This document shows, one piece after another, positions 1 to 64,000 of a stretch of DNA of 64,000 nucleotides. How positions within the stretch are numbered: position 1 is the stretch's first letter; each line of letters opens with the position of its first letter. The translations under genes were made by a program, and so were the position numbers. The notes beneath the pieces were generated by a model. The model saw nothing but the letters and a program-made list of their open reading frames with translations. It did not search any database and was not told the DNA's origin. Source of the DNA: Isoetes taiwanensis (taxonomy: Eukaryota > Streptophyta > Lycopodiopsida > Isoetales > Isoetaceae); assembly GCA_021234155.1 (NCBI GenBank), contig JAJEKV010000161.1, positions 401,316 to 465,315 of the forward strand, given 5' to 3'.

Positions 1-87
1 TGCAACGAGCTTCACGCCCAACCACTAGTTGCCATGTCACCACTAAGAAAAATTTCTGTATTCCACTACGTCCGGCACATTGCCCAT

Positions 88-540
88 GTGGAATTTTTTG
101 TAGACTGCCGGAGCCCTCTTGAACAGACGGGCAATACCCTCCGGTAGAAACATTTCTTGAGCGGCCGTTCCATCACACAGCCTAGAGGAGGCATGGAAAC
201 TGCACAATAGCCGAAGATCGATCTATCCAGCGCTGTGGAAGATTTTTGGTCAGTTCTTTTGCTGGAAATTTTTTTACATGTCGCTGTTACTACGAAACTT
301 TCTTTAAACTTTCGTTTCTGATTTTTGCTCGAAAATCTCTGCCTGGCTTCTGTTCTAGAGAATCTTCAAGTCCCTGCTTTGTTCTAGAGAAATCCCCTGC
401 TCCAGAGTTCCTTGGAAGCTTAGGTAAACTCCATGAATGGAACACGGCAAGAAATATATACACGCAGTAAAGATTCTACCGTGATGGAAGATCGCTCCAT
501 GTCAGCATATAAACTTGCCAATAGTGGAATCCCGGCCTAA
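88..540 (+). repeat. Dispersed ~450-bp repeat, copy 1
   Basis: This stretch and 23810-24275 are diverged copies in the same orientation. Shared blocks include 'cagacgggcaataccctcc', 'gaagatcgatctatcc', 'agaaatcccctgctccagag' and 'ctccatgtcagcatataaa'. No conserved reading frame spans both, so it is most likely a non-coding mobile-element part. The family is not recognised. Confidence 0.75.
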
Positions 541-983
541 TATGGGAGACTCAAAGTTGCTTTGACACCTCATTGACTTTACTAATAAAAATGCCACCTC
601 ACAATGCCACCTCACTAGGTCTATTAAAACCTCAAATGCCACCTCATCACTTAACATTCAAGTAGATTTAATGCCCCAGCATTGATCTTCCTTGCACTTT
701 CTCGGAAAAATGAGGGCTTAGGATTTCTCCCCCCCCTTGATCCAACGGCCTGGAGATGTGGTGCATTTCCTCATGCATGGGCATGCATGCCCCCATAAAG
801 ATCCAGTGGACATAAGCTTGCCTCCTCGCCACCTCATCACTAATATATATTAACTAAATGCCAAAAAAACATCACACCTACCATGAAGTTCCTAAAAAAC
901 CATAAAAAAAAACATCAAGGGCTAGGATTTTTCCCTACCACTTGGACCAAACGAACGGCCGAGATTCGTGTATCTATAATTAT

Positions 984-1059
<76 letters not shown>
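541..1059. repeat. Gene-free stretch ending in a (TA)n microsatellite
   Basis: AT-rich sequence with short direct repeats ('atgccacctca' several times at 570-650) and a pure TA dinucleotide run of about 72 bp at 988-1060. No gene is seen. Confidence 0.85.
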
Positions 1060-1063
<4 letters not shown>

Positions 1064-2880
1064 TGGTCTAACCTAATCCTAATGACTTAAGCCGACATCC
1101 AAATAATCCCTAGGGATTATTGGACTTATCAGACCCCAAATTGGGGAAGCCTTAGAGACATGTTGAGCTAAACTTAGCCCATAACTTAGCAAAAAGATGC
1201 CAACATAATACAAGACTATTCCAATTACCAAACAAGTCCATGTTTACATCATAGAAAGAATAAAAGTAGAGGAACTAAGAAAGAATAAGCACAAAGCCAC
1301 CAAAACATATAGGACTCCCAACCAATTCTACTATAATTATGGAAATTCAGAGGAAGGACCATAAGCCCAAAAATATTTATCATATAAGACACAATAAAAT
1401 TATTACAGATATAGACCCTAGAGGAAGACATAATCCCAAATAAGACCACTATTAACCACTAAAGAGTGGGCGAGAGAGTATGACCAAAAGATCAAATAAT
1501 ACAAAATTAGGGAAAGCATTCTTAAAGGAATTGAAATAACCAAACTCAATGGAAAATAAATCTGAAATCCGATTAAAAAAATTGGGGTATTTTATTAAGG
1601 AGATCAGAGAGCAACTTAAATTTGATCATAGAATAGACCTTTCATTAATTTTAGAAACATTAACAAAATATTCTTAGAAGTATTCAATATTGCAGTCAAA
1701 GAGTTTGAATACTTACAGAATAGCATCCATAAACTTGGAATCCATTTTGGTATAAAAAGTGCATACCTTACTAAACCAACAATATAAAATAGATAAAAAC
1801 ATCATAGATTCGTCAATCTTCAAGAAGACAATCATCCACACAGCACCATGAAATGCATGGGAGAAGAGAGTCCTAAGCACTGCAGTCAAAAAATCACACA
1901 TTAGCCCTTTGGGTAATAGTGAAATGACTACTGGTAAGCTATGAACCCTCTTGGCATATTTCAGCCCTTTACCCTACCAATAATTACAAAACTAACAAAG
2001 GCTAAACAACTGTAGCCTAACTGAAATTTAACAATATTAACACAACGTGTGGAAGACACATAGTTATTATTATTAAATCTGCAAAGGTATAACTCAATTT
2101 CACAGATATGGTCTAATTGCTGGGGAAACCAAAATCCATTCTTAAAATACTTACAATCCAACTTGCATCCAAGTGAAGATCGATGCAATTCCGGAGAATT
2201 ATTATAACAGAGATAAAAACATAATGCAAATTAAGACCTGATTTGGTCAATCTCCGATCCGAATCGTCCTCACCATCGAATCGGGTCAAGGCTACCATAT
2301 CCACATTAGCGGGGGCTTCCATCTCCACATTAGCGGGGGCTCCAATCCCCACATTAGCGGGGGGCTTCAATCACCTTAGGAATGGTGCTACCACAAGGTG
2401 AAAGGATTGGCAAAGAACTTGGTATAAACTTCTTTATGCCAAGATCAGATTTACTCCTATTGGGATCTAGCCCATTCAAGGTACACATCTCTAAGAGTTG
2501 TGCTTTTGAAGGCTGTGGGCTGCTATGCTCCAGGCCATTCCTCCTCAAGAACTCAATCAATTTGGCCCTAGTGTGTCCCTTGTTTACTGCCCCTTCAGGG
2601 CGGCCTGCCTTTTGCTCATGCCTTAGGATTTCGCCAAACACAGATCCAACTACTTTTATAGGGTTCAACATAATCTTAATCTTGCTTAATCAGAACCTGA
2701 CTTACAAGAAGATTAAAAATAATCAAACCAGAGGTCTCACCTGGCGAAAATTAGTTGGAAAAGGAGCAATCGCAATGCTTAGTGTCAGTCCTAGTCATGA
2801 AATAGACCTTGAATCAGTTAAGCTCCCCGTGGAGCGTAGAAGAGAACACGGCCGGCCACGAGCCACTCCATCGTAAAAAG
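1060..2880 (-). repeat. Tandem segmental duplication, unit 1
   Basis: This unit and 3910-5640 are diverged tandem copies. Both begin with a related 'actggYctarccwa' block, share an internal block at 1920-1975 / 4738-4795 ('gaacYctcttggcat'), and end in paralogous small genes on the minus strand. Apart from the gene the unit is AT-rich and without recognisable features. Confidence 0.7.
2237..2671 (-). pseudogene. SAP/HeH-like small protein gene, broken copy
   Basis: The frame 2671-2354 contains AGRPEGAVNKGHTR, an AT-hook-like basic start, then two helix-forming segments (KLIEFLRRNGLEH; KAQLLEMCTLNGLDPNR) that resemble a SAP or HeH helix-turn-helix. The paralogue at 4995-5360 matches through about 60 residues. 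Two indels break this copy. An extra A in 'gagcaaaaggc' puts the ATG used by the paralogue out of frame. A run of six Gs at 2359-2364, where sister repeats have five, shifts the frame inside a threefold 'APANV' repeat; the continuation (RFDGEDDSD...) runs on in another frame to about 2237. A TATAAAA box (2654-2660, minus) lies at the same place as in the intact copy. Function unknown; the fold assignment is inference. Confidence 0.6.
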
Positions 2881-3909
2881 ATTAGGGTTTATTTTTTAGA
2901 GGAGGGATAATATTAATTATCAAAAGGGAAAACTTACCCATTATCAAGGCCCAAAATTAATTAAAGGAACCAAATGCACAATCTCCCCATAACATACCTT
3001 AAACCTTTAAAGGTTATTAGCTCGTGCGACCTTCCAATTAATGTTCAACCCTTTGAATCCATAAATAACCAATCAAACCCCGTGTTGGTAACTCAGGGCA
3101 AATTAATCAAATTAGATCCTAAGTCCAAAAACTGCACATCTCCATGAACATTCAACCTTTGGGGATTCATAAACCTGACACCGCCTACTCCTCCTGTTTA
3201 TGCTATAATATCCATAAACCCTACATGAGGCTAATTGAAATAGTAGGTTAACAAATTCCCTACCTCTCTAGGTGAGACATATTTCAACACAAATTGTATA
3301 ATTAATTTTAACCATTTATTCCTACCAGTGGAGGTTAATTAGGAACCATTTGCCAGATAACTAAAATTCTCCCAACACACATGTCCAAATAGGCCATAGG
3401 TCAAGTTTATCATTAAATCCAATTGGCACAAGTCCCGAGATAGCATATCTTGTATTGCTTTTGCAACTTGGCTTTGGTCACCCAAGGGTGTATCAAACAA
3501 ACCAGACCCTACGTCATACTGGCTAGATCTGCTCAATTTCATGAGCCTTCAAAGCATGCTACTGGGTAAGAAGAACCACCTGGTTCACCTTCATAGAGAT
3601 AGCTTAAATGCCTGATACCGAAAAACCACAGCCTGCATCCCCAATTAAAGCAATAATAACCCCATAGCACAAATGTGAGGTTATCCCATAAAGTGTGTGC
3701 ACGAAATTCCTTCCCTTTGTAAGGTGAGACAGAACTCAGCATTATGTGCCATTTTTAACTCCAGATATGCCTTAAATTTCTAGTTCCCTATCAGTGGAAG
3801 CCAATTGGAGGTACCCTACCAGACTTTCAGATATATCGAAGGTATTTAAAATCTAAAGATCAGAATAGGCCATGGGCTAGTTTTACCATTTAATCTAGAC
3901 TGCGGTATA
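2881..3909. other. AT-rich stretch, no gene seen
   Basis: Between the two duplication units. Two adjacent short open frames at 3339-3742 on the minus strand have no recognisable domain and no codon-like conservation that I can see. No RNA gene or mobile-element end is recognised. Confidence 0.5.
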
Positions 3910-4994
3910 TATATAAACTGGCCTAGCCAAGACCTTATGCTTCAACTAGACACCCAAGCAGCCTTAGGTTAACTAAATAAGACCACTGGATTTATTGGAC
4001 CCTAAAAAGGGAAACCATAGAGATCATGGGACTATAGATTACCATCCTAAAATGATTTTTCAAAAAAGTCCAGAAACTGGAACACAAAATTTAAAATAAC
4101 AAAGAGTCAAATCCCACCATAAACCATGCAAATAAAATTTACCATCCAATTTTAAATATTCTGCCAGTAAAACACAGTAATATGCTGAACCTTAGCATTT
4201 CAACTTAAATGGAATAAAAGCAAAAATGCTCATAACCAATGATATGCTGAACATTTAACAAAAGGTCGTGTTTATCAATGCCTAGTAATAAGACACAATG
4301 AATAATCATAAAACAGACCAGTGACAAAGATAAAATACTACCAGCATTTATCAAATGAAAAAAGCTTGAATAAATAAGGAAAGTGCAAGAATCTTAATGG
4401 ATAACATAAAAAATAGGATATACAACAGTACAAATAGCACAATAAAATGTAAGAACTATCACACAGCCTTAAATTAAGGAGATCCCATGAGGTTTACTCA
4501 AAAGTCAGGAGTATACCAAGATAATAATATAAATGAATTGCAATAATTATAATAAGAGTAAGAGTAAAATCATACCCGGATCCTTGTAACAATTAATACA
4601 AATGAAAAAACAGTAGTTCATAAACCATTGTTCAAGCATTCCTCAAGCATCCATGCAAAAACAAATTGCAGGAGAAGAGAGCTCGGTTACCTGCAGCAAA
4701 TAGTACAAATTAGCCTTAAGAGGGTAACAAATACTAATGCTAACAGGTAAGCAATGAACTCTCTTGGCATTTCTGCCCTTTACCCACTATTTTAGAGATA
4801 ACAACACCATATTAGATTGAAAATACTAGGATCAACCAATAGAATAATAGGATAATAAAATCGTTCTCCTGATCTACCCCAGTAGCATAATTATACAAAT
4901 TATGTGCAACATTTCAGCATAAGGAATTGTATCAGCACTATTTACTTTTTGAATTCTAAGCTAGACTAATGTATCCAATAAGCAGATAAAATCA

Positions 4995-5360
4995 TTAGCA
5001 GAATAGAGAATGGAGAATAATCTCAAATGCCCTGAAGGGGAGAACCTGATTTGGTTGCACTCCACTATCTGAATCTTCATCTTGATCAGAGTCAGGCACT
5101 ATTTCCACATTGCTGCAAGCTATTTCAGTTGATTTGGAGACGTTCCCACATGCATTCAGGCCTGGCATGAATTTAAGTATGCCAGGATCATTCTTGGCTC
5201 TATTTGGATCTAAGCCATTAGCTACGCACAATTCAATCAGTTGTGCCTTAGTAGGCTGCGAGCTACTGTGCTCCAGGCCATTCCTTCTAAGGAATTCTAT
5301 CAACTTATGCCTGGTCTGCCCCTTATTGCATGCGCCCTCAGGTCGGCCAGCCTTACTCAT
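4995..5360 (-). CDS. Small SAP/HeH-like, AT-hook-like protein, unknown function
   Basis: 121 codons from ATG at 5360. Residues 3-15 (KAGRPEGACNKGQ) resemble an AT hook. Residues 16-50 hold two helices, LIEFLRRNGLEH and KAQLIELCVANGLDPNR, reminiscent of SAP/HeH DNA-binding folds. After residue 75 the protein is acidic (DSDQDEDSDSG). A good splice donor (AATCAG|GTTCTC) follows this acidic stretch, so the last residues in the plain frame may be intronic. A TATAAAA box at 5392-5398 (minus) lies about 35 bp upstream of the ATG and is conserved in the broken paralogue. Start and promoter are therefore better supported than the 3' end. I infer a nuclear DNA-binding role. Confidence 0.5.
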   Translation of the reverse strand: MSKAGRPEGACNKGQTRHKLIEFLRRNGLEHSSSQPTKAQLIELCVANGLDPNRAKNDPGILKFMPGLNACGNVSKSTEIACSNVEIVPDSDQDEDSDSGVQPNQVLPFRAFEIILHSLFC

Positions 5361-5391
5361 GTCTCAAGAGATAACATAAGACATTGTTCCA

Positions 5392-5398
5392 TTTTATA
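5392..5398 (-). promoter_or_regulatory. TATA box of the SAP-like gene
   Basis: TATAAAA on the minus strand upstream of the ATG at 5360. The broken paralogue has the same box at 2654-2660 at almost the same distance from the homologous start, so the spacing is conserved between copies. Confidence 0.5.
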
Positions 5399-5640
5399 GC
5401 CTTCAGCATACGCTTAATTCCATTAACCCATAATCAGGCACTAGTCAATCAGTTTTAAATATGTCTTACAAGAAAATTATCTAAAACTCCTTTCAATCAG
5501 TTACCTGTAGCTTTCAATCCAACCTGGCTCTGGCCGATTTGCATGGCCCATGTTGCCGGAAAAGCACTTCCGGAATCGTCATCCTGTTTTCGCTCAAGGC
5601 GGCCGTGAACACAGCTTCAACATTTAGGGTTAGCTTAAAA

Positions 5641-6460
5641 ATTTAAGGGTTTACTACCATCGTAAACATATGAAAGATAGCTATTTAGCTATTTTACAAT
5701 TTAATTATTTAATTAAGCAGACACAAAAGGGGATAAATACAACCATTAGACATTTTGAGCAATCTCTTTGCATTCTTTAGGCCTAGATAAAACCAATATT
5801 TGTCATAAAATACCCGTATTATTGCTATTGTATCCTATCATTATGCAAGAAGCCCCATAAAAAGGCAGTCGAAAGAACATGTCCATACGTTTAGTTCAAA
5901 ATACAAATGGTATATCAAGACATATTTATACTCAAATATCCATAGAAGTTGCAACCTGCTTTAACTAGTCCTACTTTATCTGCCCAAAATATCCTTCATA
6001 ACCCTTGGGTAAATTATATCCCCAAGTTCATAGTTCTGCTGCAATGGAACATTCTATCCAGCATTTTAAGCAATCATAGTTTTTTAAGGAAACCTAACCT
6101 TATCCGTCCAAACTTGCATTATTGTGCCTCTACTTCTGCATTCATTTTTCCAGTGAAGGTCCTGCTTCTCAAATAATAGTCTGCATATCTCCAGTTCTTC
6201 CATTAAACGAAAATTAACCATACCCATAAACATAGACCTAATGCCAGTTGCAACCTGGTACCATCAACTTATATTAGTGCATGTTTTGAAGTAGTACTCC
6301 CAAATCACATAAACTTAGTCCGATTGGTTAACGAAACATAACCCTGCCAACAAAACCAGCATATTTACCAAGCCATATTTACCCTGTCTTAATGATCTGG
6401 TCATAGATGCAAATTAGAAAACTTGAGTGATGTTGCCAGCTGTACTAGCTGTAAGTCAGC
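5641..6460. other. AT-rich stretch, no gene seen
   Basis: No coding stretch, RNA gene or repeat end recognised. Short open frames near 5949-6176 lack any familiar domain. Confidence 0.5.
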
Positions 6461-6469
6461 TGCTCGCTT

Positions 6470-6839
6470 TGAAAATGACCTTCGCGTAAGCAAAATGAAG
6501 TTTCGCTTACGCGAAAAAAATAAAAATATTATTATTATTATTATTTTTCCGCGTAAGCAAAACCTAAGTTTCGCTTACGCGAAGGTCATTTTCGCGTAAG
6601 CGAAACTCAGGTTTCGCTTACGCGAAAAAATTTTTGCGTAAGCGAAAATGAAGTTTCGTTTACGCGAAATTTTTTTTTGAATTTCGCGTAAGCTAAACCT
6701 TAGTTTCGCTTACGCGAAATTTTTTTTTTTCCGACTGGCAAGGGAAAAATACGAGAAATACGTATTTTGTCGTAAAATACATATTTGTCGACTTTATACG
6801 TAAAAAATTTTTCATTTATACGTACAGAACCTATCCCTG
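6470..6839. mobile_element. Truncated hAT-like MITE (right end)
   Basis: The right end 'gaacctatccctg' (6827-6839) is identical to that of the complete element at 16940-17534, and both carry 'tacgtattt' motifs. The body is an array of small palindromes built from 'tttcgcttacgcgaaa' and its complement (6480-6720), with poly-A/T spacers. The left terminal repeat is missing, so the copy is 5'-truncated or rearranged. Dense subterminal repeats fit hAT transposase-binding regions; that role is inferred. Confidence 0.6.
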
Positions 6840-6840
6840 G

Positions 6841-7470
6841 TGTATCTATCGCGAGTCCTCATCCCGAGAATGTCAACAACAAGGTGCTGCGCACGGAGGG
6901 TTGCCTTCTGGTGGCCCGAGGGTGAAGTGGCTGAAAATTCATGTTTTTATAATGTACATTTAAATCAAGATTGCTACTTCAAAAGGCCTTCAATTCATAA
7001 TCCAAGGTAGACTTGAGAGGGAAGGGGTGATCACACCATTGACCAACCTCCAGAGGGGCTGGTCATGCGTGCCACACTACAAAAAAGACCTCTATAACAA
7101 TGAAGGGGCTTGTCACGCGTGCCAGGCGCATATATATAGAAGTAAGAGAAACAACAGTATTTATAAAGATGAATCCAATATGAAAATGTATCTATAGTAA
7201 TAACAGATGTACCTGATGATGTATCTACACAAATAACGGACAGAATATGATGTATATAAAAATAATCCAATATAGATGAAGCCCAAGAAGAAATAAGGAC
7301 AATCTGGGAAAAGAGGGAAAAAAAGGGGGATGGGCGGGTTTGCCCAATGAAACTCTACTGCTGTGAGACTAGAAAGGACAAAATATATATCGCTCGTCCT
7401 CTCCCGAGAATCTTGATCCTACGGTGTGGATTGATATGCATTCTCGGGATGAGGGCTCGCGATAGACACA
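6841..7470. mobile_element. ~630-bp element with 32-bp terminal inverted repeats
   Basis: 6841-6872 is the reverse complement of 7439-7470 with two mismatches (core 'tcatcccgagaatg'). A third, direct copy of the motif lies at 7391-7412 ('cctctcccgagaatc'). No transposase-like frame is inside. A non-autonomous inverted-repeat element is the simplest reading. No clear target duplication is seen. Confidence 0.5.
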
Positions 7471-9256
7471 CACAACAACACAGGCTGAAAAGAAGAGAAC
7501 TCTACTCCCATCACAGGCCTAACGTCACTAAACATCGACAAGGAGAGAAACGATGTGTACGCCCGAAGGAAGAAGAGAGAAAAAGGAGATGAAGTCGCGC
7601 GGTGGAGTGTGGGTCGAGGTCGCGGTCTCAAGAGGCCGGGTTCGTGAGCGTGGGCCTGGGGCGTGAGGCGAGGTTGCGTTTGCGGTTGCGGTCGTGGTCG
7701 TGGTCGTAATATGTCAACAAGAAATACGTTTCGCCCTCAATAACCCGTACAATCCTAAAGCAAAGGCGAAAAGAACGAAGTATGAGTCCCGAGATAGTGG
7801 AAATCGAATCCTATGAACAGCGATGCAGCAAAACCACTTGCACTAATTTAGCTAACACAAGTACCTAATGGGAAAATGATAACCACTAGAAGCCATGACG
7901 AGCAACTCTTGAAATGATGCCAAATCAAAAAATGTCGTGATTTTAACGAAGATATGTGCTCGAGAAATGAACTGGCTAAAATAACGTGTTATAAATACAA
8001 TCAACAACAACAAAAAAACCATATTTATCAACCCATAAGAGGAGAAAGCAACCCTTACAATGCACAACTGACTCAACTACGCATGGCATGCTAAAGGGGG
8101 CATTGGACTCGAACTTTTAGACTGGACTTGCAGGATAGATCATATAGTCAAGACGTCGTCTGATTCAATGGCTTGCTAAAATCAATTTGGCCCTAACAAT
8201 TCTTAAATTATCGTTGGTCATCGTCGGCCACGTGGCTCAAGAATTACATACAAGAACACCTTTCGGATCTAAATCACGAGATCTAGATTTTGATTAACTA
8301 AGCTATTTGTTGGCGCCAATCAAGCGATTTGTTCTGTATATAATGGCCAGCATTCATTGTCTTCCGCAGACAGTTTCTCTAGTGAACTATTGGTATCTGG
8401 AACAAAAGGTGATTCTGGATTCGCATTTGGTTTTCCTCCAACTCCATTAGTGAACATCACAGATTTGATTTTGATATAAGAATATGTATGCTCTTCCACA
8501 GACGCACAAACTTCACAAGACAATCATGTCGATCAATGAAGCTACTCCATCCCCGGCTTAACCTTCACCCCAACCCTACATTTCTGCTAGTTAAAAAATT
8601 CTTGTGTATTTGCCTTGTTTGACTTAAAAAGCTTGTATCCATCCACTAATCGTCTAGAATAATATTACATGTTACAACTTACTTATAGCATTCAATGACA
8701 AGCTATTAATTATATGACAATTTTGATTATTTTCATGCAGTGTTCTTCTAACGATCAAGCAATCAACATGGATAGCATACAGAAGACGACGATCGACAAA
8801 CGCAAGACATGATGATGTTCATGAGCATATATGTAAATTTCTTGATGGTGCAACAGGAGGATAATTGTTTGAGGCGCTTGTTGATGGATGAGCTAAGTTT
8901 TGAGGACATTTGAGCATTTTTTGGATGCACGCTTCGAGTGAAGGTAAATGGTGGGTTGAACCTAGAAGCTTTACTTGGTTTGACCGATTTATGATGTCTT
9001 ATTATGATGATCGTAGATGGAAAAAGACTTTCAGAATGAAAAAAATCTACTTTCATATTTTAATGCAATAGTATTCAAGATGAGATTAGAAAACAGGACG
9101 CACATTATAGAAAAGTCGTCCCTGTGACTGTACGCGTAGCTTGTGGCCTTTACAAGCTCTTCAAAGGTTGTGACTATATGGTATTATCTGAAAAGTTTGG
9201 TATTGGCAAGAAGTGAAGTGAAGTATATTATGTCCATGGGAGGCCTAAAAGGCCTA
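7471..9256. other. Stretch without recognisable genes
   Basis: It contains a GC-rich patch with 'gtcgtggtcgtggtcg' microrepeats near 7680-7710 and otherwise AT-rich DNA. No domain is recognised in any short frame. Confidence 0.45.
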
Positions 9257-10334
9257 TTAGACATCATAGAATAATAAATGCGTTTTTGAGTCTTCATCCA
9301 ACTCATCACTCTCACTCAGATAACTATTTGTATCTAATAAATTATTCATATTTTTCAGACATCTCTCTCGGGTTTGTAACAGTTCTATTACAAATAACCC
9401 TATTGTATCCCCCTCTAAGTCAAAAAAGGATTGCAGGTCGTGTACCATAATGCCATGTTTTCGCCTTAAGTTTGCATATGCAATACATTCAAGCAAAGCA
9501 TGGTGTTCATCCTCCACTTTATCTTCCCCACAAACTTGGCAAAATCTCTCAGGTCTAGGAATGACGTGCCCCCATCTGCCTACTTCCACTTCCAAGTGGT
9601 GTGAACTCAATCTCATCCTGCTGATAGCGTGCCTTTTCTGTATTGAGATATTTTCCCACAAATACTTGGCTGTCTCCAACTGAGGATTAAATCCCTGTCT
9701 ATATAGTATCATTTTTGTTTTGGAATTTTGCCATATTTTTCCCTTGACCCTTTCTGCCACCCAGCTCCTCAAATCATCTATTCTGACCGCTTCTTCCCAT
9801 TGGATATCCCATTTCAGCAGCCATCTTTTCAAGTCATTGAACCATCCCTTGTCCATAGTGGATAACATTGCCAAATGTGGTATTCCGGAGCCTTCCATAT
9901 TCAGCACCTTTTTAAGATATCTGAGTGCTCTTAGAATGGCTTGTCCTTCCAAAGGCATTTAGCCACATTCTGCTAGCATCATGGCATATGGGGTTTGGGC
10001 CTTAAACCCTAATTCCAATCTCAGGAATTTTTTCATAATTTGCTCTAAGTCATCCCACAATCCTTGTGGTAGACTCGGTCCCCATATCTCACTGCCGTAC
10101 AGGACTACACTCTGTACAAGAGACTCAAAAAGTCTGACTTTTAACTGCCAAGCCCATAAAAGGGCTTTTCTGCACATACTATGCATCGCATATAAAGCTT
10201 TATTCCCGCCTTCAATTCTTTGCGCGATGCAATCATTCCATCTGTGATTTCTATGGAATATTAGGCCCAGATACTTGTATGATTCACAAGTTGCAACTGC
10301 ATCCTGTTTATAGGTAAAGTGTTCCTGTCTAAGA

Positions 10335-10479
10335 TGTAATGGGCCCATGGGAGACCGCTCGAGTAGATCTTGATGTCGCGTTCCAGAGACACCGGCATAA
10401 ATGGGTAGAAGCGACTACTCATAAACGTCTAGACGGTTTTGCCCAGTTGGTTAAGGGCATGTCGGTTAGGAACGTTACA
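10335..10479 (+). repeat. TRIM 5' LTR (145 bp)
   Basis: Near-identical to 10801-10945. It carries a pol III A-box-like stretch 'tgcccagttgg' at 10440-10450. Confidence 0.9.
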
Positions 10480-10481
10480 TT

Positions 10482-10512
10482 TGGTATCAGAGCAGGGCTC
10501 GAGTTCGAGTCT
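10482..10512 (+). promoter_or_regulatory. TRIM primer-binding site followed by B-box-like motif
   Basis: TGGTATCAGAGC (10482-10493) is complementary to the 3' end of plant initiator tRNA-Met. It is followed at 10502-10512 by 'agttcgagtct', close to the tRNA B-box consensus GGTTCGANTCC. With the A-box-like stretch at 10440 this gives a tRNA-like A/B pair across the LTR junction; pol III use is only a suggestion. Confidence 0.6.
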
Positions 10513-10800
10513 CCAGGGGGGAAAATATGACTTGGATGTCATATAACACGTAATTCCGCCGTGAAGGTGAAGGGGAAGGACGGTGTGGTTGTGGCCACAG
10601 TAGTTTGTGATGCTCGAGGACGAGCATATTCTGGTGGGAGAGATTGTAACGGGCCCATGGGAGACCACGCGAGTAGAAAAATATGACTTGGATGTCATAT
10701 AACACGTAATTCCGCCGTGAAGGTGAAGGGGAAGGACGGTGTGGTTGTGGCCACAGTAGTTTGTGATGCTCGAGGACGAGCATATTCTAGTGGGAGAGAT

Positions 10801-10945
10801 TGTAACGGGCCCATGGGAGACCACTCGAGTAGATCTTGATGTCGCGTTCCAGAGACACCGGCATAAATGGGTAGAAGCGACTACTCATAAACGTCTAGAC
10901 GGTTTTGCCCAGTTGGTTAAGGGCATGTCGGTTAGGAATGTTACA
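10801..10945 (+). repeat. TRIM 3' LTR (145 bp)
   Basis: Starts TGTAACGGGCCC and ends TTACA, followed by the target duplication TAAGA. Few differences from the 5' LTR imply a fairly recent insertion. Confidence 0.9.
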
Positions 10946-11600
10946 TAAGAGCTCCTACAGTCATAATATTTGTCTTTTCGAGATTTACCTGCATCCCTGT
11001 TGAGTCACAGAAGTTGGGCAAGGCATCTAAATGCTGCTGCATATGATCTTTAGGTCGTGCAAAAATGACAATATCATCCGCATACATAAGCAATTGTATG
11101 AGCTGCTCCTGAATTTCTATTCCCTCAGAGCCACTTTTCATGTAACCAATTTTCCAGACTCTCAATAAATAGACCAAACAAGGCCGTAGATAGTGGGCAG
11201 CCCTGTTTTACCCCGATGTTACTCACTATATGCTCAGGTTTCTCCACAGAGAATGGCCAAGATAGCTGCACCAATACTTGTTCATATAGAATATGTATAG
11301 CAGATTGAATTTCCTGTGGCACCTGCAATTTCTTTAAGCGGTTCCATAACTGTTCTCTGGGAACTTTATCGAAAGCCTTCCTGAAATCTACAAAAGCCAC
11401 ATAAACAGGTTTCCTTGTGCCTTTGACTTTATCAAGAATAGCTTTAAGCATTAGCAGATTATCCAACGTAGATCTTTTTGCTCTAAAACCTGCTTGCATC
11501 TCAGATCTTTTGTTATTTGCTTCTGCCCATGCACTGATTTTCTTTTCAAGTATGGTAGCTAATAATTTTGAAAATAAGCTACTTACCATAGTCGCAACAT

Positions 11601-12579
11601 TGAGAGTAAGAAAAGGATGTTTACTGGTTTTCTAATATGTGTAGATAGGTTTGGGAGTGGTTTTAACTGGTGATACTTCAAGGTTTTTTTATATAGTTTA
11701 ATAACATGTTTTTGTTTATGGTTTTTCATCCTAGTTCTGCAAGAAAACACGACATGCCAAAATCTTAGTGGTTCTTGATTATAAATAGTTTAATGGTTCT
11801 AGACATAGTACTTTTGATGTAAGGTTTTCCATAGTAATTTTTAATTGCCAAATTGTTAATGGTTTTCTAACATGGTTTGTTGGTTGACTTTTGCAATTTC
11901 TTACTGAGAAAGAATGCTAGTGGTTTTTGTTACAGAATACTTAAGTCATTGTGTGGTTTTACATCTACTTTCTTAAGTTATATGGCTTTAAAATGCTTGT
12001 GGTTTTTAAAATGGTTTTGCTGGTCGTTTTTTGTAATGTGGAAGCGAACATAGTCTATATAGTCGAATCTTTCATGATTTTTCTTTATAGTTGATGGTAT
12101 TTTATAGTGGTTTATCTAAACTTAACGATATAATTTGAGATATTAATTACACTCCCAATATCTAGGGTGAAAATGATCTTGAGATTGTAATGTCGGGATC
12201 CCAACGCCGAAGGTAGAACTTAGTCTAAATTGTTACATGTGTGCATCCTTATAGAATAGTTGTGATTTTGAGATTACGGTGATAGACAAATGATCAACAT
12301 AGGACTGTACATGTGAAGGGGACAAACTTAGTTTGTACTTGTGGATGTACACATGTTATGTTTCTGCATTATTATTTGATATATTGCATTTAAATGTTGT
12401 TTCCTCTAGATCACTTTGACGTTGAGAAAGAAACAAATGAGGGCAATTTGCGAGCTAATAAAATTTCAGGTCAAGTTCATTTCAAAGAATAGAATAGAAT
12501 AGAAGTTTGGAATTTTGTAACATTTACAACCATGCAAAACACTGTAGTAGAAATCACAGTTTCAAAAGCATTGACCATT
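11601..12579. other. T/G-rich stretch, no gene seen
   Basis: From about 11640 to 12120 the plus strand repeats variants of 'tggttttt' at irregular intervals, giving strong strand asymmetry. No frame or element end is recognised. It may be a decayed low-complexity element. Confidence 0.45.
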
Positions 12580-13001
12580 ATATTCCAATATTAAATCCCC
12601 CTAAACCATTACGTTGCACACTTAAATATTAAATTCCCCCTTAAACCTCCTTTGGTTTGGGTGCATATTCACACGGGGGGTGACTCCGGCCAACGAGAGC
12701 TGTTGGATGGGCATATTACCCCTTTATTCCACGATCCGGACCATACGTAAAGTTCCTCGTTTGTGGTGTATGTGTGTATGGATTTCGTATACCGTATAAC
12801 AAGGTTTGAAAAAGACTATAAGGTTTCAAACAATATACACCATGGTCTTATTTTTATACATGTATAATATGACTCTAGGGGCTCTCGCTGCCCTACGTCA
12901 CCCCCCATGTGAATATGCACCCAAACCAAAAGGGGTTTAAGGGGGAATTTAATATTTAAGTGTGCAACGTAATGGTTTAGGGGGATTTAATATTGGAATA
13001 T
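12580..13001. mobile_element. 422-bp MITE with ~105-bp inverted-repeat arms
   Basis: Left arm 12580-12684 and right arm 12896-13001 are near-perfect reverse complements, ending in 'atattccaatatt'. The ~210-bp centre is unique and non-coding. The flanks (TTA/TAT) are compatible with a short TA-type target site, so a Tourist or Stowaway-like origin is possible but not established. Confidence 0.85.
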
Positions 13002-13149
13002 ATGGTTTGTGTTGCACCTAATTTTTTTTGGCCCTTCGGGGCCTTCAACACAGATCATTACATTATAACAAGAATAAATTGATATTGTGATAAGACATTG
13101 ATTGTGAAATTAATAATTACTTAGCATACAAATAAAAACTAATATCGAG

Positions 13150-13315
13150 CATAGACCATAGAGAGAAAGCCATAATATAAAACCATTGTATTTCACACAA
13201 AATAATGAAATGCATTAACCAAGGTGGATAGCATAAACCATAGAGACCATAATATTTAATATAAACCCATTGTATTTTGCACAAAATGATGGAATGTGTT
13301 AGCCAAGGTGGATTA
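13150..13315. repeat. ~85-bp tandem duplication
   Basis: Two diverged direct copies share 'ccattgtattt', 'cacaaaatRatgRaatg' and 'aaccaaggtggat'. Non-coding. Confidence 0.7.
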
Positions 13316-13637
13316 TATGTGATCATGTTATGAATGTTTTTCACACACACATAGATACAAAATACTACAAGCAATGACACCACATTCATGGGCACACGTA
13401 AAGCCAGTGATAAACTTAAAATTACAAGCGTTTACGTGGAATCAGCGAACAAGGGTCAAACATAGGCAAACTCTACATGTATATCTTCCATATGGTATGA
13501 TGCAAACCACGTAGATTGACGGAGATAATGGCATAGCTGACAAGTGTCACCTAAATCAAAGATTGTCACAAGATTCAGTCAATCTATATGAAATTTGTAT
13601 AAGGAGACATCATAGAATTGAATTGATTATTTGGAAT

Positions 13638-13882
13638 CAGGTTAAAAATCTTATCCATGTGCTAGCAAAGCCCTGTGCAAAGAAATCTTAGCATAGTCAG
13701 ATGAAATGTGAAATGTGAAACTTATGAGCAGAGTTTTCATGTCCAAGCACAGTAACAGATCAGGTTCAAAATCTTAACCATGTGCTAGTAAAGCCATGTG
13801 CTAAGGAATCTTAGCATAGTCTGGCCAAGCCTTTATAAAATGTGAAACTTATGAGCTGGGTTCTCATGTCCAAGCACAGTAG
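13638..13882. repeat. ~120-bp tandem duplication
   Basis: Copies at 13638-13757 and 13758-13882 share 'ccatgtgctag', 'aatcttagcatagtc' and 'tcatgtccaagcacagta'. No conserved frame. Confidence 0.75.
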
Positions 13883-16679
13883 CAATTCCAGAAGCTTAAA
13901 GAGTAAGAAAGCCAATATGGTAGAAGGATTAGGACCTGTTGTCACTTTGATCACTAGTTTTCATAAGGAGCTCATAGCCCAGGTACACAAGCTGTTGAGA
14001 AGGGGAAGGAAAAAAACATGTCAAAGCCTATCACTGTAGGATAAAAGCTTAGCCATGTGGAAAGGAAGAAAGACAAACATTGGAAACTGAAAAACAAAAC
14101 GAGAGAGCTCACCAAAATATAACTGGCAGGTTTTGACGATTTTGAAGCACATCATCTACACAACTAAGAAGCATCCAGAGCAGCTTGATTTAAGGGCAGG
14201 AGCAATACACCTCCTTAGATTATCTTCAACACTAGATGTGTGATACAAATCAGGTATCTAATCTCTCTGTGAAGTGAACTTTGCTTCACAATAAAACTGA
14301 ACCTAATGATCTATACACATGGATTCATGAACAGATGGTGTAGTTGCTTACAGTAAAGGCAACTAGAAATTTCTATGGCGAGATGGGCAGCATCAGTTGG
14401 ATGTAGATAACTAAGAGCCAGCTATAAACAGATGCCAGATAGTTCCACAGTTCCACGGTTCCACGTCATCCACAACTGCAGCAGTATAGCAACAGGGCAA
14501 CTTACTGCCACTTGAATTCAGAATCTGAGCCTTGCCCGTGTACTTGGATAATGATCTATAATAAGGAGAGAAGTAAATTAAACGAGTAACCGTGAAAACT
14601 TCGAAGAAAGTGAACTGCTGCAAAGAGACGCAAAAGAATGTTAGAAAAGAGGCCAGGTAAAAGGCATCTGCTGCAAAATACGATGGCAAAAACTTTGTGC
14701 TTGAACCAACATGAAAAACCTCATGGAAACAGAGTGAAAACCTTTCAGTCCGATCAGCAACAATTTCGAGCAAGAACTTTGTCATGGAGGCTTAGCAAAA
14801 AGCTATACTTCAGCTTCTTCTACAAATCCAGGCACTTCAAACGGATGGTTTATTAGGCCATAGCCAAGAGCTTGGCCGACCAGGATTGCCGCCTCTTGCA
14901 AGACCCATTATGTAGCCTCCCAAAATTGTCCAGCAAGAATCCCTCTATCAATCCTTCCAAGCCCGCTATCTAGCTTCGAAAATAGCCGAGCGCGTAACCC
15001 TAAAATGGAAGAGGTCGACCTTTGCCTGCCTAGCATTTTTTGGGGTTGCCCCCTAGGGGGGCAATCCCTTGCATATGTGGGTTTTGAGCATATGCCTAAA
15101 ATATGCTGGATGATGGCACAAACTGGTTGGGTCCGGTTAGTTTGCGTTCACGGTGGTGCTGGTTTAACTGGGTAACCGGATGGGATGAATTCATTCGCTG
15201 CCTCTAGCTTATAAGGTCGTTTCTACCAGCTGCGCCGCCCGTCTCCAGCAACCAAATTAGTTGAGGCCCTGCTCTTAAATCCGTTGGATTTCCTCGGCCC
15301 GCGTTTATTTGATTTGGGGTTTACATAGGCTATTGCGGCTTTAGCACAACAGATGATGAAAGGGCGTTTGACCTGTGATTTTTCATGCTATAGCAATCCT
15401 GGGTTTAGATCCGTTTGCTGTGTCGATTTAGAGCAGATGCTATTTGGGGTTGTGCTCCCTGCCTAAATAATTCTAATGTGCACAGTGTTAAACAACGGTC
15501 ACGAGTCGTCGAGGCTGAGAATAGCACAAATATTACTGATTTGCCAGAGTTTAACAGTAATTCAATCATCCCGATTGTTTTAGCATTTGAGACAACGACT
15601 GTAATAAGTTAGGATGCCAATCCATTAATGAAACTTAGCAATCAGGAGAGAAAATGTTGCACATATGCAGCTTAATTGCAGCTTACATATGCAGTCACCT
15701 GTCAATTTGGGTACAAGATATATGGACTGTGTGGATTGCACCCCTGACAGGCCGAAGGATATGGAAACAGCCTGTAATAAATATTGAGTATTTAGTTAGA
15801 ACTGAAGCAAACCGGCTCCTTGCTATAGCTGCTAACATTTGAAACCAAGGACGGCGCTGGATGTCCGTTGATCATGCCTGTTGATCATGCAGGTGCTGTC
15901 GTAGGTATGTTGTCTCCGGCTGTAATAATCTTTCCAATTTAGCTTTTCTACAGTAATAATGCAGCTTTTCTGCACTTCAGTCACCGTTGGGTTGTAGAAA
16001 GCAATGAGATGTTTTAGGAATAAGGACTAATCACCATAATCAATCTAGAAGTGTAGACTTTCTAGAAATTCTATACTTTTATGGTTCAGCAGCACTGCCA
16101 GACTTGGCATCACTTCTCTCAGAGCCAGACCTAGTATCAATAGTGATGGAGCCATTCCAGTTGCGGAGAGCCACTCGTGGTGCCTCGTCAAATTTTCACG
16201 GTTGTAAACCCCTCCCCTACAACAAATACAAAGCCTTTAAAAGGCCAATCGATGGCCTAAATGATCTAAGTTGCATCTGACGCGGATCGCCTTGGTTGCA
16301 GAAGAGTCTTAGTTCATACACCACTCTCTATAATGCATGTGGTTCTTCAAGTGTAACTGCCTCTTTCATTTGCATTTGTGCCTAAATCTAATGGTCATGT
16401 CATACACATTTCTTTTGTTATGCGTGTCCTTGTCCCACTATAAGTGCCTTTTTTTTTCATTTGCATAATTAAATTACATAATTTGTGCTTATCGAATGAT
16501 TTTGCCGTGACTCATAACAGCATGTGTTCATTCTGTTGTCATGTACAACAATTGTAAAAACAACCATTGAATTAGCCATAACACTTGTACATATTTAATC
16601 TACATACCAAGCAAATGCGTCCATGCTCCTCCAAACAGTACTATAATGAAGCAAACCTACGATACTAAAGATCCTATGC
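13883..16679. other. Long stretch without recognisable genes
   Basis: No domain is recognised in any frame on either strand. Local features only: 'gttccac' repeats at 14446-14465, and two small hairpins at 15050-15100 ('ttgccccctaggggggcaa' and a 'gcatatg...catatgc' foldback). Confidence 0.4.
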
Positions 16680-16811
16680 CGACTTATCATAAGCAACCAA
16701 CGCTCATGTAGAAATTTATAAATGAAAAGCTCTTATCACTACACAAGCTGACTTATCTTAAGCAACCAATGCTCATGTAGAAATTTATAAATGAAAAGCC
16801 ATTATCACTAC
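16680..16811. repeat. ~66-bp tandem duplication
   Basis: Two near-identical copies of a unit containing 'gctcatgtagaaatttataa' and 'atcactacacaagctg', four differences in all. A recent local duplication. Confidence 0.85.
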
Positions 16812-16939
16812 ACAAGCTGGCTGGGTCTTGTGGCTTATCTTTGCTTTTATTCAACACTATTAAAATAGATCTCAACAATCTTCTTTGTATCATAGTTTGA
16901 GTTGACCTCTTCACATAGAATGCAAAGCATTATTTGGAA

Positions 16940-17534
16940 CAGGGATAGGTTATGTACGTACAAATGCAAAATTTTTGACGTATAAAGTTGAAAAATACGT
17001 ATTTTTGAGTAAAATACGTATTTATCGTATTAAACTCTCGCCGTAGGAAAAAAATTTTCGCTGTAAAGTTTAAACATAAAGGTCCGCTTTACGCCGAATT
17101 TAAAAAAAAATTTTTTCAGAAAAACGAAAGCAGAGCTTCACTTACGCTTTAAAAAAAAAAAAAAAAAAAGTTTGTCACGCGTGGCAAATTTGTCACGCGT
17201 GACAAATTTGTCACGCCGCGGACTTTTTTTTTTAATTTCGCGTGTTTAAGCTTTAAGCTCTCGTTTTTTTACGCTGCGTTCCGTAGTTTAAATAAAGGTT
17301 TAAACTTTACGCGAAATTTTTTTTTTCTTTTCACAGAAAGCGAAACCGGTTTTTCGCTACGCGAAAAATTTTCGCAGAAGTTTAAAGTAAGTGTTTAAAC
17401 TTTACGCCAAAATTTTCAGCAAATACGAAAAGTTTTTTGCCGTATTTTTGACGTATTATACGCCAAATTCATGCCGTATCAAACGAAAAATACGTATTAA
17501 GTATAAAACGTATTAAGTATTGAACCTATCCCTG
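16940..17534. mobile_element. Complete hAT-type MITE, 595 bp
   Basis: The terminal inverted repeats are CAGGGATAGGTT / AACCTATCCCTG, and the 8-bp target duplication ATTTGGAA is perfect (16932-16939 and 17535-17542). An 8-bp duplication with CAGGG ends is diagnostic of the hAT superfamily. The body has 'tacgtatt' repeats near both ends and palindromic 'tttcgc...gcgaaa' and 'tgtcacgcgtgacaaa' units inside, related to the truncated copy at 6470-6839. No transposase; it needs a partner hAT in trans. Confidence 0.9.
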
Positions 17535-17872
17535 ATTTGGAATATAAAAAATAAATTAACTATTTAAACAATCAAGACAAAAAGACCTGCATAGATATTG
17601 CTCAAATTTCGCTTAAAAGAAACTACAAATCTTGTTTGCAATAAGCAACTAGAAAATCTTGTTATTGAGGTATAAACTAATTTAGAGCAATGCATCTGTC
17701 TGTATGCACAAATGCCATTCCATTACATCCGCAGAAGCCAGAAGAACGGAGTTCAGATAAGTATGATGTGCTCGTCGCCCTAACCATCTGTTTTATCTCC
17801 CAACAATATGGCGATGGACGAATGAACCATCATCTAAGAAGATAAGGAGGTTGTCAAGGATCCAAACATATT

Positions 17873-18276
17873 TCAATCCAAAGAGTTATGATGCTGAAGC
17901 ACATGCACTGCCCGTTTTATGATGTAGCAAACACCAACTGCAGAACTCACATACAAAGAGCCAATGGCTGCAAAGCCTAGCATGGCAAATCCCATAATCA
18001 CTAAAACCTGTGAGGCTGCAAGAAACCTGCGAGAATCAAAGATAGCCCAAAATCAGTTGGTTCATGCTTGCTAAAGACAGAGAGCAAAGTTTCAGCAAAC
18101 CATGAGTGTTATTACCACGGGATTAGTCCGATGTCAAGCATTATTTTTGTGTACAGCCACAGATCGAAGTGGCCCTTTTTGATTGTGTTTCCGTCGATGG
18201 AGATATGGTAGTGAGTTCTAAGTTTTATCGGAGGCTTTACACAGCAGGCAAATCCGTAAATTCTTCGATTCCGGTA
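17873..18276 (-). pseudogene. 3' exons of an unidentified small membrane protein gene
   Basis: Two exons join in frame. Exon 1 runs from about 18276 to 18116 and ends CCCGTG|GTAATA. Exon 2 runs 18026-17873, preceded by TCTCGCAG. The joined product includes YHISIDGNTIKKGHFDLW and DIGLIPWFLAASQVLVIMGF, then a second hydrophobic stretch (AMLGFAAIGSLYVSSAVGV), and ends ...HHNSLD before TGA. Intact splice sites and an open frame of about 105 codons argue for genuine coding ancestry. No upstream exon or start was found, so it is either the end of a larger gene whose other exons I missed or a captured fragment. The family is not recognised. Confidence 0.4.
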
Positions 18277-18279
18277 TAG

Positions 18280-20590
18280 TTAGCCACACAAGCCACACAA
18301 GCCAAATAAGTTAGTTGAATGCTAGCATAATTCCAGACAAGAGATGTGAGGGTTCAACTCTGGTTCGTAATTCCATTTTGTAAAACTTCTTAAGACCATC
18401 TAATAATCAATAAGTTTAATGTGACCATGCAATGAAGTGCTGTGAAAGCAAGAAGCCCTAGTAACCAGCTAGTTTCCCATGGCTTGATTGCAGTCACTAT
18501 ACATTCCATAATACACCATTATTTGAGACAATAAGCCACCATTATGGACACTCACATACAAGAATGGAATGTACATCTTCATCGGTACTAAATTCAAGAA
18601 CTTAAAAACGTTCCTACGTATTTAAGTGTGAGATATTCTGGCTAACATGTAATATAGACGATTATGAGTGGCACAAGTCAACCCATAAGGCTCCTTGAAA
18701 GAGAGAGAAATAGAGCCTGAAAGGGAACCATGATGATATGGTCGCAGCTCTACAACCATGTCAGGTAACATAGGAAGTTTGAGGTTAAGCATTCCCCATA
18801 TAGACCCCAAAAGAGGACAGAAAGAGTTGATGCAATACCAAAGAGAAGAGAGCTTTTTAAAAGCTTAGGCGACAGATGACCATGCATATAACGAAGAAAC
18901 TATTGAGTATGACAGTAATGTGATTTCATAGAACTCGATATTTTCTTGGTTGGGTGGATTATGGAGAATGTAGAATAATACTCTCACATGCTTGCTTAAA
19001 TATAGAAAATGGTTCCTGAATAAACGACTCCCACAGTTTCTATCCTGGCTCAAATTACATCTTTATGTTCCATTTGATGGACATTATTTTATTAATTTTA
19101 TCACATTATCTTTCATCTACCAGTTATATGCACATTAACTGATATATATAGGAACATATTCTGGATCAAAGCTGTTTATTGTGTTCCACAGAGGGCCCAA
19201 AGGAGCTCGATGCAGCGGCACACTCATGGCTTTGCCACTCGTATGTCAATCACCCGGTTACAATGTTTAAATGTACCCTAGCAACAATTATGGAGTACAT
19301 TATTATATCCTTATAATCTCCCACATATGTTAAATAAATTTTCCTTTCCATGTCTTCCAGCAGCATATCCCTTTGTTGTAAACTGTTGGCCTATCAATCC
19401 TTAACCAGCTGGATAATATACCCAGCTAAGATTTTATGTCATGCTACAAATATGCTATTATTCTTATCAAACAAACTCATCTGCAATGAAGATCTGCTGC
19501 AACTCTGCGCCGATTGCGGCTAGTGGGAACTGTGTTTGCCTCTATTACCCAAATGTCCATAGCTGTAGTCAGTTAAACTTATAGCATAGCAAACATGTAT
19601 AGCAGAGTATAATTATAAGGATGACTAGCAGCATGGCAGGCAAACTCATGCATTATATATGCCTCCATCTCTGCCTTTGCTTCTTCTGTCTATCTATCTA
19701 TCTGTCATGCCATTATTTCAGTGCCAAATGCTATGCAAGTCTGGCATGTCCCATTTATTTTTTGTTTGCTGATTAGCTCGTGCTACAGTTTAGCGGAATA
19801 CTTCCCTTGGGACTTCTCAATTACGATTACAATTTTCTAGGGCAATTTTAGTCGCTCGCTCAAAACGTCTTATCATACTGTTCTTACCGTCTCATAGCTG
19901 CAGAAGAGTGTTACTATCCTTACTATCATGAGCCACTTATGAAGATTTCACAACCAGGGCACGGTGTAAAGGAATTTTAAAAGGTATATCAACACGCACT
20001 GGCTCGTCTTTAGACCGTCCACTTGCTTGGGCCTTGAAGATGGCCAACTCAATGCAACATCACCATCCTTCTCAACTGTACTACCAGCTAAATTGCACAA
20101 ATTGACAGATACTTCTTCAGCCGCAGTGTTACGCTCCGGAACAGATATAACTTGATACCAGAAAACTTACCAAAATAATGCTTTCACTTCAGAGGTGGAA
20201 TATCTGTGTGCATAAGGTATGCAGTGTAGAAAATGTAATTGTGAGATTGACCATAGTTCAGGAAAAATTTGGAGTGCAAAATCTGCGAGTAAAGCCTGTT
20301 ATGGGAAAAGGCTACTTCTATAACAGATGAAAAGTAGAAGCGTGTCTTGTGTTTCCAAAAGATGGTTCATGTTTTCCATTTTAGTCTGCTCTGGTCATTT
20401 GATTCCATTTATTTCAAGTTCATAGTAAAGACGATTGGCATTAAACGATGAGTAACCCTCACCAATTCAGACAGCCCCAGATAAAGAGAATGAAGATAAA
20501 ACAGTACGAAAAGATGTTCTAGAACTCCAGGAACAGCCAGAACGAATTACTGAAAGATTATCATTGCCAGTGGAAATTTTCAGAAGATCC
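18280..20590. other. Stretch without recognisable genes
   Basis: Mostly non-coding. One minus-strand open stretch at about 20130-19960 (containing VDGLKTSQC) could be another exon of the neighbouring Obg copy, but I cannot match it to the family. A minus frame at 18622-18810 is open without a recognisable domain. Confidence 0.35.
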
Positions 20591-20591
20591 T

Positions 20592-21392
20592 AGACTGCAT
20601 GCATGATTTCTGAAGTCCCCTGCGTTGTGGCAGCACTCATGGAATAAACCTTAACACCTTTTTGTTCCATGTTCGAACGAAATAATTGCCAACAATCTGA
20701 AACTTCAGGAACATCCATCTTATTATATGCAATGGCCAATGGCTTATGGGAAAGTTTAGGATTAAAAAGTTCCAACTTCAGTCGGACTGCTTCGTATTCA
20801 TACTCTTGGTTGTTGACTCAAGCCATCAATGACATGTACCTGTTTTTGGGATTGCTACCACATTAGAATCATGGAACAAACACAAGGGAATATACATCCT
20901 CAACCGAACTACAATAAAACAGAATAACATCATTTCTTAAAACCTAAAATTAAAAACATGAAGGGACAGGATTCAAAAATGCAATTCTCAGGCAGTCTTT
21001 CTACAAGGGATTGTAATGAATATATCATTACATTTCTGTCCTCAACTGCAATAAGCCAACCATTGGAACAACTGCAAGTTACTAGGATGTGACATCAACT
21101 CATGACAAGGAGACTCACCAAAACACGACAGCGTTCCGTATGTCTTGAAAATTCATGGCCCAAACCATAACCAAGATGAGCACCTTCAAGCAAACCAGGT
21201 AGATCTGCAAGCACCATGGGGGCATCAAAATCTAGTGAGACCACACCCAAATTGGGCAACAACGTTGTGAATGGGTAATTGGTTATGGTGGGACGAGCAA
21301 CGCTCACAGCAGCTAGGAGAGTGCTTTTCCCTGCATTTGGTACTCCAATAATACCCGCATCAGCAACTAGCTTAAGCTCCAAATCAATCCAC
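20592..21392 (-). pseudogene. Chloroplast-type Obg GTPase (ObgC) fragment, broken
   Basis: Exon A (21392-21119) encodes [20 protein letters not shown] (P-loop G1), the G2 region [13 protein letters not shown] and the G3 motif [12 protein letters not shown], as in plant ObgC/CPSAR1, a GTPase of chloroplast ribosome maturation. It ends at a good donor (TTTTG|GTGAGT). Exon B (20839-20592) starts after AACAG and carries NKMD (G4) and MSAA (G5). Exon B has an extra base near 20805 and a premature TAG after 'SEIMHAV', where the family continues YELLKK. The N-terminal Obg domain and C-terminus are missing. The retained intron means the copy arose at DNA level. It is not functional. Confidence 0.85.
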
Positions 21393-21399
21393 CTGCCAT

Positions 21400-22085
21400 G
21401 AGGGTCAATAAAGAATCAAGGGAACATGTCTTACATCTCAATATGTTTTCAGACACCTCTCGCATTCTAGTCCAACAAGAATGCATTGAAAGACATAACT
21501 AGCATGACAAGGACCAAACAGTTGCAGACAAGCCGTAAGAGAAAGATACGAAGGTATAGAAAGAGACATTTCTGCGCCATCTTGAATGCAGGGTGGGCGC
21601 CAGATTCATGCGGTTTGATGATGCATGCCATCCTCCACCAATCCATACAGGCATTTGCATTCTCACAACCTTTTGAGGTCGCCAAAGCGGATTCTCTGTC
21701 ATACCGACTGGAAGGGATTCTCTTATGGCTGGGCGGACAACTTAATGACGAAAGGCCACGATCTCAGAGGAGGAGAATAATTTCCAAAGATTAACTAATT
21801 TTTTTGGCCGTTGATGCAGAAAATCAGAGATCCGACGGCTCCCATTCAAAATTGCTAATGTGGCATGCCATGTGGCATGCCTAGAATTGCAGCATTCCGA
21901 CCACGGGGGGTTAGGCAACCCTACTAAAAAAAAAAAACAAAGATTAGAATAAAATAAAAGGCGTATAATGTTGGCTGTTTGAAAGACCGTATGTTTATAC
22001 GCCAAGATTGTTAAAGGTTAGAGGCTGTATTCGTAGGTAAAACCATAGAAATACACAAGAAAGACGCGGGTTAGGTTTAGAAGGG
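21400..22085. other. Stretch without recognisable genes
   Basis: It contains an A-run at 21927-21938. The block 'aataaaataaaaggcgtata' (about 21949) recurs directly near 23690, bracketing the structured island at 22.1-23.7 kb. Confidence 0.4.
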
Positions 22086-22243
22086 GTATTCGCGCATTTC
22101 CAATGCCTCGATGGTTCGATTTTTCCCTTGCTATTTCGCCGGATCTTGCTGCAGGTTGTCGCGCTTGCTAATCTGGGGCCGGGGGATGGGGAAGGGATCG
22201 AGTAGCGCCTCCTATCAGCTCATTCTTCTGTCGCGAGCTCTCA
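22086..22243 (+). other. Possible non-coding first exon
   Basis: A GC-richer stretch ends in a perfect plant splice donor, CTCAAG|GTAAGT, at 22243/22244. The first ATG frame closes quickly. Downstream lie repeats ('agcgctctgctctcaag' twice) and the RNA-like structures. A spliced non-coding host transcript is one reading, with weak support. Confidence 0.25.
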
Positions 22244-22671
22244 AGGTAAGTTCTAGCGCTCTGCTCTCAAGTTTTTGCTGTGTTTTTGTTGCCGTGGTGT
22301 GGATCTGCTCCAGCGCTCTGCTCTCAAGTTTTTCCTTTCTTGGTGTGCATGCAATGTGTTTGCGTAGAGTAGCGAGAAGGGGAAGGCTTGCTAGGGCCAA
22401 TTCTGTAGAGATGGGCCTGCCAGATGCATCGTTTCCATCTCCCTCTGGCCAAACTGCCCAATCTGTTCCTATTCTGTGACTCTAGGGCTGTCATGACAAG
22501 ATGTGCCTCGTTCTTGTTGTGGCACTGGAGAGAGGGCCTTCAGCCGATCATCTCCATGTGCAACCTGTGTTGAGATGCCGTTTCAGGAATCCAAAGAGTG
22601 TCAATGGAAGCCAAAAAGTGTGAAGGCCATAAAGTGTGTTTTCAATTGGAAGCCAGAACTGTTTCTTTTGA

Positions 22672-22857
22672 TAGTGTATGATGTGATGAACTCGTTTGAT
22701 ACTTTATGATCTCGGCCTACAGGCCGAAGAGACTCTTGTGCTGCATATAGGCCTGCGGGATCTGTGTATGATGTCATGTGATGAACTCTTTTGATACTTT
22801 ATGATCTCGGCCTACAGGCCGAAGAGACTCTTGGGCTGCATATAGGCCTGCGGGATC
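22672..22857 (+). repeat. ~93-bp tandem duplication with GGCCTACAGGCC palindromes
   Basis: Two copies of a unit containing 'tcggcctacaggccga' (a 7-bp stem palindrome) and 'gcatataggcctgcgggatc'. The copies differ at few positions. Confidence 0.85.
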
Positions 22858-23023
22858 TGTCGGCTGTGGGCTGTTTTGTTCTGGTCTGCATATGTTTATT
22901 TATGTTCTTGCAGCTGCATATTCTACGGACAGGTGGTCCATATTATTTAGGCACTTGTCACTTGTATGTGCTGTCACTTAAATCTTCTTACTGACGTTTC
23001 ACGCAGCGGGCTTAGGCCCCTTT

Positions 23024-23060
23024 GCATAAGGAAACTCCATTACGTGGAGTTCCTTTATGC
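23024..23060 (+). ncRNA. Hairpin A of a repeated RNA-like module
   Basis: 'gcataagg' opens and 'ctttatgc' closes an imperfect hairpin with a 5-nt loop. It stands directly before the 41-nt T-arm-like unit at 23066. The homologous hairpin B (23288-23324) has changed on both sides of its stem, which suggests pairing was kept. Confidence 0.4.
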
Positions 23061-23065
23061 AAGGA

Positions 23066-23106
23066 TGAGCGTTGGCACTGCGCTGGGGTTCAATTCCCCA
23101 GGCTCA
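23066..23106 (+). ncRNA. 41-nt acceptor/T-arm-like unit A
   Basis: 5-bp outer stem TGAGC/GCTCA, a 12-nt one-sided bulge, then a T-arm-like hairpin whose loop region reads GGTTCAATTCC, close to the tRNA B box. D and anticodon arms are absent. Homologues of identical length lie at 23325 and 23422. A shortened tRNA-derived RNA or SINE head is possible; expression is unknown. Confidence 0.45.
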
Positions 23107-23158
23107 CCGATGCTATGCTTGCTGTTTCTTGCAAATTAGTTCGGCGATCCAATGCTGT

Positions 23159-23260
23159 GCATTGGGATCATCGAACGCATGTTCAACTGGGACTTGCAAT
23201 GAGTGACTGTAGACAGTCATTGCATTTCCTAGTGAACATGTTTTCGATGACCCAAATGCA
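23159..23260 (+). ncRNA. ~100-nt foldback, MIRNA-precursor-like
   Basis: The arms pair almost throughout: tcatcgaa/ttcgatga, catgttca/tgaacatg, ctggga/tcctag and tgcaatga/tcattgca, with small internal loops and a short apical loop near 23215. The stem extends outward through gcattggg/cccaaatgc. Length and pairing fit a plant microRNA precursor or a young hairpin locus. It lies between units A and B. Confidence 0.4.
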
Positions 23261-23287
23261 TGTATTTGAAGGCTTTGGCCCCCTGTT

Positions 23288-23324
23288 GCATAAGGAGGCT
23301 CCATTCTAGGGAGCCTCCTTATGC
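23288..23324 (+). ncRNA. Hairpin B of the repeated RNA-like module
   Basis: Perfect 15-bp stem (gcataaggaggctcc / ggagcctccttatgc) with a 7-nt loop, directly abutting unit B. It differs from hairpin A by paired changes in the stem middle. Confidence 0.45.
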
Positions 23325-23365
23325 TGAGTGTTGGCACTTCGCTGAGGTTCGATTCCTCAGACTCA
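23325..23365 (+). ncRNA. 41-nt acceptor/T-arm-like unit B
   Basis: Outer stem TGAGT/ACTCA, 12-nt bulge and inner arm with GGTTCGATTCC (B-box match). Relative to unit A, the outer-stem C-G is T-A here, and an inner-stem G-C is A-T here. Both are compensatory. Confidence 0.45.
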
Positions 23366-23421
23366 TGCCATAATGTGGCTACTGTTCATGTTCTTTAGTT
23401 GATATCTGATCTGCAAGTTGA

Positions 23422-23462
23422 TGGGCTGTGGTGCTTCATTGGGGTTCGATTCCCCAAGCCCA
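23422..23462 (+). ncRNA. 41-nt acceptor/T-arm-like unit C
   Basis: Outer stem TGGGC/GCCCA, 12-nt bulge and inner arm with GGTTCGATTCC. It adds compensatory changes at outer position 3 (A-T to G-C) and at the base of the inner stem (C-G to T-A). There is no upstream hairpin. Confidence 0.45.
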
Positions 23463-23809
23463 CATACGTACATGACTTGTATAATCGTACTTCATGCAGA
23501 ATACACCATGGTTTTTTTATGTGGCGCATGTATTTTTGTTTGGGTCAAACTTCCTAGGTATGACTTGCAAAGGACTTGGAATAGGCGGCCAAGATTGCAC
23601 GAGAGAGCATCTTGACTTCATAACCCCTTCTTTCTTTTAAACCACACAATCCAACGGCCCAGAAGCTATAATACACATAGAAGCTATAATAAAATAAAAG
23701 GCGTATAATAGAACATGCAGCACTGAATTTATGTGCAAGCCTCTTACCTCTAGTCATTTGAATACTGTGGAGATGAGGAACCTTGACATGTCTATTTAAG
23801 AAGAACGTC

Positions 23810-24275
23810 CGGAGCATTTTCTTCAGACTGCCGGAGCTTTCTTCAACAGACGGGCAATACCCTCCGGTAGAAGGAAATCTTGAGCGGCAGGTCCATCCCG
23901 CAGCCTGGAGGAGGCACGAAAACTGCACAAAAGCTGAAGATCGATCTATCCCAGCTCTTCATGAATTTTGGTGAATTTTGGTCTGTTCTTTTGCTCGAAA
24001 TTTTTCTATATCTCGCCGTTCCTACGCTCGATCTATAACAGCATCACAATTTTTTCTCTTAACTTTCGTTTCTGATCTGCACGAAAATCTCCTCCTTGCT
24101 TCCGTTCCAGAGAAGCTTCAAGTCCCTGCTTCCGTTCTGGAGAAATCCCCTGCTCCAGAGTTAATAAGATTTCTAAGTGGAACACTGCAGGAAATTATTA
24201 CCGGCAGTAATGATTCTACCGATGGGAGAATGCTCCATGTCAGCATATAAATTGCCCATAGTGGAATCCCAGCCT
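23810..24275 (+). repeat. Dispersed ~450-bp repeat, copy 2
   Basis: Diverged copy of 88-540 in the same orientation. It lies immediately upstream of the cluster of plus-strand gene fragments. Confidence 0.75.
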
Positions 24276-24370
24276 TAGTAACAGCTAAATCCTTAGTAAT
24301 AGCTTAGTAATACCTAATCCTTAGTAATATCTTAGTAATACCTAATCCTTAGTAATCCATAGTAATAGCT
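24276..24370. repeat. Short tandem repeats 'ccttagtaata'
   Basis: Irregular tandem copies of 'taatccttagtaatagctta'-like units follow the dispersed repeat directly. Confidence 0.7.
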
Positions 24371-24793
24371 TAGCCACAAAATACTAAAGGCGGCATTAAA
24401 TAATTAGTTGCGTCGTAAATACTCTAACAATAAATGCACTAATACCCTATAAATACCCGAGTAGTATTTTATAGATAATGTGCTTTATTTTTTGATATTA
24501 AAAAAAATTATTAAAAAACACCAACACCTAATATTGTGATTTTTGCTTTTGAAATTAGAGAAGAATAAACAATGCCGCCAGCCATAGCAGAGGCAGAGTT
24601 CCGGCAGCCTTGCCACTTTCTCCCAGAGCTTTTCTCCGTATTTGAGAGTTTTTCATCAGAGAGTTTTTTCCGCATTTAGTTGCTATGCTCATCATTTTAC
24701 AAATCAACATTTGGTTTGTCCATCATTGTTGCAGCGTTTTGCCTCTTGCATTTGCCATTTCCTGAGAACTAGAGAGAAAAGAACTTGCTTCAA

Positions 24794-26092
24794 ATGGCAG
24801 GCCAACAAGTACCAACTCTCTTATTGAGGCAGCTCTTTGAAAAGGAATCCAGCACTTACACCTATTTACTTGCAGATCGATCCTGAGAAGCCTGCTCTGG
24901 TATTGTTTCCCCCAATTGCATTAGACGCTCATGATTTAGACACTTTTGAATTGAGTATTTACTTCTCAGTATTTTGAATTTGCAGCTGATTGACCCGGTT
25001 GACAAGACGGTAGATAGAAACTTGAGTCTAATCAAAGAGCTTGGACTGACGCTAAAGTATGCATTGCGCACACATGTCCATGCAGATCACGTGACTGGAA
25101 CAGGGCTTCTGAAGGTGGTGTAATTGGCTTGTCTAATTCTGTTTCTTTAGAATTTAATGTAGAGAGATGACATATACGTCTTTATTCTCTCCATGTGCAA
25201 TTGCATAATGAAAACTTGAGTGTACATCAATACCTTTGTTAGAGATGGGACTCGATTCATGAATAGCAGAAAGGACATAATTTGTAGGAACTTATAGAGG
25301 AGCTATATTACATTCTTGCAGATGAAATTGCCTGGGACAAAATCAATATTGTCAAAAGCAAGTGGTGGAAAGGCATGTGTGCATGTGAAGCCATTTGAAA
25401 AGATCAAATTCGGGAATTTGACGTTAGAGGTGACATTTCCCATGCATTTTAGTTTTTGGGGATTCAATTTTGTGATAGCTGCATGCTCAGATGACACATA
25501 ACTCTATGTTTTAACAGGTCCGTCCGCCATACAAAGGCCACACAAAGGGATGTGTAACGTATGTCACAGGAGACGGGCCTGGTCAGCCATCACCAAGAAT
25601 GGCTTTCATTGGAGATGCTCTTCTAATTCGTGGTTGCGGTCGTACTGATTTTCAGGAAAGATCTGACATTGATCTTATGATGGCTAAGCACTCCCATTTC
25701 AATAATGGATAGGGCTAATGGATAAACATCATGCTGAGTGCAGGGAGGGGATGCAAGAGAGCTCTACAGGTCTGTACATTCACAAGTAAGGCCCTCTTCA
25801 ATACCTTATATCTAGTGTGACTTTCAGGTCCACTAACAGAAAACTCATCAGATACTGTCACTTCCAAAAGACACCCTATTGTATCCAGCACACGACTACA
25901 AAGGCCATATGGTGAGTAAAACTATTACGTGTTATGATTGACCATGAAATTAAGGTTTATAAGTCAAAAGGATTGATTGGATGCTTCACATGCTGACACC
26001 TTATCTTCTGTTTGGTTAAAATCTGATTTGGTATGTAGGTGACTACTGTCGGTGAAGAGCTGGCCTACAACACTCGGCTCACAAAAAATGAG
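24794..26092 (+). pseudogene. ETHE1-type persulfide dioxygenase, broken copy
   Basis: ETHE1 oxidises glutathione persulfide in mitochondria. Exons at about 24794-24899, 24986-25114, 25322-25429, 25518-25654, 25744-25785, 25852-25911 and 26039-26092 match the plant protein in order. They carry RQLFEKESSTYTYLLAD, the metal-binding [46 protein letters not shown] and TVGEEL.YNTRLTK. Damage: a 2-nt loss near 24879 shifts the frame after YLLAD; the donor after 'TDFQ' reads GA instead of GT; the phase at 25785 is wrong by one base; and the last exon is absent. The introns are retained, so this is a DNA-level duplicate. Confidence 0.88.
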
Positions 26093-26156
26093 GTTTGTTT
26101 GCTCGCTTATACATGTCAATTTTAGGTACTGCATCTAAGGCTTAAGCACTCTATTA

Positions 26157-26674
26157 ACTATGCCAATTGCTTCATCTTTGCGGATACATGCAAAATTAGG
26201 TACTGCATTTGCATTTGGCAAGGGAACCATAAACATCGGCGAGCTTGATCTTCAACAGGTTAGTGCATTCCAAGTGATGTGGAAAAGCTTTGAAGGGGGT
26301 TCACATGGACAGGGAGCAAGATTGCATGTTAGCATCACGGAAGGATTTCATTGTATATGATACTATTCACGGCCAAACTCCGTAATCAATCCAGGAAAAG
26401 CTGTTGCTTTAAGGCATTCAGCAGTAGCAAACCCAGTGGATTTTTAATTAGTTTGGAGCAGCCAAGGTTGGGATGCGAAACAAAGCAGCCCTGGTTTTTG
26501 CTGGCTGCCTGTTGTCCCCCAAGGTTAAAGCCCTTTGGGATACCTTGTTACGCAAACACAAGATAAGCCTGACCCTGACCATGTATTAGTCTGTGCTAGA
26601 AATGATCTTACTGCTCAGGCTGTTCTTGACCAACCCATCTGGTCTACAGACAGCGACAAATTGCCCTTCTAGTC
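26157..26674 (+). pseudogene. Vps62/DUF946-family fragment, broken
   Basis: One frame reads AFAFGKGTINIGELDLQQVS..MWKSFEGG, ALRHSAVANPVDF, LVWSSQGWDA, FCWLPVVPQG and YLVTQTQDKPDPDHVLVCAR. This follows the order of the plant Vps62/DUF946 proteins (for example 'DYTLVWSS', 'WLPVPPDGYKA.GH.VT'). At least three in-frame stops and a disrupted stretch around 26357-26390 interrupt it. The N-terminus and C-terminal half are absent. It directly follows the ETHE1 fragment on the same strand, although these are normally unrelated genes. Confidence 0.75.
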
Positions 26675-27032
26675 TTGGATCCTCAAACACCATAATATTG
26701 GCACTACAGGATCTTGGTAAGAAACTTACTGGCGAAATGCACAATAAGAAATAGGGTTCGCTGAACAGTGGGAATGTTGGCATCCTCTGATTGTATAGGG
26801 TGTTAAGTACAGTTATTATCAAGCATGATGTAGTGCACCGTATCTAGTGACTTCCCTGATTATTGGTAGTAGTGACTTCCCCTGATTATTGATAGTAGTG
26901 ATAGTAGTAGTGACAATGCGTTGTGTGGCTTTACCAATCCTTCGATTGCCTTCATGTAGGACACATAAAATGAAAGTCAATAGCTTATGTGCAAAAACAT
27001 GCTGTTTGATTATGCTTTATGATGTTTCATAG
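26675..27032. other. Spacer between gene fragments
   Basis: Short repeats 'gattattggtagtagtgacttccc' occur in variants near 26860-26910. No gene is seen. Confidence 0.4.
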
Positions 27033-29516
27033 CCGATGCATCGCGATTGCATGGGTACCCATAGTGAAGGCCTCTTTGCAGTTACTCATGTAGATGGTAA
27101 TCTTTATTTTTATGATAAGGTACCCACTGAAGTGATTTCTGTCAATGTAAGGCCATGCATCACTGGCTTTAGGTGTAGCATGTCTAAGGTATTAAAATTA
27201 TGAGGATTGTGAGCGTTAACAATTGTACGGCATGCACTAGTTACAGGGCGTGCAATTCTGTCTATAACTAGAAGGATTAAGTGGGAGCTTGTATTCGTAA
27301 GTGTAAAAGAAGCGCATATCATGCTTAACACAAAATTATCTAGAAGAATATGTCTCCTCTTCATATCTTGTTGTTTGTCCCTTTTTGTTAGTGTCCAAGA
27401 AGCATTTGGAGTTTGTTCTCCACTCTCCCGTTGTGTGTCCATTGCAGATTAGTAAGGATTTGATATGGATAAGTTGTATGATGTATTACAATTTTTTTCA
27501 GAGCAAAGATGCAAGTGGAGATGTTTCCTTTCCACCTGTCAAAAAGCATTCTCAGTTTAGAGTAGCACATGCACGATCGAGTAAGGTGAGTTCCATGGTT
27601 CCTTCTAGGTTTGCCAAATATTTTGTTCAAAAAATGAGTTGTTTGTGGCTTACTTACTTGACAGAGCAACCCAATTGGAAGATGGCACATATGCCAGGGG
27701 TCCATTAATGGCCTTGCGTTTTCTGCAGACGGGGCTTTCTTGGCTACAATTAGGAGAGATGGTATGCATTCTCGTTCAATTGTTTGTAAGGAACCACCAT
27801 CTTTTATCATCTAAGGATATATACATGCAGGCTATTTGAGAATATTTGATTGTGCCAAGGAGCACATGGTTTGTGGGGGCAAAAGATACTTCGGTGCCTT
27901 ACTTTGTTGTGCATGGAGATATCTACATCTGTATAGCATTTCTTTCATGTGCCTGTCGTGAAGTTTTGTTACGTGTTCACCATGCATGTTTCTATAGTTG
28001 AAGAGCTTTTTGAGCATAAGCTTGGAAACCAGAGTCCTAGCTGCTGTGTTAAACACCACTGTTGCCTTAGCTATTATTGTGTTAAAATGAAGATAAGAAC
28101 ATATCCTGAAGCCATTCTTGTTATATTTTGTTGCAAAATTTAGATGAATGGAGTTCTGCTAAAATAACCTGAGGTTACGCAAGCATTGAGCAATTGAAAA
28201 TTGATAGCCAATTTTACTTGAGGAAGTATGGCAACTTATTAAAGATTATCAGGCTCGTTTGATCTACCTTCAGGCATTTTAGCTCAATTTTGCACCCTTT
28301 GACTTTGAGTACTTCATGAAAAGAAGAATTCTTATCTTGAAACCTACTGTTGAAGTTTTCTTAGTTTTCTCAATGATTAAAATCCTACACCTTTTTTCTT
28401 GCCAAAATTGTGTTCGTAAATAATTCTTAAAATTCTCTTATCATTTTGTCCTGCACCAAACCTTTACTCACCATGATATGTTAACTTTCTCCCCCATGTT
28501 GTTGTCATCTGCAGCTTTTTAAATAGGGAAGTTATTTGCGAAATGCCATTCACATAGGATTATATTAATGAGTATCAATGTGCAGCCGCAAGCGTATTAA
28601 GCGCATCTGATTGATAGGGTATGTTGTTTGTCATTTATATTTCTCAGTTCAGATGGGAAGTACGTTTTAACAGGAGGAGAAGATGGTTTGGTGCAAGTAT
28701 GGAGTATGTAAGACCACGCTGTTTTTGCTTGGGGTGAGGGACATAATTCCTGGGTGAGTTTCCATCAGAAGCTATGTGGTAGGGCTTAGGCAATTTTGCC
28801 ATGAGAAAACCTTGGATGCCTGAAAAATCATATTGCATCTCTCTCCTATAATGTATAGGAGTTAAAACAGATCCCTTCAACTGTTGTCACTGGTTAGTCA
28901 AGTTGCATTTGCTTCATATTGGATTTCATCTGGTGCAGCTGCTGAAACAAGATATCGATTTGGATCAGTGGGTCAGGTATACTATTGCTAAACCTGAAAT
29001 CTTGCCAGTCAGATTGAAGCCATCTATTTGCATCAAGTTTTCTCCAGCTGAATAACCATTGAATATCTTAATTTAAATGCATAATAAAGTTGGATGTCTC
29101 CCTATTAGGTTATGGTTATAATAATCAGGATACGCAACTGCTTCCTTGGGATTTAGCAATAGACGATGTGGTTGTGACACTCAGAAGATTAGCTCCATCT
29201 GGCTCATCTCCATCATATAGTGGAAGTAGTAATGGGCAAGCAACAAAGGCTGATGGTTCATATTCAACAGGTGTTCTTCAAGCAGCTCAGGAAAGAGGTC
29301 CCAAAATTGGCACCTTTAATCTAACAGTGGGTGCATCCAGAGCCTCTTTTTGGACTTGCTTTTACCCGTGATTCATTAATGACGGCTTGTCATGAAGGGC
29401 ATATTAAAATCTGGGATAGGTCAGTTCCTGGTGATTTCTCCGTTGGCAGTGCAGAGAATTTCGTTGGAAGTCTGAAGGATAGACAACAATCAAAAAGTAG
29501 CAATCACAAACAGTAA
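27033..29516 (+). pseudogene. WDR20-like WD40-repeat protein, broken copy
   Basis: Exons at about 27033-27119, 27502-27585, 27665-27761, 27831-27918, 28648-28753, 28893-28976 and 29129-29516 follow plant WDR20/CreC-like proteins. They carry VTHVDGNLYFYDK, FRVAHARSSK, NPIGRWHICQGSINGLAFS, GYLRIFDCAKEHMVCGGK, GKYVLTGGEDGLVQVWSM, FAWGEGHNSW, YRFGSVGQ and GHIKIWDR. The human homologue is a scaffold for USP12/USP46. Damage: a frameshift after CIAIAWVP in the first exon; a donor reading AT after 27918; nonsense TAA at 28709-28711 where the family has Glu; a lost acceptor before 28893; and a frameshift near 29328. Introns are retained and the 5' exons are missing. Confidence 0.88.
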
Positions 29517-31686
29517 GGACGTGTTAGCATTATCCTCTTTGGGCCAGTGCCCCAGCCAGTGGCTTTAAACTTTAAATGTGTTGTACATTCAACATCTGCT
29601 ACAGTCCAACTTGGTGGCCATTCCTATTCTATCAGCAATAATGCTAATCTTCCACAGCTGACTTCGTCAAATTGGGTGTTGAATTTGAGGAAATGTATCA
29701 ATGTTTTTGACCTGAGAGGAAGTTATATGCTATTATCTGACCAATGTTGCCATAATAGGTCCTTCCAGAGGTTCAACTCAAGTTGGTGAGGGCTGTGTAC
29801 TTATGAAAATTTTGACATCATGCTATGCCATGGTTTTCTCTAAGTTGGGCCATGCACAGGTGTTGGTGTTTTGTAAATATGAGGAATAAGTGTAAAAGTA
29901 CGTGGAAGCAGTGCATCTGCTAATTTTCTAATATTCTAACTATAGATCTCACTGAATGCAACATGTAGTTGAGGCGACGACTCTTTTAACTCAAAGCCTT
30001 GTAGTCCCAGAACTTTTCTTTAGTTGCAGAGTTGCCCAAACATCAATGCTCAAATTATTGAAGGCACGATGCCATCTTACTAATTAAACTTGCATTATTG
30101 TTGTAGAGAGTTCCCTTTCACCATGGAATGGCGTTGTAGTTTATTGGCGTAATCACCTTAGGACAGCATCATGGATATCTCTAACAATATTAATATTATG
30201 TTGTTGGTTTGGTTGGTCAAAACTGATCAGAAGTCCAGGTGGCAAGCTAAAAATAGCAGCAAAAAAGTCCATGTGGTACGTGACAAAGGACACATGTACA
30301 TATACTTCTTCGGTGCACGCCGCAAGACACATGTACATCTACTTCCTGGGTGCAGCTCTGGCGTGCAGATAGTTCTAGTGGCTAAGATTAGAGAGTGCTT
30401 GAGCAACGGTTGGTGAGAATAATCACTCAACAAAATGGTGTTGTACTGCTCATCTTTGATCTTGTCTATGCAACCAACGACAGAAAATGAGTCTGGGGAG
30501 ATAGAGAAAAGGGACTACTTTGCCCATCATGATAGAGCTCATTTCGCCGATCATAATATAGAGCTGGATATTCTATGGCCGAGGATGTCCACCAAATGAC
30601 GTTAGGAGTTGTCAATTTGTGGAAGACTTGCCACAGGGTTTGCTTTAAACACAAAATTTCAAGGGAAACATTTGCCTAGAAGCAGAAACAGAGGCGAGAC
30701 CTACTGGGTTGCTTACATGCGCAAAAAGAGAGAAGCTAAACTCGTATTCCATGATAAAGCTAAAATCAGGAATTGCACACCAGCTTCGAATAACAAATAG
30801 AGTGTGGTGCAAACATCTGCCAGTTGAGGGCAAAGCACTCAATTGAACCTTGCATAAGAAACTGCTATTAAGTGACTAGCTATTGCTGGGATGAAATCTT
30901 CTAATGTTTGAATTAAGCTGATTGATCATTGTTCAATAAACTCTAGTAATAAGACTTACTATTTGTGCTTGCTTTGTCAGGATGCATTCAAGGTCATAAT
31001 GGACAGTGAGTAATTCTACTCTTGTGCATAGCAATAGTGTGATGACATTCTTTTTGACAGTTGATCTCACATATTTGAATCTGCCTTATGCATAATTGAT
31101 GAATATAGTTAGTGGAATCCAAGATGATGCAGCCCGATTTTGAGGTTGAGATGATGTAATATATTTTTGTCCCAAAACCAAATTCTGTTATATATATTTG
31201 GTAAACCTGTGGCTAAAGATTTGTTCAATAAAATCACCTTTTTCTTTTTGATCAAGTGTTGTGAATTTTTTTTCGTTCATCCTTTTATGCCATGGACGTT
31301 TCCTGATTGGACTACTTTATGCAATTGTATGAAGGCCATGTGTAAGAGATATTGAGTAGCAACTTAGGCAATAAACATGAACTGGAGCGGACCTCGAATT
31401 GTTACAGAAGCTTCCTACTTTCAGTCCTTTCAAGACTGCAGAATAGCTAGTGAGAAGTAACCACGTTTCATGCTAATGTATTTACAAAAAAGGAATGGTC
31501 CATATAATCTAAGGGTAAGTAAGATAAATAGTCCAATGTGAGTTTTCCACAAGAGGATACTGAATTTTTTTTCCGAGATTTTCGGGCAATGAATGAAGCT
31601 GGAAAATGTAATCAAGCCGTCATAAACTTTGACATAAGGAGGATTTTGACATAAAGGGAATGGTCGTAAACTTTGGCATAAGGAGG
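29517..31686. other. Stretch without recognisable genes
   Basis: Only a ~33-bp tandem duplication ('acacatgtacatMtacttc') at 30288-30352 stands out. The frames here lack familiar domains. Confidence 0.4.
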
Positions 31687-32680
31687 ATTTTTTTTTTTTT
31701 TTAAGGATTTTAATAAGAACCAAGGTACACGCAGCGCGAAATAAGGGACCACTTGCCGAAGCAAACATGCTGGGGCAATGCACCCAAACCACACCGACTA
31801 AAGCCTAACCTCCCTTACGGGATGAACATACCATAACTATCCACAATGAAATTGTCCTTTCCCAAATAGCTGCCTTAACCTGTTCTTTCCGAGAGCACGC
31901 TTGATAGGAGAGGTATAGTTTATATCTCAGCTGCGGATCCAATGCACCAGGTTGGGACTCCTCGTTCCTGAAAACTTTCATGCGCCGTCTCTTCCATATC
32001 AGCCACACTAGCCACGCCTTACACAAAAGTTTCTTAGCTGGGGACCACATAGGAGGATAAATCCCTAAAAGGACCTCTTGACTACGGAGAGAGGTGTGGA
32101 ATAAACCTTGGACCCAGTGCCATGTAGGCTGAATCTCCGCACACAAAGACATACAGTGTTCCAAGGTCTCAGGACAGCTGCCACACATAGGGCATAATTC
32201 ACTGATAAAAGGTCGTATCCTGTGAACCCAGGTGTTCACTATTAATGAACGGTGCACTATCTGCCAGAGTAACGTACGAGTCTTCGGAGGTGAAATTGGG
32301 TTCCACACCCATTTCCAGATGTTGCCCCAATCGTCGCCTGGGACCCGCATAGCCCATCCATCCAAGGGAGGCAGTTCATCTTGAATGGCCAGAAGCTCAT
32401 AGCATGACTTGACAAAGTTTGAGGGGTCAATCTTCGGATGACAACGCCACACTCGTCCTGTCGTTTGGGGAGGGTCTAACGGTAGCGTATTTGCCACACG
32501 GGCCCAGATAGCGCGATCATGCTCCTTAAGCCGAAACCTGTCTCAGAATATTTGCCAGGAGGCCAACTGACCCTCAAAGTACCAGTCCTCCACCGAACTC
32601 ACCCCCTGTTGTGACCATCTACACTGCACCCGAGGATCCACACTTGAGGCCAAGACAGGTGATGGTTCTCTCAGGGTTTT
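31687..32680 (-). pseudogene. L1-type LINE 3' fragment (zf-RVT region)
   Basis: Frame 32497-31805 carries the zinc-binding reverse-transcriptase tail of plant L1 ORF2: WNPISPPKTRTLLWQIVHR, the finger CPMCGSCPETLEHCMSLC, and KAWLVWLIWKRRRMKVFRN. The same frame continues upstream (WSQQGVSSVEDWYFEGQLAS) past an in-frame TGA at 32540-32542 to about 32680. A 15-T run at 31688-31702 is the poly(A) tail on the minus strand. The copy is strongly 5'-truncated, as is typical of LINEs. Confidence 0.82.
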
Positions 32681-32971
32681 AAAAATTTTGGAGATCTCAA
32701 GCAAAATAATAGGTGGATTTGTTGGACAACTCTTAGAAGAGTCATTTCTGGTACCTCGACTGACAGGAATATTTTCAGATCTATCAAGCATTATTTTGAA
32801 ACTATTGATCAAAATGTGGACTTTGCTGGTATTGATTGGAATTGTAACCAGAAGAGGGTTTACAAAGTTTCTCTCATTTACAAAGCTTTGACAAACTCTG
32901 ATAATGCCTCAAAGGCCAAAATACTTTGGAACTTAAATGATTCTGTGGAGAAGCAACTTCATAAAAACTAG
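32663..32971 (+). pseudogene. Open remnant, possibly LINE-derived
   Basis: 102 open codons, including RWICWTTLRRVISG, IDWNCNQKRVYKVSLIYKAL and KAKILWNLN, which resemble the spacer before the zf-RVT domain in plant LINEs. It abuts and slightly overlaps the minus-strand LINE fragment. The assignment is weak. Confidence 0.3.
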
Positions 32972-35570
32972 TTATGGTGCCCGGCGTTCCCGGGCTTTAC
33001 TACAATCTGAAAGGGTGATTGTTTTGCATGTACTGTGTTGATTTCTTGTGTAATTCAAATGCCAGAGAAGAAGCCTTTGGCTACATGGTGGAATGTATCA
33101 TGATATAAAATAGATAGAAATGTCAAGAAGAGTCTCCTAGCATACTCCATCCTTTGGTTGAGGCCTTGATTAAGTATACAAATCTAACATTATAACACAA
33201 TAAGAATGATATTCTATTCATTGTAAGTTGAAAATATGATTGGTATGTCTATTAGTTATTATGTATTTGTGTTTTACATTAATGATAAAGGTGTGAACTT
33301 TTGTTTGTGATGCATAACATGCTATATAGTTTGAAATGAAGCTTAGAATAGTCTTATTTGTTGGGTTAATTTGGATAGGAACACAATTATGAGGCATAAA
33401 CCATTGTGTTTGTTCTTCCTTAGATTTTGCAAGAGAACATCGCAAACTATTCTCATTTCCTTGCTAACATGGAGGAGAACTATTGTTTGTCATACGTACC
33501 TTGTTCATCTGAGTAATTACGAACAATGGTCTAAAAGTAAAACTATTTTCACAATATACCATGCTTGTGCATTGTAGCAATGTTTTTTGTTGACTGAGTG
33601 CATAACAACGAAGTTGGAAGAAAGCACTGAATTTGGATAGACCTTGGTCATCTAGAGAATTGAAAATTGATCATGTTTAAAATCTCTGAATTTGAAATTT
33701 GATAGCTGCATTGGTACTCATGGCGAGACACGATTGTGCTAGGAATAAAGCATATGGTAACTACAACATTGTTGAGTAGGTTGCACTACTGAAACAACAA
33801 AAAACATCAATAGCTTTTGGAGCTAGCTTGGGGCCTCAGTCTATTGCGATTGAATCACCGAAGGCCAAAGTGTTAAAAAAAAAAAAGGGCGAGGCAGGGG
33901 GGGAGGGGATAGATGAAGTCGATATACGGTATAAAATATTAGGTTTGCCAACTTTTATTAATAAGCTAGTTACACATATATGGGAATCAATGTTTGGTTC
34001 ATATGCTTTTAGCTAGCGATGTGTAGTGGTCCTTCATTGTAGGTTTTGATAAGTTTTAACATTTTTGCTCCTAATCTTTATGGACGTAATACATTAAACT
34101 AAATGCAGTTTCTCCCAAGGAAGAGCATGTTACTTTCTTGTCACAAATCCGGACTTTGGTTATGTGTACTGATATTTGAATAATCTATATTCAATAGAAA
34201 GATAGTATTTTAATGGAAGGTCCACTTTTACTACAATTGATTGTCTTATTTTAAATTGTCTTATTTTAAATGGAATGTTGGACATCATATACACAACAAT
34301 TTGAAGGGAATATAGGTTTTGTGGATTATGTAAACACTGAAATTTGTTGTCATCTATTATCAATGATACTATAGCAGCAAGAACAATTATTTTGTGATAT
34401 TGTAACAATATTGATTCTCGTCCATGACGTCTCATACAAATGACCAGCAAATATTCACCATCTCTTAAGTTGACGTTGTTGGACAATAAGCACAAACTTG
34501 AGAATTTTCATAACTCTTAACATTTGCATAGGTGGATGCAGCATTGAAAGAAATACTCGATCTTTGAGAATGAACCATGTTGTCAAATAGCAATTTCCAT
34601 CACACTATTTGGCATCATCATTGTCAAATATAGGACAAAAACATTACTTGGAAGGAACTATTCCTGTGTGGATCACAAATTTGTAAAACATGCTACTCAT
34701 TAATAATTGAAGGTATTGCAAATTATTCAAGCATAAAGAGTAGCACATGTCACCAACTTAAGATACAAATTGAATCTATGCAAGGTTTTTTGGTATATGT
34801 AGCAAATGAGAATGCAAATGTTACAACATGCCTCAACATGTGATAATAAAGATAACCCCAACATGAGAACTTGCTTCTATAACTACTATAAAACATATAA
34901 CCTCTATATATGCAACAAATCGAGAACTTTTCTGGCTTCACACTGAAAATAGTTGCAAGAATATTGATTTACAAAACTACTTAAATGATGGGCGATCTGC
35001 TGGAACAACTGGATGAAGGCCTATGTGAACCTTTTTAATGTTGAATGTAACAACATGAAATACAGAATATGCAAGGGATGCATGAGGTAAAACTTGGAGC
35101 CAAGCAGCCAATGTAAAAAACTGAAGCTTGCTTGGTTCGTTTTGATTCCATAAATTCATCACGGATACAGTTCAGAAATCAAAAGTATGGCTTCTTGTCA
35201 CCTCTTAGTGCCAAGAGAATAAAAGACCAGTAGATGCATATTTTATTCTGACGGTATACAAAATTATAGTCAAGATGATTACTAAGAAATGACAATGAAT
35301 GCAAAAGCACTATATGTGAAGGATTCAAGGTTATTAAGTTATGAGAGTCTTTAAGATGGAGCTAACATAAATATAAACATATCAAGGTCTCTTTGCTTTA
35401 GCATGAATTTGCAAGGACGCCATGGAAAATGAAAAATAGAAATGAATGGTTGCATGAAATGGCACACGTAAAGGAAAATAGAAAAATAAAGGGTGCACTA
35501 TCTTCTAAAATGAAGTGGCAGCTTGAGAGTGCATGCACTTTCTTTGTGCAAGCACAACAATAGGAGTTCA
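32972..35570. other. AT-rich stretch, no gene seen
   Basis: No domain, RNA gene or element end recognised. An A-run followed by a G-run occurs at 33876-33905. Confidence 0.45.
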
Positions 35571-35589
35571 TCTTACTGGAAAAGGTGCT

Positions 35590-35815
35590 ACTTTAGAACT
35601 TAGCTGACCTGATCAAATTCTCTGTTGTCTCCAAATACTGGAGAAGCTTTCAACTCCAAATCCTTCTTGAGAGACGGACCTAAAAATATGTACATAGATA
35701 ATAATCTATTAAATTAAGCGAAGCATTCATTTTACCTTACTTGCAGTATGACAGAACTGGTCTTTTATCTCCCATATATCAAAGTACCCTAAATAGATTT
35801 GTAGGTGGCCAATAG
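35590..35815 (+). repeat. Repeat shared with 46995-47215
   Basis: Diverged direct copy: both contain 'tgacctgatcaRattctct', 'ccaaatactggagaag' and 'aactggtctttt'. The two copies bracket candidate element 1 at a distance, so they may mark a larger duplication rather than the element itself. Confidence 0.6.
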
Positions 35816-36282
35816 TTTTCATTTGTGGTACAACAAGTTCTGCCTCTGCAAATTCTGCCTATGGCATTTTCTCTGTGATAAACTCAACTTGCAAATAGGA
35901 GCATGAAGCAAAATCATCATGCACATCTTGTCCATCCAAGCAATTGCATTCATTTGACCACAGACTCATTTCATTTGCAAAATCAACACCATGAATCACA
36001 TTAGCAATATATAAAGCAAGTGTGTGTTGCAATAGATGTATTTGACCATGGTTTCAAGTCTATCTCACTATAAATAGTATCACATTGTATCTCACTATAA
36101 GTAGTATCACATTGTATGTTGCCAGTGCTCTCACAACAGAAGCAGAAGAACAAACAAACTAATTTGAAATAGACCAATGCACATAAATCTTCTCTATTCA
36201 GCTTCATTGTGGTTTTAAAGGGCAGATTTTTACAGTGTTGAGAATCAATTAACTTTCTTTTCAATATGCCAGGGAAGTTGTG

Positions 36283-36445
36283 GGGGGAAATTTGCCTCCC
36301 AATGCAGATAGCAACAAAGAATTGGTTGGATGGCCTTTTGTAACCAAAAAGGTTGGCATTCATTAGGCATGAAACCCATATTCAAATAAATTGGGAATAT
36401 GTCTTAATTTTTGGAGTGTTTTCATATGGTGCGTTTTTAGTAGCA
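36283..36445 (+). repeat. Inverted copy of 46137-46300
   Basis: A 24-bp perfect inverted match ('attcaaataaattgggaata' plus four bases) sits inside a more diverged match on both sides (36374-36430 against 46150-46206). In translation both read IQINWEYV...YG.FLVA. The homology runs outward past any plausible terminus, so I do not call it a terminal repeat. Confidence 0.5.
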
Positions 36446-36600
36446 TATAAAAATTTACACATTTCACCCAAAAATTATGCAATTGTAATATCATATGATT
36501 CACAAAAAAGCCAATTTGGGCCAAATTTCATATAGTATGCTTTTAGTAGCACATTGAAATTCATACATTTCGCCCCAAAAGTAGGATAGCAAAAGTTCAT
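36446..36600. repeat. ~80-bp diverged tandem duplication
   Basis: 'tttcatatRgt' ... 'ttttagtagca' ... 'acatttcRcccc' occurs twice in direct order (36422-36500 and 36525-36605). Confidence 0.5.
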
Positions 36601-37417
36601 ATGATAGTCCTCCCCTCCTCTCCACTCTTCTTCTGAAGGTCTCATCTTCCATTGGAAAATTGGAATCCGATCTCTCACCTAGAAAGTGAATTGAAGAGGC
36701 CAAGAATGACTTTCAAAATCCTAGGTATAGCCATCCACAGAACTCTCCAGTCAGGCACCTCTTCTATTAGACAACCTAGAGGGTTTGGAGCAGTGCATTC
36801 ATGGAAAATCTCCATTAGCCACCTCCTCCTCTGATCCACCTCCTCCTCCTCCTCTGATCCACAACTCCAAACTGAAATGGCCATAAATGGTAACCTTTTC
36901 TCAACAAAGGCTATTCCCTTTCCATCCCTTTTGCTTGCCATGCTTCTTTTTTTACATATCCATCTGCCATGCTTCCACCAATTGTTCTATTGTAAAGAAT
37001 TTGATACAAGTAGCCCAACAACAATCTAAGCCCCTAACCTTCAACATAGTCTCACGTGTAGTGCCACACATCAGCTTGGCTCTCTTGCTAGGGTAATGTA
37101 TGACACCTGATGCTTCTCCCCTTTTGCCTAGGTTCAGAGTACCCACTGCTATTGGATCAAGATCAAGACAATCATTATCCCCAACCACCTCTGGCACTGG
37201 AAAAAGGTAATCCTCTGGCTCTGGCATGATGCAAGGAACCTCCATTTGCTTGACACAACATTTCCGGTTGTCTTTAAACATTGAAATTGCAATACCCTAA
37301 TTTTGTGCAATAAAAAGAGTTAATACCATAAAAAAGTTACCTATATTTATGTAATATAAACAGAATATGTAAATATAATATGAAAAGTACATAATTTTAT
37401 GTAATAAAGTAGAATTA

Positions 37418-37527
37418 AAACAAAATATTTGAAAAGCAAAACTTCCATAAAAATATGCCTAATTTATATATTACTGCAAGGAACCTCGATTTGCTTGACA
37501 CAACATTTCCAATTGTCTTTTCAACAT
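37418..37527 (+). repeat. Direct repeats around the acidic-protein gene
   Basis: 37418-37471 ('atttgaaaagcaaaa', 'aatatgcctaatttatatat') recurs at 38408-38459. A second repeat, 37476-37527, recurs at 37232-37284 ('tttgcttgacacaacatttcc'). The first pair flanks the gene at 37662-38111. Confidence 0.65.
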
Positions 37528-37661
37528 TGAATAGATAGATTTAATACCAAAACCCAATTTGTGTAATATCAAAAACCAAAATTTCAGCGTACGAAATTTA
37601 ATTCACGCTAGCTTTATATGGTCGTGAGAAAGCCTCTTTCTCCAAAATTCCTTCCTCCACC

Positions 37662-38111
37662 ATGTCGAAGCGCTCCCGCTCCGCCCAATCCACCCAATCC
37701 GACGCCCAATCCACCCAATCCGATGCCCAATCCGCTCCTAAGCGTCGCCTCCTGTCAATCCCATTAGCAGAGGCTTTAGCTGGGGCTTATGAAGATTCCT
37801 CCAGCCACTCTGAAGAATCCTCCAGCCACTCCAGCCACTCTAAAGATTCCTCCAGCTACTCTGAAGGCTATTCGGAAGATGAAAATTCGGAAGATGAATT
37901 TTCTCAGACATGCACGGAGGAACTAGATTCCGATTCTGCAGACGAGAGGCAGCGCTGGAGAGAATATCTCCACGAGTCGGATTCAGATGAAGCTGAAGAA
38001 ACGGATGAAGCTGAAACGGATGCTGATGAAGCTGAAGAAACGGAGTTTCTCAAACTCCGTGAACTTTTACAAGGTCAAGACAATCAGAGTACGCCTGGCG
38101 TGTTCGTCTAA
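37662..38111 (+). CDS. Ser/Glu/Asp-rich acidic protein, unknown
   Basis: 149 codons from ATG at 37662. The N-terminus repeats AQSTQSD. Residues 45-85 are Ser/His/Glu runs (SSSHSEESS). The C-terminal half is strongly acidic (DEAEETDEAETDADEAEE). There is no recognisable fold; it is probably disordered and, with an early KRSRS, perhaps nuclear. A TATA-like 'tttatatgg' lies about 50 bp upstream (37613-37621). The last codons overlap the motif ACGCCTGGCGTG, so the gene belongs to the element 1 region by motif content. Splicing to the AG at 38154 would give a slightly different tail (...LLQAEAEA). Role unknown. Confidence 0.5.
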   Translation: MSKRSRSAQSTQSDAQSTQSDAQSAPKRRLLSIPLAEALAGAYEDSSSHSEESSSHSSHSKDSSSYSEGYSEDENSEDEFSQTCTEELDSDSADERQRWREYLHESDSDEAEETDEAETDADEAEETEFLKLRELLQGQDNQSTPGVFV

Positions 38112-38790
38112 CATTTTGCTTACTTTTTCTAACATTTTCTTTTTATGTCTACAGCTGAGGCAGAGGCATGAGGCGTGGAGGAGCCATTTTCTGTTTGGGT
38201 TTAGGGTCTGTAAAAATCAGGGCTTCATGCCATTTTCTGTAAAATCAGGGCTTTGGGCCTTTCTGTAAAAATCAAGGTCTTAGGCCTTTTTTCTATAAAA
38301 ATCAGGGCTTTGGGCCCTTTTTCTGTTAAAATCAAGGTCTTAGGCCACGGCATTTTAAATATCGTAGCAAAAATACCCTAAATTTCCATAATAAATAGAG
38401 TTAGAACAACATATTTGAAAAGCAAAAATTCCATGAAAATATGCCTAATTTATATATTAATAACCATGGAAAAGCACGACAGTATTTAAAACAAGGAATT
38501 TCCTTGCAGTATTCTCAATTTAATATACACGCTAATAATTCCAAAATACGTGTAAATATTAATGTCGGAAAAAGTATCCTTTATAACTAGAAAAGACATC
38601 TATCATATATCATAGGGATTACAGAAAAAGTAACCGTGAAAATTTAATGCATTTATTTCAATATTCTCCAAAATATACCCTAGATGCTATCTAGCGGGCA
38701 GATCGTACGCCTGGCGTGTTCTCAGATAATTAATATTCGCGCCTAATTCCCTTCTTGATTATTATTTATTCACGCTTAAATTTCCCATCT
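38112..38790. other. Spacer in element 1 region
   Basis: It contains 'atcagggctttgggcc'-type tandem repeats at 38212-38345 and the motif ACGCCTGGCGTG at 38706-38717, within 'gtacgcctggcgtgttc', which repeats the context at 38090. No gene. Confidence 0.5.
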
Positions 38791-40410
38791 GGCTATATAA
38801 TTCACATCGACCTTCCGAATTCTCTAGACTTTGTTTCTTACATACGAATTTCACGCTTGCGCTTCTATCCGGCTTCTGCATAACCCTTGATCTTGATCTT
38901 GATCTTGATCTATCCGGCTTCGAATCTAGGTGAGCAGTCTTCGAATCACTGTGTTTTAACAGTCTCGACCTGTTTGGTTTTGCATATCGTTTTTACATTC
39001 AACTCTAATTTTCATACAGGGAAGAATAGCATCTGGAGCTGCATCACGCTCTAAGTTCCACAGAACTGAAGTTCCAGGGTCTAAAGCTCTAAGCCCAAAG
39101 TTCAAGGCCTACAGTTCAAGGTTAGGGAACCCGAAGCTGCATCTGGCTCAAAGCCTAGATTTCAAGGTTAGTTCTCCTTGAATAGGACATGCATGTCTAT
39201 AGCAGGTTAAGTCCAAGATCAGAATCTCAGGGAATTAGTCGAGGCAATGGAACCAGATGATGTTTATGAAAGCAAGAATAGTTTTCTATAAACTTCATCT
39301 GCTTCCTGTTGCTTCGAATATTTCCTTGAGTTTCTGATCCTGGATGAAACATGTTGTAGCATGTAGAATAAATTTTAACTTGTAGTATTAGTTAAAACCT
39401 GAATAACATCTCTGCTGTTAGTAGGTAAAAAAACATGCTAGACCTATATAACATCTTGTCTGTTAATAGTCAAAACATGAATAACACGCTCGGCGTGCAG
39501 TATTTTTTTCCCTGCCAAATGCACGCCTGGCGTGCATTTGGCAGGGAAAAAAATACTGCACGCCGAGCGTGTTATTCATGTTTTGACTATTAACAGACAA
39601 GATGTTATACAGCACTCCATAGCTCCGAATTTCCCCACCATGCGTTTGGTTATGGTTCCATTGGTCAACACGCCAGGCGTCCAAATTTTTATGTTAATCA
39701 TAATGTAGCTTCCTTATGTTAGATGCCTGCTTGGACTGACCACCCATTCGCTTGGATTCAGCATCAAATTCATTGATATGGCGGCCCAGGTACCTACCAG
39801 CACTGCACCAAACGCTCCAAGCTCTCCAAATGATGCTGTCCCAATGATGCCACATCCACTCGACTATTTGCAGCAGCTCGAAATGATGAACCAAGAACAG
39901 AGGTGTGCTCTGAACATTGGTAATCAGGTCGTAGATATTGGCAGTCAGTGTGCAGATTTGGCAAGAAGGCTGGGGATCTTAACTGAGCAGTTGGAGAGAG
40001 CTGTTCATGAATTAATACAGTATGAAGCACGCTGTCGTATGCTAGAGCTCGACAACCTTCAGCTTCGATCTCTGGTAGCCAGCCTGTATCTTCAGTTTCC
40101 ACAAAATGTACCACTGCCATGCTTTTTTAATACAGACGAGGAACATGAGCATGGACAGGCAATGGCAATGGACTAGGGAGTCATGGAGGCATTGCCTGTA
40201 TTTAGGCTTGCATTAGCCTAAATACATGGACAGGCAATGGAAAGCTAATGTGTACTAAATACATTAGCCAGAATGCATGGACAGAGACAGCTAAATTAGC
40301 CTACATTTTGTATACCAGGGCGGCATGACAGCGGATCAGCCCAAATTTTATATGTCTGGGATATCCAGATTTGAATGTAACATATTGCAAAGCAATCAAT
40401 ATAATAGAAA
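38791..40410 (+). CDS. Coiled-coil protein gene with spliced 5' leader
   Basis: The coding frame 39778-40176 (ATG to TAG, 132 codons) has a Pro/Ser-rich start, then a long amphipathic helix (LARRLGILTEQLERAVHELI, CRMLELDNLQLRSLVASL) with leucine heptads, and a short acidic end. A TATA-like 'ctatataattc' at 38792 lies upstream. Leader exons appear at about 38825-38938 (ending before GTGAGC) and 39020-39165 (ACAG|GGAAG... to CAAG|GTTAGT); a third begins at 39767 after 'ttggattcag', 11 bp before the ATG. The 163-bp palindrome falls in the intron before the coding exon. Dimerisation is inferred. Family not recognised. Confidence 0.5.
39447..39609. repeat. Perfect 163-bp palindrome with three CACGC-type motifs
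   Basis: Arms of 81 bp pair without a mismatch around a single central T (39528). The three nested 13-bp palindromes are centred at 39491, 39528 and 39565, that is, at 37-bp steps. Only the centre copy is the standard CACGCCTGGCGTG. It lies in the intron before the coiled-coil exon. Confidence 0.95.
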
Positions 40411-40479
40411 ATTTTGTCTCAACATATCTCTCTCTATTTTATCATTTCTTACATACCTTTTTGAATCAATGCGGCCTCG

Positions 40480-40615
40480 CTTCTACGACCTCGCTTTTTG
40501 AATCAATGCGACCTCGCTTCTGCGACCTCGCGACTTACAGCGACCTCGCGACCTCCCGACCTCGCGACCCTGCGGCTTCTGCGACCTCCCGACATCCCGA
40601 CCTCGCGAAAAAGAT
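40480..40615 (+). repeat. GCGACCTC microrepeat
   Basis: About a dozen imperfect copies of 'gcgacctc' / 'cgacctcgc' in 135 bp, giving a strand-asymmetric C-rich tract. Confidence 0.85.
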
Positions 40616-40835
40616 ATTGGGTGGGCAAAAGAAATTCGAACAAAGATAAGGCGGGATAAAGTAATAAATGAAAGGCAGGCGGGCGAAAATTTGAATTAAA
40701 CTGAATTAGACATTTAGGCGGGACGGGTTAGGCGGGACGGGTTTTTCAAACTGAAAGTAATCAATTAAGGCAAGGCGGGTTTTTCAATTTAGGCGGACGG
40801 GTTTTTCAGACTGAATCTTGGTTTTTATTACTTTC

Positions 40836-40935
40836 AGGTCAAGAAGATTTATTTGAGCGCTTATTTTAGGTCAAGAAGATTGTTTTGAGCGCTTATTTTA
40901 GGTCAAGAAGATTGTTTTGAGCGCTTATCCGAGTG
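40836..40935 (+). repeat. ~33-bp tandem repeat, three copies
   Basis: 'aggtcaagaagattgttttg' plus 'agcgcttatttt' in three consecutive copies, upstream of the ParB-methyltransferase-like gene. Confidence 0.85.
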
Positions 40936-41015
40936 CTTATCCGAGCGACTTTCCGGCTCTGTCATCCGGCTGTGTGTAGGCGATTCGAGGCGGACGCGGC
41001 CGAGGAAACCCTGGC

Positions 41016-41115
41016 CGAGCTTCTAATCAAGTTCCAGGGACCTCTAACCAAGCTCCAGGGACCTCTAATCAAGTTCCAGAGGCTTCTCATCAAGTTCCAG
41101 AGACCTCTAATCAAG
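41016..41115 (+). repeat. ~24-bp tandem repeat in exon 1 of the element 1 gene
   Basis: 'atcaagttccagggacctct' units repeat four times. If translated they read LIKFQ(G/R)PLxK. The tract ends in a good donor, AATCAAG|GTAAGG, at 41115. Confidence 0.7.
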
Positions 41116-41580
41116 GTAAGGCTTCTATCCAACTTTTAGATTTGGCTTTGCAGGAGTTTCTAGAGTTACTGTCGAGTTTTCTGGACTGTTAAGTTTTTAG
41201 AGTAAGGGTTCTATCCAATTTTTAGAGTAGACTTTGCAGGAATGGGTCTCACATGTCGAATTCTGGAGTTACACAGACAAGGATGTGTCTTTCCTGCAAC
41301 AGACAAGGATGTATCTTCTAGAATTCTCAATTTAGAGTAGGCTTTGCAGGAATGGGTCTGACATGTGGAATTCTAGAGTTACAAAGACTGTTGAGCATGA
41401 ATCTGAATCCCTTTCCTGCAATAGAAAAGGATGTGTCTTCTACAATCTTCAGTTTCTGAGCTCTTAGAATATAATTTTGCTTTAGTTTTGATCACATGTG
41501 AAATAATGGTATGGATAGAAGGGGTTCTATGTATGAGGAAGGCGTGATCTGTATGGTAAAGGACAAATGTCTGGTTACTC

Positions 41581-41695
41581 AAGCTTTTTGCAGTAATCTT
41601 TGCAGTAATCTTTGGTTACTCAAGCTTCGCAGTAATCTTTGGTTACTCAAGCTTTGCAGTAATCTTTGGTTAGTGAAGCTTTGCATTAATCTGAC
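41581..41695 (+). repeat. ~27-bp tandem repeat
   Basis: 'gcagtaatctttggttactc' plus 'aagctt' repeats three to four times inside intron 1 of the element 1 gene. Confidence 0.8.
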
Positions 41696-41751
41696 TTTTT
41701 CCTTAGGCGGCAATAACATATATATAAAGTATCTGCTAGACTAGTTAGAAA

Positions 41752-41843
41752 CACGCCGAGCGTGAATTAGACTAGCATGAAAATTTTAATTCACGCTAAG
41801 CGTGAATTGCACTAATGTGAGTTTTTGTAACACGCCAAGCGTG
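41752..41843 (+). promoter_or_regulatory. Three CACGCC-type palindromes at the end of intron 1
   Basis: Variants of CACGCCNGGCGTG centred at 41758, 41798 and 41837 (39-40 bp apart), with 'gaatt' tails, just before the acceptor of exon 2. They belong to the same motif family as the ten-copy array at 43074-43373. Confidence 0.7.
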
Positions 41844-41856
41844 ATCTCGTATTCAG

Positions 41857-44800
41857 GGAAGTTTGCTAAATCATACTCCTGATTGTTTTACAGTGGTAAA
41901 GAGGAAGAAGGATACTCCTACCAGCGGGTCGACTCCTGCCAAGAGGCAAAGGACAGACGACCAAGATGCGACACCCTATGATCTCACCTTGGATGATGAA
42001 GGTCCTATTCTTGTCGCAACCACTGACCCTCCATGCCCTGAAGAAGAAATGGATGAGGGTGCCGAGTGGTATGTTGACCTCGCCAAGACAAATGGCAAGC
42101 TGGACTTAACACTCTTCTCCAGGAAGAAGGTAGCGGACAAGATGACCAAGCAAGGGATCGTAATCTCCTGTGAGGAGGAGAACGACACCAGTTGCAAAGT
42201 GCTTTTGGAGATCACACGTAAGCAAAAGAAGGATCTGCTCCGACTCACTAACTGTAGATCTACTTCTTTCAAAGAAAAATTGATGAATACAGATCCTAAT
42301 GGTGAGACGTGTTATAAGTATGGTTGGCCTGATGATGTAGCAATTACGCCAGTATCCATATGCCACGGAGTCACAGCCGTGCGTAGAGGCATGTTCAGTA
42401 AACCAACTCCAAGTCACTACCTTCATCAAGCTAGAGAATTAGCTGACTTAAAAGCTGCCAACAGGAACCCGAAGTTGGAAACAGTTGTTAAACCTGTGCT
42501 TGTCGAGGGCATAGAGGTTTCAGGGTTCGAAAATGAACAGGACAGGGTGGCGCAGCTGGAGGCTATGAACAAGTTGACTGAGTACGCTGAGCATTATCCA
42601 TTGGGTCTTAAGAGAACTTGCACGCTCCATGTGAAGCGCCTCATACGTTCACCAATTTCTAAATACGTCAGTAGACGATATGATCCAGCACATGCTATGG
42701 AGATCGTTCAGAGTATGATTAGCAATCCAGGTCAAATGCCTATGCCAGCCGATGTGTTACCCTGGGATCCTCAGACGAACAAGCCCGTTGTGTGGTCTGA
42801 CGCTGAGGCGTTAATACAAGATGAGCATATTCAATTCGTCGTCATTGATGGGCAGCATTCCGTTGAGGCACAGAGGGCTCTTATCACGCAAGCAGAACAA
42901 ACGGGCCAAACAATGTTCTACAAGCACTATGCTTACAGGAAGTGCCGATTATTGGCTGGCAGCACTTCACCTGCGGATTTGGCAGAGATTAGTGCAACTT
43001 TAAACGAAATGGGGAGGACGTTTTTGTATAAAAGGTAATTTACTATAATAAGCCTATATTTTTTATATTAAAGCACGCCCGGCGTGCTTCTATACAGATC
43101 ACGCCAGGCGTGCTTTGTTTCTGAGTGAAGCACGCCAGGCGTGAATTCATTTCATCTAATCGTTTGAATTCACGCCTGGCGTGCTTTATGCAAAAACAAA
43201 GCGCGCCTGGCGTGATTTAGATAGAGTTAGAAGCACGCCCGGCGTGCTTTTCAATCCATTTGAATCACGCTTGGCGTGCTTTCCACAATAAAGAAAGCAC
43301 GCCAAGCGTGAATCAATCGATTTAAAATCACGCCGGGCATGCTTCCTAACCATTTCAAATCACGCCTAGCGTGTTTATTGTCTACAGCACTCATCCATTT
43401 TGTGTACTTCTGTAGTCCATATGTTGAGCAACTGCGCCATGCTCGCCAACAATGGGTGGAATATGGCTGCCCATTACCCTCCAGACAGGGTGGGACGAAG
43501 TCTGAGAACTTCAAGCAGCTGGAGCGGACTCTATCGCAGACTATTATACAGGATAAGAAGTTTGCTAAAAGACCAAAGAGAAGAGGTGCTGATGACAGCG
43601 CAGATCCTTCTGATGGCACATCCAGACGGTCAGGTCCAACAGACTCCTACAAGATTGTCTTCTGTAAGGAAGCAGTATGGAAAAAGTGGAATGAATTCTG
43701 GGATGCTTATGCTCACAAGCAACTGCCAGATAGCATGGGCAGGGTGCCCCCCGTGGATGTAAGCATCTTTGACCTGAATGTGACAGAGATGAGAAAGACC
43801 CAGGGGCTAGACGACGACGAGACCATCCATGTTCTAGATCAGTTGCTAAAGAAGGAGGTCTTATACAAGAAGAGTGCCTTCACTAAGGATAGGATGTCCT
43901 TTGTTGAGTGCTGCAGTCATGTGAAGGATGTACGTACCATGAAGTCAGCTGTGGGAGCTGAGCTACAAAAGCTGTCGGGGGATGTGGCATTATCTGAAAT
44001 TGGGTTACTAGACAAGTACAATGTAAGTAATGATGACATAAAGAAATATGTATTCTGGTCAAAGGACTTCCTAAAGAATTGGAAGGCTAAAAATACAAAA
44101 CATAAGGAGACTCTGCCGCCAAAGGTACTGGCTGAGTTGAGAAGAAAAGTGGCCCTTGTGAAAAAGATTACTGGTGAGGAAGACACTATCCAGTATTCAG
44201 TGTCAGTTGGGTACAAAGGGCTCTTACCAGAAGACCTTGCCCTTAAAAACATATCACTCTTTGTGTTGGACAGCAGAGGACAGCAGATGAGCCGGAACGA
44301 CTACTGCAGCTTCTTCACGAGCTGTACAGGGTTGACGACCGAGAGGTGCTTTACCATTGTCATTGTATGTCCGTCAGGTGAATCACATCTACATGCATTG
44401 TCCGCTGCTCATGATCTAGAGTGCATTAAAGTTATCAGAGAGGGATGCCTGATATACGATGATAATGACACTGAGCTAAGAACAGATCCCAAGATGGCAC
44501 ATGTCATCTACATTATGATCTCTATGGTAGCAGACGAGGAATATGATTCTGGTAAGGCCAAGGGTGACAATAGCACTGCATGGAGATGTTATATAGATGA
44601 GTATCCAGACTTAAAAACCATATTCTATCATAGAGATAAGAATCCGGAAGATGAGTCAGAAGAGGATGAGGATCGGGACCTTCGGCTAGAAGGTGAGATC
44701 AAGTACGAGCTACTAACTAAGGAGAAGGGTCCCTTGAATAAAAATGGGTTCCCCAGAAATATGGCTGCTTACCTAGTCGAGGCATTTGCTCCAATTGACA

Positions 44801-45339
44801 CGACGTGCGTGGAGCTCCATGTTGGGGGCTATATTGGACGACAGGCTCTGATGGCTGCTAGAAGATGTCATTGCCTTGTAAGTGATGCGCAGGCAAAAGA
44901 CTTTCTTGACCCATTCCTCATGTATGTACTTGCCAAATCTCCAAAAGGCCCGTGTGGGAACAGGGAAGCTGCAGCAATAACAAGCCTTGACCTGGAAACT
45001 AGTAATGCACATCTTGACCTGGAAACTACAGATGAAGTACATTTTAGGTTGGATGGAGAAAAAAATGTGATGGCGCAGAACTTGGACGGGATCTTTGCCT
45101 CCCTTAATAGCAGCACTACACCGAATTTTACAATAACTCCGCCAGTATTCAATGAATCAAATGAGCCGCCAGTTGATCACGCAAGCGACTCTAGTGATTC
45201 CCAGGTAAAGAAAGTAATATCATTTGTGAAGAACGCAGGAGAACTAACAGAAAATGACAATTGTAACAGTCAGGAGATAACGAAGAATAAGAATGGCGAC
45301 GAGGAGAATGACGCCATTGACAAGAAACCGAAGATTAAG
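41857..45339 (+). CDS. Element 1 ParB-like / degenerate DNA methyltransferase fusion
   Basis: Exons 41857-43034 and 43416-45339 join in frame (AAAAG|GTAATT ... TGTAG|T). An upstream exon ending at 41115 also fits in phase; no ATG is identified. Basic and acidic N-terminus, then a ParB-like domain (about residues 250-375 of this span): SPISKYVSRRYD, EHIQFVVIDGQHSVEAQRAL (compare GGNHSFKARR in element 2) and ISATLNEMGR. After the intron come a linker helix (DQLLKKEVLYKKSAFTKDRMS) homologous to element 2 and the methyltransferase-like part. There the motif IV site reads FVLDSRG instead of ADLPYG and the motif I loop reads ELHVGGYIG instead of DAFSGSGTT. So it is probably catalytically dead but kept open over about 1030 codons. 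I infer a DNA-binding role. Confidence 0.72.
43074..43373 (+). promoter_or_regulatory. Ten-copy CACGCCNGGCGTG array inside the intron
   Basis: Motif centres at 43080, 43106, 43137, 43177, 43208, 43240, 43272, 43304, 43335 and 43367. Seven of the nine steps are 31 or 32 bp; the others are 26 and 40. Most copies are full 13-bp palindromes; a few carry one or two changed bases, mainly CGCGCC, GCTTGG, CCAAGC, GGGCATG or CCTAGC. The array fills the intron between the ParB-like and methyltransferase-like exons. A protein-binding array is inferred. Confidence 0.85.
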
Positions 45340-45880
45340 GTATGAGCTCGCGCCAGGCGTGATTTAGTTTGTCTTTGGCTTTGAATGAAATCACCCCGAG
45401 CTTGCTTTAATCGTGTCTGATGCGAAACAAATCACGCTGAGCGTGATTTAGTTGCGTCTTATCGCCATGTACATAACACGCTTGGCGCGGTTTTGTTTGT
45501 TGCGTTGTATGATATAAGAGTGTGAGGACTGTCATAGTTTGCTGACTGGATACCATGTTTGATGTTTCAGCAACCCTTGCGCTTCTAAAAAGATTTTGGT
45601 GTTCGACCTGAACGGAGTTCTTTGTACGACTTTTCCGAATGATAAAGCGTCTTCAGATCAGTTTCACCAAACACCAAAGTGGATCTATCCGCGGCCAAAC
45701 ACCAAACACCAAAGTGTGTCTATCCGCGGCCGCACCTGAAAAGTGTGTCCATTAATAATGATTTGGCTCTGGGGATGACAGTGGCAGAAGTGTTAGAATC
45801 ACACCCAGAACTAGACAGAAGTGCTCACATGGAACCACACCTTCTTAAATACCCTAAGAAGTATGGATTGGTCCCCTAAC
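45340..45880 (+). pseudogene. 3' region of element 1 gene with FCP1/HAD-like exon remnant
   Basis: Donor AAG|GTATGAG at 45339/45340. The intron holds degenerate motif copies (near 45353, 45392, 45437 and 45478). The plain acceptor (TTTCAG at 45570) gives a short tail (QPLRF, stop). An acceptor at the AG before 'attttggtgttc' would continue in frame as ILVFDLNGVLCTTF, resembling the first motif of FCP1/NIF-type HAD phosphatases as found in plants, then reach a stop. A ~33-bp tandem duplication ('tctatccgcggcc' twice, 45685-45735) disrupts this part. A further open frame (YPRPHLKSVSINNDLALG...YGLVP) runs to 45879. Probably decayed. Confidence 0.4.
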
Positions 45881-48401
45881 ATCATCTTGAAATATAATGT
45901 GTTTATATGTGATATTCGTGTGATTGGACCATATTTTTTGGGCTCCTGTGGACCAGAAAATAATGCAATTTGTTATCATGTCACATAATATTTTCATCTG
46001 AATGCTCTTCACTTTTGGTCTCATCTCAATGAGCAACTTGACTTTCAATTTTGCATATTTCTGTCCGCATTTATAAGGTCTCATGGTAATTGCAATTTTA
46101 TGCGAATTTTCAAGCAAGAAAAAAAGATAAAAAAAATCAAATCGCCACTAGGAAACAACCATAGGTTGGCGTGCTTTTGGAGTTGACATATTCCCAATTT
46201 ATTTGAATGATGGTTATGATGCTGATTACATAGCATATACTTCTATACTTCTGCAAAAAACCAGGAATGACAACCCAATTATCAGCCCAGATTACATGCT
46301 TTTCCTGCCTTTCTGCGATAGCACTGCAGAGATTTCTTGTTATCTTCGAAAGGAGAGGAACAACCTCTGGCAAAGCCGAAGTACCTATGTTATGAGATTG
46401 CCAAAACACTCATGCTTTTTCTTAGTTTGAAGAACAGCCTTATGCACATGACTTTTACTGACGCATCCAAGATCCCCAGCAATACTCTAACCGCTATTTC
46501 ATGGTGTACTCTCACCCTAAATCGTGCATCTTGGAAACCTAAACACAACAAATACCACAAAATCACACACAGGATTATCGTCACCCATTATTAATGCATT
46601 GGAATTGTATTTTGCAAACTTCCTTGTGCAAGTCCTTAAATTAGAAAGAAATGTACTACAACATGTAATTAGTTTATTAATTTCCCATGTCTCAGATATT
46701 TAACATTATGAAATGCACATGGAGTTTATAGTGAAGAAACTAACCAGATAAAGTTGGCCGATAAGACATGCCCACATTATGCATCTCCACACGCTGCTTC
46801 TGAGAGATTGTACACACAGACTTATCTGCTGCCTGAGAGTTTGAAAGTTTCTAACTGGTTGGCAGCCATGATAGATCCGTTTTCTAGATATGCTGGTTGG
46901 GCGGAGGAGCCACACTATTGTTCATCTCCTCCCATAGATGGGGCTGGTATATAAAAATCCAGAAGTCATGATTGCCTCTCCAGGACCTATTGTTATCTAC
47001 GTGACCTGATCAGATTCTCTACAGTCTTCAAATACTGGAGAAGTTATCTCAACTCCTCCTTTTAGAAAAAAACTTGAAAGAATGTACGTAGATGATATAT
47101 TAAGTTAGGCCAATAATTTTTTACCTTGCTAGCAATACGACACAACTGGTCTTTTCTCTCAACCGATTCATCAGTGATCAAAGGTACCAAAAACATATGC
47201 TATCCGAGTGTTTCCAAAATTAATATTCTAACAAGTTGCTATCGCAACGGAGGGTTGCCCTTGATAGCCAGGTCCTTGGCCATTATATTTGGCACGCTCT
47301 TGGTCATTATATTTGGCTATTTTGCGTGGCTCGCACCTGGCTCGCCCTAATGGGTTCGTCAGACCCTTATCAGGCGAAATGGCCTGCTCTTGGCCATTAT
47401 CTATTACAAAAATCGGAAGGGCCTGTGACATAGAGTAACCAGTAAAAATAAGCCACAACCACATGATTTATTCTCTACTCGAGAATCAATGACTATAAAA
47501 TGGTGCAATCTATCAATACTAGGAATACGATGTAAAAAAAGCGTATAAAAATTTGAATGACGCCTTATGTTTGATATTTGATATTGATATTTGATGCTTA
47601 GAGATGAATAAGTAGTGATAATTGTGTCTTAGCATAACTAGTTTGATGCTCCAGTCTTTTCTCAATGTAGCATGTTTTTCAGTGGCTGAAATTAATTTCT
47701 TGGAGCCATATAATAATGCAAAGTTACTCTTGGACCTACTACGTCATAGAATAGATGGATGTCATATCAACAACTAAAAGAGGTGGTTCACATCTGCTCA
47801 GAACTGGATTGCGATGTCCAAATTTCGGCACTAATGGCTAGTATAATTGTTGTTTGTATCTCCCTAGTTGGAAAATAGACAGATCCGTTTGAAAAATGCT
47901 GGGCACTAAAGTTTAGGATCATTTTTCTATTTCATTCAATTCTATTATTTCATGTAAGGATCGAATTGGCCCCTTTTTTTTTTTGAGGGCAAGGTTCGAA
48001 TTGGCCTTTCAGTCATGGTATATCATCCTTTTATGTATGGGTCTCATACTTTGGTCTCATACTATAGAATTCAATTCAATTTAATTATTAAGTATCCAAG
48101 TGCACTATAAGTTTATAGATAACACCCTCCTACTTATCAATGGCATAGCTTGTATCCTAGCACATGTTTGCTAGTATCAAAGAAAGACCATGTTGTTGAA
48201 ACTTTTAGAAACTTAGTATGCTTACAATTACATATTTAAGTTCCTATTTTCAATGTAAATGGCCACAAGTATGAAATATTGGGCTTCATATACCACCTCG
48301 TTTGAAACAAATAAAAGAGTACATGCCAACACTCTGACAAGAGATTTCAATGTTGTCGCCACTACCAACAATAGGGAATGACAAGTTATCACAGTCCAAA
48401 A
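45881..48401. other. Stretch without recognisable genes
   Basis: It contains the inverted partner of 36283-36445 (46137-46300), the direct partner of 35590-35815 (46995-47215) and a small tandem 'cattatatttggc' repeat at 47278-47320. A frame at 46754-46954 is open without a known domain. Confidence 0.4.
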
Positions 48402-48587
48402 CGAGCGAATTTAGTATTTCTCAACCTCTGTCATGTTTGAACCAAATAAAATACACAATGTTTTCGTGGGCTTAGCGAGTTTTTGCTATGTTGTCATGTT
48501 AAAACCGAAACGAAGGAAAAAACACACGGAAGTTTTAGCTTTTCACAATAGTTCAAACATGACGGAGGTTGAGAAATAAGACGCTCG
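48402..48587. mobile_element. 186-bp MITE
   Basis: Terminal inverted repeats CGAGCG...CGCTCG continue inward as TATTTCTCAACCTC / GAGGTTGAGAAATA and a further ~12 bp. The 5-bp flanks CAAAA (48397-48401 and 48588-48592) are identical, consistent with a target duplication. No coding. Confidence 0.8.
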
Positions 48588-48993
48588 CAAAATGAGGATA
48601 AACATATCTTATAACTATGAATGTTAGCCATGAAATCTATGAATATTCCAAATCTTATTAGGGAGAAGAAAACAGAAAAAAGAGCCTAAGGCAGAGGCGT
48701 ATTTCATAAAGGTGGAAGCTGTAAGTAACCACTGTTAGTAACCAATATATCTCTAGGGCTCCTACTTCCTCTCGTACTGGATGAAAGGGCAGCACTATGG
48801 CCTTCCTTGACGAACTATAAGGTCCATTGTCAAAGCTTGTCCATTACAGACAGTGATGGCGAAATGATCCTGTAAAGCGCGTTTCCTACTGGTTGTTCTT
48901 ATAAAGGTCAATTTTGTCCTGATGGCCTGTTTATACAGTACATTACCCAATTAAGGTTTCAAACGTTTTGGTCATGTTCCTCAATATCTTGCC

Positions 48994-49580
48994 TCAATCA
49001 AGTTGCTGTAAATAGTCTGTATCCTGGGGCATGCATCTAGCAATGGCTGACCACATGACCACATCAGGTTCCAAAGGAAAGCTAGATACAAATTCTTCTC
49101 CTTCAGTTATCCAGCCAATACGTCCAAGAAGGCCAACTATAGATCCATAACGTTCTGCAATCCCGCTGGTGTCAAAAGTTCCAATAAAAGAAAGGAATAT
49201 ATGAAAGCTCTCATCAAGAAACCTTGCATGACTGCATGCACAAAGAATGCAAAGAATTGTAACACTGTCAGCTTTTGCACCATTTTGCTGCATTTTGTTA
49301 AATAACTGAAGGACCTCTTTTCCCTGCCCGTGATGGCCATATATTGCAATCATAGCAGTCCATGTCAATGTATTCTTTAGAGGCATCTCATTGAACATTT
49401 TCTGTGCATCCTCTAAACTTCCGCACTTGCCATACATGTTGATGATTGCAGTCCCAAGAACAATATCCGGTTCCAGGCCACTAGTCATAATGCTTGTGTG
49501 AACTGGCCTGCACTCCTCTAGAGATGTTAGGGAGGCACATGCATTCAACATATTTACGAATGTGACCTTATCTGGCTTAA
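48994..49580 (-). pseudogene. PPR protein gene, 3' part, cut by element 2
   Basis: PPR proteins bind organellar RNA. This part reads FKPDKVTFVNMLNACASL, LGTAIINMYGKCGSLEDAQK, WTAMIAIYGHHGQGKEVLQL and so on to ...DVVMWSAIARCM and a stop; a full E/DYW tail is absent. The apparent start upstream of 49580 lies in the transposon. The 5' part is at 57954-58690. Joining the halves with one TTAA gives the uninterrupted local frame QQCLKPDKVTF, exactly the expected PPR pattern. Confidence 0.85.
49577..49580. other. TTAA target duplication, left
   Basis: TTAA directly outside the left terminal inverted repeat of element 2; its partner is at 57954-57957. TTAA is the hallmark target of piggyBac and Kolobok transposons. 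Confidence 0.75.
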
Positions 49581-49813
49581 AACAGGATTGCAAATTAAAC
49601 GAGAGTGTTGCGCCGCTCTCGTTTCAAACATTCCTTTTAAAAAACACTACTCTTTCAAAAAGCGGGACATTTTTAAAAAAGTCCATCACTTTGGAAATCT
49701 TTACACTCTCGACATGCAATTTCTACCCCCCTGCAACTTTTTAACTTCACATCTCTTGGCAAGGTTTGCCAAAAGTAGCTCTTTTTGACCATCGATGTTA
49801 ATTTATAAAAGAT

Positions 49814-50038
49814 AAAGTCTAAAAAACATCAAGCTAGAGGAAGCTAAAAAACTTTCTGCACTTATTTTTGAAAAAATCTGAATTAGGAATATCAACATTC
49901 AACAATTTCAATCAATTGCAGGCTACAAAGTCTAAAAACATCAAGCTAGAGGAAGCTAAAAAACTTTCTGCACTTATTTTTGAAAAAATCTGAATTAGGA
50001 ATATCAACATTCAACAATTTCAATCAATTGCAGGCTAA
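49814..50038. repeat. 113-bp near-identical tandem duplication in element 2
   Basis: 49814-49926 and 49927-50038 differ by one A in a homopolymer and the last base. It lies just downstream of the methyltransferase stop codon. A recent slip or duplication. Confidence 0.95.
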
Positions 50039-50071
50039 ACCACATGGAAGTCATAATTTAACAGAAGGAAA

Positions 50072-53000
50072 TTAAGTAAAGTCATATGTAATTTCATCAT
50101 CATCATTTTTGCTTGGCTGACCACTCTCTTGCACTACTGATTTCTCCTTGTCAGGTGACTTGTGCTTTTCTGTTGTTTCTTCTTCTACAACAATAACCTC
50201 AGCTACTTCCTTAAGCTCAACGAAAGTGGCTTCATCACTTAAGCAGCTCGTAAGTGGAGGTTGCACCTCGGAAGACGTCAGCTTGGCAAGGTCTGAAGAT
50301 GATTTGGCCCCAAGCTCTTGGTTCTCATCTGGAAGAGTTGGTAAGGCAGCTAGTCTAGTTTTTATGAAGTTGACGGCCTCTGCATCAATGTCCACTGCTA
50401 CACAATTACGACCTTTTTTAAGTGCACAAGCAATTGTAGTACCAGAGCCAGAGAAAGCATCGAGCACCCAATCTCCTGGACGGGAAAACATATCCAGGAG
50501 ATGGTTGATTAGCTTTTGTGGTTTTTGGTACTGGTTTACAATCCTGCCTTGTGCAGTAGGGTCTTGCAATTTCTGTAGAACGGCCGGAAATTCCAACACA
50601 TTGGAAAAATTTTGACAAGCAGCAGTGTTAAAATGATCCATGGTTCTTTTACCATCAAAACTCCAATAAGCAACATGAAGATATTCGACCTTGCTCAACA
50701 GCCTTGGCCCTCCACCATGGTAGTTTATATTAGTTTTGTACCTGCATCAGAAATATTGGCAATTTAACAAAGGCAATCCTATTCTGGAATAAGAATGCAT
50801 GATGTATCGTCTTAAGAAAACATTCAAACTAGACATGTTTGGATAGGTGCAAGAAAATTACCAGACGAGGTTCTCAAATCCTGCTTGTGTAGGAGAACCA
50901 AAGTGCTTAGCAAAATTTGACTCCACCAAACCAGCTTGCATGCTTGAATGAAAGACTACCAACCGCCAATGCTTTGCTGTTGTCACTTCCTTGATGCCAT
51001 TAATAAAATCATTGAATTCTAAATTTTTAAATGATTCATCATCATAACGGCTGTCCTTTAGCTTAAACCCATAAGGAAGATCTGCAACTACAAGTGTAAA
51101 GTCTTGGGGCTTTACCAAGCCAGCAAGTCTTCTACAGTCACCCTGTTGGATTGCATATAAATTATTTTGGTCAAACATTGTAAACCTTTCATAGTCAGAG
51201 GGAGCCACGGGGACCACAGCTCTTCTGGAAGCTAGTGTTCTTTCCTCCCTTGCTGTCCTGACCAAGTTCATGAAGCCCTCTGGCAAATCCTTGTTCTTCT
51301 TCTTATTCTGTACAGATTAATTTGTTGTGAGTCAACCAACAGCTTTCTCAAACAACAAGGCAATTTAAAAACATACCCAGCCTTCAAAGTTTGGAGCATA
51401 TTGAGCAATCTTTTCATCAGTTGTCGAGCTAGGGTAAAGCTCTCTGCATCTTTCCCAGGTCTCAACATTCAGTTGTTCCATTAAGCAAGTTTGGCAGGTA
51501 ATAACATTTTTTTGGCTGCAGACATTCTAATGTTAGCTATTTTGTAAGCAATCCAAAGAAATGGTGAATGGCATAAAATAAATACTTATTCCAGAATACA
51601 ACAAAGGTAAACAGAACATGGTAATCAGGTGCAAACAAGTCGATAAGTCAAAAACCTTTCTGAATAGCAAGTCACAAAACAAAGAATGTAAAGAAAGGTA
51701 TTCCAAAATAACTAAACTGTTAACACAATAATGTTTTTTCAAGAAACATCACTTACTTGTGCATTTCCTTTGACATTTCCTCTAAAGTGAAGTCCTTATC
51801 CACAACTTTTTGCAGCAACCGTTCTAGCAACACAGTATCTGTAACACCTTGCAGTTCCCTCCAAACAGTAATGGTCATCTCCTTTTTGGGAACATCAGAA
51901 CCTTTCTTCTTGTCCGAGACCTTCCCTTTAGTTTTCAGCTCCCCCCTTTCAAACATGTTAAATATTTCATTCTGCAAGTCCCAAAGCTGTGAAAACAAGC
52001 AAGTTTTGTTAGCACAAAGGATCGAAGCACAAGACAAAGTCTATTCCGGAATAAAAATTTATCTTACCCGACCATCCCTGAAGGCTAATTGAAACCAGTT
52101 GTCGTGGGAGATAAGCGACTGTCTTTTGTTTGCCTCATCATATTTAAGACAACATTCAATGGCACACGCTTCCTTTAGCTCCAAAGAACAAGCAGGTTTT
52201 TTCATGAACCCCTCTCCATATTTTTCCTTAAAAATAAGGTACTCCCTATGCATGAACCGAATTTTATCGACAAAGCTCATCTTCAATTTATACTCATTGT
52301 CAGCATTGTGAGTGTTGGCAATGATCTTTGCTTCTTCATCGGTCAAACCAACATAGACTGCACAAAGAACAGAGAGGTACCTAGGGTTGCAATTTTCTTT
52401 GTACAATTGTCTCCTTGCCTTAAAACTATGATTTCCACCAAGCACATAATGCAAGTAGCTCTCTGCATTTTCTTTGTCATAGTCTTCAGGGCTTTGACAC
52501 TGCCCTCTGTCCACTAAAACCACAAGAGGGGCCACATGTGCGTTGGGGTTGCTTCTAATTCGATCCTTCAGATTCCTCAAATGGTCTGCATAAATTTTTC
52601 TGACCTGAAGGGGTCTTTCACCAGCAGCATTTTTTGGAGGCAACTTTAAACTTGTCACTGGAAGATAGATTACACCCTGCACATGTTTTGTTTCATTTAT
52701 CTGTTCCACCCTCTCAGCAGTCTTATCTGCCTTCTTTTCCTTAATTGCAATACCAGGAGCCTTCCCCTTGCCTTTTGATCTTTTTCTTTGTTGCTCATCC
52801 CCAGAATCATCTTCAACCTCCACTCTTTGCAAGACTCTCTTCTTTGGTTCCTTTGCAGCCACAGTGTTCCTTGGCACACTTAATCCTTCACGTATATCAG
52901 AAGTTGAAATATTTAGCTCATCATTATCAAGGCTATCGGGTTCAGCCTCTTCTTCTGAATCACTGTAACTAAAGTCTTCACTTTTTGTACCACAAATATA

Positions 53001-53415
53001 CTGCAGCAGCTGTAGTAAGGTCTTCTTGTTAAGATAGTGATTCATATACTTGTACAGATGATCAGGCATCACTCTGTCAAGTTTAAAATAATTGTCTTCC
53101 AGAATCATGAACCCCTGTGTAGTTCGAATCGACAAACGACCACTTTCTCCAGACTCAGAGGCAGCAGAGCTAACCTCGTGCATTTGTCCAATGCACACAA
53201 AATTTGAATCTCTGAGTAGGCTCCTGCCCCTTACCTCTGCTACATGTAGGAAAGTAAGGGTGGAGTACTTGTTTCTGTAACCCCTGGTGATAAACCATTG
53301 AGTCTTTGGGTTTTCATAAGTTTTTGGTGGAGCTGAAGCTTCAACTCGTGCTTGGGGATGAGGTGTGCTTGATTGACCCTTGTGTTTTCTCTGCTGAGAG
53401 TCCTTTTTGTTAGAC
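50072..53415 (-). CDS. ParB-like domain fused to beta-class DNA amino-methyltransferase
   Basis: Five exons join with matching phases and consensus sites: 53415-52068, 51986-51757, 51515-51377, 51307-50862 and 50741-50072. They give about 944 open codons; a first exon upstream of 53415 is not identified. Domains: charged KR/DE-rich region (residues ~140-240); ParB-like domain (~250-380) with VIYLPVTSLKLP, YVLGGNHSFKARR and DEEAKIIANTHN; linker; then the methyltransferase, with motif IV DLPYG (~648), motif X NQYQKPQKLINHLL (~780), motif I DAFSGSGTTIA (~817) and motif II VAVDIDA. The order IV-X-I defines the beta class (M.HinfI/CcrM type), and DLPY points to N6-adenine rather than N4-cytosine. 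The acidic tail ends ITYDFT. All key residues are present, so activity is plausible. Such fusions are known from phages. Confidence 0.85.
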
Positions 53416-53663
53416 CTGCACCATATAAATAAAAATTGTAAGCAAGTAGCTTCAAAGTACAAAGTTTTCAAGTTTGTCACTCATTTTACTGTAAAATGCT
53501 TCAAAATTATCCTAGTTTGCTAAAAAGAATGCTAAAAACACTCCTTATAACAATTAAAAACTACTCTTAACAGCTTCAATTTAACACATTTTTTTGCTAA
53601 AATCTAGTAAATGTTTAGCTAAAAACTACAAATTTTTGTAGACAAGGAGAGTAAACACGCCAG

Positions 53664-54015
53664 AGTGTATTCCAGAATACACTTTGGTTGTCAGCAGAGA
53701 GCCAAAGTGTATTCCGGAATACACTTTGGCCTTGAACCGTAGGGCAAAGTGTATTCCGGAATACACTTTGCCCTCGGGAGGTAGTGAAAGTGTATTCCGG
53801 AATACACTTTCGCTTACTCCCGAGTTCAAAGTGTATTCCGGAATACACTTTGACCTCGGGCGTAAGCGTAAGTGTATTCCGGAATACACTTTCACTTGCT
53901 CCCGAGGGCAAAGTGTATTCCGGAATACACTTTGCCCTTTGGTTCAAGGCCAAAGTGTATTCCGAAATACACTTTGGCTCTCTGCTGACAACCAAAGTGT
54001 ATTCTGGAATACACT
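53664..54015. promoter_or_regulatory. 352-bp palindrome holding nine phased 20-bp palindromes
   Basis: Nine copies of AGTGTATTCCGGAATACACT (minor changes in copies 1, 8 and 9) start at 53664, 53706, 53748, 53789, 53830, 53871, 53912, 53954 and 53996, always 41 or 42 bp apart. The spacers are also mirrored, so the whole array is an imperfect palindrome centred between 53839 and 53840. It lies between the divergent ParB-methyltransferase and transposase genes. Frames read through it on either strand are artefacts. Confidence 0.95.
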
Positions 54016-54249
54016 GATTGTACTTTCTACCGTACCTAAAAGTGCGTCATGCTTACCTCTCCATTATTTCGTCTATGTAGAGTGGAATACGGTTGCAGTG
54101 GGTGGCGTCGAAGGCGCTGGAGGCGGCGACTTGGTTTCTGAAAGCGGAATATACTACTGTGGCGCAAAAAAATTTCCTTTTAAAGGTGAGGTTGCACACT
54201 TACAAGTTTTCTATGTGTAACAGAATACAATTCCTGATACGTTCTTGCA

Positions 54250-54312
54250 ATTGTGTATTCGAGAATACACTTTTGTATTCTGGAATACAATAATGTATTC
54301 TGGAATACCATG
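54250..54312. repeat. Additional TATTCYRGAATA motifs near the transposase start
   Basis: Three variants in 60 bp (gtgtattcgagaatacac; tgtattctggaataca; tgtattctggaatacc), about 60-115 bp upstream of the ATG at 54368. A further copy, 'ctattccagaatacactt', lies at 57532, just after the transposase stop. Confidence 0.7.
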
Positions 54313-54367
54313 TCAACATGAAAAAAAGTTGGTTACTTATTTTAGCTTTCTTCTTTTAGTTCTGGCA

Positions 54368-57300
54368 ATGGCGGGTTCAATGTTCAACAAGCTTCCTCCA
54401 CCATTCCAACCATCTGATTCATCAAATTCTGAAGGAACCACTGTTCAAACCAGGTTTTGCTGTGAGGGTCGAACTTCTACACCTACTTCTACAAGGTGCT
54501 TGCTCCACTTGGACGAAACGCCAAGTCCATTACTGAGTAGACTGCCACAACCGTTCATCCCATCCCCTAGTCCGCCCGGGGAAACACCTCCTTTCTCAGC
54601 CACTCCTCCTGTTTCTACTAAACTTCCAGCACCTTTTGTTCCTTCCCCTGAAGCTACAGAGGTACCACCTCAACGATTTGTTCAGAGTACGCTACCCCCG
54701 TCTTTTGTACATTCTTCTACTTCAATCACACACAAAAGGCCAGCAGATTTCTCTGAGGATTGTCAAATACTGCACAACTTCTCCAACCAAGATCTAGCTA
54801 CAAACGAAGATAATGTTGCAGTGTTTCAATCCACAACAAGGACGATGTTTGCAGCCACACCTCTACAACATGATGCTTCAACAAGTGCTGCCACAACAAG
54901 TTACAACCCTTCTCCTCCTTTCAATATTTGCCCTCCTCCATGTCCAGGCACAACATAACGTGGTCTTTTTACTTCAAGCACACAACTGAACTCTCAAGAG
55001 GTCACCCCAAGAGTTGAACCTTCTTCAGATGATGACGACCTTGACCAAGCACAGCAACAAGGTTATGTGTTTTCTAACCAAGCTTCAAAGAAATTTAAGG
55101 TTGATTTAACCTTGCGTGCATGTTCCTCTGTAAGAAGAAAAAACCTCATGGATGAACAGAAGATGAGGAGAATTTTGAGAATAAAATGCTGCTCAAAGAA
55201 CTGCATCAGCAAATTTAACATGTCTGGACTTCGAGCAATTCGAGAAACTTACAGTTCAATGTCTCTAGCAGAACAAAATAGCTACTTGGCTTACCGTGTA
55301 AGACCAAACTACAACACCTTCTTGCACTACATTAGTGGTGAAGAGGTCTGTCAAAAATGCTTCATGCTTGTTCACCGTCTGGGCTCCACGAGAATGTCTC
55401 GTATACACAAAAGAATGGACAAGATCCCAGACATTAATTATCATTGTGGACCGAGGAGAATTGTTACAATGCATGCATTGTCTGCTGTTTCTTGGATGGA
55501 CAGATACTTTACAGAAACGTGTGAAAAGTTGCCAAACAGCGATGTGTACCATTTATCTGACAACATCACAAAAAAGGATATTTTTCGAGAGTACAAAGAG
55601 ACATGTGTCCAATCTCAACACATCTCTTATGCTCACTTTACTAGACTGTGGAAAAGTGAATTTGGCCTTGTGAAAATACCCAGGAAGCACAGGATGTCTG
55701 TTTTCTCCAAATGTGCAGAATTAAAAAGTCAGAGAGAAATGGCTAAGACAGAATCAGAGAGAAGTAAGTTAATGTTTTGTTTTCTAGGTTTCTTTTCCTT
55801 TTAAGTTGTTAACCAACTTCCTTCTTTAGATGTGGTGCAGCAGAATCTTTCTAGACATCGTGAACAACAAGCAGCAGAAAGAAGAAAGCTTGCTAAGCAC
55901 CGAAAAAAATCTTTGGAACGTCCCCTGCAATACATGTCAGTTGTGATTGACGGGATGGATCAGAAAAAGACTACCCTGCCTCATTTCCTGAACATTCCAA
56001 AAGATGTACCAGAAGAATGCTTTGTCAAAGTCCATCTTGTTGGAGCTATGGTCTTCAAAGGAAGTTTAAAGTGCAAAGTATTCTTGACATATCCTAACAT
56101 ACATGGTGATCCAAATCTCACTATCACTATACTCAATAGGGTACTGTGTGAACAAGACCAACTGCCTCCAGTTCTCTATCTGCAACTTGATAACACTACT
56201 AGGGAGAACAAGAACCAAACTCTCTTTGCATACTGTGCCATGCTAGTGGAACTTGGGATCTTCAAAAAAGTGAAGCTTGGATTCCTTCTTGTGGGGCACA
56301 CTCATGACCAGATTGATCAAATGTTCAGCAGATTTTCTGTGCGTCTTCGTAGAAAAAGGGCATTCCGACTTCCTACTCTTATTCGAGCTATTGAGGAGTC
56401 TTACACTCCAACACCTGTTGTTGAGCTGCTCCAAGAAACTGTAGATTTCAGAGAATTTGTCTTCTCCTCTCGTTCCAACAGAGAACAAGCTGTACACAAG
56501 TTGAATGATCTAACTTTTCAACATCATATCAAGTTTTTCTTGAAGAGTGGTGAAAGCTTCTTACAAGGAAAGAGGTACGCCACTACTAAAGAATGGAGTC
56601 CATCAGAGGGATTGAGATTCCTCAAACTAGTTCCAGACAGTTCCTTAGTTGAACGTGCTGAACAGATGCCTCTTAAAAATCCTAAAGAGGCCAAGCAGAA
56701 GAAAAGTACTCCAGCTGCCTCCTTGAAAGCCATTGAGAGTGGAATCTCATTGGGCTTTAAGTATTTTACAGAAGAAGACCAGAACTGGTGGAGAAGTTTC
56801 TTTCTTGAACAAAAAATTGTCAATGAGAATTTACTCCTAAGACAGTTGAAGCAACCTTTTCAGTGGCCTAATTCCTTCATCGAATCACAGAACCAGGCAG
56901 GTCCAAGTAGTGCCCCAGTAGTACTTCCAACAGTGGAAGATGAGGACCGAGTCATGTATCTTGGACCACGCCGAAGAAATGAGCCTATGGGTAATATCAC
57001 AGAAATCACTAAAGGTATGCTTATTGCTGTTCCAACTGTAGAGGATGACAAGGGTCGACCTTTTTGGATAGCAAAAGTAATAGACACGGTCAAAGAAGAG
57101 GGTTTAGTTACTAAACTTAAGATTCATTGGCTAGCAACACGTTCAGAAAATGCCTTTGAAGGAAGGTATGAGCTAGAAATGAGATCTCAAGGAAAAGGTA
57201 AGAAGTCAAAGAAGGTAGGTTGCAGGGATGAGGTAAGCCTAAGTGAAGTAAGTATTCTGTGTTATGATTTTAAGTTAAGATCTGACAATCGTCTTCGCCA

Positions 57301-57523
57301 GAGGACCATTAACTTACTAAAAAAAGCATGTAACTTTGAGGAAGAAGAGGAAGAGGATGGCAATGCTTCACCATCTGTTGATAGTGACGAGGAAGACAAC
57401 TCGAGTACTTCCTCAAGTGACAGTGAAAGAAGTGAAGGTGATGAAGATGGCATTAATGAAATAGATGATGACTTAGATCCCTCATTTGTTGGTCCTCACA
57501 CTTTACTGAACACTCCAAGGTAG
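54368..57523 (+). CDS. Transposase-like RNase H-fold protein, one nonsense codon
   Basis: ATG at 54368; exons 54368-55763 and 55830-57523 join as R-N at a 66-bp intron (GTAAGT...TTTAG), about 1029 codons. The N-terminus repeats LPxPFxPS-type motifs and is acidic near 55030. An in-frame TAA at 54956-54958 lies in this disordered part. Next comes a Cys cluster (CCSKNC; EEVCQKCF). The core follows: MSVVIDGMDQKKTTLPH (first Asp), LYLQLDNTTRENKNQT (second Asp) and FLLVGHTHDQIDQMFSRF (His/Asp). A C-terminal FWIAKVIDTVK...KIHWLATR stretch resembles a BAH/PWWP-like reader, followed by a Ser/Glu tail. The core resembles DUF7869-type proteins as I remember them; that needs checking. Inferred to mobilise element 2. 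Confidence 0.65.
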
Positions 57524-57953
57524 AGAGCAAGTCTATTCCAGAATACACTTTACTTGCTAAGTGTAAATTTTGCAAATACACTTTCCTGACAAGTGTAAAT
57601 TTTGTATGTAGTTGTAAAGATTTTATTGTGAAATTCGAAAATACCTGAACTTTTCTTACAGACTTTTCTTCAATTATTACTACAAATCAAATTCCCCTTG
57701 ATTCAGGTTTTTCTCTAAATATTTGTTTTCACGTGAAAATTTAACTGTAAAATGTGTCAGTTTTTGCTGGTAATTTGCTCTTCCTGCAAAAAAAATTTGA
57801 CAATTTTGGGGGGTTAAAACACAAAAAATCACCTCCGTTTTTGTATTTGACCTCATTTGACCCCCTTTTATGCCAAAATTTAGGGAATCTTTAGAGAATA
57901 TTCCTTTTGCTCCCGTTTTGATGATTTCCTCTCGTTTAATACGCAATCTTGTT
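57524..57953. other. Right end of element 2
   Basis: 3' flank of the transposase gene: one palindrome variant, two 'aagtgtaaattttg' repeats, AT-rich DNA and the right terminal inverted repeat at 57929-57953. The minus-strand open frame here is only the PPR frame read on into the transposon. Confidence 0.7.
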
Positions 57954-57957
57954 TTAA
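57954..57957. other. TTAA target duplication, right
   Basis: Second TTAA flank of element 2, partner of 49577-49580. Confidence 0.75.
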
Positions 57958-58690
57958 GGCATTGCTGAAGCATTGCCTTGAAAAGGCTAGCAGCTTTCTT
58001 GCCATGGCCATATTGGGCATAAGCAGCCAGCATGGCATTCCACGCAACGACGTCATGTTCCATCATCTTGTTGAACATTCTCCATGCTTCGGCAACATTC
58101 CCACACTTGCCATACATGTCAACAAGGGCAGTTCCTATAAGCATATCCAACTCTAATTCAGCATCAAGGATACAGGCATGGATAAGCTTGCCACTACCTA
58201 AGCTTTTTAAACCATAACGGGCCTTCAGGATAGCCATAAATGTGTCTTTATCTACCCAAATGCTCTCTTGTTGCATTTCCCTAAAAACGGCACAAACTTC
58301 TCTGCTATCAGCACTTGGGTTTCCTATCATTGTAGTCCAGGATATAGCATCACGTTCAGGCATCTGCTGAAATACGAATCTTGCTTCTCCCATGCTACCA
58401 CAATTGTTGTACATATTCTGAAGGGCATTCCCAACCATCGTGTTTGATTGCAGACCCAGGTAACAAACAGGCGTGTATCAGCTTACCCCTTGCAATTTCT
58501 TCAACCGAATCAAATCCACCAAGAATGATGAGAAATATGATATCATTCGGCATTAACCCACTTGCCTGCATCTGATAAAATAAAGAAATAGCTCCACTAG
58601 CATATCCATGCAAAACATATGCTGCAATTAAGGGGAAGGCCGTATATATCAGCTGGAAAGTGGTTTATCCGGACACCCATTATCAGCCAT
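57954..58690 (-). pseudogene. PPR protein gene, 5' part, cut by element 2
   Basis: It reads FPLIAAYVLHGYASGAISLF, KLIHACLL, then after a frameshift near 58440 GNALQNMYNNCGSMGEARFV, SWTTMIGNPSADSREVCAVF, TALVDMYGKCGNVAEAWRMF and WNAMLAAYAQYGHGKKAASL, up to the element 2 insertion. These are PLS-type PPR repeats continuing into 48994-49580. The N-terminal part is missing; the LINE tail begins about 45 bp further on. The gene was therefore hit at least twice and also carries its own frameshift. Confidence 0.85.
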
Positions 58691-58753
58691 GAAGAATCGC
58701 ACAGTTTCAAGCCCAAAAAACCCTGTTTCTGCCCCTTTTTTTTTTTTTTTTTT

Positions 58754-59196
58754 GGGGACAAGGTGAGGTTTTTCCATTACTCAAAGAAAGTTACATATAA
58801 GGCACCAAGCGAGGTGCTCAACCAGCAGAAACTAAGAGATCTCTGAGGGTGAAACTCAGAGTTACAATTACTTTAAAAAGTTCCAAAGACATTTTGAACT
58901 AATAAGATAACCTGAAACAAAACTGTAACTGTCACAACCGTATCACCGTATTATTGTGCATTTTGGAGCAGGAAGCTCCATCAGTGTTCATACTCAGATG
59001 ATAAGCGTCCAACAACTCATGGACTATTGAAGCCTGGTATCCGTCATACATGAACATATGTAAAACTGGAGAAGGTACCCTATCCAATCTTGGGAGACCA
59101 TGTTTCTTCCTCGCTACTGGTCCTCTTGGGATATCATATAAATCTCCAAATGCCATTTCCTGAAACAAGTCTGGAACAGAGAAGACCAAGTTCAGA
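58754..59196 (-). other. LINE 3' UTR
   Basis: Between the ORF2 stop and the poly(A) tail. A frame at 59255-58932 is open but has no known domain. Confidence 0.6.
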
Positions 59197-62100
59197 TCAA
59201 GGATTATCAGTTCTGTAATCAAGAAATGCATTGGAGTCCATTGGAAGTAAATCATTCAATTTGAGCTTGAAGAAATTGTATAATCCCTCAAACTCTCCCA
59301 ATGTGTCCCAGGCTTTATCATAGTTGTCTCCCTTCAAATTTTTGTGTGCCATTGCAGCCGCCAACACCTCCATCTGAAAAGCACCTTTAAGCCAAGATAA
59401 GTCCTCAATTCTCCCTTGAAATACACACCTATTTCTATGTTTCCAGAGAACCCAAATAGCAATTTGAAAAAGAGTGTTTTTCATAGTGCTGTTCATGCAA
59501 AAGAGCTCAATAAGGTCCTGAGTAGAATTCACTCTTTTATTGAAAAGCGAGGATAGCCACTGCCAGAAAGGAAGGATTTTAGGACAGGTGAAGAGTGTGT
59601 AACAGACTCACGGTGGCCACAGAGTAAAGGGCAGTTTTGGTAAAGGGGGGCCTTAGCAATTTTCCGGGTATGCAGGTTTACATTGCAAGGAATGCCATTT
59701 CTTGAAACTAGCCATACAAAAAAACTGATTTTTGGCGAGCAATAGGATTTCCAAATGTTTTTGCTCAATCTCTTGAAGGAGGCTGCTGTGAGCTTCCATC
59801 TGATTTTAGTGCTACTGTCTTGAGAAGGAGCAAGATACTCATAACCGGATGCCACACTGTATTTTCCAACTTTATTTTGTCCTTTCACCATCTTGCTGAT
59901 TCCCCAAACATCTCTTGAACTTGGGGTCCTGTTGTTTATAGATAACTTAAATCCCTCCACCTTACTGTTTATATGCTTCCAAATAGATAAATCTAATCTA
60001 GAGGGGTTTTGAATCATATTTTTCACTTCCTCCCACTTAAACCACCTCTCATCCTCTTTATTCCAGAGGTCCTTTAAACATACTATCCCTGCCACCCTCC
60101 ATTTCTTATAAATCTTAGGGTGCTGACTAACTAAGTTAGTTTTATCTTTGGCAAAGGAGGGGCTCCACCACATAGAGACATTGGCAAGGGAATCCTCTTC
60201 AAGAGGTATAGTCGAGAAGGAACCCGAGATAGCGTTCCAAGCTTTAAGAATATTCTTCATGAGAGATGAGGAGTAATAATTAGGCTTAATGTTAGTGAAA
60301 GCTGAGTGAGGAAGTTCATGGTCAACTCCATTACTCTTCTGAATTTTACTAGAAGAGAGCCAGTGATGAATAAATTGGAGAGCCGGAGAGTCTTGATTGT
60401 CTAAGGCTCTCCACACATATTTAGCAATTAATGCCTGAGCATGCTTTTGCAAATGTTTACAGCTGATACCTCCATCCTTTTTTTTCCTGGCTATCTCATC
60501 CCAAGAAACTAAGTGCACTCCCTTCCAGATGAAGGATCTAATGGTAGCTTCAATCTGTGAATAAGTTTTAGTATCTGCTATGAAGGCAGATGAGAAATAC
60601 ACATGAGTGCTGGCCAGCACCATATTAGCAATATGTGTTCTAGCTGCAAAGGACAAATTAAGCCCGAATAAACTTGTCTTTCTCTTAATTCTATCAACTA
60701 TTGGTTGCCACAAGCCTTTTAGCTGAAGAGATGCATTAATTGGGAGGCCAAGAATCTTGGTTGGTTCATTAGGATGAAGACATTTGATTCCCTGCAGGTC
60801 AAGGTTATTATTCTGCTTATCCCAAAGAATGTGGCATTTGCTCATATTTAGCATAACTCCAGATGCTATACCAAAGTTGTGAACCTCATCAAGAAAGGCT
60901 TTCAAATATTTGGAGTCTGCCTTGAGAAAGACAAATGTATCGTCTGCGTATTGCATTATAGTGAGCTGCTTATTACTCCTAGGCATATTGAGGCCTTCAA
61001 GCACTCCTTGAGTTTGTAGAAGCATCACCCTTCTAGCAAGAATCTCTGCCACAGCTATGAATAGATAGGGCGAAAGTGGACAACCTTGCCTAACCCCTTT
61101 CCTTAAGGGGAAGAACTCAGAAACTTCTTTATTAACTTTAATGGTAGCTGAGGCATGGCTATTAAAAGATATGATTCTATTAGCAAGATCCTTTTGGAAT
61201 CCTAACTTCACTAGCACTTTCTCAAGAAAATCCCATCTAACAGTATCGAAAGCACGTTTGAAATCCAGCTTGAGAAGAATAACATCTTGGTTACTTGCTT
61301 TAGCCCAATGCATGCCTTCATGAGCAGCTATATAATTATCCAAAATGAAGCGCTTGGGTAAAAAGGCAGATTGGCAGGGGCTTATTACCTTCTGTAACTG
61401 GGGCTTAATCCTATTCGCAATGATCTTGGTTATGATCTTATAAGTAGCATTCGTGAGAGAAATGGGCCTCCAGTCATTAATTGTTTCAGGATTAGAGGTT
61501 TTAGGGATCAAAGTAATAAGGCTAGTAGCAACAGCTGGATGTAAGTATTTGGCTTTCCAAGCACTTTGAATCATATTAATCAAGTCCTCCTTAAGAGTAT
61601 CCCATAACTCTATGTAGAATTCTGGAGGAAGCCCATCAAGCCCCGGGCTTTTGCCCCTGCTCATTGATTTGAGCGTATCAAAGATTTCGACTTCTTCAGG
61701 CATAACCATGAGATCTTCTGAAGAGTCATCCTGGGAGATAGATTCATCCTGGGAGATGGATTCTAAAATTTCATTTTGAATTCTGTCTATCTCAGGGTTC
61801 GATATAGGAGCCTTAAATAAATCAGTGTAGAACTCCTTACATTTCTTCATAATGCTGCCTTGATCGTATATTACCTCACTGTTATCCAATTTAAGCTGTG
61901 TAACTTGACTATTGGCCACCCTATTCTTAGCCATTCTAAAAAAATAAGCAGAGGAGGCCCGGTCCATATTGTTATAGACTTTAACTTTAGTTCTTAGCGC
62001 CATCCCTTTACAGTATTCCTCTTCAATTGCCTTAATTTTAATCTCCAGTTCAGCTTCTTCTTTTTGAAGCCTCAAGTCATGAGGGTCTTGGATGAGTCTC

Positions 62101-63062
62101 ATTCTGACCTGTTTCATTCTGTCAAGGTAGGCTAATTTTTCTTCCCTTTTCTTTTGGTTAAGAGCCTTACCCCAATTTTTAATCCATCCTTTCACCTCTT
62201 TAATATTATTGTAGAAGCATTTCATTGACTGTGAGGGGCCTACTCTAGGAAGTTCTTTGTAGAAATTTCTAAAGTCAGCCTTGAATTTCTTATTGAGGAG
62301 ATATGAGGAATTAAATTTAAAGGGAAGATTACTAGTATTAGAAATCGTGGCCAGATCTACCTTCTCCTGAACAAGAATAGGGAGGTGATCCGAGAGAGAG
62401 GCTGTGATATCAGCGGTAATGATATAATCATTTCCTCCGTTGGCAGTCCAATAAACTCTATCCAGATTGCAATACACTCTCTCTTTCTCCTTTCTTTTGT
62501 TACTCCACGTATAGTTAGTGGTAGATGAAGGTATGTGAGTAAAGTTACCCATTATGAGAAGATTTTCCCAAGCTTCTCTCTCTGCATTGGACATCCTAAG
62601 CTCTTTTCCTAGCTTATCATGCCAAGAAGGAGTGTTGTTAAAATCTCCCATTAGAATCCATTCTGTAACATTGAGCGTGGGGACAAATTCTTCAAGCTCT
62701 TTCCACAATGTGGCTCTATCTTTAGATGAGTCAGCAGGAGCATAAACATTAATCAATCCATATTTTTGATTATTTTTTGTAAATGTAATGGCTTGCCAAC
62801 TCCTAGAATCTCCAATTTTCTTCATATCCACATTGATATTCTTCCACAAACAAATGATGCCACCACTCCTGCCTTCAGCTGGGATCCAAGCAGAGGTAAA
62901 TTCTTTACTTATCCATCCTCCAAATTGTGATGATTCAAACTGAGGGAGCTTAGTCTCTTGGAGCAGAATTATATCTGCTTTATAATCTCTGATTGCACTT
63001 ATGGCACGTCTTCTCTTTACGGGGCTTTTAATCCCTCTTACGTTCCAAGAAGGAATCTTCAT
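59197..63062 (-). CDS. LINE ORF2: endonuclease, reverse transcriptase, zinc tail; one frameshift
   Basis: ATG at 63062; 1177 open codons to 59529. An apurinic-type endonuclease (residues 1-230) carries SWNVRGI, LLQETK, MGDFNN and the catalytic SDHLPI. The reverse transcriptase (about 480-760) carries LITLIPK, LKLDFKRAFDTV, GVRQGCPLSPYLF and QYADDTFVFLK, with both catalytic Asp residues. Then come the maturase-like GLPINASLQLKG...FIWKG region and the zf-RVT start (SPKISFFVWLVSRNGIPCNV). A frameshift near 59530 closes the frame, and the typical L1 tail (AIWVLWKHRNRCVFQGR) continues in another frame to 59197. Reverse transcription primed at the nicked target is the family function. Nearly intact and fairly young. 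Confidence 0.92.
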
Positions 63063-63109
63063 AGTAAACTATTTACTCAGTCAGAAACACTATATCTAGA
63101 GCCCGAGTT

Positions 63110-64000
63110 CTAATTCCTCTTAGCCTTGGAATTCCTTTTACTGCTGCTTCTTGTTTCAGGTTTCCTGCATGGCTCTGCCTCAAGAATGGCACTCATGAGT
63201 TTGAGTTTGGGCATGTTCTGGTCATGATCTAGGTCATCTGGATTGGGGACAGAGCTATTTGGAGTGGCTAATTCCATATTTTCAATATCTGCGATTGGCT
63301 CTGGCCTAGTAACAGAAATATTTGGTGTGGCTAACTCTTCGTTTCTTATGTCAGACGGTTTTGGAAGGCAAACGTATAACTCAGAGTTTAGGCTATTGTC
63401 TTGAGCAGTGAGAGGAGATTCGGCTCTAGTAACAGTTAGCATTGGGGATGTGTTCACAGAATTATTCATAATGGAAGTGTTATCCGGGCAAACAGCACTT
63501 TTATCACATTCTTTTCCTATGCTATCCTGATTCTCGGGTAACAAAGCAGTAGATGTGCATCTCTCAGGGGAATGAGAACTTACCTGGTTTCGCTCTCCAG
63601 AATTTGGTGTCTCCTCCGCAACTTCCCCGGCTATTTCTTCCATGAGTTCCCTGCTACTTTCTGCAACAGTATGTCCATCAATTCATCCGTCTTATTTCGA
63701 TTTTCACTCGATTCCCCTGTTTCTTTCAGTCCATCTGTGTCAATCTGCTTCTTCCCTGCTTCCTGAGACTGTTCCAGAGCCTGATCTTTTTCCGTTTCCG
63801 GATCTTCTTGGTCAGTGTCGCAAACTGCCAAAACCTCAAAGCTGTTTTTCCAGTTGCTATCGTAAAAGGAATTTCGGATATCATTTTCTATGGCTTTCTT
63901 GTCTGTTCTGCTGGTGAATTTTCTGGAGCCCATCGTTTTGGTTGGCTCGTCCTTAAAAAATTCCCTGATGTAATTTGTACCAAATGTGATTTTCTTGCCT
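63110..64000 (-). pseudogene. LINE ORF1 C-terminal part, frameshifted
   Basis: The frame from the window end (GKKITFGTNYIREFFKDEPT, then GSRKFTSRTDKKAIENDIR) is open to 63631. A second frame, overlapping by 13 bp and containing repeated ELATPNISV/SSV units and a basic end (SSSKRNSKAKRN), continues to 63110. Plant L1 ORF1 encodes an RNA-binding protein; its RRM/zinc-knuckle part would lie beyond the window. The overlap suggests one frameshift between the two halves. Confidence 0.6.

Follow-up and report, generated by a model that had tools for sequence, protein, structure and literature searches.

A likely Sola1-type transposon family of Isoetes taiwanensis with a probable ParB-like/methyltransferase gene and subfamily-specific palindrome arrays

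A two-gene transposon within a PPR gene

The window analysed here (64,000 nucleotides of Isoetes taiwanensis contig JAJEKV010000161.1) contains a DNA transposon at 49581-57953 that interrupts a PPR gene. Fusing the flanks across a single TTAA yields an uninterrupted PPR frame (...FKAMLQQCLKPDKVTFVNML...), and Pfam finds a PPR domain on either side of the element. The element is 8.4 kb long and carries two divergent genes, a minus-strand methyltransferase gene (54064-50072) and a transposase gene (54368-57523) (Table 1). The 25-bp terminal inverted repeats, the TTAA at both flanks and the divergent transposase-like gene described in a first-pass annotation of this DNA are all present; the two ends also appear in the repeat listing of the window as an inverted pair (33-nt arm, 88% complementary), and the gene encodes a DUF7869 domain. 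The window copy of the transposase has an in-frame stop at 54956-54958, in the proline-rich N-terminal part, and another copy exists without it. Alignment of four transposase sequences gave invariant aspartate columns in VVIDG(M/I)DQ, LDNTTRENKN and GHTHDQID, for which the candidate residues in exon 2 lie in VVIDGMDQ, LQLDNTTRENKN and VGHTHDQIDQ, i.e., a probable DDD catalytic site.

Table 1 Features of the transposon, in window coordinates
Feature	Position	Strand	Remarks
Left target-site duplication copy, TTAA	49577-49580		PPR frame restored at the empty site
Left terminal inverted repeat, 25 bp	49581-49605	+	22/25 identical to right end, by eye
Methyltransferase exon 6: motif I (SAM binding) DAFSGSGTT, C-terminal tail	50072-50741	-	N6_N4_Mtase
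Methyltransferase exon 5: catalytic motif IV DLPYG	50862-51307	-	Conserved splice sites; median omega 0.258, only 7 pairs
Methyltransferase exon 4	51377-51515	-	Median omega 0.047, 12 pairs
Single palindrome, 3 mismatches	51585-51600		Intron 3
Methyltransferase exon 3	51757-51986	-	Median omega 0.548, 9 pairs
Single palindrome, 2 mismatches	52040-52055		Intron 2
Methyltransferase exon 2: variable N-terminal region and probable ParB-like domain	52068-53415	-	98 genome matches
Nine 16-bp palindromes TGTATTCCGGAATACA, six perfect, 41-42 bp apart	53666-54013		Between both genes
Methyltransferase exon 1, predicted 8-nt coding (MER)	54057-54064	-	In-frame ATG ahead of GT donor
Three more palindromes, 1-2 mismatches	54254-54309		Presumed transposase 5' untranslated region
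Transposase exon 1: proline-rich at the N-terminus, with a cysteine-containing region	54368-55763	+	In-frame stop at 54956-54958 in this copy
Transposase exon 2: DUF7869 domain	55830-57523	+	PF25273, 1.5e-51
Single palindrome, 2 mismatches	57532-57547		Directly past transposase stop codon
Right terminal inverted repeat	57929-57953	-	Paired with left end
Right target-site duplication copy, TTAA	57954-57957		Matches left copy

The element had been taken for a TTAA-type transposon, with piggyBac and Kolobok as the comparison, and this single copy does have TTAA at both ends. However, at the eight of 12 loci where both ends could be resolved (the other four were unresolved), we found eight exact 4-bp duplications, all different (TTAA, GGTC, CTAA, AATT, AATG, TAGC, TAGG and TTGA), i.e., seven of the eight insertion sites are not TTAA. 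Since a TTAA-specific duplication is needed for membership of either group, both were rejected; the varied duplications make piggyBac and Kolobok the wrong comparison, DUF7869 was the only Pfam domain in the two transposase stretches scanned, and we give a TTAA-targeting transposon of either kind next to no credence. Kolobok elements are described by a TTAA-specific duplication and by termini 5'-RR and YY-3' (PMC9587614), and the ends of the present element, AA...TT, would agree with the latter. The Sola superfamily, as outlined in the sources consulted, has 4-bp duplications, a DDD-type transposase, variable inverted repeats and a length of mostly 2-9 kb, and occurs in the moss Physcomitrella (PMC10741241; PMC9033089). 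The eight exact duplications at eight sites have the 4-bp length given for Sola (PMC10741241), and a probable ParB-like/N6-N4 methyltransferase gene lies on the strand opposite the transposase, as in a published Sola1 element with an accessory gene. The lineage is most likely a cut-and-paste DNA transposon of the Sola1 kind, placed there by its duplications and gene layout; DUF7869 does not go by the name Sola in the libraries searched.

The methyltransferase gene, its ParB-like part and its copies

Our model of the methyltransferase gene has six exons and 946 residues; the five exons and 944 codons first proposed were right as to a multi-exon gene and lacked the predicted 8-nt first exon. The product matches N6_N4_Mtase (PF01555, 9.4e-18), and motif IV (DLPYG, in copies DLPY or DIPY instead of the usual DPPY) precedes motif I (DAFSGSGTT), which is the beta-class order. 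The Pfam comparison and the motif order thus bear out the earlier assignment to the beta-class amino-methyltransferases (N6A/N4C), of which CcrM, MboIIA and RsrI are the best solved relatives. Phages and plasmids gave beta-class matches, all below 60% identity (one plasmid match was read and is CcrM-like by eye only). Viral contigs gave three distant loci, two of which were read; both encode methyltransferases whose frames, as found, lack a ParB part. A scan of prokaryotic genome contigs by only two peptides found none.

The other half of the proposed ParB-methyltransferase fusion is less solid. The stretch GGxHxxKA ... LTDEEAK..A..HN in exon 2 has overlapping, sub-significant matches to ParB models (PHROG 723, E 0.079; TIGR03764, E 0.036-0.052) and a likewise non-significant one to DUF6551, a Pfam domain with no assigned function (E 0.009-0.11). 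An hhalign comparison with ten phage ParB sequences gave E 0.0034 and beat all 100 column-shuffled controls; a simple HMM built from those ten sequences did not score the element above shuffles. The ParB-like region had no match in phages, and ParB and transposase profiles found nothing in viral contigs (a scan by only two peptides). A PDB profile search returned no ParB for the ParB-like profile and no convincing solved structure for either protein's profile, and single-sequence structure models of both proteins were poor (pLDDT 35.9 and 35.5). We consider the exon 2 domain probably ParB-like, with a putative ParB fold.

Further copies with the same ends, which the first-pass annotation had proposed to look for, are abundant: the left-end 25-mer (the commoner left-end subtype) has 819 genome-wide matches at up to two mismatches, and its reversed control none. 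Parts of both genes occur at all 18 loci covered by about 8.4 kb or more (the window, L001-L011 and L024-L029). As L001-L009 were picked because both genes were listed there, a fair test comes from L010-L011, which were selected through ParB (transposase in 2/2), and from L024-L029, selected through DUF7869 (ParB-methyltransferase parts in 6/6). All eight loci picked through the transposase or the left end have methyltransferase exons. Short non-autonomous copies were considered as a source of the left-end matches and rejected, since 5/5 such loci carry methyltransferase exons, although one of the five (L021) has no more than portions of exons 5 and 6. At seven of the 14 survey loci a ParB match is absent from the 4.6 kb examined at each. 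Across copies, GT donors are kept in 52/52 cases and AG acceptors in 48/50. The introns, these conserved splice sites and the many loci rule out bacterial contamination joined by misassembly, the possibility that had been named as fatal to the first reading.

Median omega was 0.054 for the ParB-like part, 0.060 for the DUF7869 part and 0.032 for the exon 6 core (its first 140 residues, 28 pairs), the lowest among all parts. These pairwise values are rough: they come from 66 pairs of 12 copies, of which 7 to 61 passed per exon part (finite dS >0.15 and at least 90 sites, matches with more than four stops dropped). Purifying selection acts on the ParB-like part and on methyltransferase exon 6 as it does on the transposase; the constraint on exons 3 and 5 is weak to moderate only. 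Misaligned decayed copies may be a cause of the high exon 3 value. Parts of the ParB-methyltransferase gene accompany transposases of four subfamilies in the genome. Of the first reading, the introns and the many copies are borne out, and parts of the gene are clearly kept by selection; to call the gene captured understates its age.

Palindromes in the non-coding parts

The element holds 15 palindrome sites, compared with none in window positions 1-49500; the array of nine would lie within intron 1 if the predicted first exon is correct. Of 148 type-A spacings below 110 bp, 103 are 41 or 42 bp. None of 160 sites falls in an exon, though exons make up 69,206 of the 109,392 bp considered. Exact type-A sites number 3,392 genome-wide (reversed control 0) and exact type-C sites 12,556 (control 17), and a repeated palindrome is absent at two of the 14 survey loci. 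The four palindrome types share TAT-N6-ATA and differ by subfamily in their centres (TCCGGA, GAATTC, AAATTT or GCGCGC), tracking the transposase tree with five changes where four is the minimum, a count as low as this being reached in 0/200 shuffles. These arrays in non-coding parts, with a centre that switches among four subfamilies, are what the present analysis adds to the description of the element.

Precedents and proposed function

According to the part of the 2025 paper drawn on here (PMC12477816), Sola1-1_Ec32 of Ectocarpus has a ParB-like and N4/N6 methyltransferase gene opposite its transposase; the paper cites green and red algal cases (Iyer 2011, Petroll 2025), and its authors suggest that proteins of this sort bind to, and modify, the very element that encodes them. 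Both are large DNA transposons with the two genes on opposite strands, a likeness of gene layout and domains as described. The brown algal element is 21.5 kb long and encodes 1104 aa, the plant one 8.4 kb and 946 aa, and palindrome arrays, present in Isoetes, are not mentioned for Sola1-1_Ec32 in the same part of the source. The first-pass statement that no plant transposon with this cargo was known thus needs narrowing: the design was already published in a brown alga with algal cases cited, and we found no land-plant transposon with a ParB-methyltransferase in the open-licence literature. ParB-methyltransferase transposons are now extended from algae to a plant. Among prokaryotes, a protein of 404 aa encoded by the Wolbachia phage WOVitA1 (P0003; N6_N4_Mtase 9.4e-28, ParB_N 8.9e-5, just under cut-off) and Bacillus cereus Bce_0392, as far as described (PMC5512222), likewise have a ParB-type domain ahead of N6_N4_Mtase in one protein; in contrast to the element, no transposase partner was seen for these fusions, and their ParB likeness to it is barely detectable. 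Other mobile elements also carry DNA-modification enzymes, albeit of different classes in the sources as consulted, i.e., a 5mC writer in retrotransposons with captured cytosine methyltransferases (PMC5890265) and a 5mC oxidiser in fungal DNA transposons with TET/JBP (PMC12730594).

We propose, with a probability of about 0.6, a Sola1-like transposon whose accessory ParB-methyltransferase binds and methylates the element's own palindromes and so marks the element as self. The DUF7869 transposase would mobilise the element, leaving a 4-bp duplication at varied sequences, and the accessory protein would bind the TAT-N6-ATA palindromes, with their subfamily-specific centres, that occur in introns and about the two divergent promoters, methylating adenine at these sites. 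N6-adenine is favoured over N4-cytosine because TAT/ATA is the part common to all four types. The mark would label the element as self, controlling both promoters, and may hold off host silencing or help the transposase locate its own copies. What the element looks like, how abundant it is, its 4-bp duplications, the exon structure and conservation of its genes, and the palindrome arrays with their subfamily-dependent centres are observed; palindrome recognition, methylation and its effect are inferred, as is the ParB fold. A narrower version is less likely than not: a eukaryotic parS-like system in which each subfamily's ParB-methyltransferase would read and adenine-methylate its own phased palindrome as a self-specific mark, resisting silencing or guiding transposition, with protein and site changing together whenever a new subfamily arises. 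Both genes co-diverge with the palindromes, so this co-divergence does not single out the ParB-methyltransferase.

It is conceivable, though on balance rather unlikely, that the transposase or a host factor is what binds the palindromes and that the ParB-methyltransferase has a separate job. Some transposons do carry repeats of a motif that their transposase or a repressor binds, and palindrome type tracks a tree made from the transposase itself, which on co-divergence alone makes the transposase the equal of the ParB-methyltransferase as reader. However, the palindromes sit mid-element, in introns and untranslated parts and away from the inverted ends, a placement better suited to controlling promoters or chromatin than to pairing the ends, and 16-bp palindromes are bound by bacterial ParB proteins. 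Plant transposons commonly hold passenger genes, and the weak to moderate constraint on exons 3 and 5 would suit a captured gene that is carried along passively and does nothing for the element; but the low omega values (ParB-like part, exon 4, exon 6 core), the conserved splice sites and the company of four subfamilies' transposases have largely refuted this very improbable explanation already. A nicking or DNA-processing role in transposition, in place of an epigenetic mark, is improbable to a lesser degree: the ParB domain of Bce_0392 is described as having non-specific nicking endonuclease activity (PMC5512222, as consulted in part), yet omega is at its minimum in the exon 6 core, which argues that the SAM-binding half matters.

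The presence of N6-methyladenine in plant DNA has been questioned, as stated in the part of the source consulted (PMC12695648), and here an abundant plant transposon family encodes an enzyme of the class relevant to this mark, with constrained ParB-like and SAM-binding parts. Given an exact predicted target at thousands of genomic places, long-read methylation calls face a sharp prediction. The four subfamilies and their four palindromes represent matched candidate reader-site pairs in which changes of a self-recognition code could be studied and, if the parS-like reading is true, they would form a natural set of orthogonal DNA-recognition pairs whose sites in the genome number thousands.

Insertion site and probable relatives of the element

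The window occupies G000:C976:401316-465315 of a 1.66-Gb genome (1110 contigs). The element interrupts a minus-strand PPR gene there, with TTAA on both flanks and PPR domains either side of the insertion, and excising it in silico together with one TTAA makes the PPR frame continuous again. The transposon with terminal inverted repeats recognised in the first-pass annotation is a real element in this respect, its repeats spanning 25 bp with 22 of 25 positions identical (counted by eye). Its description as a "TTAA-type" transposon, on the other hand, has to be abandoned: with a fixed end motif, the same 4-mer was found outside both ends at 8 of 12 loci, and because these eight resolved insertions carry eight different 4-mers (TTAA, GGTC, CTAA, AATT, AATG, TAGC, TAGG and TTGA), the target-site duplication is 4 bp and TTAA is not required. 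Loci without a resolved duplication include L003, L004 and L011, each with a single recognisable end. Locus L002 shares its site with L001, and one of its ends is apparently short of a few bases; the two lie ca. 219 kb apart on one contig (G000:C1066), and since the sequences flanking their ends are identical, the pair probably arose by segmental duplication and not by two insertions. The element at L009 is bracketed by two copies of a short repeat (ca. 29 bp by eye) that contains the TAGG duplication.

Published descriptions of Sola elements, which are known from moss, give them 4-bp duplications and a transposase of the DDD type (PMC10741241; PMC9033089). The Isoetes element shares the 4-bp duplication length and by this likeness most likely belongs to the Sola kind. 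Elements of its kind have been described before in algae; in the open-licence literature searched, we did not meet such elements in land plants, selection measured on the accessory gene, or subfamily-specific palindrome arrays.

Features of the window element and its surroundings
Feature	Position	Strand	Description
Element	49581-57953		interrupts PPR gene
Transposase-like gene	54368-55763 + 55830-57523	plus	DUF7869, 1.5e-51
ParB-like/methyltransferase (MTase) gene	54064 to 50072	minus	six predicted exons, 946 residues
Nine-palindrome array	53666-54013		spacing 41-42 bp, ca. four helical turns
Repeated stretch	49822-50037		two exact 104-nt copies offset by 112 bp, just past the MTase stop codon
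TA dinucleotide run	ca. 989-1060		

A transposase and a probable ParB-methyltransferase fusion

Four transposase sequences, one per subfamily, share the invariant motifs VVIDG(M/I)DQ, LDNTTRENKN and VGHTHDQIDQ (M/I being the sole variation), which are good candidates for a DDD site. The window transposase has an in-frame stop in its N-terminal part, at a place where L001 is open, and DUF7869 was found in 0 of 14 control genomes, those of them named being prokaryotes.

The C-terminal half of the accessory protein matches N6_N4_Mtase (9.4e-18), has CcrM, MboIIA and RsrI as its best solved-structure relatives and carries DLPYG followed by DAFSGSGTT; judged from its sequence, it is a beta-class amino-methyltransferase. 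This part of the ParB-MTase fusion claimed at first reading stood the profile check. For the ParB part, three models matched a single shared stretch of exon 2, each below significance: PHROG 723 (ParB-like, E 0.079), TIGR03764 (a ParB family, E 0.036-0.052) and Pfam DUF6551 (unknown function, E 0.009-0.11). An hhalign comparison of the element alignment (20 sequences, 13 kept after filtering) with ten phage ParB sequences scored 24.7 (E 0.0034), a value reached by 0 of 100 column-shuffled controls, the match spanning GGNHSFKA...LTDEEAK..A..HN. Against an HMM built from those ten sequences the element sequences scored no higher than shuffles, a five-sequence element alignment gave a negligible score against one phage protein, and no ParB turned up when solved structures were searched by profile. 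The exon 2 stretch is probably a ParB-like domain, and the two-domain ParB/MTase design is known from phages, for example Wolbachia phage WOVitA1, whose ParB_N match falls slightly short of the cut-off. At the 104-nt repeat near the MTase stop, L001 aligns as though a single unit were present.

Of the exon ends that can be located in the 12 mapped copies, the window element among them, all 52 donors are GT and 48/50 acceptors AG. The omega values between copies are rough, each coming from a fraction of 66 possible pairs because those at saturation or too similar were excluded; on these values, the exon 6 core and the ParB-like part are under constraint as strong as that on the DUF7869 part, and exon 5, which carries motif IV, looks more weakly constrained on few pairs.

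Median omega (Nei-Gojobori) between element copies
Region	Median omega	Pairs
Exon 2 N-terminal part	0.299	12
ParB-like part	0.054	11
MTase exon 3	0.548	9
MTase exon 4	0.047	12
MTase exon 5	0.258	7
MTase exon 6 core	0.032	28
MTase exon 6 tail	0.151	29
Transposase exon 1, first 250 residues	0.306	61
Transposase exon 1, rest	0.105	48
DUF7869 part	0.060	34
Transposase exon 2, rest	0.131	32

Copies across the genome

Searches with the ParB exon gave 98 matches among 94 scored of 4120 candidates, those with the transposase exon 81 among 77 scored of 11104, and the DUF7869 search scored 150 of 9907. With up to 2 mismatches allowed, the 25-mer at the left end of the commoner subtype matched 391 plus 428 times against 0 for its reversed control, bearing out the expectation of other copies with the same terminal repeat in the host genome. 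Nine of the first 11 loci (L001-L009) were picked because both genes were listed there; L010 and L011, picked by ParB alone, both also have transposase remains, L011 being without exons 4-6 of the MTase gene. MTase exons are present in all eight loci picked by transposase matches (three) or left ends (five), and parts of the ParB-MTase gene in 6/6 loci picked by DUF7869 matches, though in L026 and L029 these are confined to exon 2, in L029 to a portion of it at the margin of the sequence covered. Five of these six represent other subfamilies, their transposase exon 2 sharing ca. 48-53% identity with that of the window, and the sixth, L029, is a near relative (81%). Open frames inside the L029 copy (L029:5060-8559, minus strand) appear Copia-type retrotransposon-like by eye.

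A survey of 14 further DUF7869 loci, covering only the 4.6 kb upstream of the domain, detected transposase exon 1 in 13 and a ParB match in seven; either many copies have no detectable ParB exon or the 4.6-kb stretch is too short. Among the best 20 rows by score of each exon search, 17 have a stop-free ParB exon and nine a stop-free transposase exon 2; with rows so ranked and exons unequal in length, this merely hints at a longer-lasting open frame in the accessory gene.

Palindrome arrays and their possible reader

Palindromes, on which the first-pass annotation is silent, are the strongest non-coding feature of the element. Sites within 3 mismatches of TGTATTCCGGAATACA (type A) number 15 in the window element and 0 in the window's first 49.5 kb; outside the array they occupy introns 2 and 3 and both sides of the transposase gene, ahead of its start and immediately past its stop codon. 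Across 20 loci, 246 type-A sites lie within 2 mismatches of the 14-bp core, and 103 of the 148 spacings under 110 bp are 41 or 42. Conservation of the core is lowest at its central CpG and at the G/C on its outer edges, and the centre may erode as the host methylates cytosines that then deaminate. In the 12 mapped copies, exons occupy 69,206 of 109,392 bp yet contain none of the 160 sites. At the same position, GTATGAATTCATAC occurs in L024 and L049, GTATAAATTTATAC (type C) in 12 loci and CTATGCGCGCATAG in L027, L058 and L059; TAT-N6-ATA is common to all four types and their centres differ. Among the 14 survey loci, no repeated palindrome was found in L050 and L057. Genome-wide counts, made for two types, gave 3,392 exact places for TGTATTCCGGAATACA (reversed control 0) and 12,556 for GTATAAATTTATAC (17 for the control). 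A tree was built from 33 rows of the C-terminal part of transposase exon 1, of which L057 inside the C clade and L029 inside the A clade have no type label. Palindrome labels need 5 changes on it against a minimum of 4, a figure matched by 0 of 200 shuffles; a number of its terminal branches are long, that of L027 the longest.

We infer that a dimeric reader binds the palindromes, and the accessory ParB-MTase would be a better candidate than the transposase, because ParB proteins bind 16-bp palindromes and because the sites are concentrated in introns and in the space separating the two divergent genes, not at the ends. The transposase is a possible reader too, its co-divergence with the palindromes equalling that of the accessory protein. 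Should the MTase modify the palindromes, adenine would be the favoured target, since TAT/ATA is shared by the palindrome types; N4-cytosine is also possible, as every type has a flanking G-C pair. Such modification would likely serve to mark the element as self against host silencing, to control its promoters or to guide the transposase. The palindromes constitute a testable candidate for a self-recognition code, one that we did not find in the open-licence literature searched.

Follow-up and report, generated by a model that had tools for sequence, protein, structure and literature searches.

A recurrent palindrome array between the methyltransferase and transposase genes of an Isoetes taiwanensis DNA transposon: a candidate self-recognition array

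Results

Organization of the transposon

The window, i.e. the whole stretch of 64,000 nucleotides of Isoetes taiwanensis DNA that was analysed (contig JAJEKV010000161.1, positions 401,316 to 465,315), contains an 8,373-bp DNA transposon that is largely intact-looking. This element carries a methyltransferase gene and a transposase gene in divergent orientation, with an array of palindromes between them, which bears out the earlier note on this DNA as to both the mobile element with its two genes and the position of the array. The features are listed below in window coordinates, with strand and basis of assignment where these apply.

48994-49593 and 57680-58438 (-), halves of a PPR gene split by the insertion (the empty site gives one frame)
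49577-49580 (+), target-site duplication TTAA, left
49581-57953, whole DNA transposon, 8,373 bp (ends and empty-site reading)
49581-49605 (+), left terminal inverted repeat AACAGGATTGCAAATTAAACGAGAG, methyltransferase end
50072-50741 (-), methyltransferase exon 5, with the main N6_N4_Mtase match and motif I (splice model)
50779-50792, degenerate site in methyltransferase intron 4
50862-51307 (-), methyltransferase exon 4, with motif IV (DLPYG) (splice model)
51377-51515 (-), methyltransferase exon 3 (splice model)
51586-51711, two degenerate sites in methyltransferase intron 2 of the window copy
51757-51986 (-), methyltransferase exon 2 (splice model)
52039-52056, single site in methyltransferase intron 1
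52068-53415 (-), first methyltransferase coding exon found, with the N-terminal region and the ParB-like part; true start not located (splice model)
53664-54015, array of nine palindromic sites, 41-42 bp apart, together forming a 352-bp inverted repeat (sequence)
54253-54312, three less perfect sites at 20-bp steps (54253, 54273, 54293) in the predicted transposase intron 1
54368-54958 (+), predicted first transposase coding exon, Pro/Ser-rich (ORF; join to the next exon predicted without homologue support)
55067-55804 (+), middle part of the transposase (ORF)
55832-57523 (+), DUF7869 catalytic and C-terminal parts of the transposase (ORF, domain match)
57531-57548, single site directly after the transposase stop codon
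57929-57953 (-), right terminal inverted repeat AACAAGATTGCGTATTAAACGAGAG, transposase end
57954-57957 (+), target-site duplication TTAA, right

The ends of the element are inverted repeats (AACARGATTGCRWATTAAACGAGAG), and removal of the element together with one TTAA yields a continuous 368-aa PPR frame across the join. Near the methyltransferase end, a segment of about 112 bp is duplicated in tandem with 99% identity (49814-50037).

The methyltransferase gene consists of five exons separated by GT-AG introns, with a frame free of stops. Its product matched the N6_N4_Mtase profile of Pfam (9e-18), and its best match in the PDB was the adenine methylase CcrM (1.2e-9), with MboIIA and RsrI also among the best. 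In beta-class adenine methyltransferases, motif IV lies ahead of motif I, and the same order was found in the spliced protein (DLPYG at residue 648, SGSGTT at residue 818), which is on this basis predicted to be of the beta-class adenine type. The ParB-like part, at residues about 320-402, gave sub-threshold matches to the ParB families of PHROG (E 0.014) and NCBIfam (E 0.036), and in Pfam matched no ParB family, only DUF6551 (E 0.11). A protein search returned a single borderline hit among the 7,994 candidates scored, namely those sharing most words with the query.

The only domain family matched by the transposase was DUF7869, a name for which the literature search found no paper mentioning it. 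The first intron of the gene, which would hold the three sites at 54253-54312, was deduced from splice-like sequence. By fold comparison, the C-terminal residues 681-796 (P0018) appeared BAH-like, with EBS, DNMT1 and MET1 among the matches; such a domain, as modelled, might guide insertion to a chromatin state.

The palindromic sites of the window

The array is composed of nine copies of GTGTATTCCGGAATACAC at 53665-54014, of which six are exact and three (sites 1, 8 and 9) have one change each. Successive copies are 42, 42, 41, 41, 41, 41, 42 and 42 bp apart, exactly as had been claimed in the earlier note, although the mean is 41.5 bp and not 41.6 bp. The same note described 20-bp palindromes; the copies are indeed palindromic, but their perfect part is 18 bp long (GTGTATTCCGGAATACAC) and reaches 26 bp (CAAAG...CTTTG) in several copies. 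Allowing up to three mismatches, 13 matches were counted in the window, whereas 100 dinucleotide shuffles gave 0.04 on average. Sites were also present in three of the four methyltransferase introns of the window copy. Coding DNA, taken as 5.8 kb, held none of the 17 sites of the element, and a single site was found in the 55.6 kb of the window outside the element.

Other copies of the element

The genome assembly (1,658,258,908 bases in 1,110 contigs) was searched with the array as query, giving 93 matches (40 of 1,447 candidates scored), and 20 further stretches of 9.9 kb were read around high-scoring matches; because they were chosen in this way, the 20 loci are a sample of copies that match the window array well. 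Both genes were matched in 15 of these loci (in L024, with the methyltransferase part some 4 kb off), the transposase alone in L031, L035 and L037, and the methyltransferase alone in L038 and L039.

Considering all 21 loci, both ends of the element were read in 12 (the window, L022, L023, L025, L028-L030, L032-L034, L036 and L040, with a 2-base end shift in L025), one end in seven and none in one; L021 showed ends of different elements. All 12 loci with both ends have matching 4-bp flanks, and the 12 flanking sequences all differ. TTAA-specific (piggyBac-like) insertion, suggested by the TTAA of the window copy, is ruled out because the 4-bp duplications of the other copies vary. The repeat core found in most other copies, TTGCRWATTAAACGGGAG, occurred 744 plus 713 times in the genome, and its reversed control 0 times. 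In L021, a 10-kb stretch with two ends of the methyltransferase type, the methyltransferase was matched on both strands; this locus is probably one element in or beside another.

The arrays between the two genes (promoter arrays) contain from 3 to 12 sites per copy, spaced 41-43 bp nearly throughout. A second cluster, of five to seven sites, occupies methyltransferase intron 2 in 10 of the 20 other copies (L021-L023, L026, L027, L032-L034, L039 and L040), and L028 has five sites in intron 1. In addition, one site was found in intron 1 in 14 of the 21 loci, and one or two in intron 4 in seven of the 21.

When sites with up to two mismatches were counted between the outer exon matches, none of the 266 lay in the 83.0 kb of exon-homologous DNA and all 266 fell in the 49.7 kb of other DNA; it should be noted that this count omits the predicted first transposase exon and L035 (in which, for the orientation assumed, no exon was matched), and that the sites are clustered and hence do not represent 266 independent events. 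Exons were likewise avoided by the lone sites located in methyltransferase introns 1 and 4, in the predicted transposase intron 1 and downstream of the transposase gene. Wherever an end of the element was read (L021 being left out), sites with up to two mismatches are at least about 0.95 kb from that end, the exceptions being the window site at 57531 (0.4 kb) and the shortened copy L030 (0.7 kb). The palindrome motif is absent from the terminal repeats.

The copy at L030 is only 2.4 kb long, and retains both ends and a nine-site array after the loss of most coding DNA. As a separate observation, based on coordinates only, inverted-repeat ends were paired 3.4-3.8 kb apart on contigs C4, C57, C179 and C224; these pairs may delimit non-autonomous derivatives in which arrays were retained or acquired. 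On C4 and in one of the C179 pairs, palindromes lie about 0.4 kb from one end.

Site consensus and central CpG

Alignment of 250 array sites gave a symmetric consensus, GGGCAAAGTGTATTCCGGAATACACTTTGCCC, about 32 bp long, with information near zero in the middle of the spacers; as the sites had been chosen by having at most three core mismatches, conservation of the core is inflated, an effect that does not extend to the positions flanking it or to the flat mid-spacer. The symmetry of the site suggests that it may be bound by a dimer, which is a fair inference from its sequence. The exact 22-bp motif had no occurrence among IMG/VR viral contigs, a collection in which records near the genome of the window may be left out.

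At the centre of the core, the 250 sites have CG in 168 cases, CA in 45, TG in 34 and TC in 3, so that 79 of the 82 array sites without a central CG have CA or TG. Such changes fit the decay of a methylated CpG cytosine, and on this pattern the sites have probably been targets of host silencing.

Mirror symmetry of the arrays

In the window, the array as a whole is a 352-bp inverted repeat without a loop, its arms (53664-53839 and 53840-54015) being 176 nt long and 95% complementary. The mirroring of its spacers, which had been pointed out previously, was confirmed at this locus: mean identity was 0.94 for the four spacer pairs, against 0.63 for all pairs, with a permutation p of 0.002 relative to shuffled spacers. 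The same p-value, uncorrected for the 25 tests performed over all arrays, was 0.0055-0.0075 in L023, L025 and L026, 0.03 in L034, and at least 0.09 in the other 12 of the 17 promoter arrays and in all eight intron arrays.

A giant palindrome is therefore present in the window, as the earlier note had it, but is not a design feature of the arrays, considering that symmetry at p < 0.01 is found in four of 17 promoter arrays and in no intron array. It is one of the products of array turnover, arising through inverted duplication or conversion, and not the plan. One could imagine that the array evolved as a structure former, the giant palindrome giving a cruciform or, if transcribed, a hairpin RNA. 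The long, nearly perfect inverted repeat of the window and the symmetry of L023, L025 and L026 (weaker in L034) speak for this idea, and the lack of symmetry at p < 0.01 in 13 of 17 promoter arrays and in every one of the eight intron arrays speaks against it; as a general mechanism, structure formation is largely refuted by this comparison across arrays, and we regard it as very improbable.

Spacing and helical phase

Pairs of exact cores 34-54 bp apart numbered 1,039 in the genome and 0 in the reversed control. A step of 41-42 bp was found in 890 pairs, of 43-44 bp in 53, of 34-40 bp in 60 (with 32 at 39-40 bp among the 50 pairs listed), of 50-54 bp in 16 and, by subtraction, of 45-49 bp in 20. 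The earlier note had named random spacing in other copies as a refutation of its reading; the other copies are not randomly spaced, since steps of 41-42 bp account for 890 of the 1,039 pairs. The 181 spacers of the 21 loci (steps of 36-48 bp admitted) fell into 21 clusters less than 70% alike in their inner part, the largest of which comprised 114 spacers; the modal step was 41-42 bp in 18 of these clusters, and 40 or 43 bp in the others.

The fate of the proposed helical phasing was different. Selection for helical phase was tested in two ways, by the distribution of steps between 34 and 54 bp and by the rates of small indels, and neither supports it. The step distribution of the genomic core pairs has one peak with shoulders and, over this range, no extra peak one helical turn up, where the counts were five pairs each at 50, 52 and 54 bp, a single pair at 51 bp and no pair at 53 bp. 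Small indels per substitution amounted to 0.066 in the array, 0.047 in the left flank and 0.142 in the right flank, as measured on 58 of the 210 locus pairs (the others were dropped, a flank being under 75% identical), so that the array is no poorer in small indels than the left flank. Phase as a selected property is thus not demonstrated, because inheritance in tandem of a four-turn (42-bp) unit fits the spacing equally well.

Discussion

Proposed function of the array

The element, its gene order, the sites with their recurrence, their avoidance of exon-homologous DNA and the CpG-type changes at their centres are observations, whereas a binding protein, its identity, methylation and an outcome are what we infer. 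The array would be the self-recognition (operator) array of the transposon, read by an element-encoded protein, most likely the ParB-like adenine-type methyltransferase; we judge this reading to be probable, if by little. Each 14-bp core, within a palindrome of roughly 26 bp, would be bound by a symmetric dimer of the element's own protein, and for the methyltransferase, as the likeliest reader, the palindrome recognized would be GTATTCCGGAATAC. Tandem duplication of the 41-43 bp unit would have multiplied the sites into rows, both in the control region common to the two genes and in the methyltransferase introns, and the non-coding DNA of the element would thereby be densely and specifically marked. 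The methyltransferase would mark the DNA around its bound sites, and the bound protein would set the activity of both genes, either by direct autoregulation or in an anti-silencing manner, through adenine methylation of element DNA that counteracts cytosine methylation by the host.

Self-recognition is supported by palindromes that are symmetric and conserved with variable spacers between them, by clusters that recur between the divergent genes and in introns, and by the absence of sites from exon-homologous DNA. ParB proteins are dimers that bind palindromes, and the methyltransferase is our best guess for the natural reader; the weakness of its ParB-like match, below threshold in every library and without a ParB family in Pfam, weighs against this. 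The retention of palindromes in L030 and in the putative derivatives on C4 and C179 could instead point to a role in transposition. This would be expected if the transposase bound the array, which would then be an internal enhancer or regulatory site of transposition comparable with the internal operator of phage Mu. The transposase is encoded by the same element, and both ends are kept along with the array in the shortened copy; retention in shortened copies could also be due to chance. The transposase is the less likely reader because the terminal inverted repeats are devoid of the motif and the sites lie mostly at least about 0.95 kb from the ends, and the sites accumulate, moreover, in the methyltransferase introns. 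Overall, we consider binding by the transposase unlikely.

A host transcription factor might also read the palindrome and drive both genes of the element. Many plant elements borrow host promoters, heat-shock factor drives some plant retroelements, and the site core TTCcgGAA (53665-54014) equals or resembles two inverted units of the heat-shock element, so that a link to a host factor is conceivable; the location of the array between divergent genes would also suit such a factor. The conserved palindrome, however, is about 26 bp long and without the third unit of the heat-shock element, and sites are found in introns too, which makes a host factor distinctly unlikely in our opinion. Only a small probability is likewise given to a functionless, passive minisatellite, in which slippage and unequal exchange would have multiplied a palindromic 42-bp unit. 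Such a process would keep the unit length constant with no need of selection, and agrees with an indel rate not below that of the left flank, with the variable number of sites (3 to 12) and with the lack of a five-turn side peak. It accounts poorly for a core that is conserved while mid-spacers are not, for lone sites that lie apart from any array, in several introns and downstream of the gene, for a modal step of 40-43 bp common to 21 spacer clusters (even if one of them holds 114 of the 181 spacers), and for clusters at two separate places.

Comparison with known systems

In the bacterial ParB-parS system, dimers of a ParB-type protein bind a palindromic site of about 16 bp, several of which are clustered. 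The proposed dimer on clustered palindromes would be analogous; parS sites, however, do not have the 42-bp spacing, the ParB-like match of the methyltransferase is sub-threshold, and no ParA gene was seen among the genes of the element. Arrays of repeated sites that are bound by element-encoded proteins and serve control and transposition are the operator/internal activation sequence of phage Mu and the subterminal TnpA sites of En/Spm. The former is a single short region and the latter are subterminal, whereas the arrays of the present element are central and intronic.

A closer parallel is offered by the Sola elements. Sola-1 elements generate 4-bp target duplications. Such duplications are also reported for Sola2 (PMC3627910). 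As far as the available text of its account goes, Sola1-1_Ec32 from Ectocarpus has a gene for a ParB-like protein with an N4/N6 methyltransferase on the strand opposite the transposase, and its authors suggest that such proteins, similar ones being present in elements of green and red algae, bind and modify their own transposon; that text contains no mention of an array of sites (PMC12477816). The window element resembles Sola1-1_Ec32 in the methyltransferase gene opposite the transposase and in the 4-bp target duplications; it differs in size (8.4 kb vs 21.5 kb) and in being from a land plant and not from an alga. The gene pair is therefore not new, because the algal Sola-1 element has it on opposite strands as well. 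In the literature retrieved by our search, as far as its texts were available, no report was met of a palindrome array in elements with a ParB-like methyltransferase and a transposase.

The VANDAL elements of Arabidopsis, with their VANC anti-silencing system, encode a Mutator-type transposase and a VANC protein. According to the accessible portions of the papers, VANC21 binds tandem arrays of motifs in introns and upstream regions of its own VANDAL21 element (PMC5735166), and in this case the reader is an element protein, which removes silencing (PMC5735166, PMC10398659). The same portions report that motif density in VANDAL arrays gives specific localization, that the arrays expand and contract and evolve by tandem duplication, and that the target regions of VANC1 and VANC6 overlap host RNA-directed methylation (PMC5735166, PMC10398659). 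Motif arrays in tandem and in non-coding parts, i.e. introns and upstream regions, are shared by the present element, whose rows of sites likewise vary in number and location. The motif of VANC21, on the other hand, is short and in one orientation, unlike the long palindrome at fixed 42-bp steps described here. Because its transposase matches DUF7869 only and its other gene encodes a methyltransferase and not VANC, the window element is not a member of the VANDAL/VANC group, although by analogy it may be alike in its working. A bolder proposal, which we put forward as possible but doubtful, is that a land-plant transposon carries a sequence-specific, prokaryotic-type epigenetic system, in which the ParB-like methyltransferase would nucleate on the promoter and intron arrays, deposit N6-methyladenine over the whole element and so keep it open in the face of host cytosine methylation, in a manner similar to VANC but of independent origin and with another enzyme.

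A single mobile element of a land plant unites an intact-looking, bacterial-type adenine methyltransferase and its candidate target. If the array does serve self-recognition, the VANC strategy would have a second example of independent origin, and the algal proteins, so far only suggested to mark their own transposon, would gain a target. The I. taiwanensis assembly was, according to the available part of its description, made in part from nanopore long reads, and adenine methylation of the element is testable on these existing data if the raw signal was kept.

Other features of the window

A LINE-type retroelement with endonuclease, reverse transcriptase and zf-RVT domains occupies 59529-63062 (-), and near-identical repeat copies of about 150 bp are present at 10332-10946. 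A second ORF with a faint ParB-like match (PHROG E 0.11), 391 aa long, lies at 41863-43038 (+), followed at 43339-45345 (+) by a 668-aa ORF with no match in Pfam, PHROG or NCBIfam; together, the two ORFs may belong to a further element of broadly similar type.
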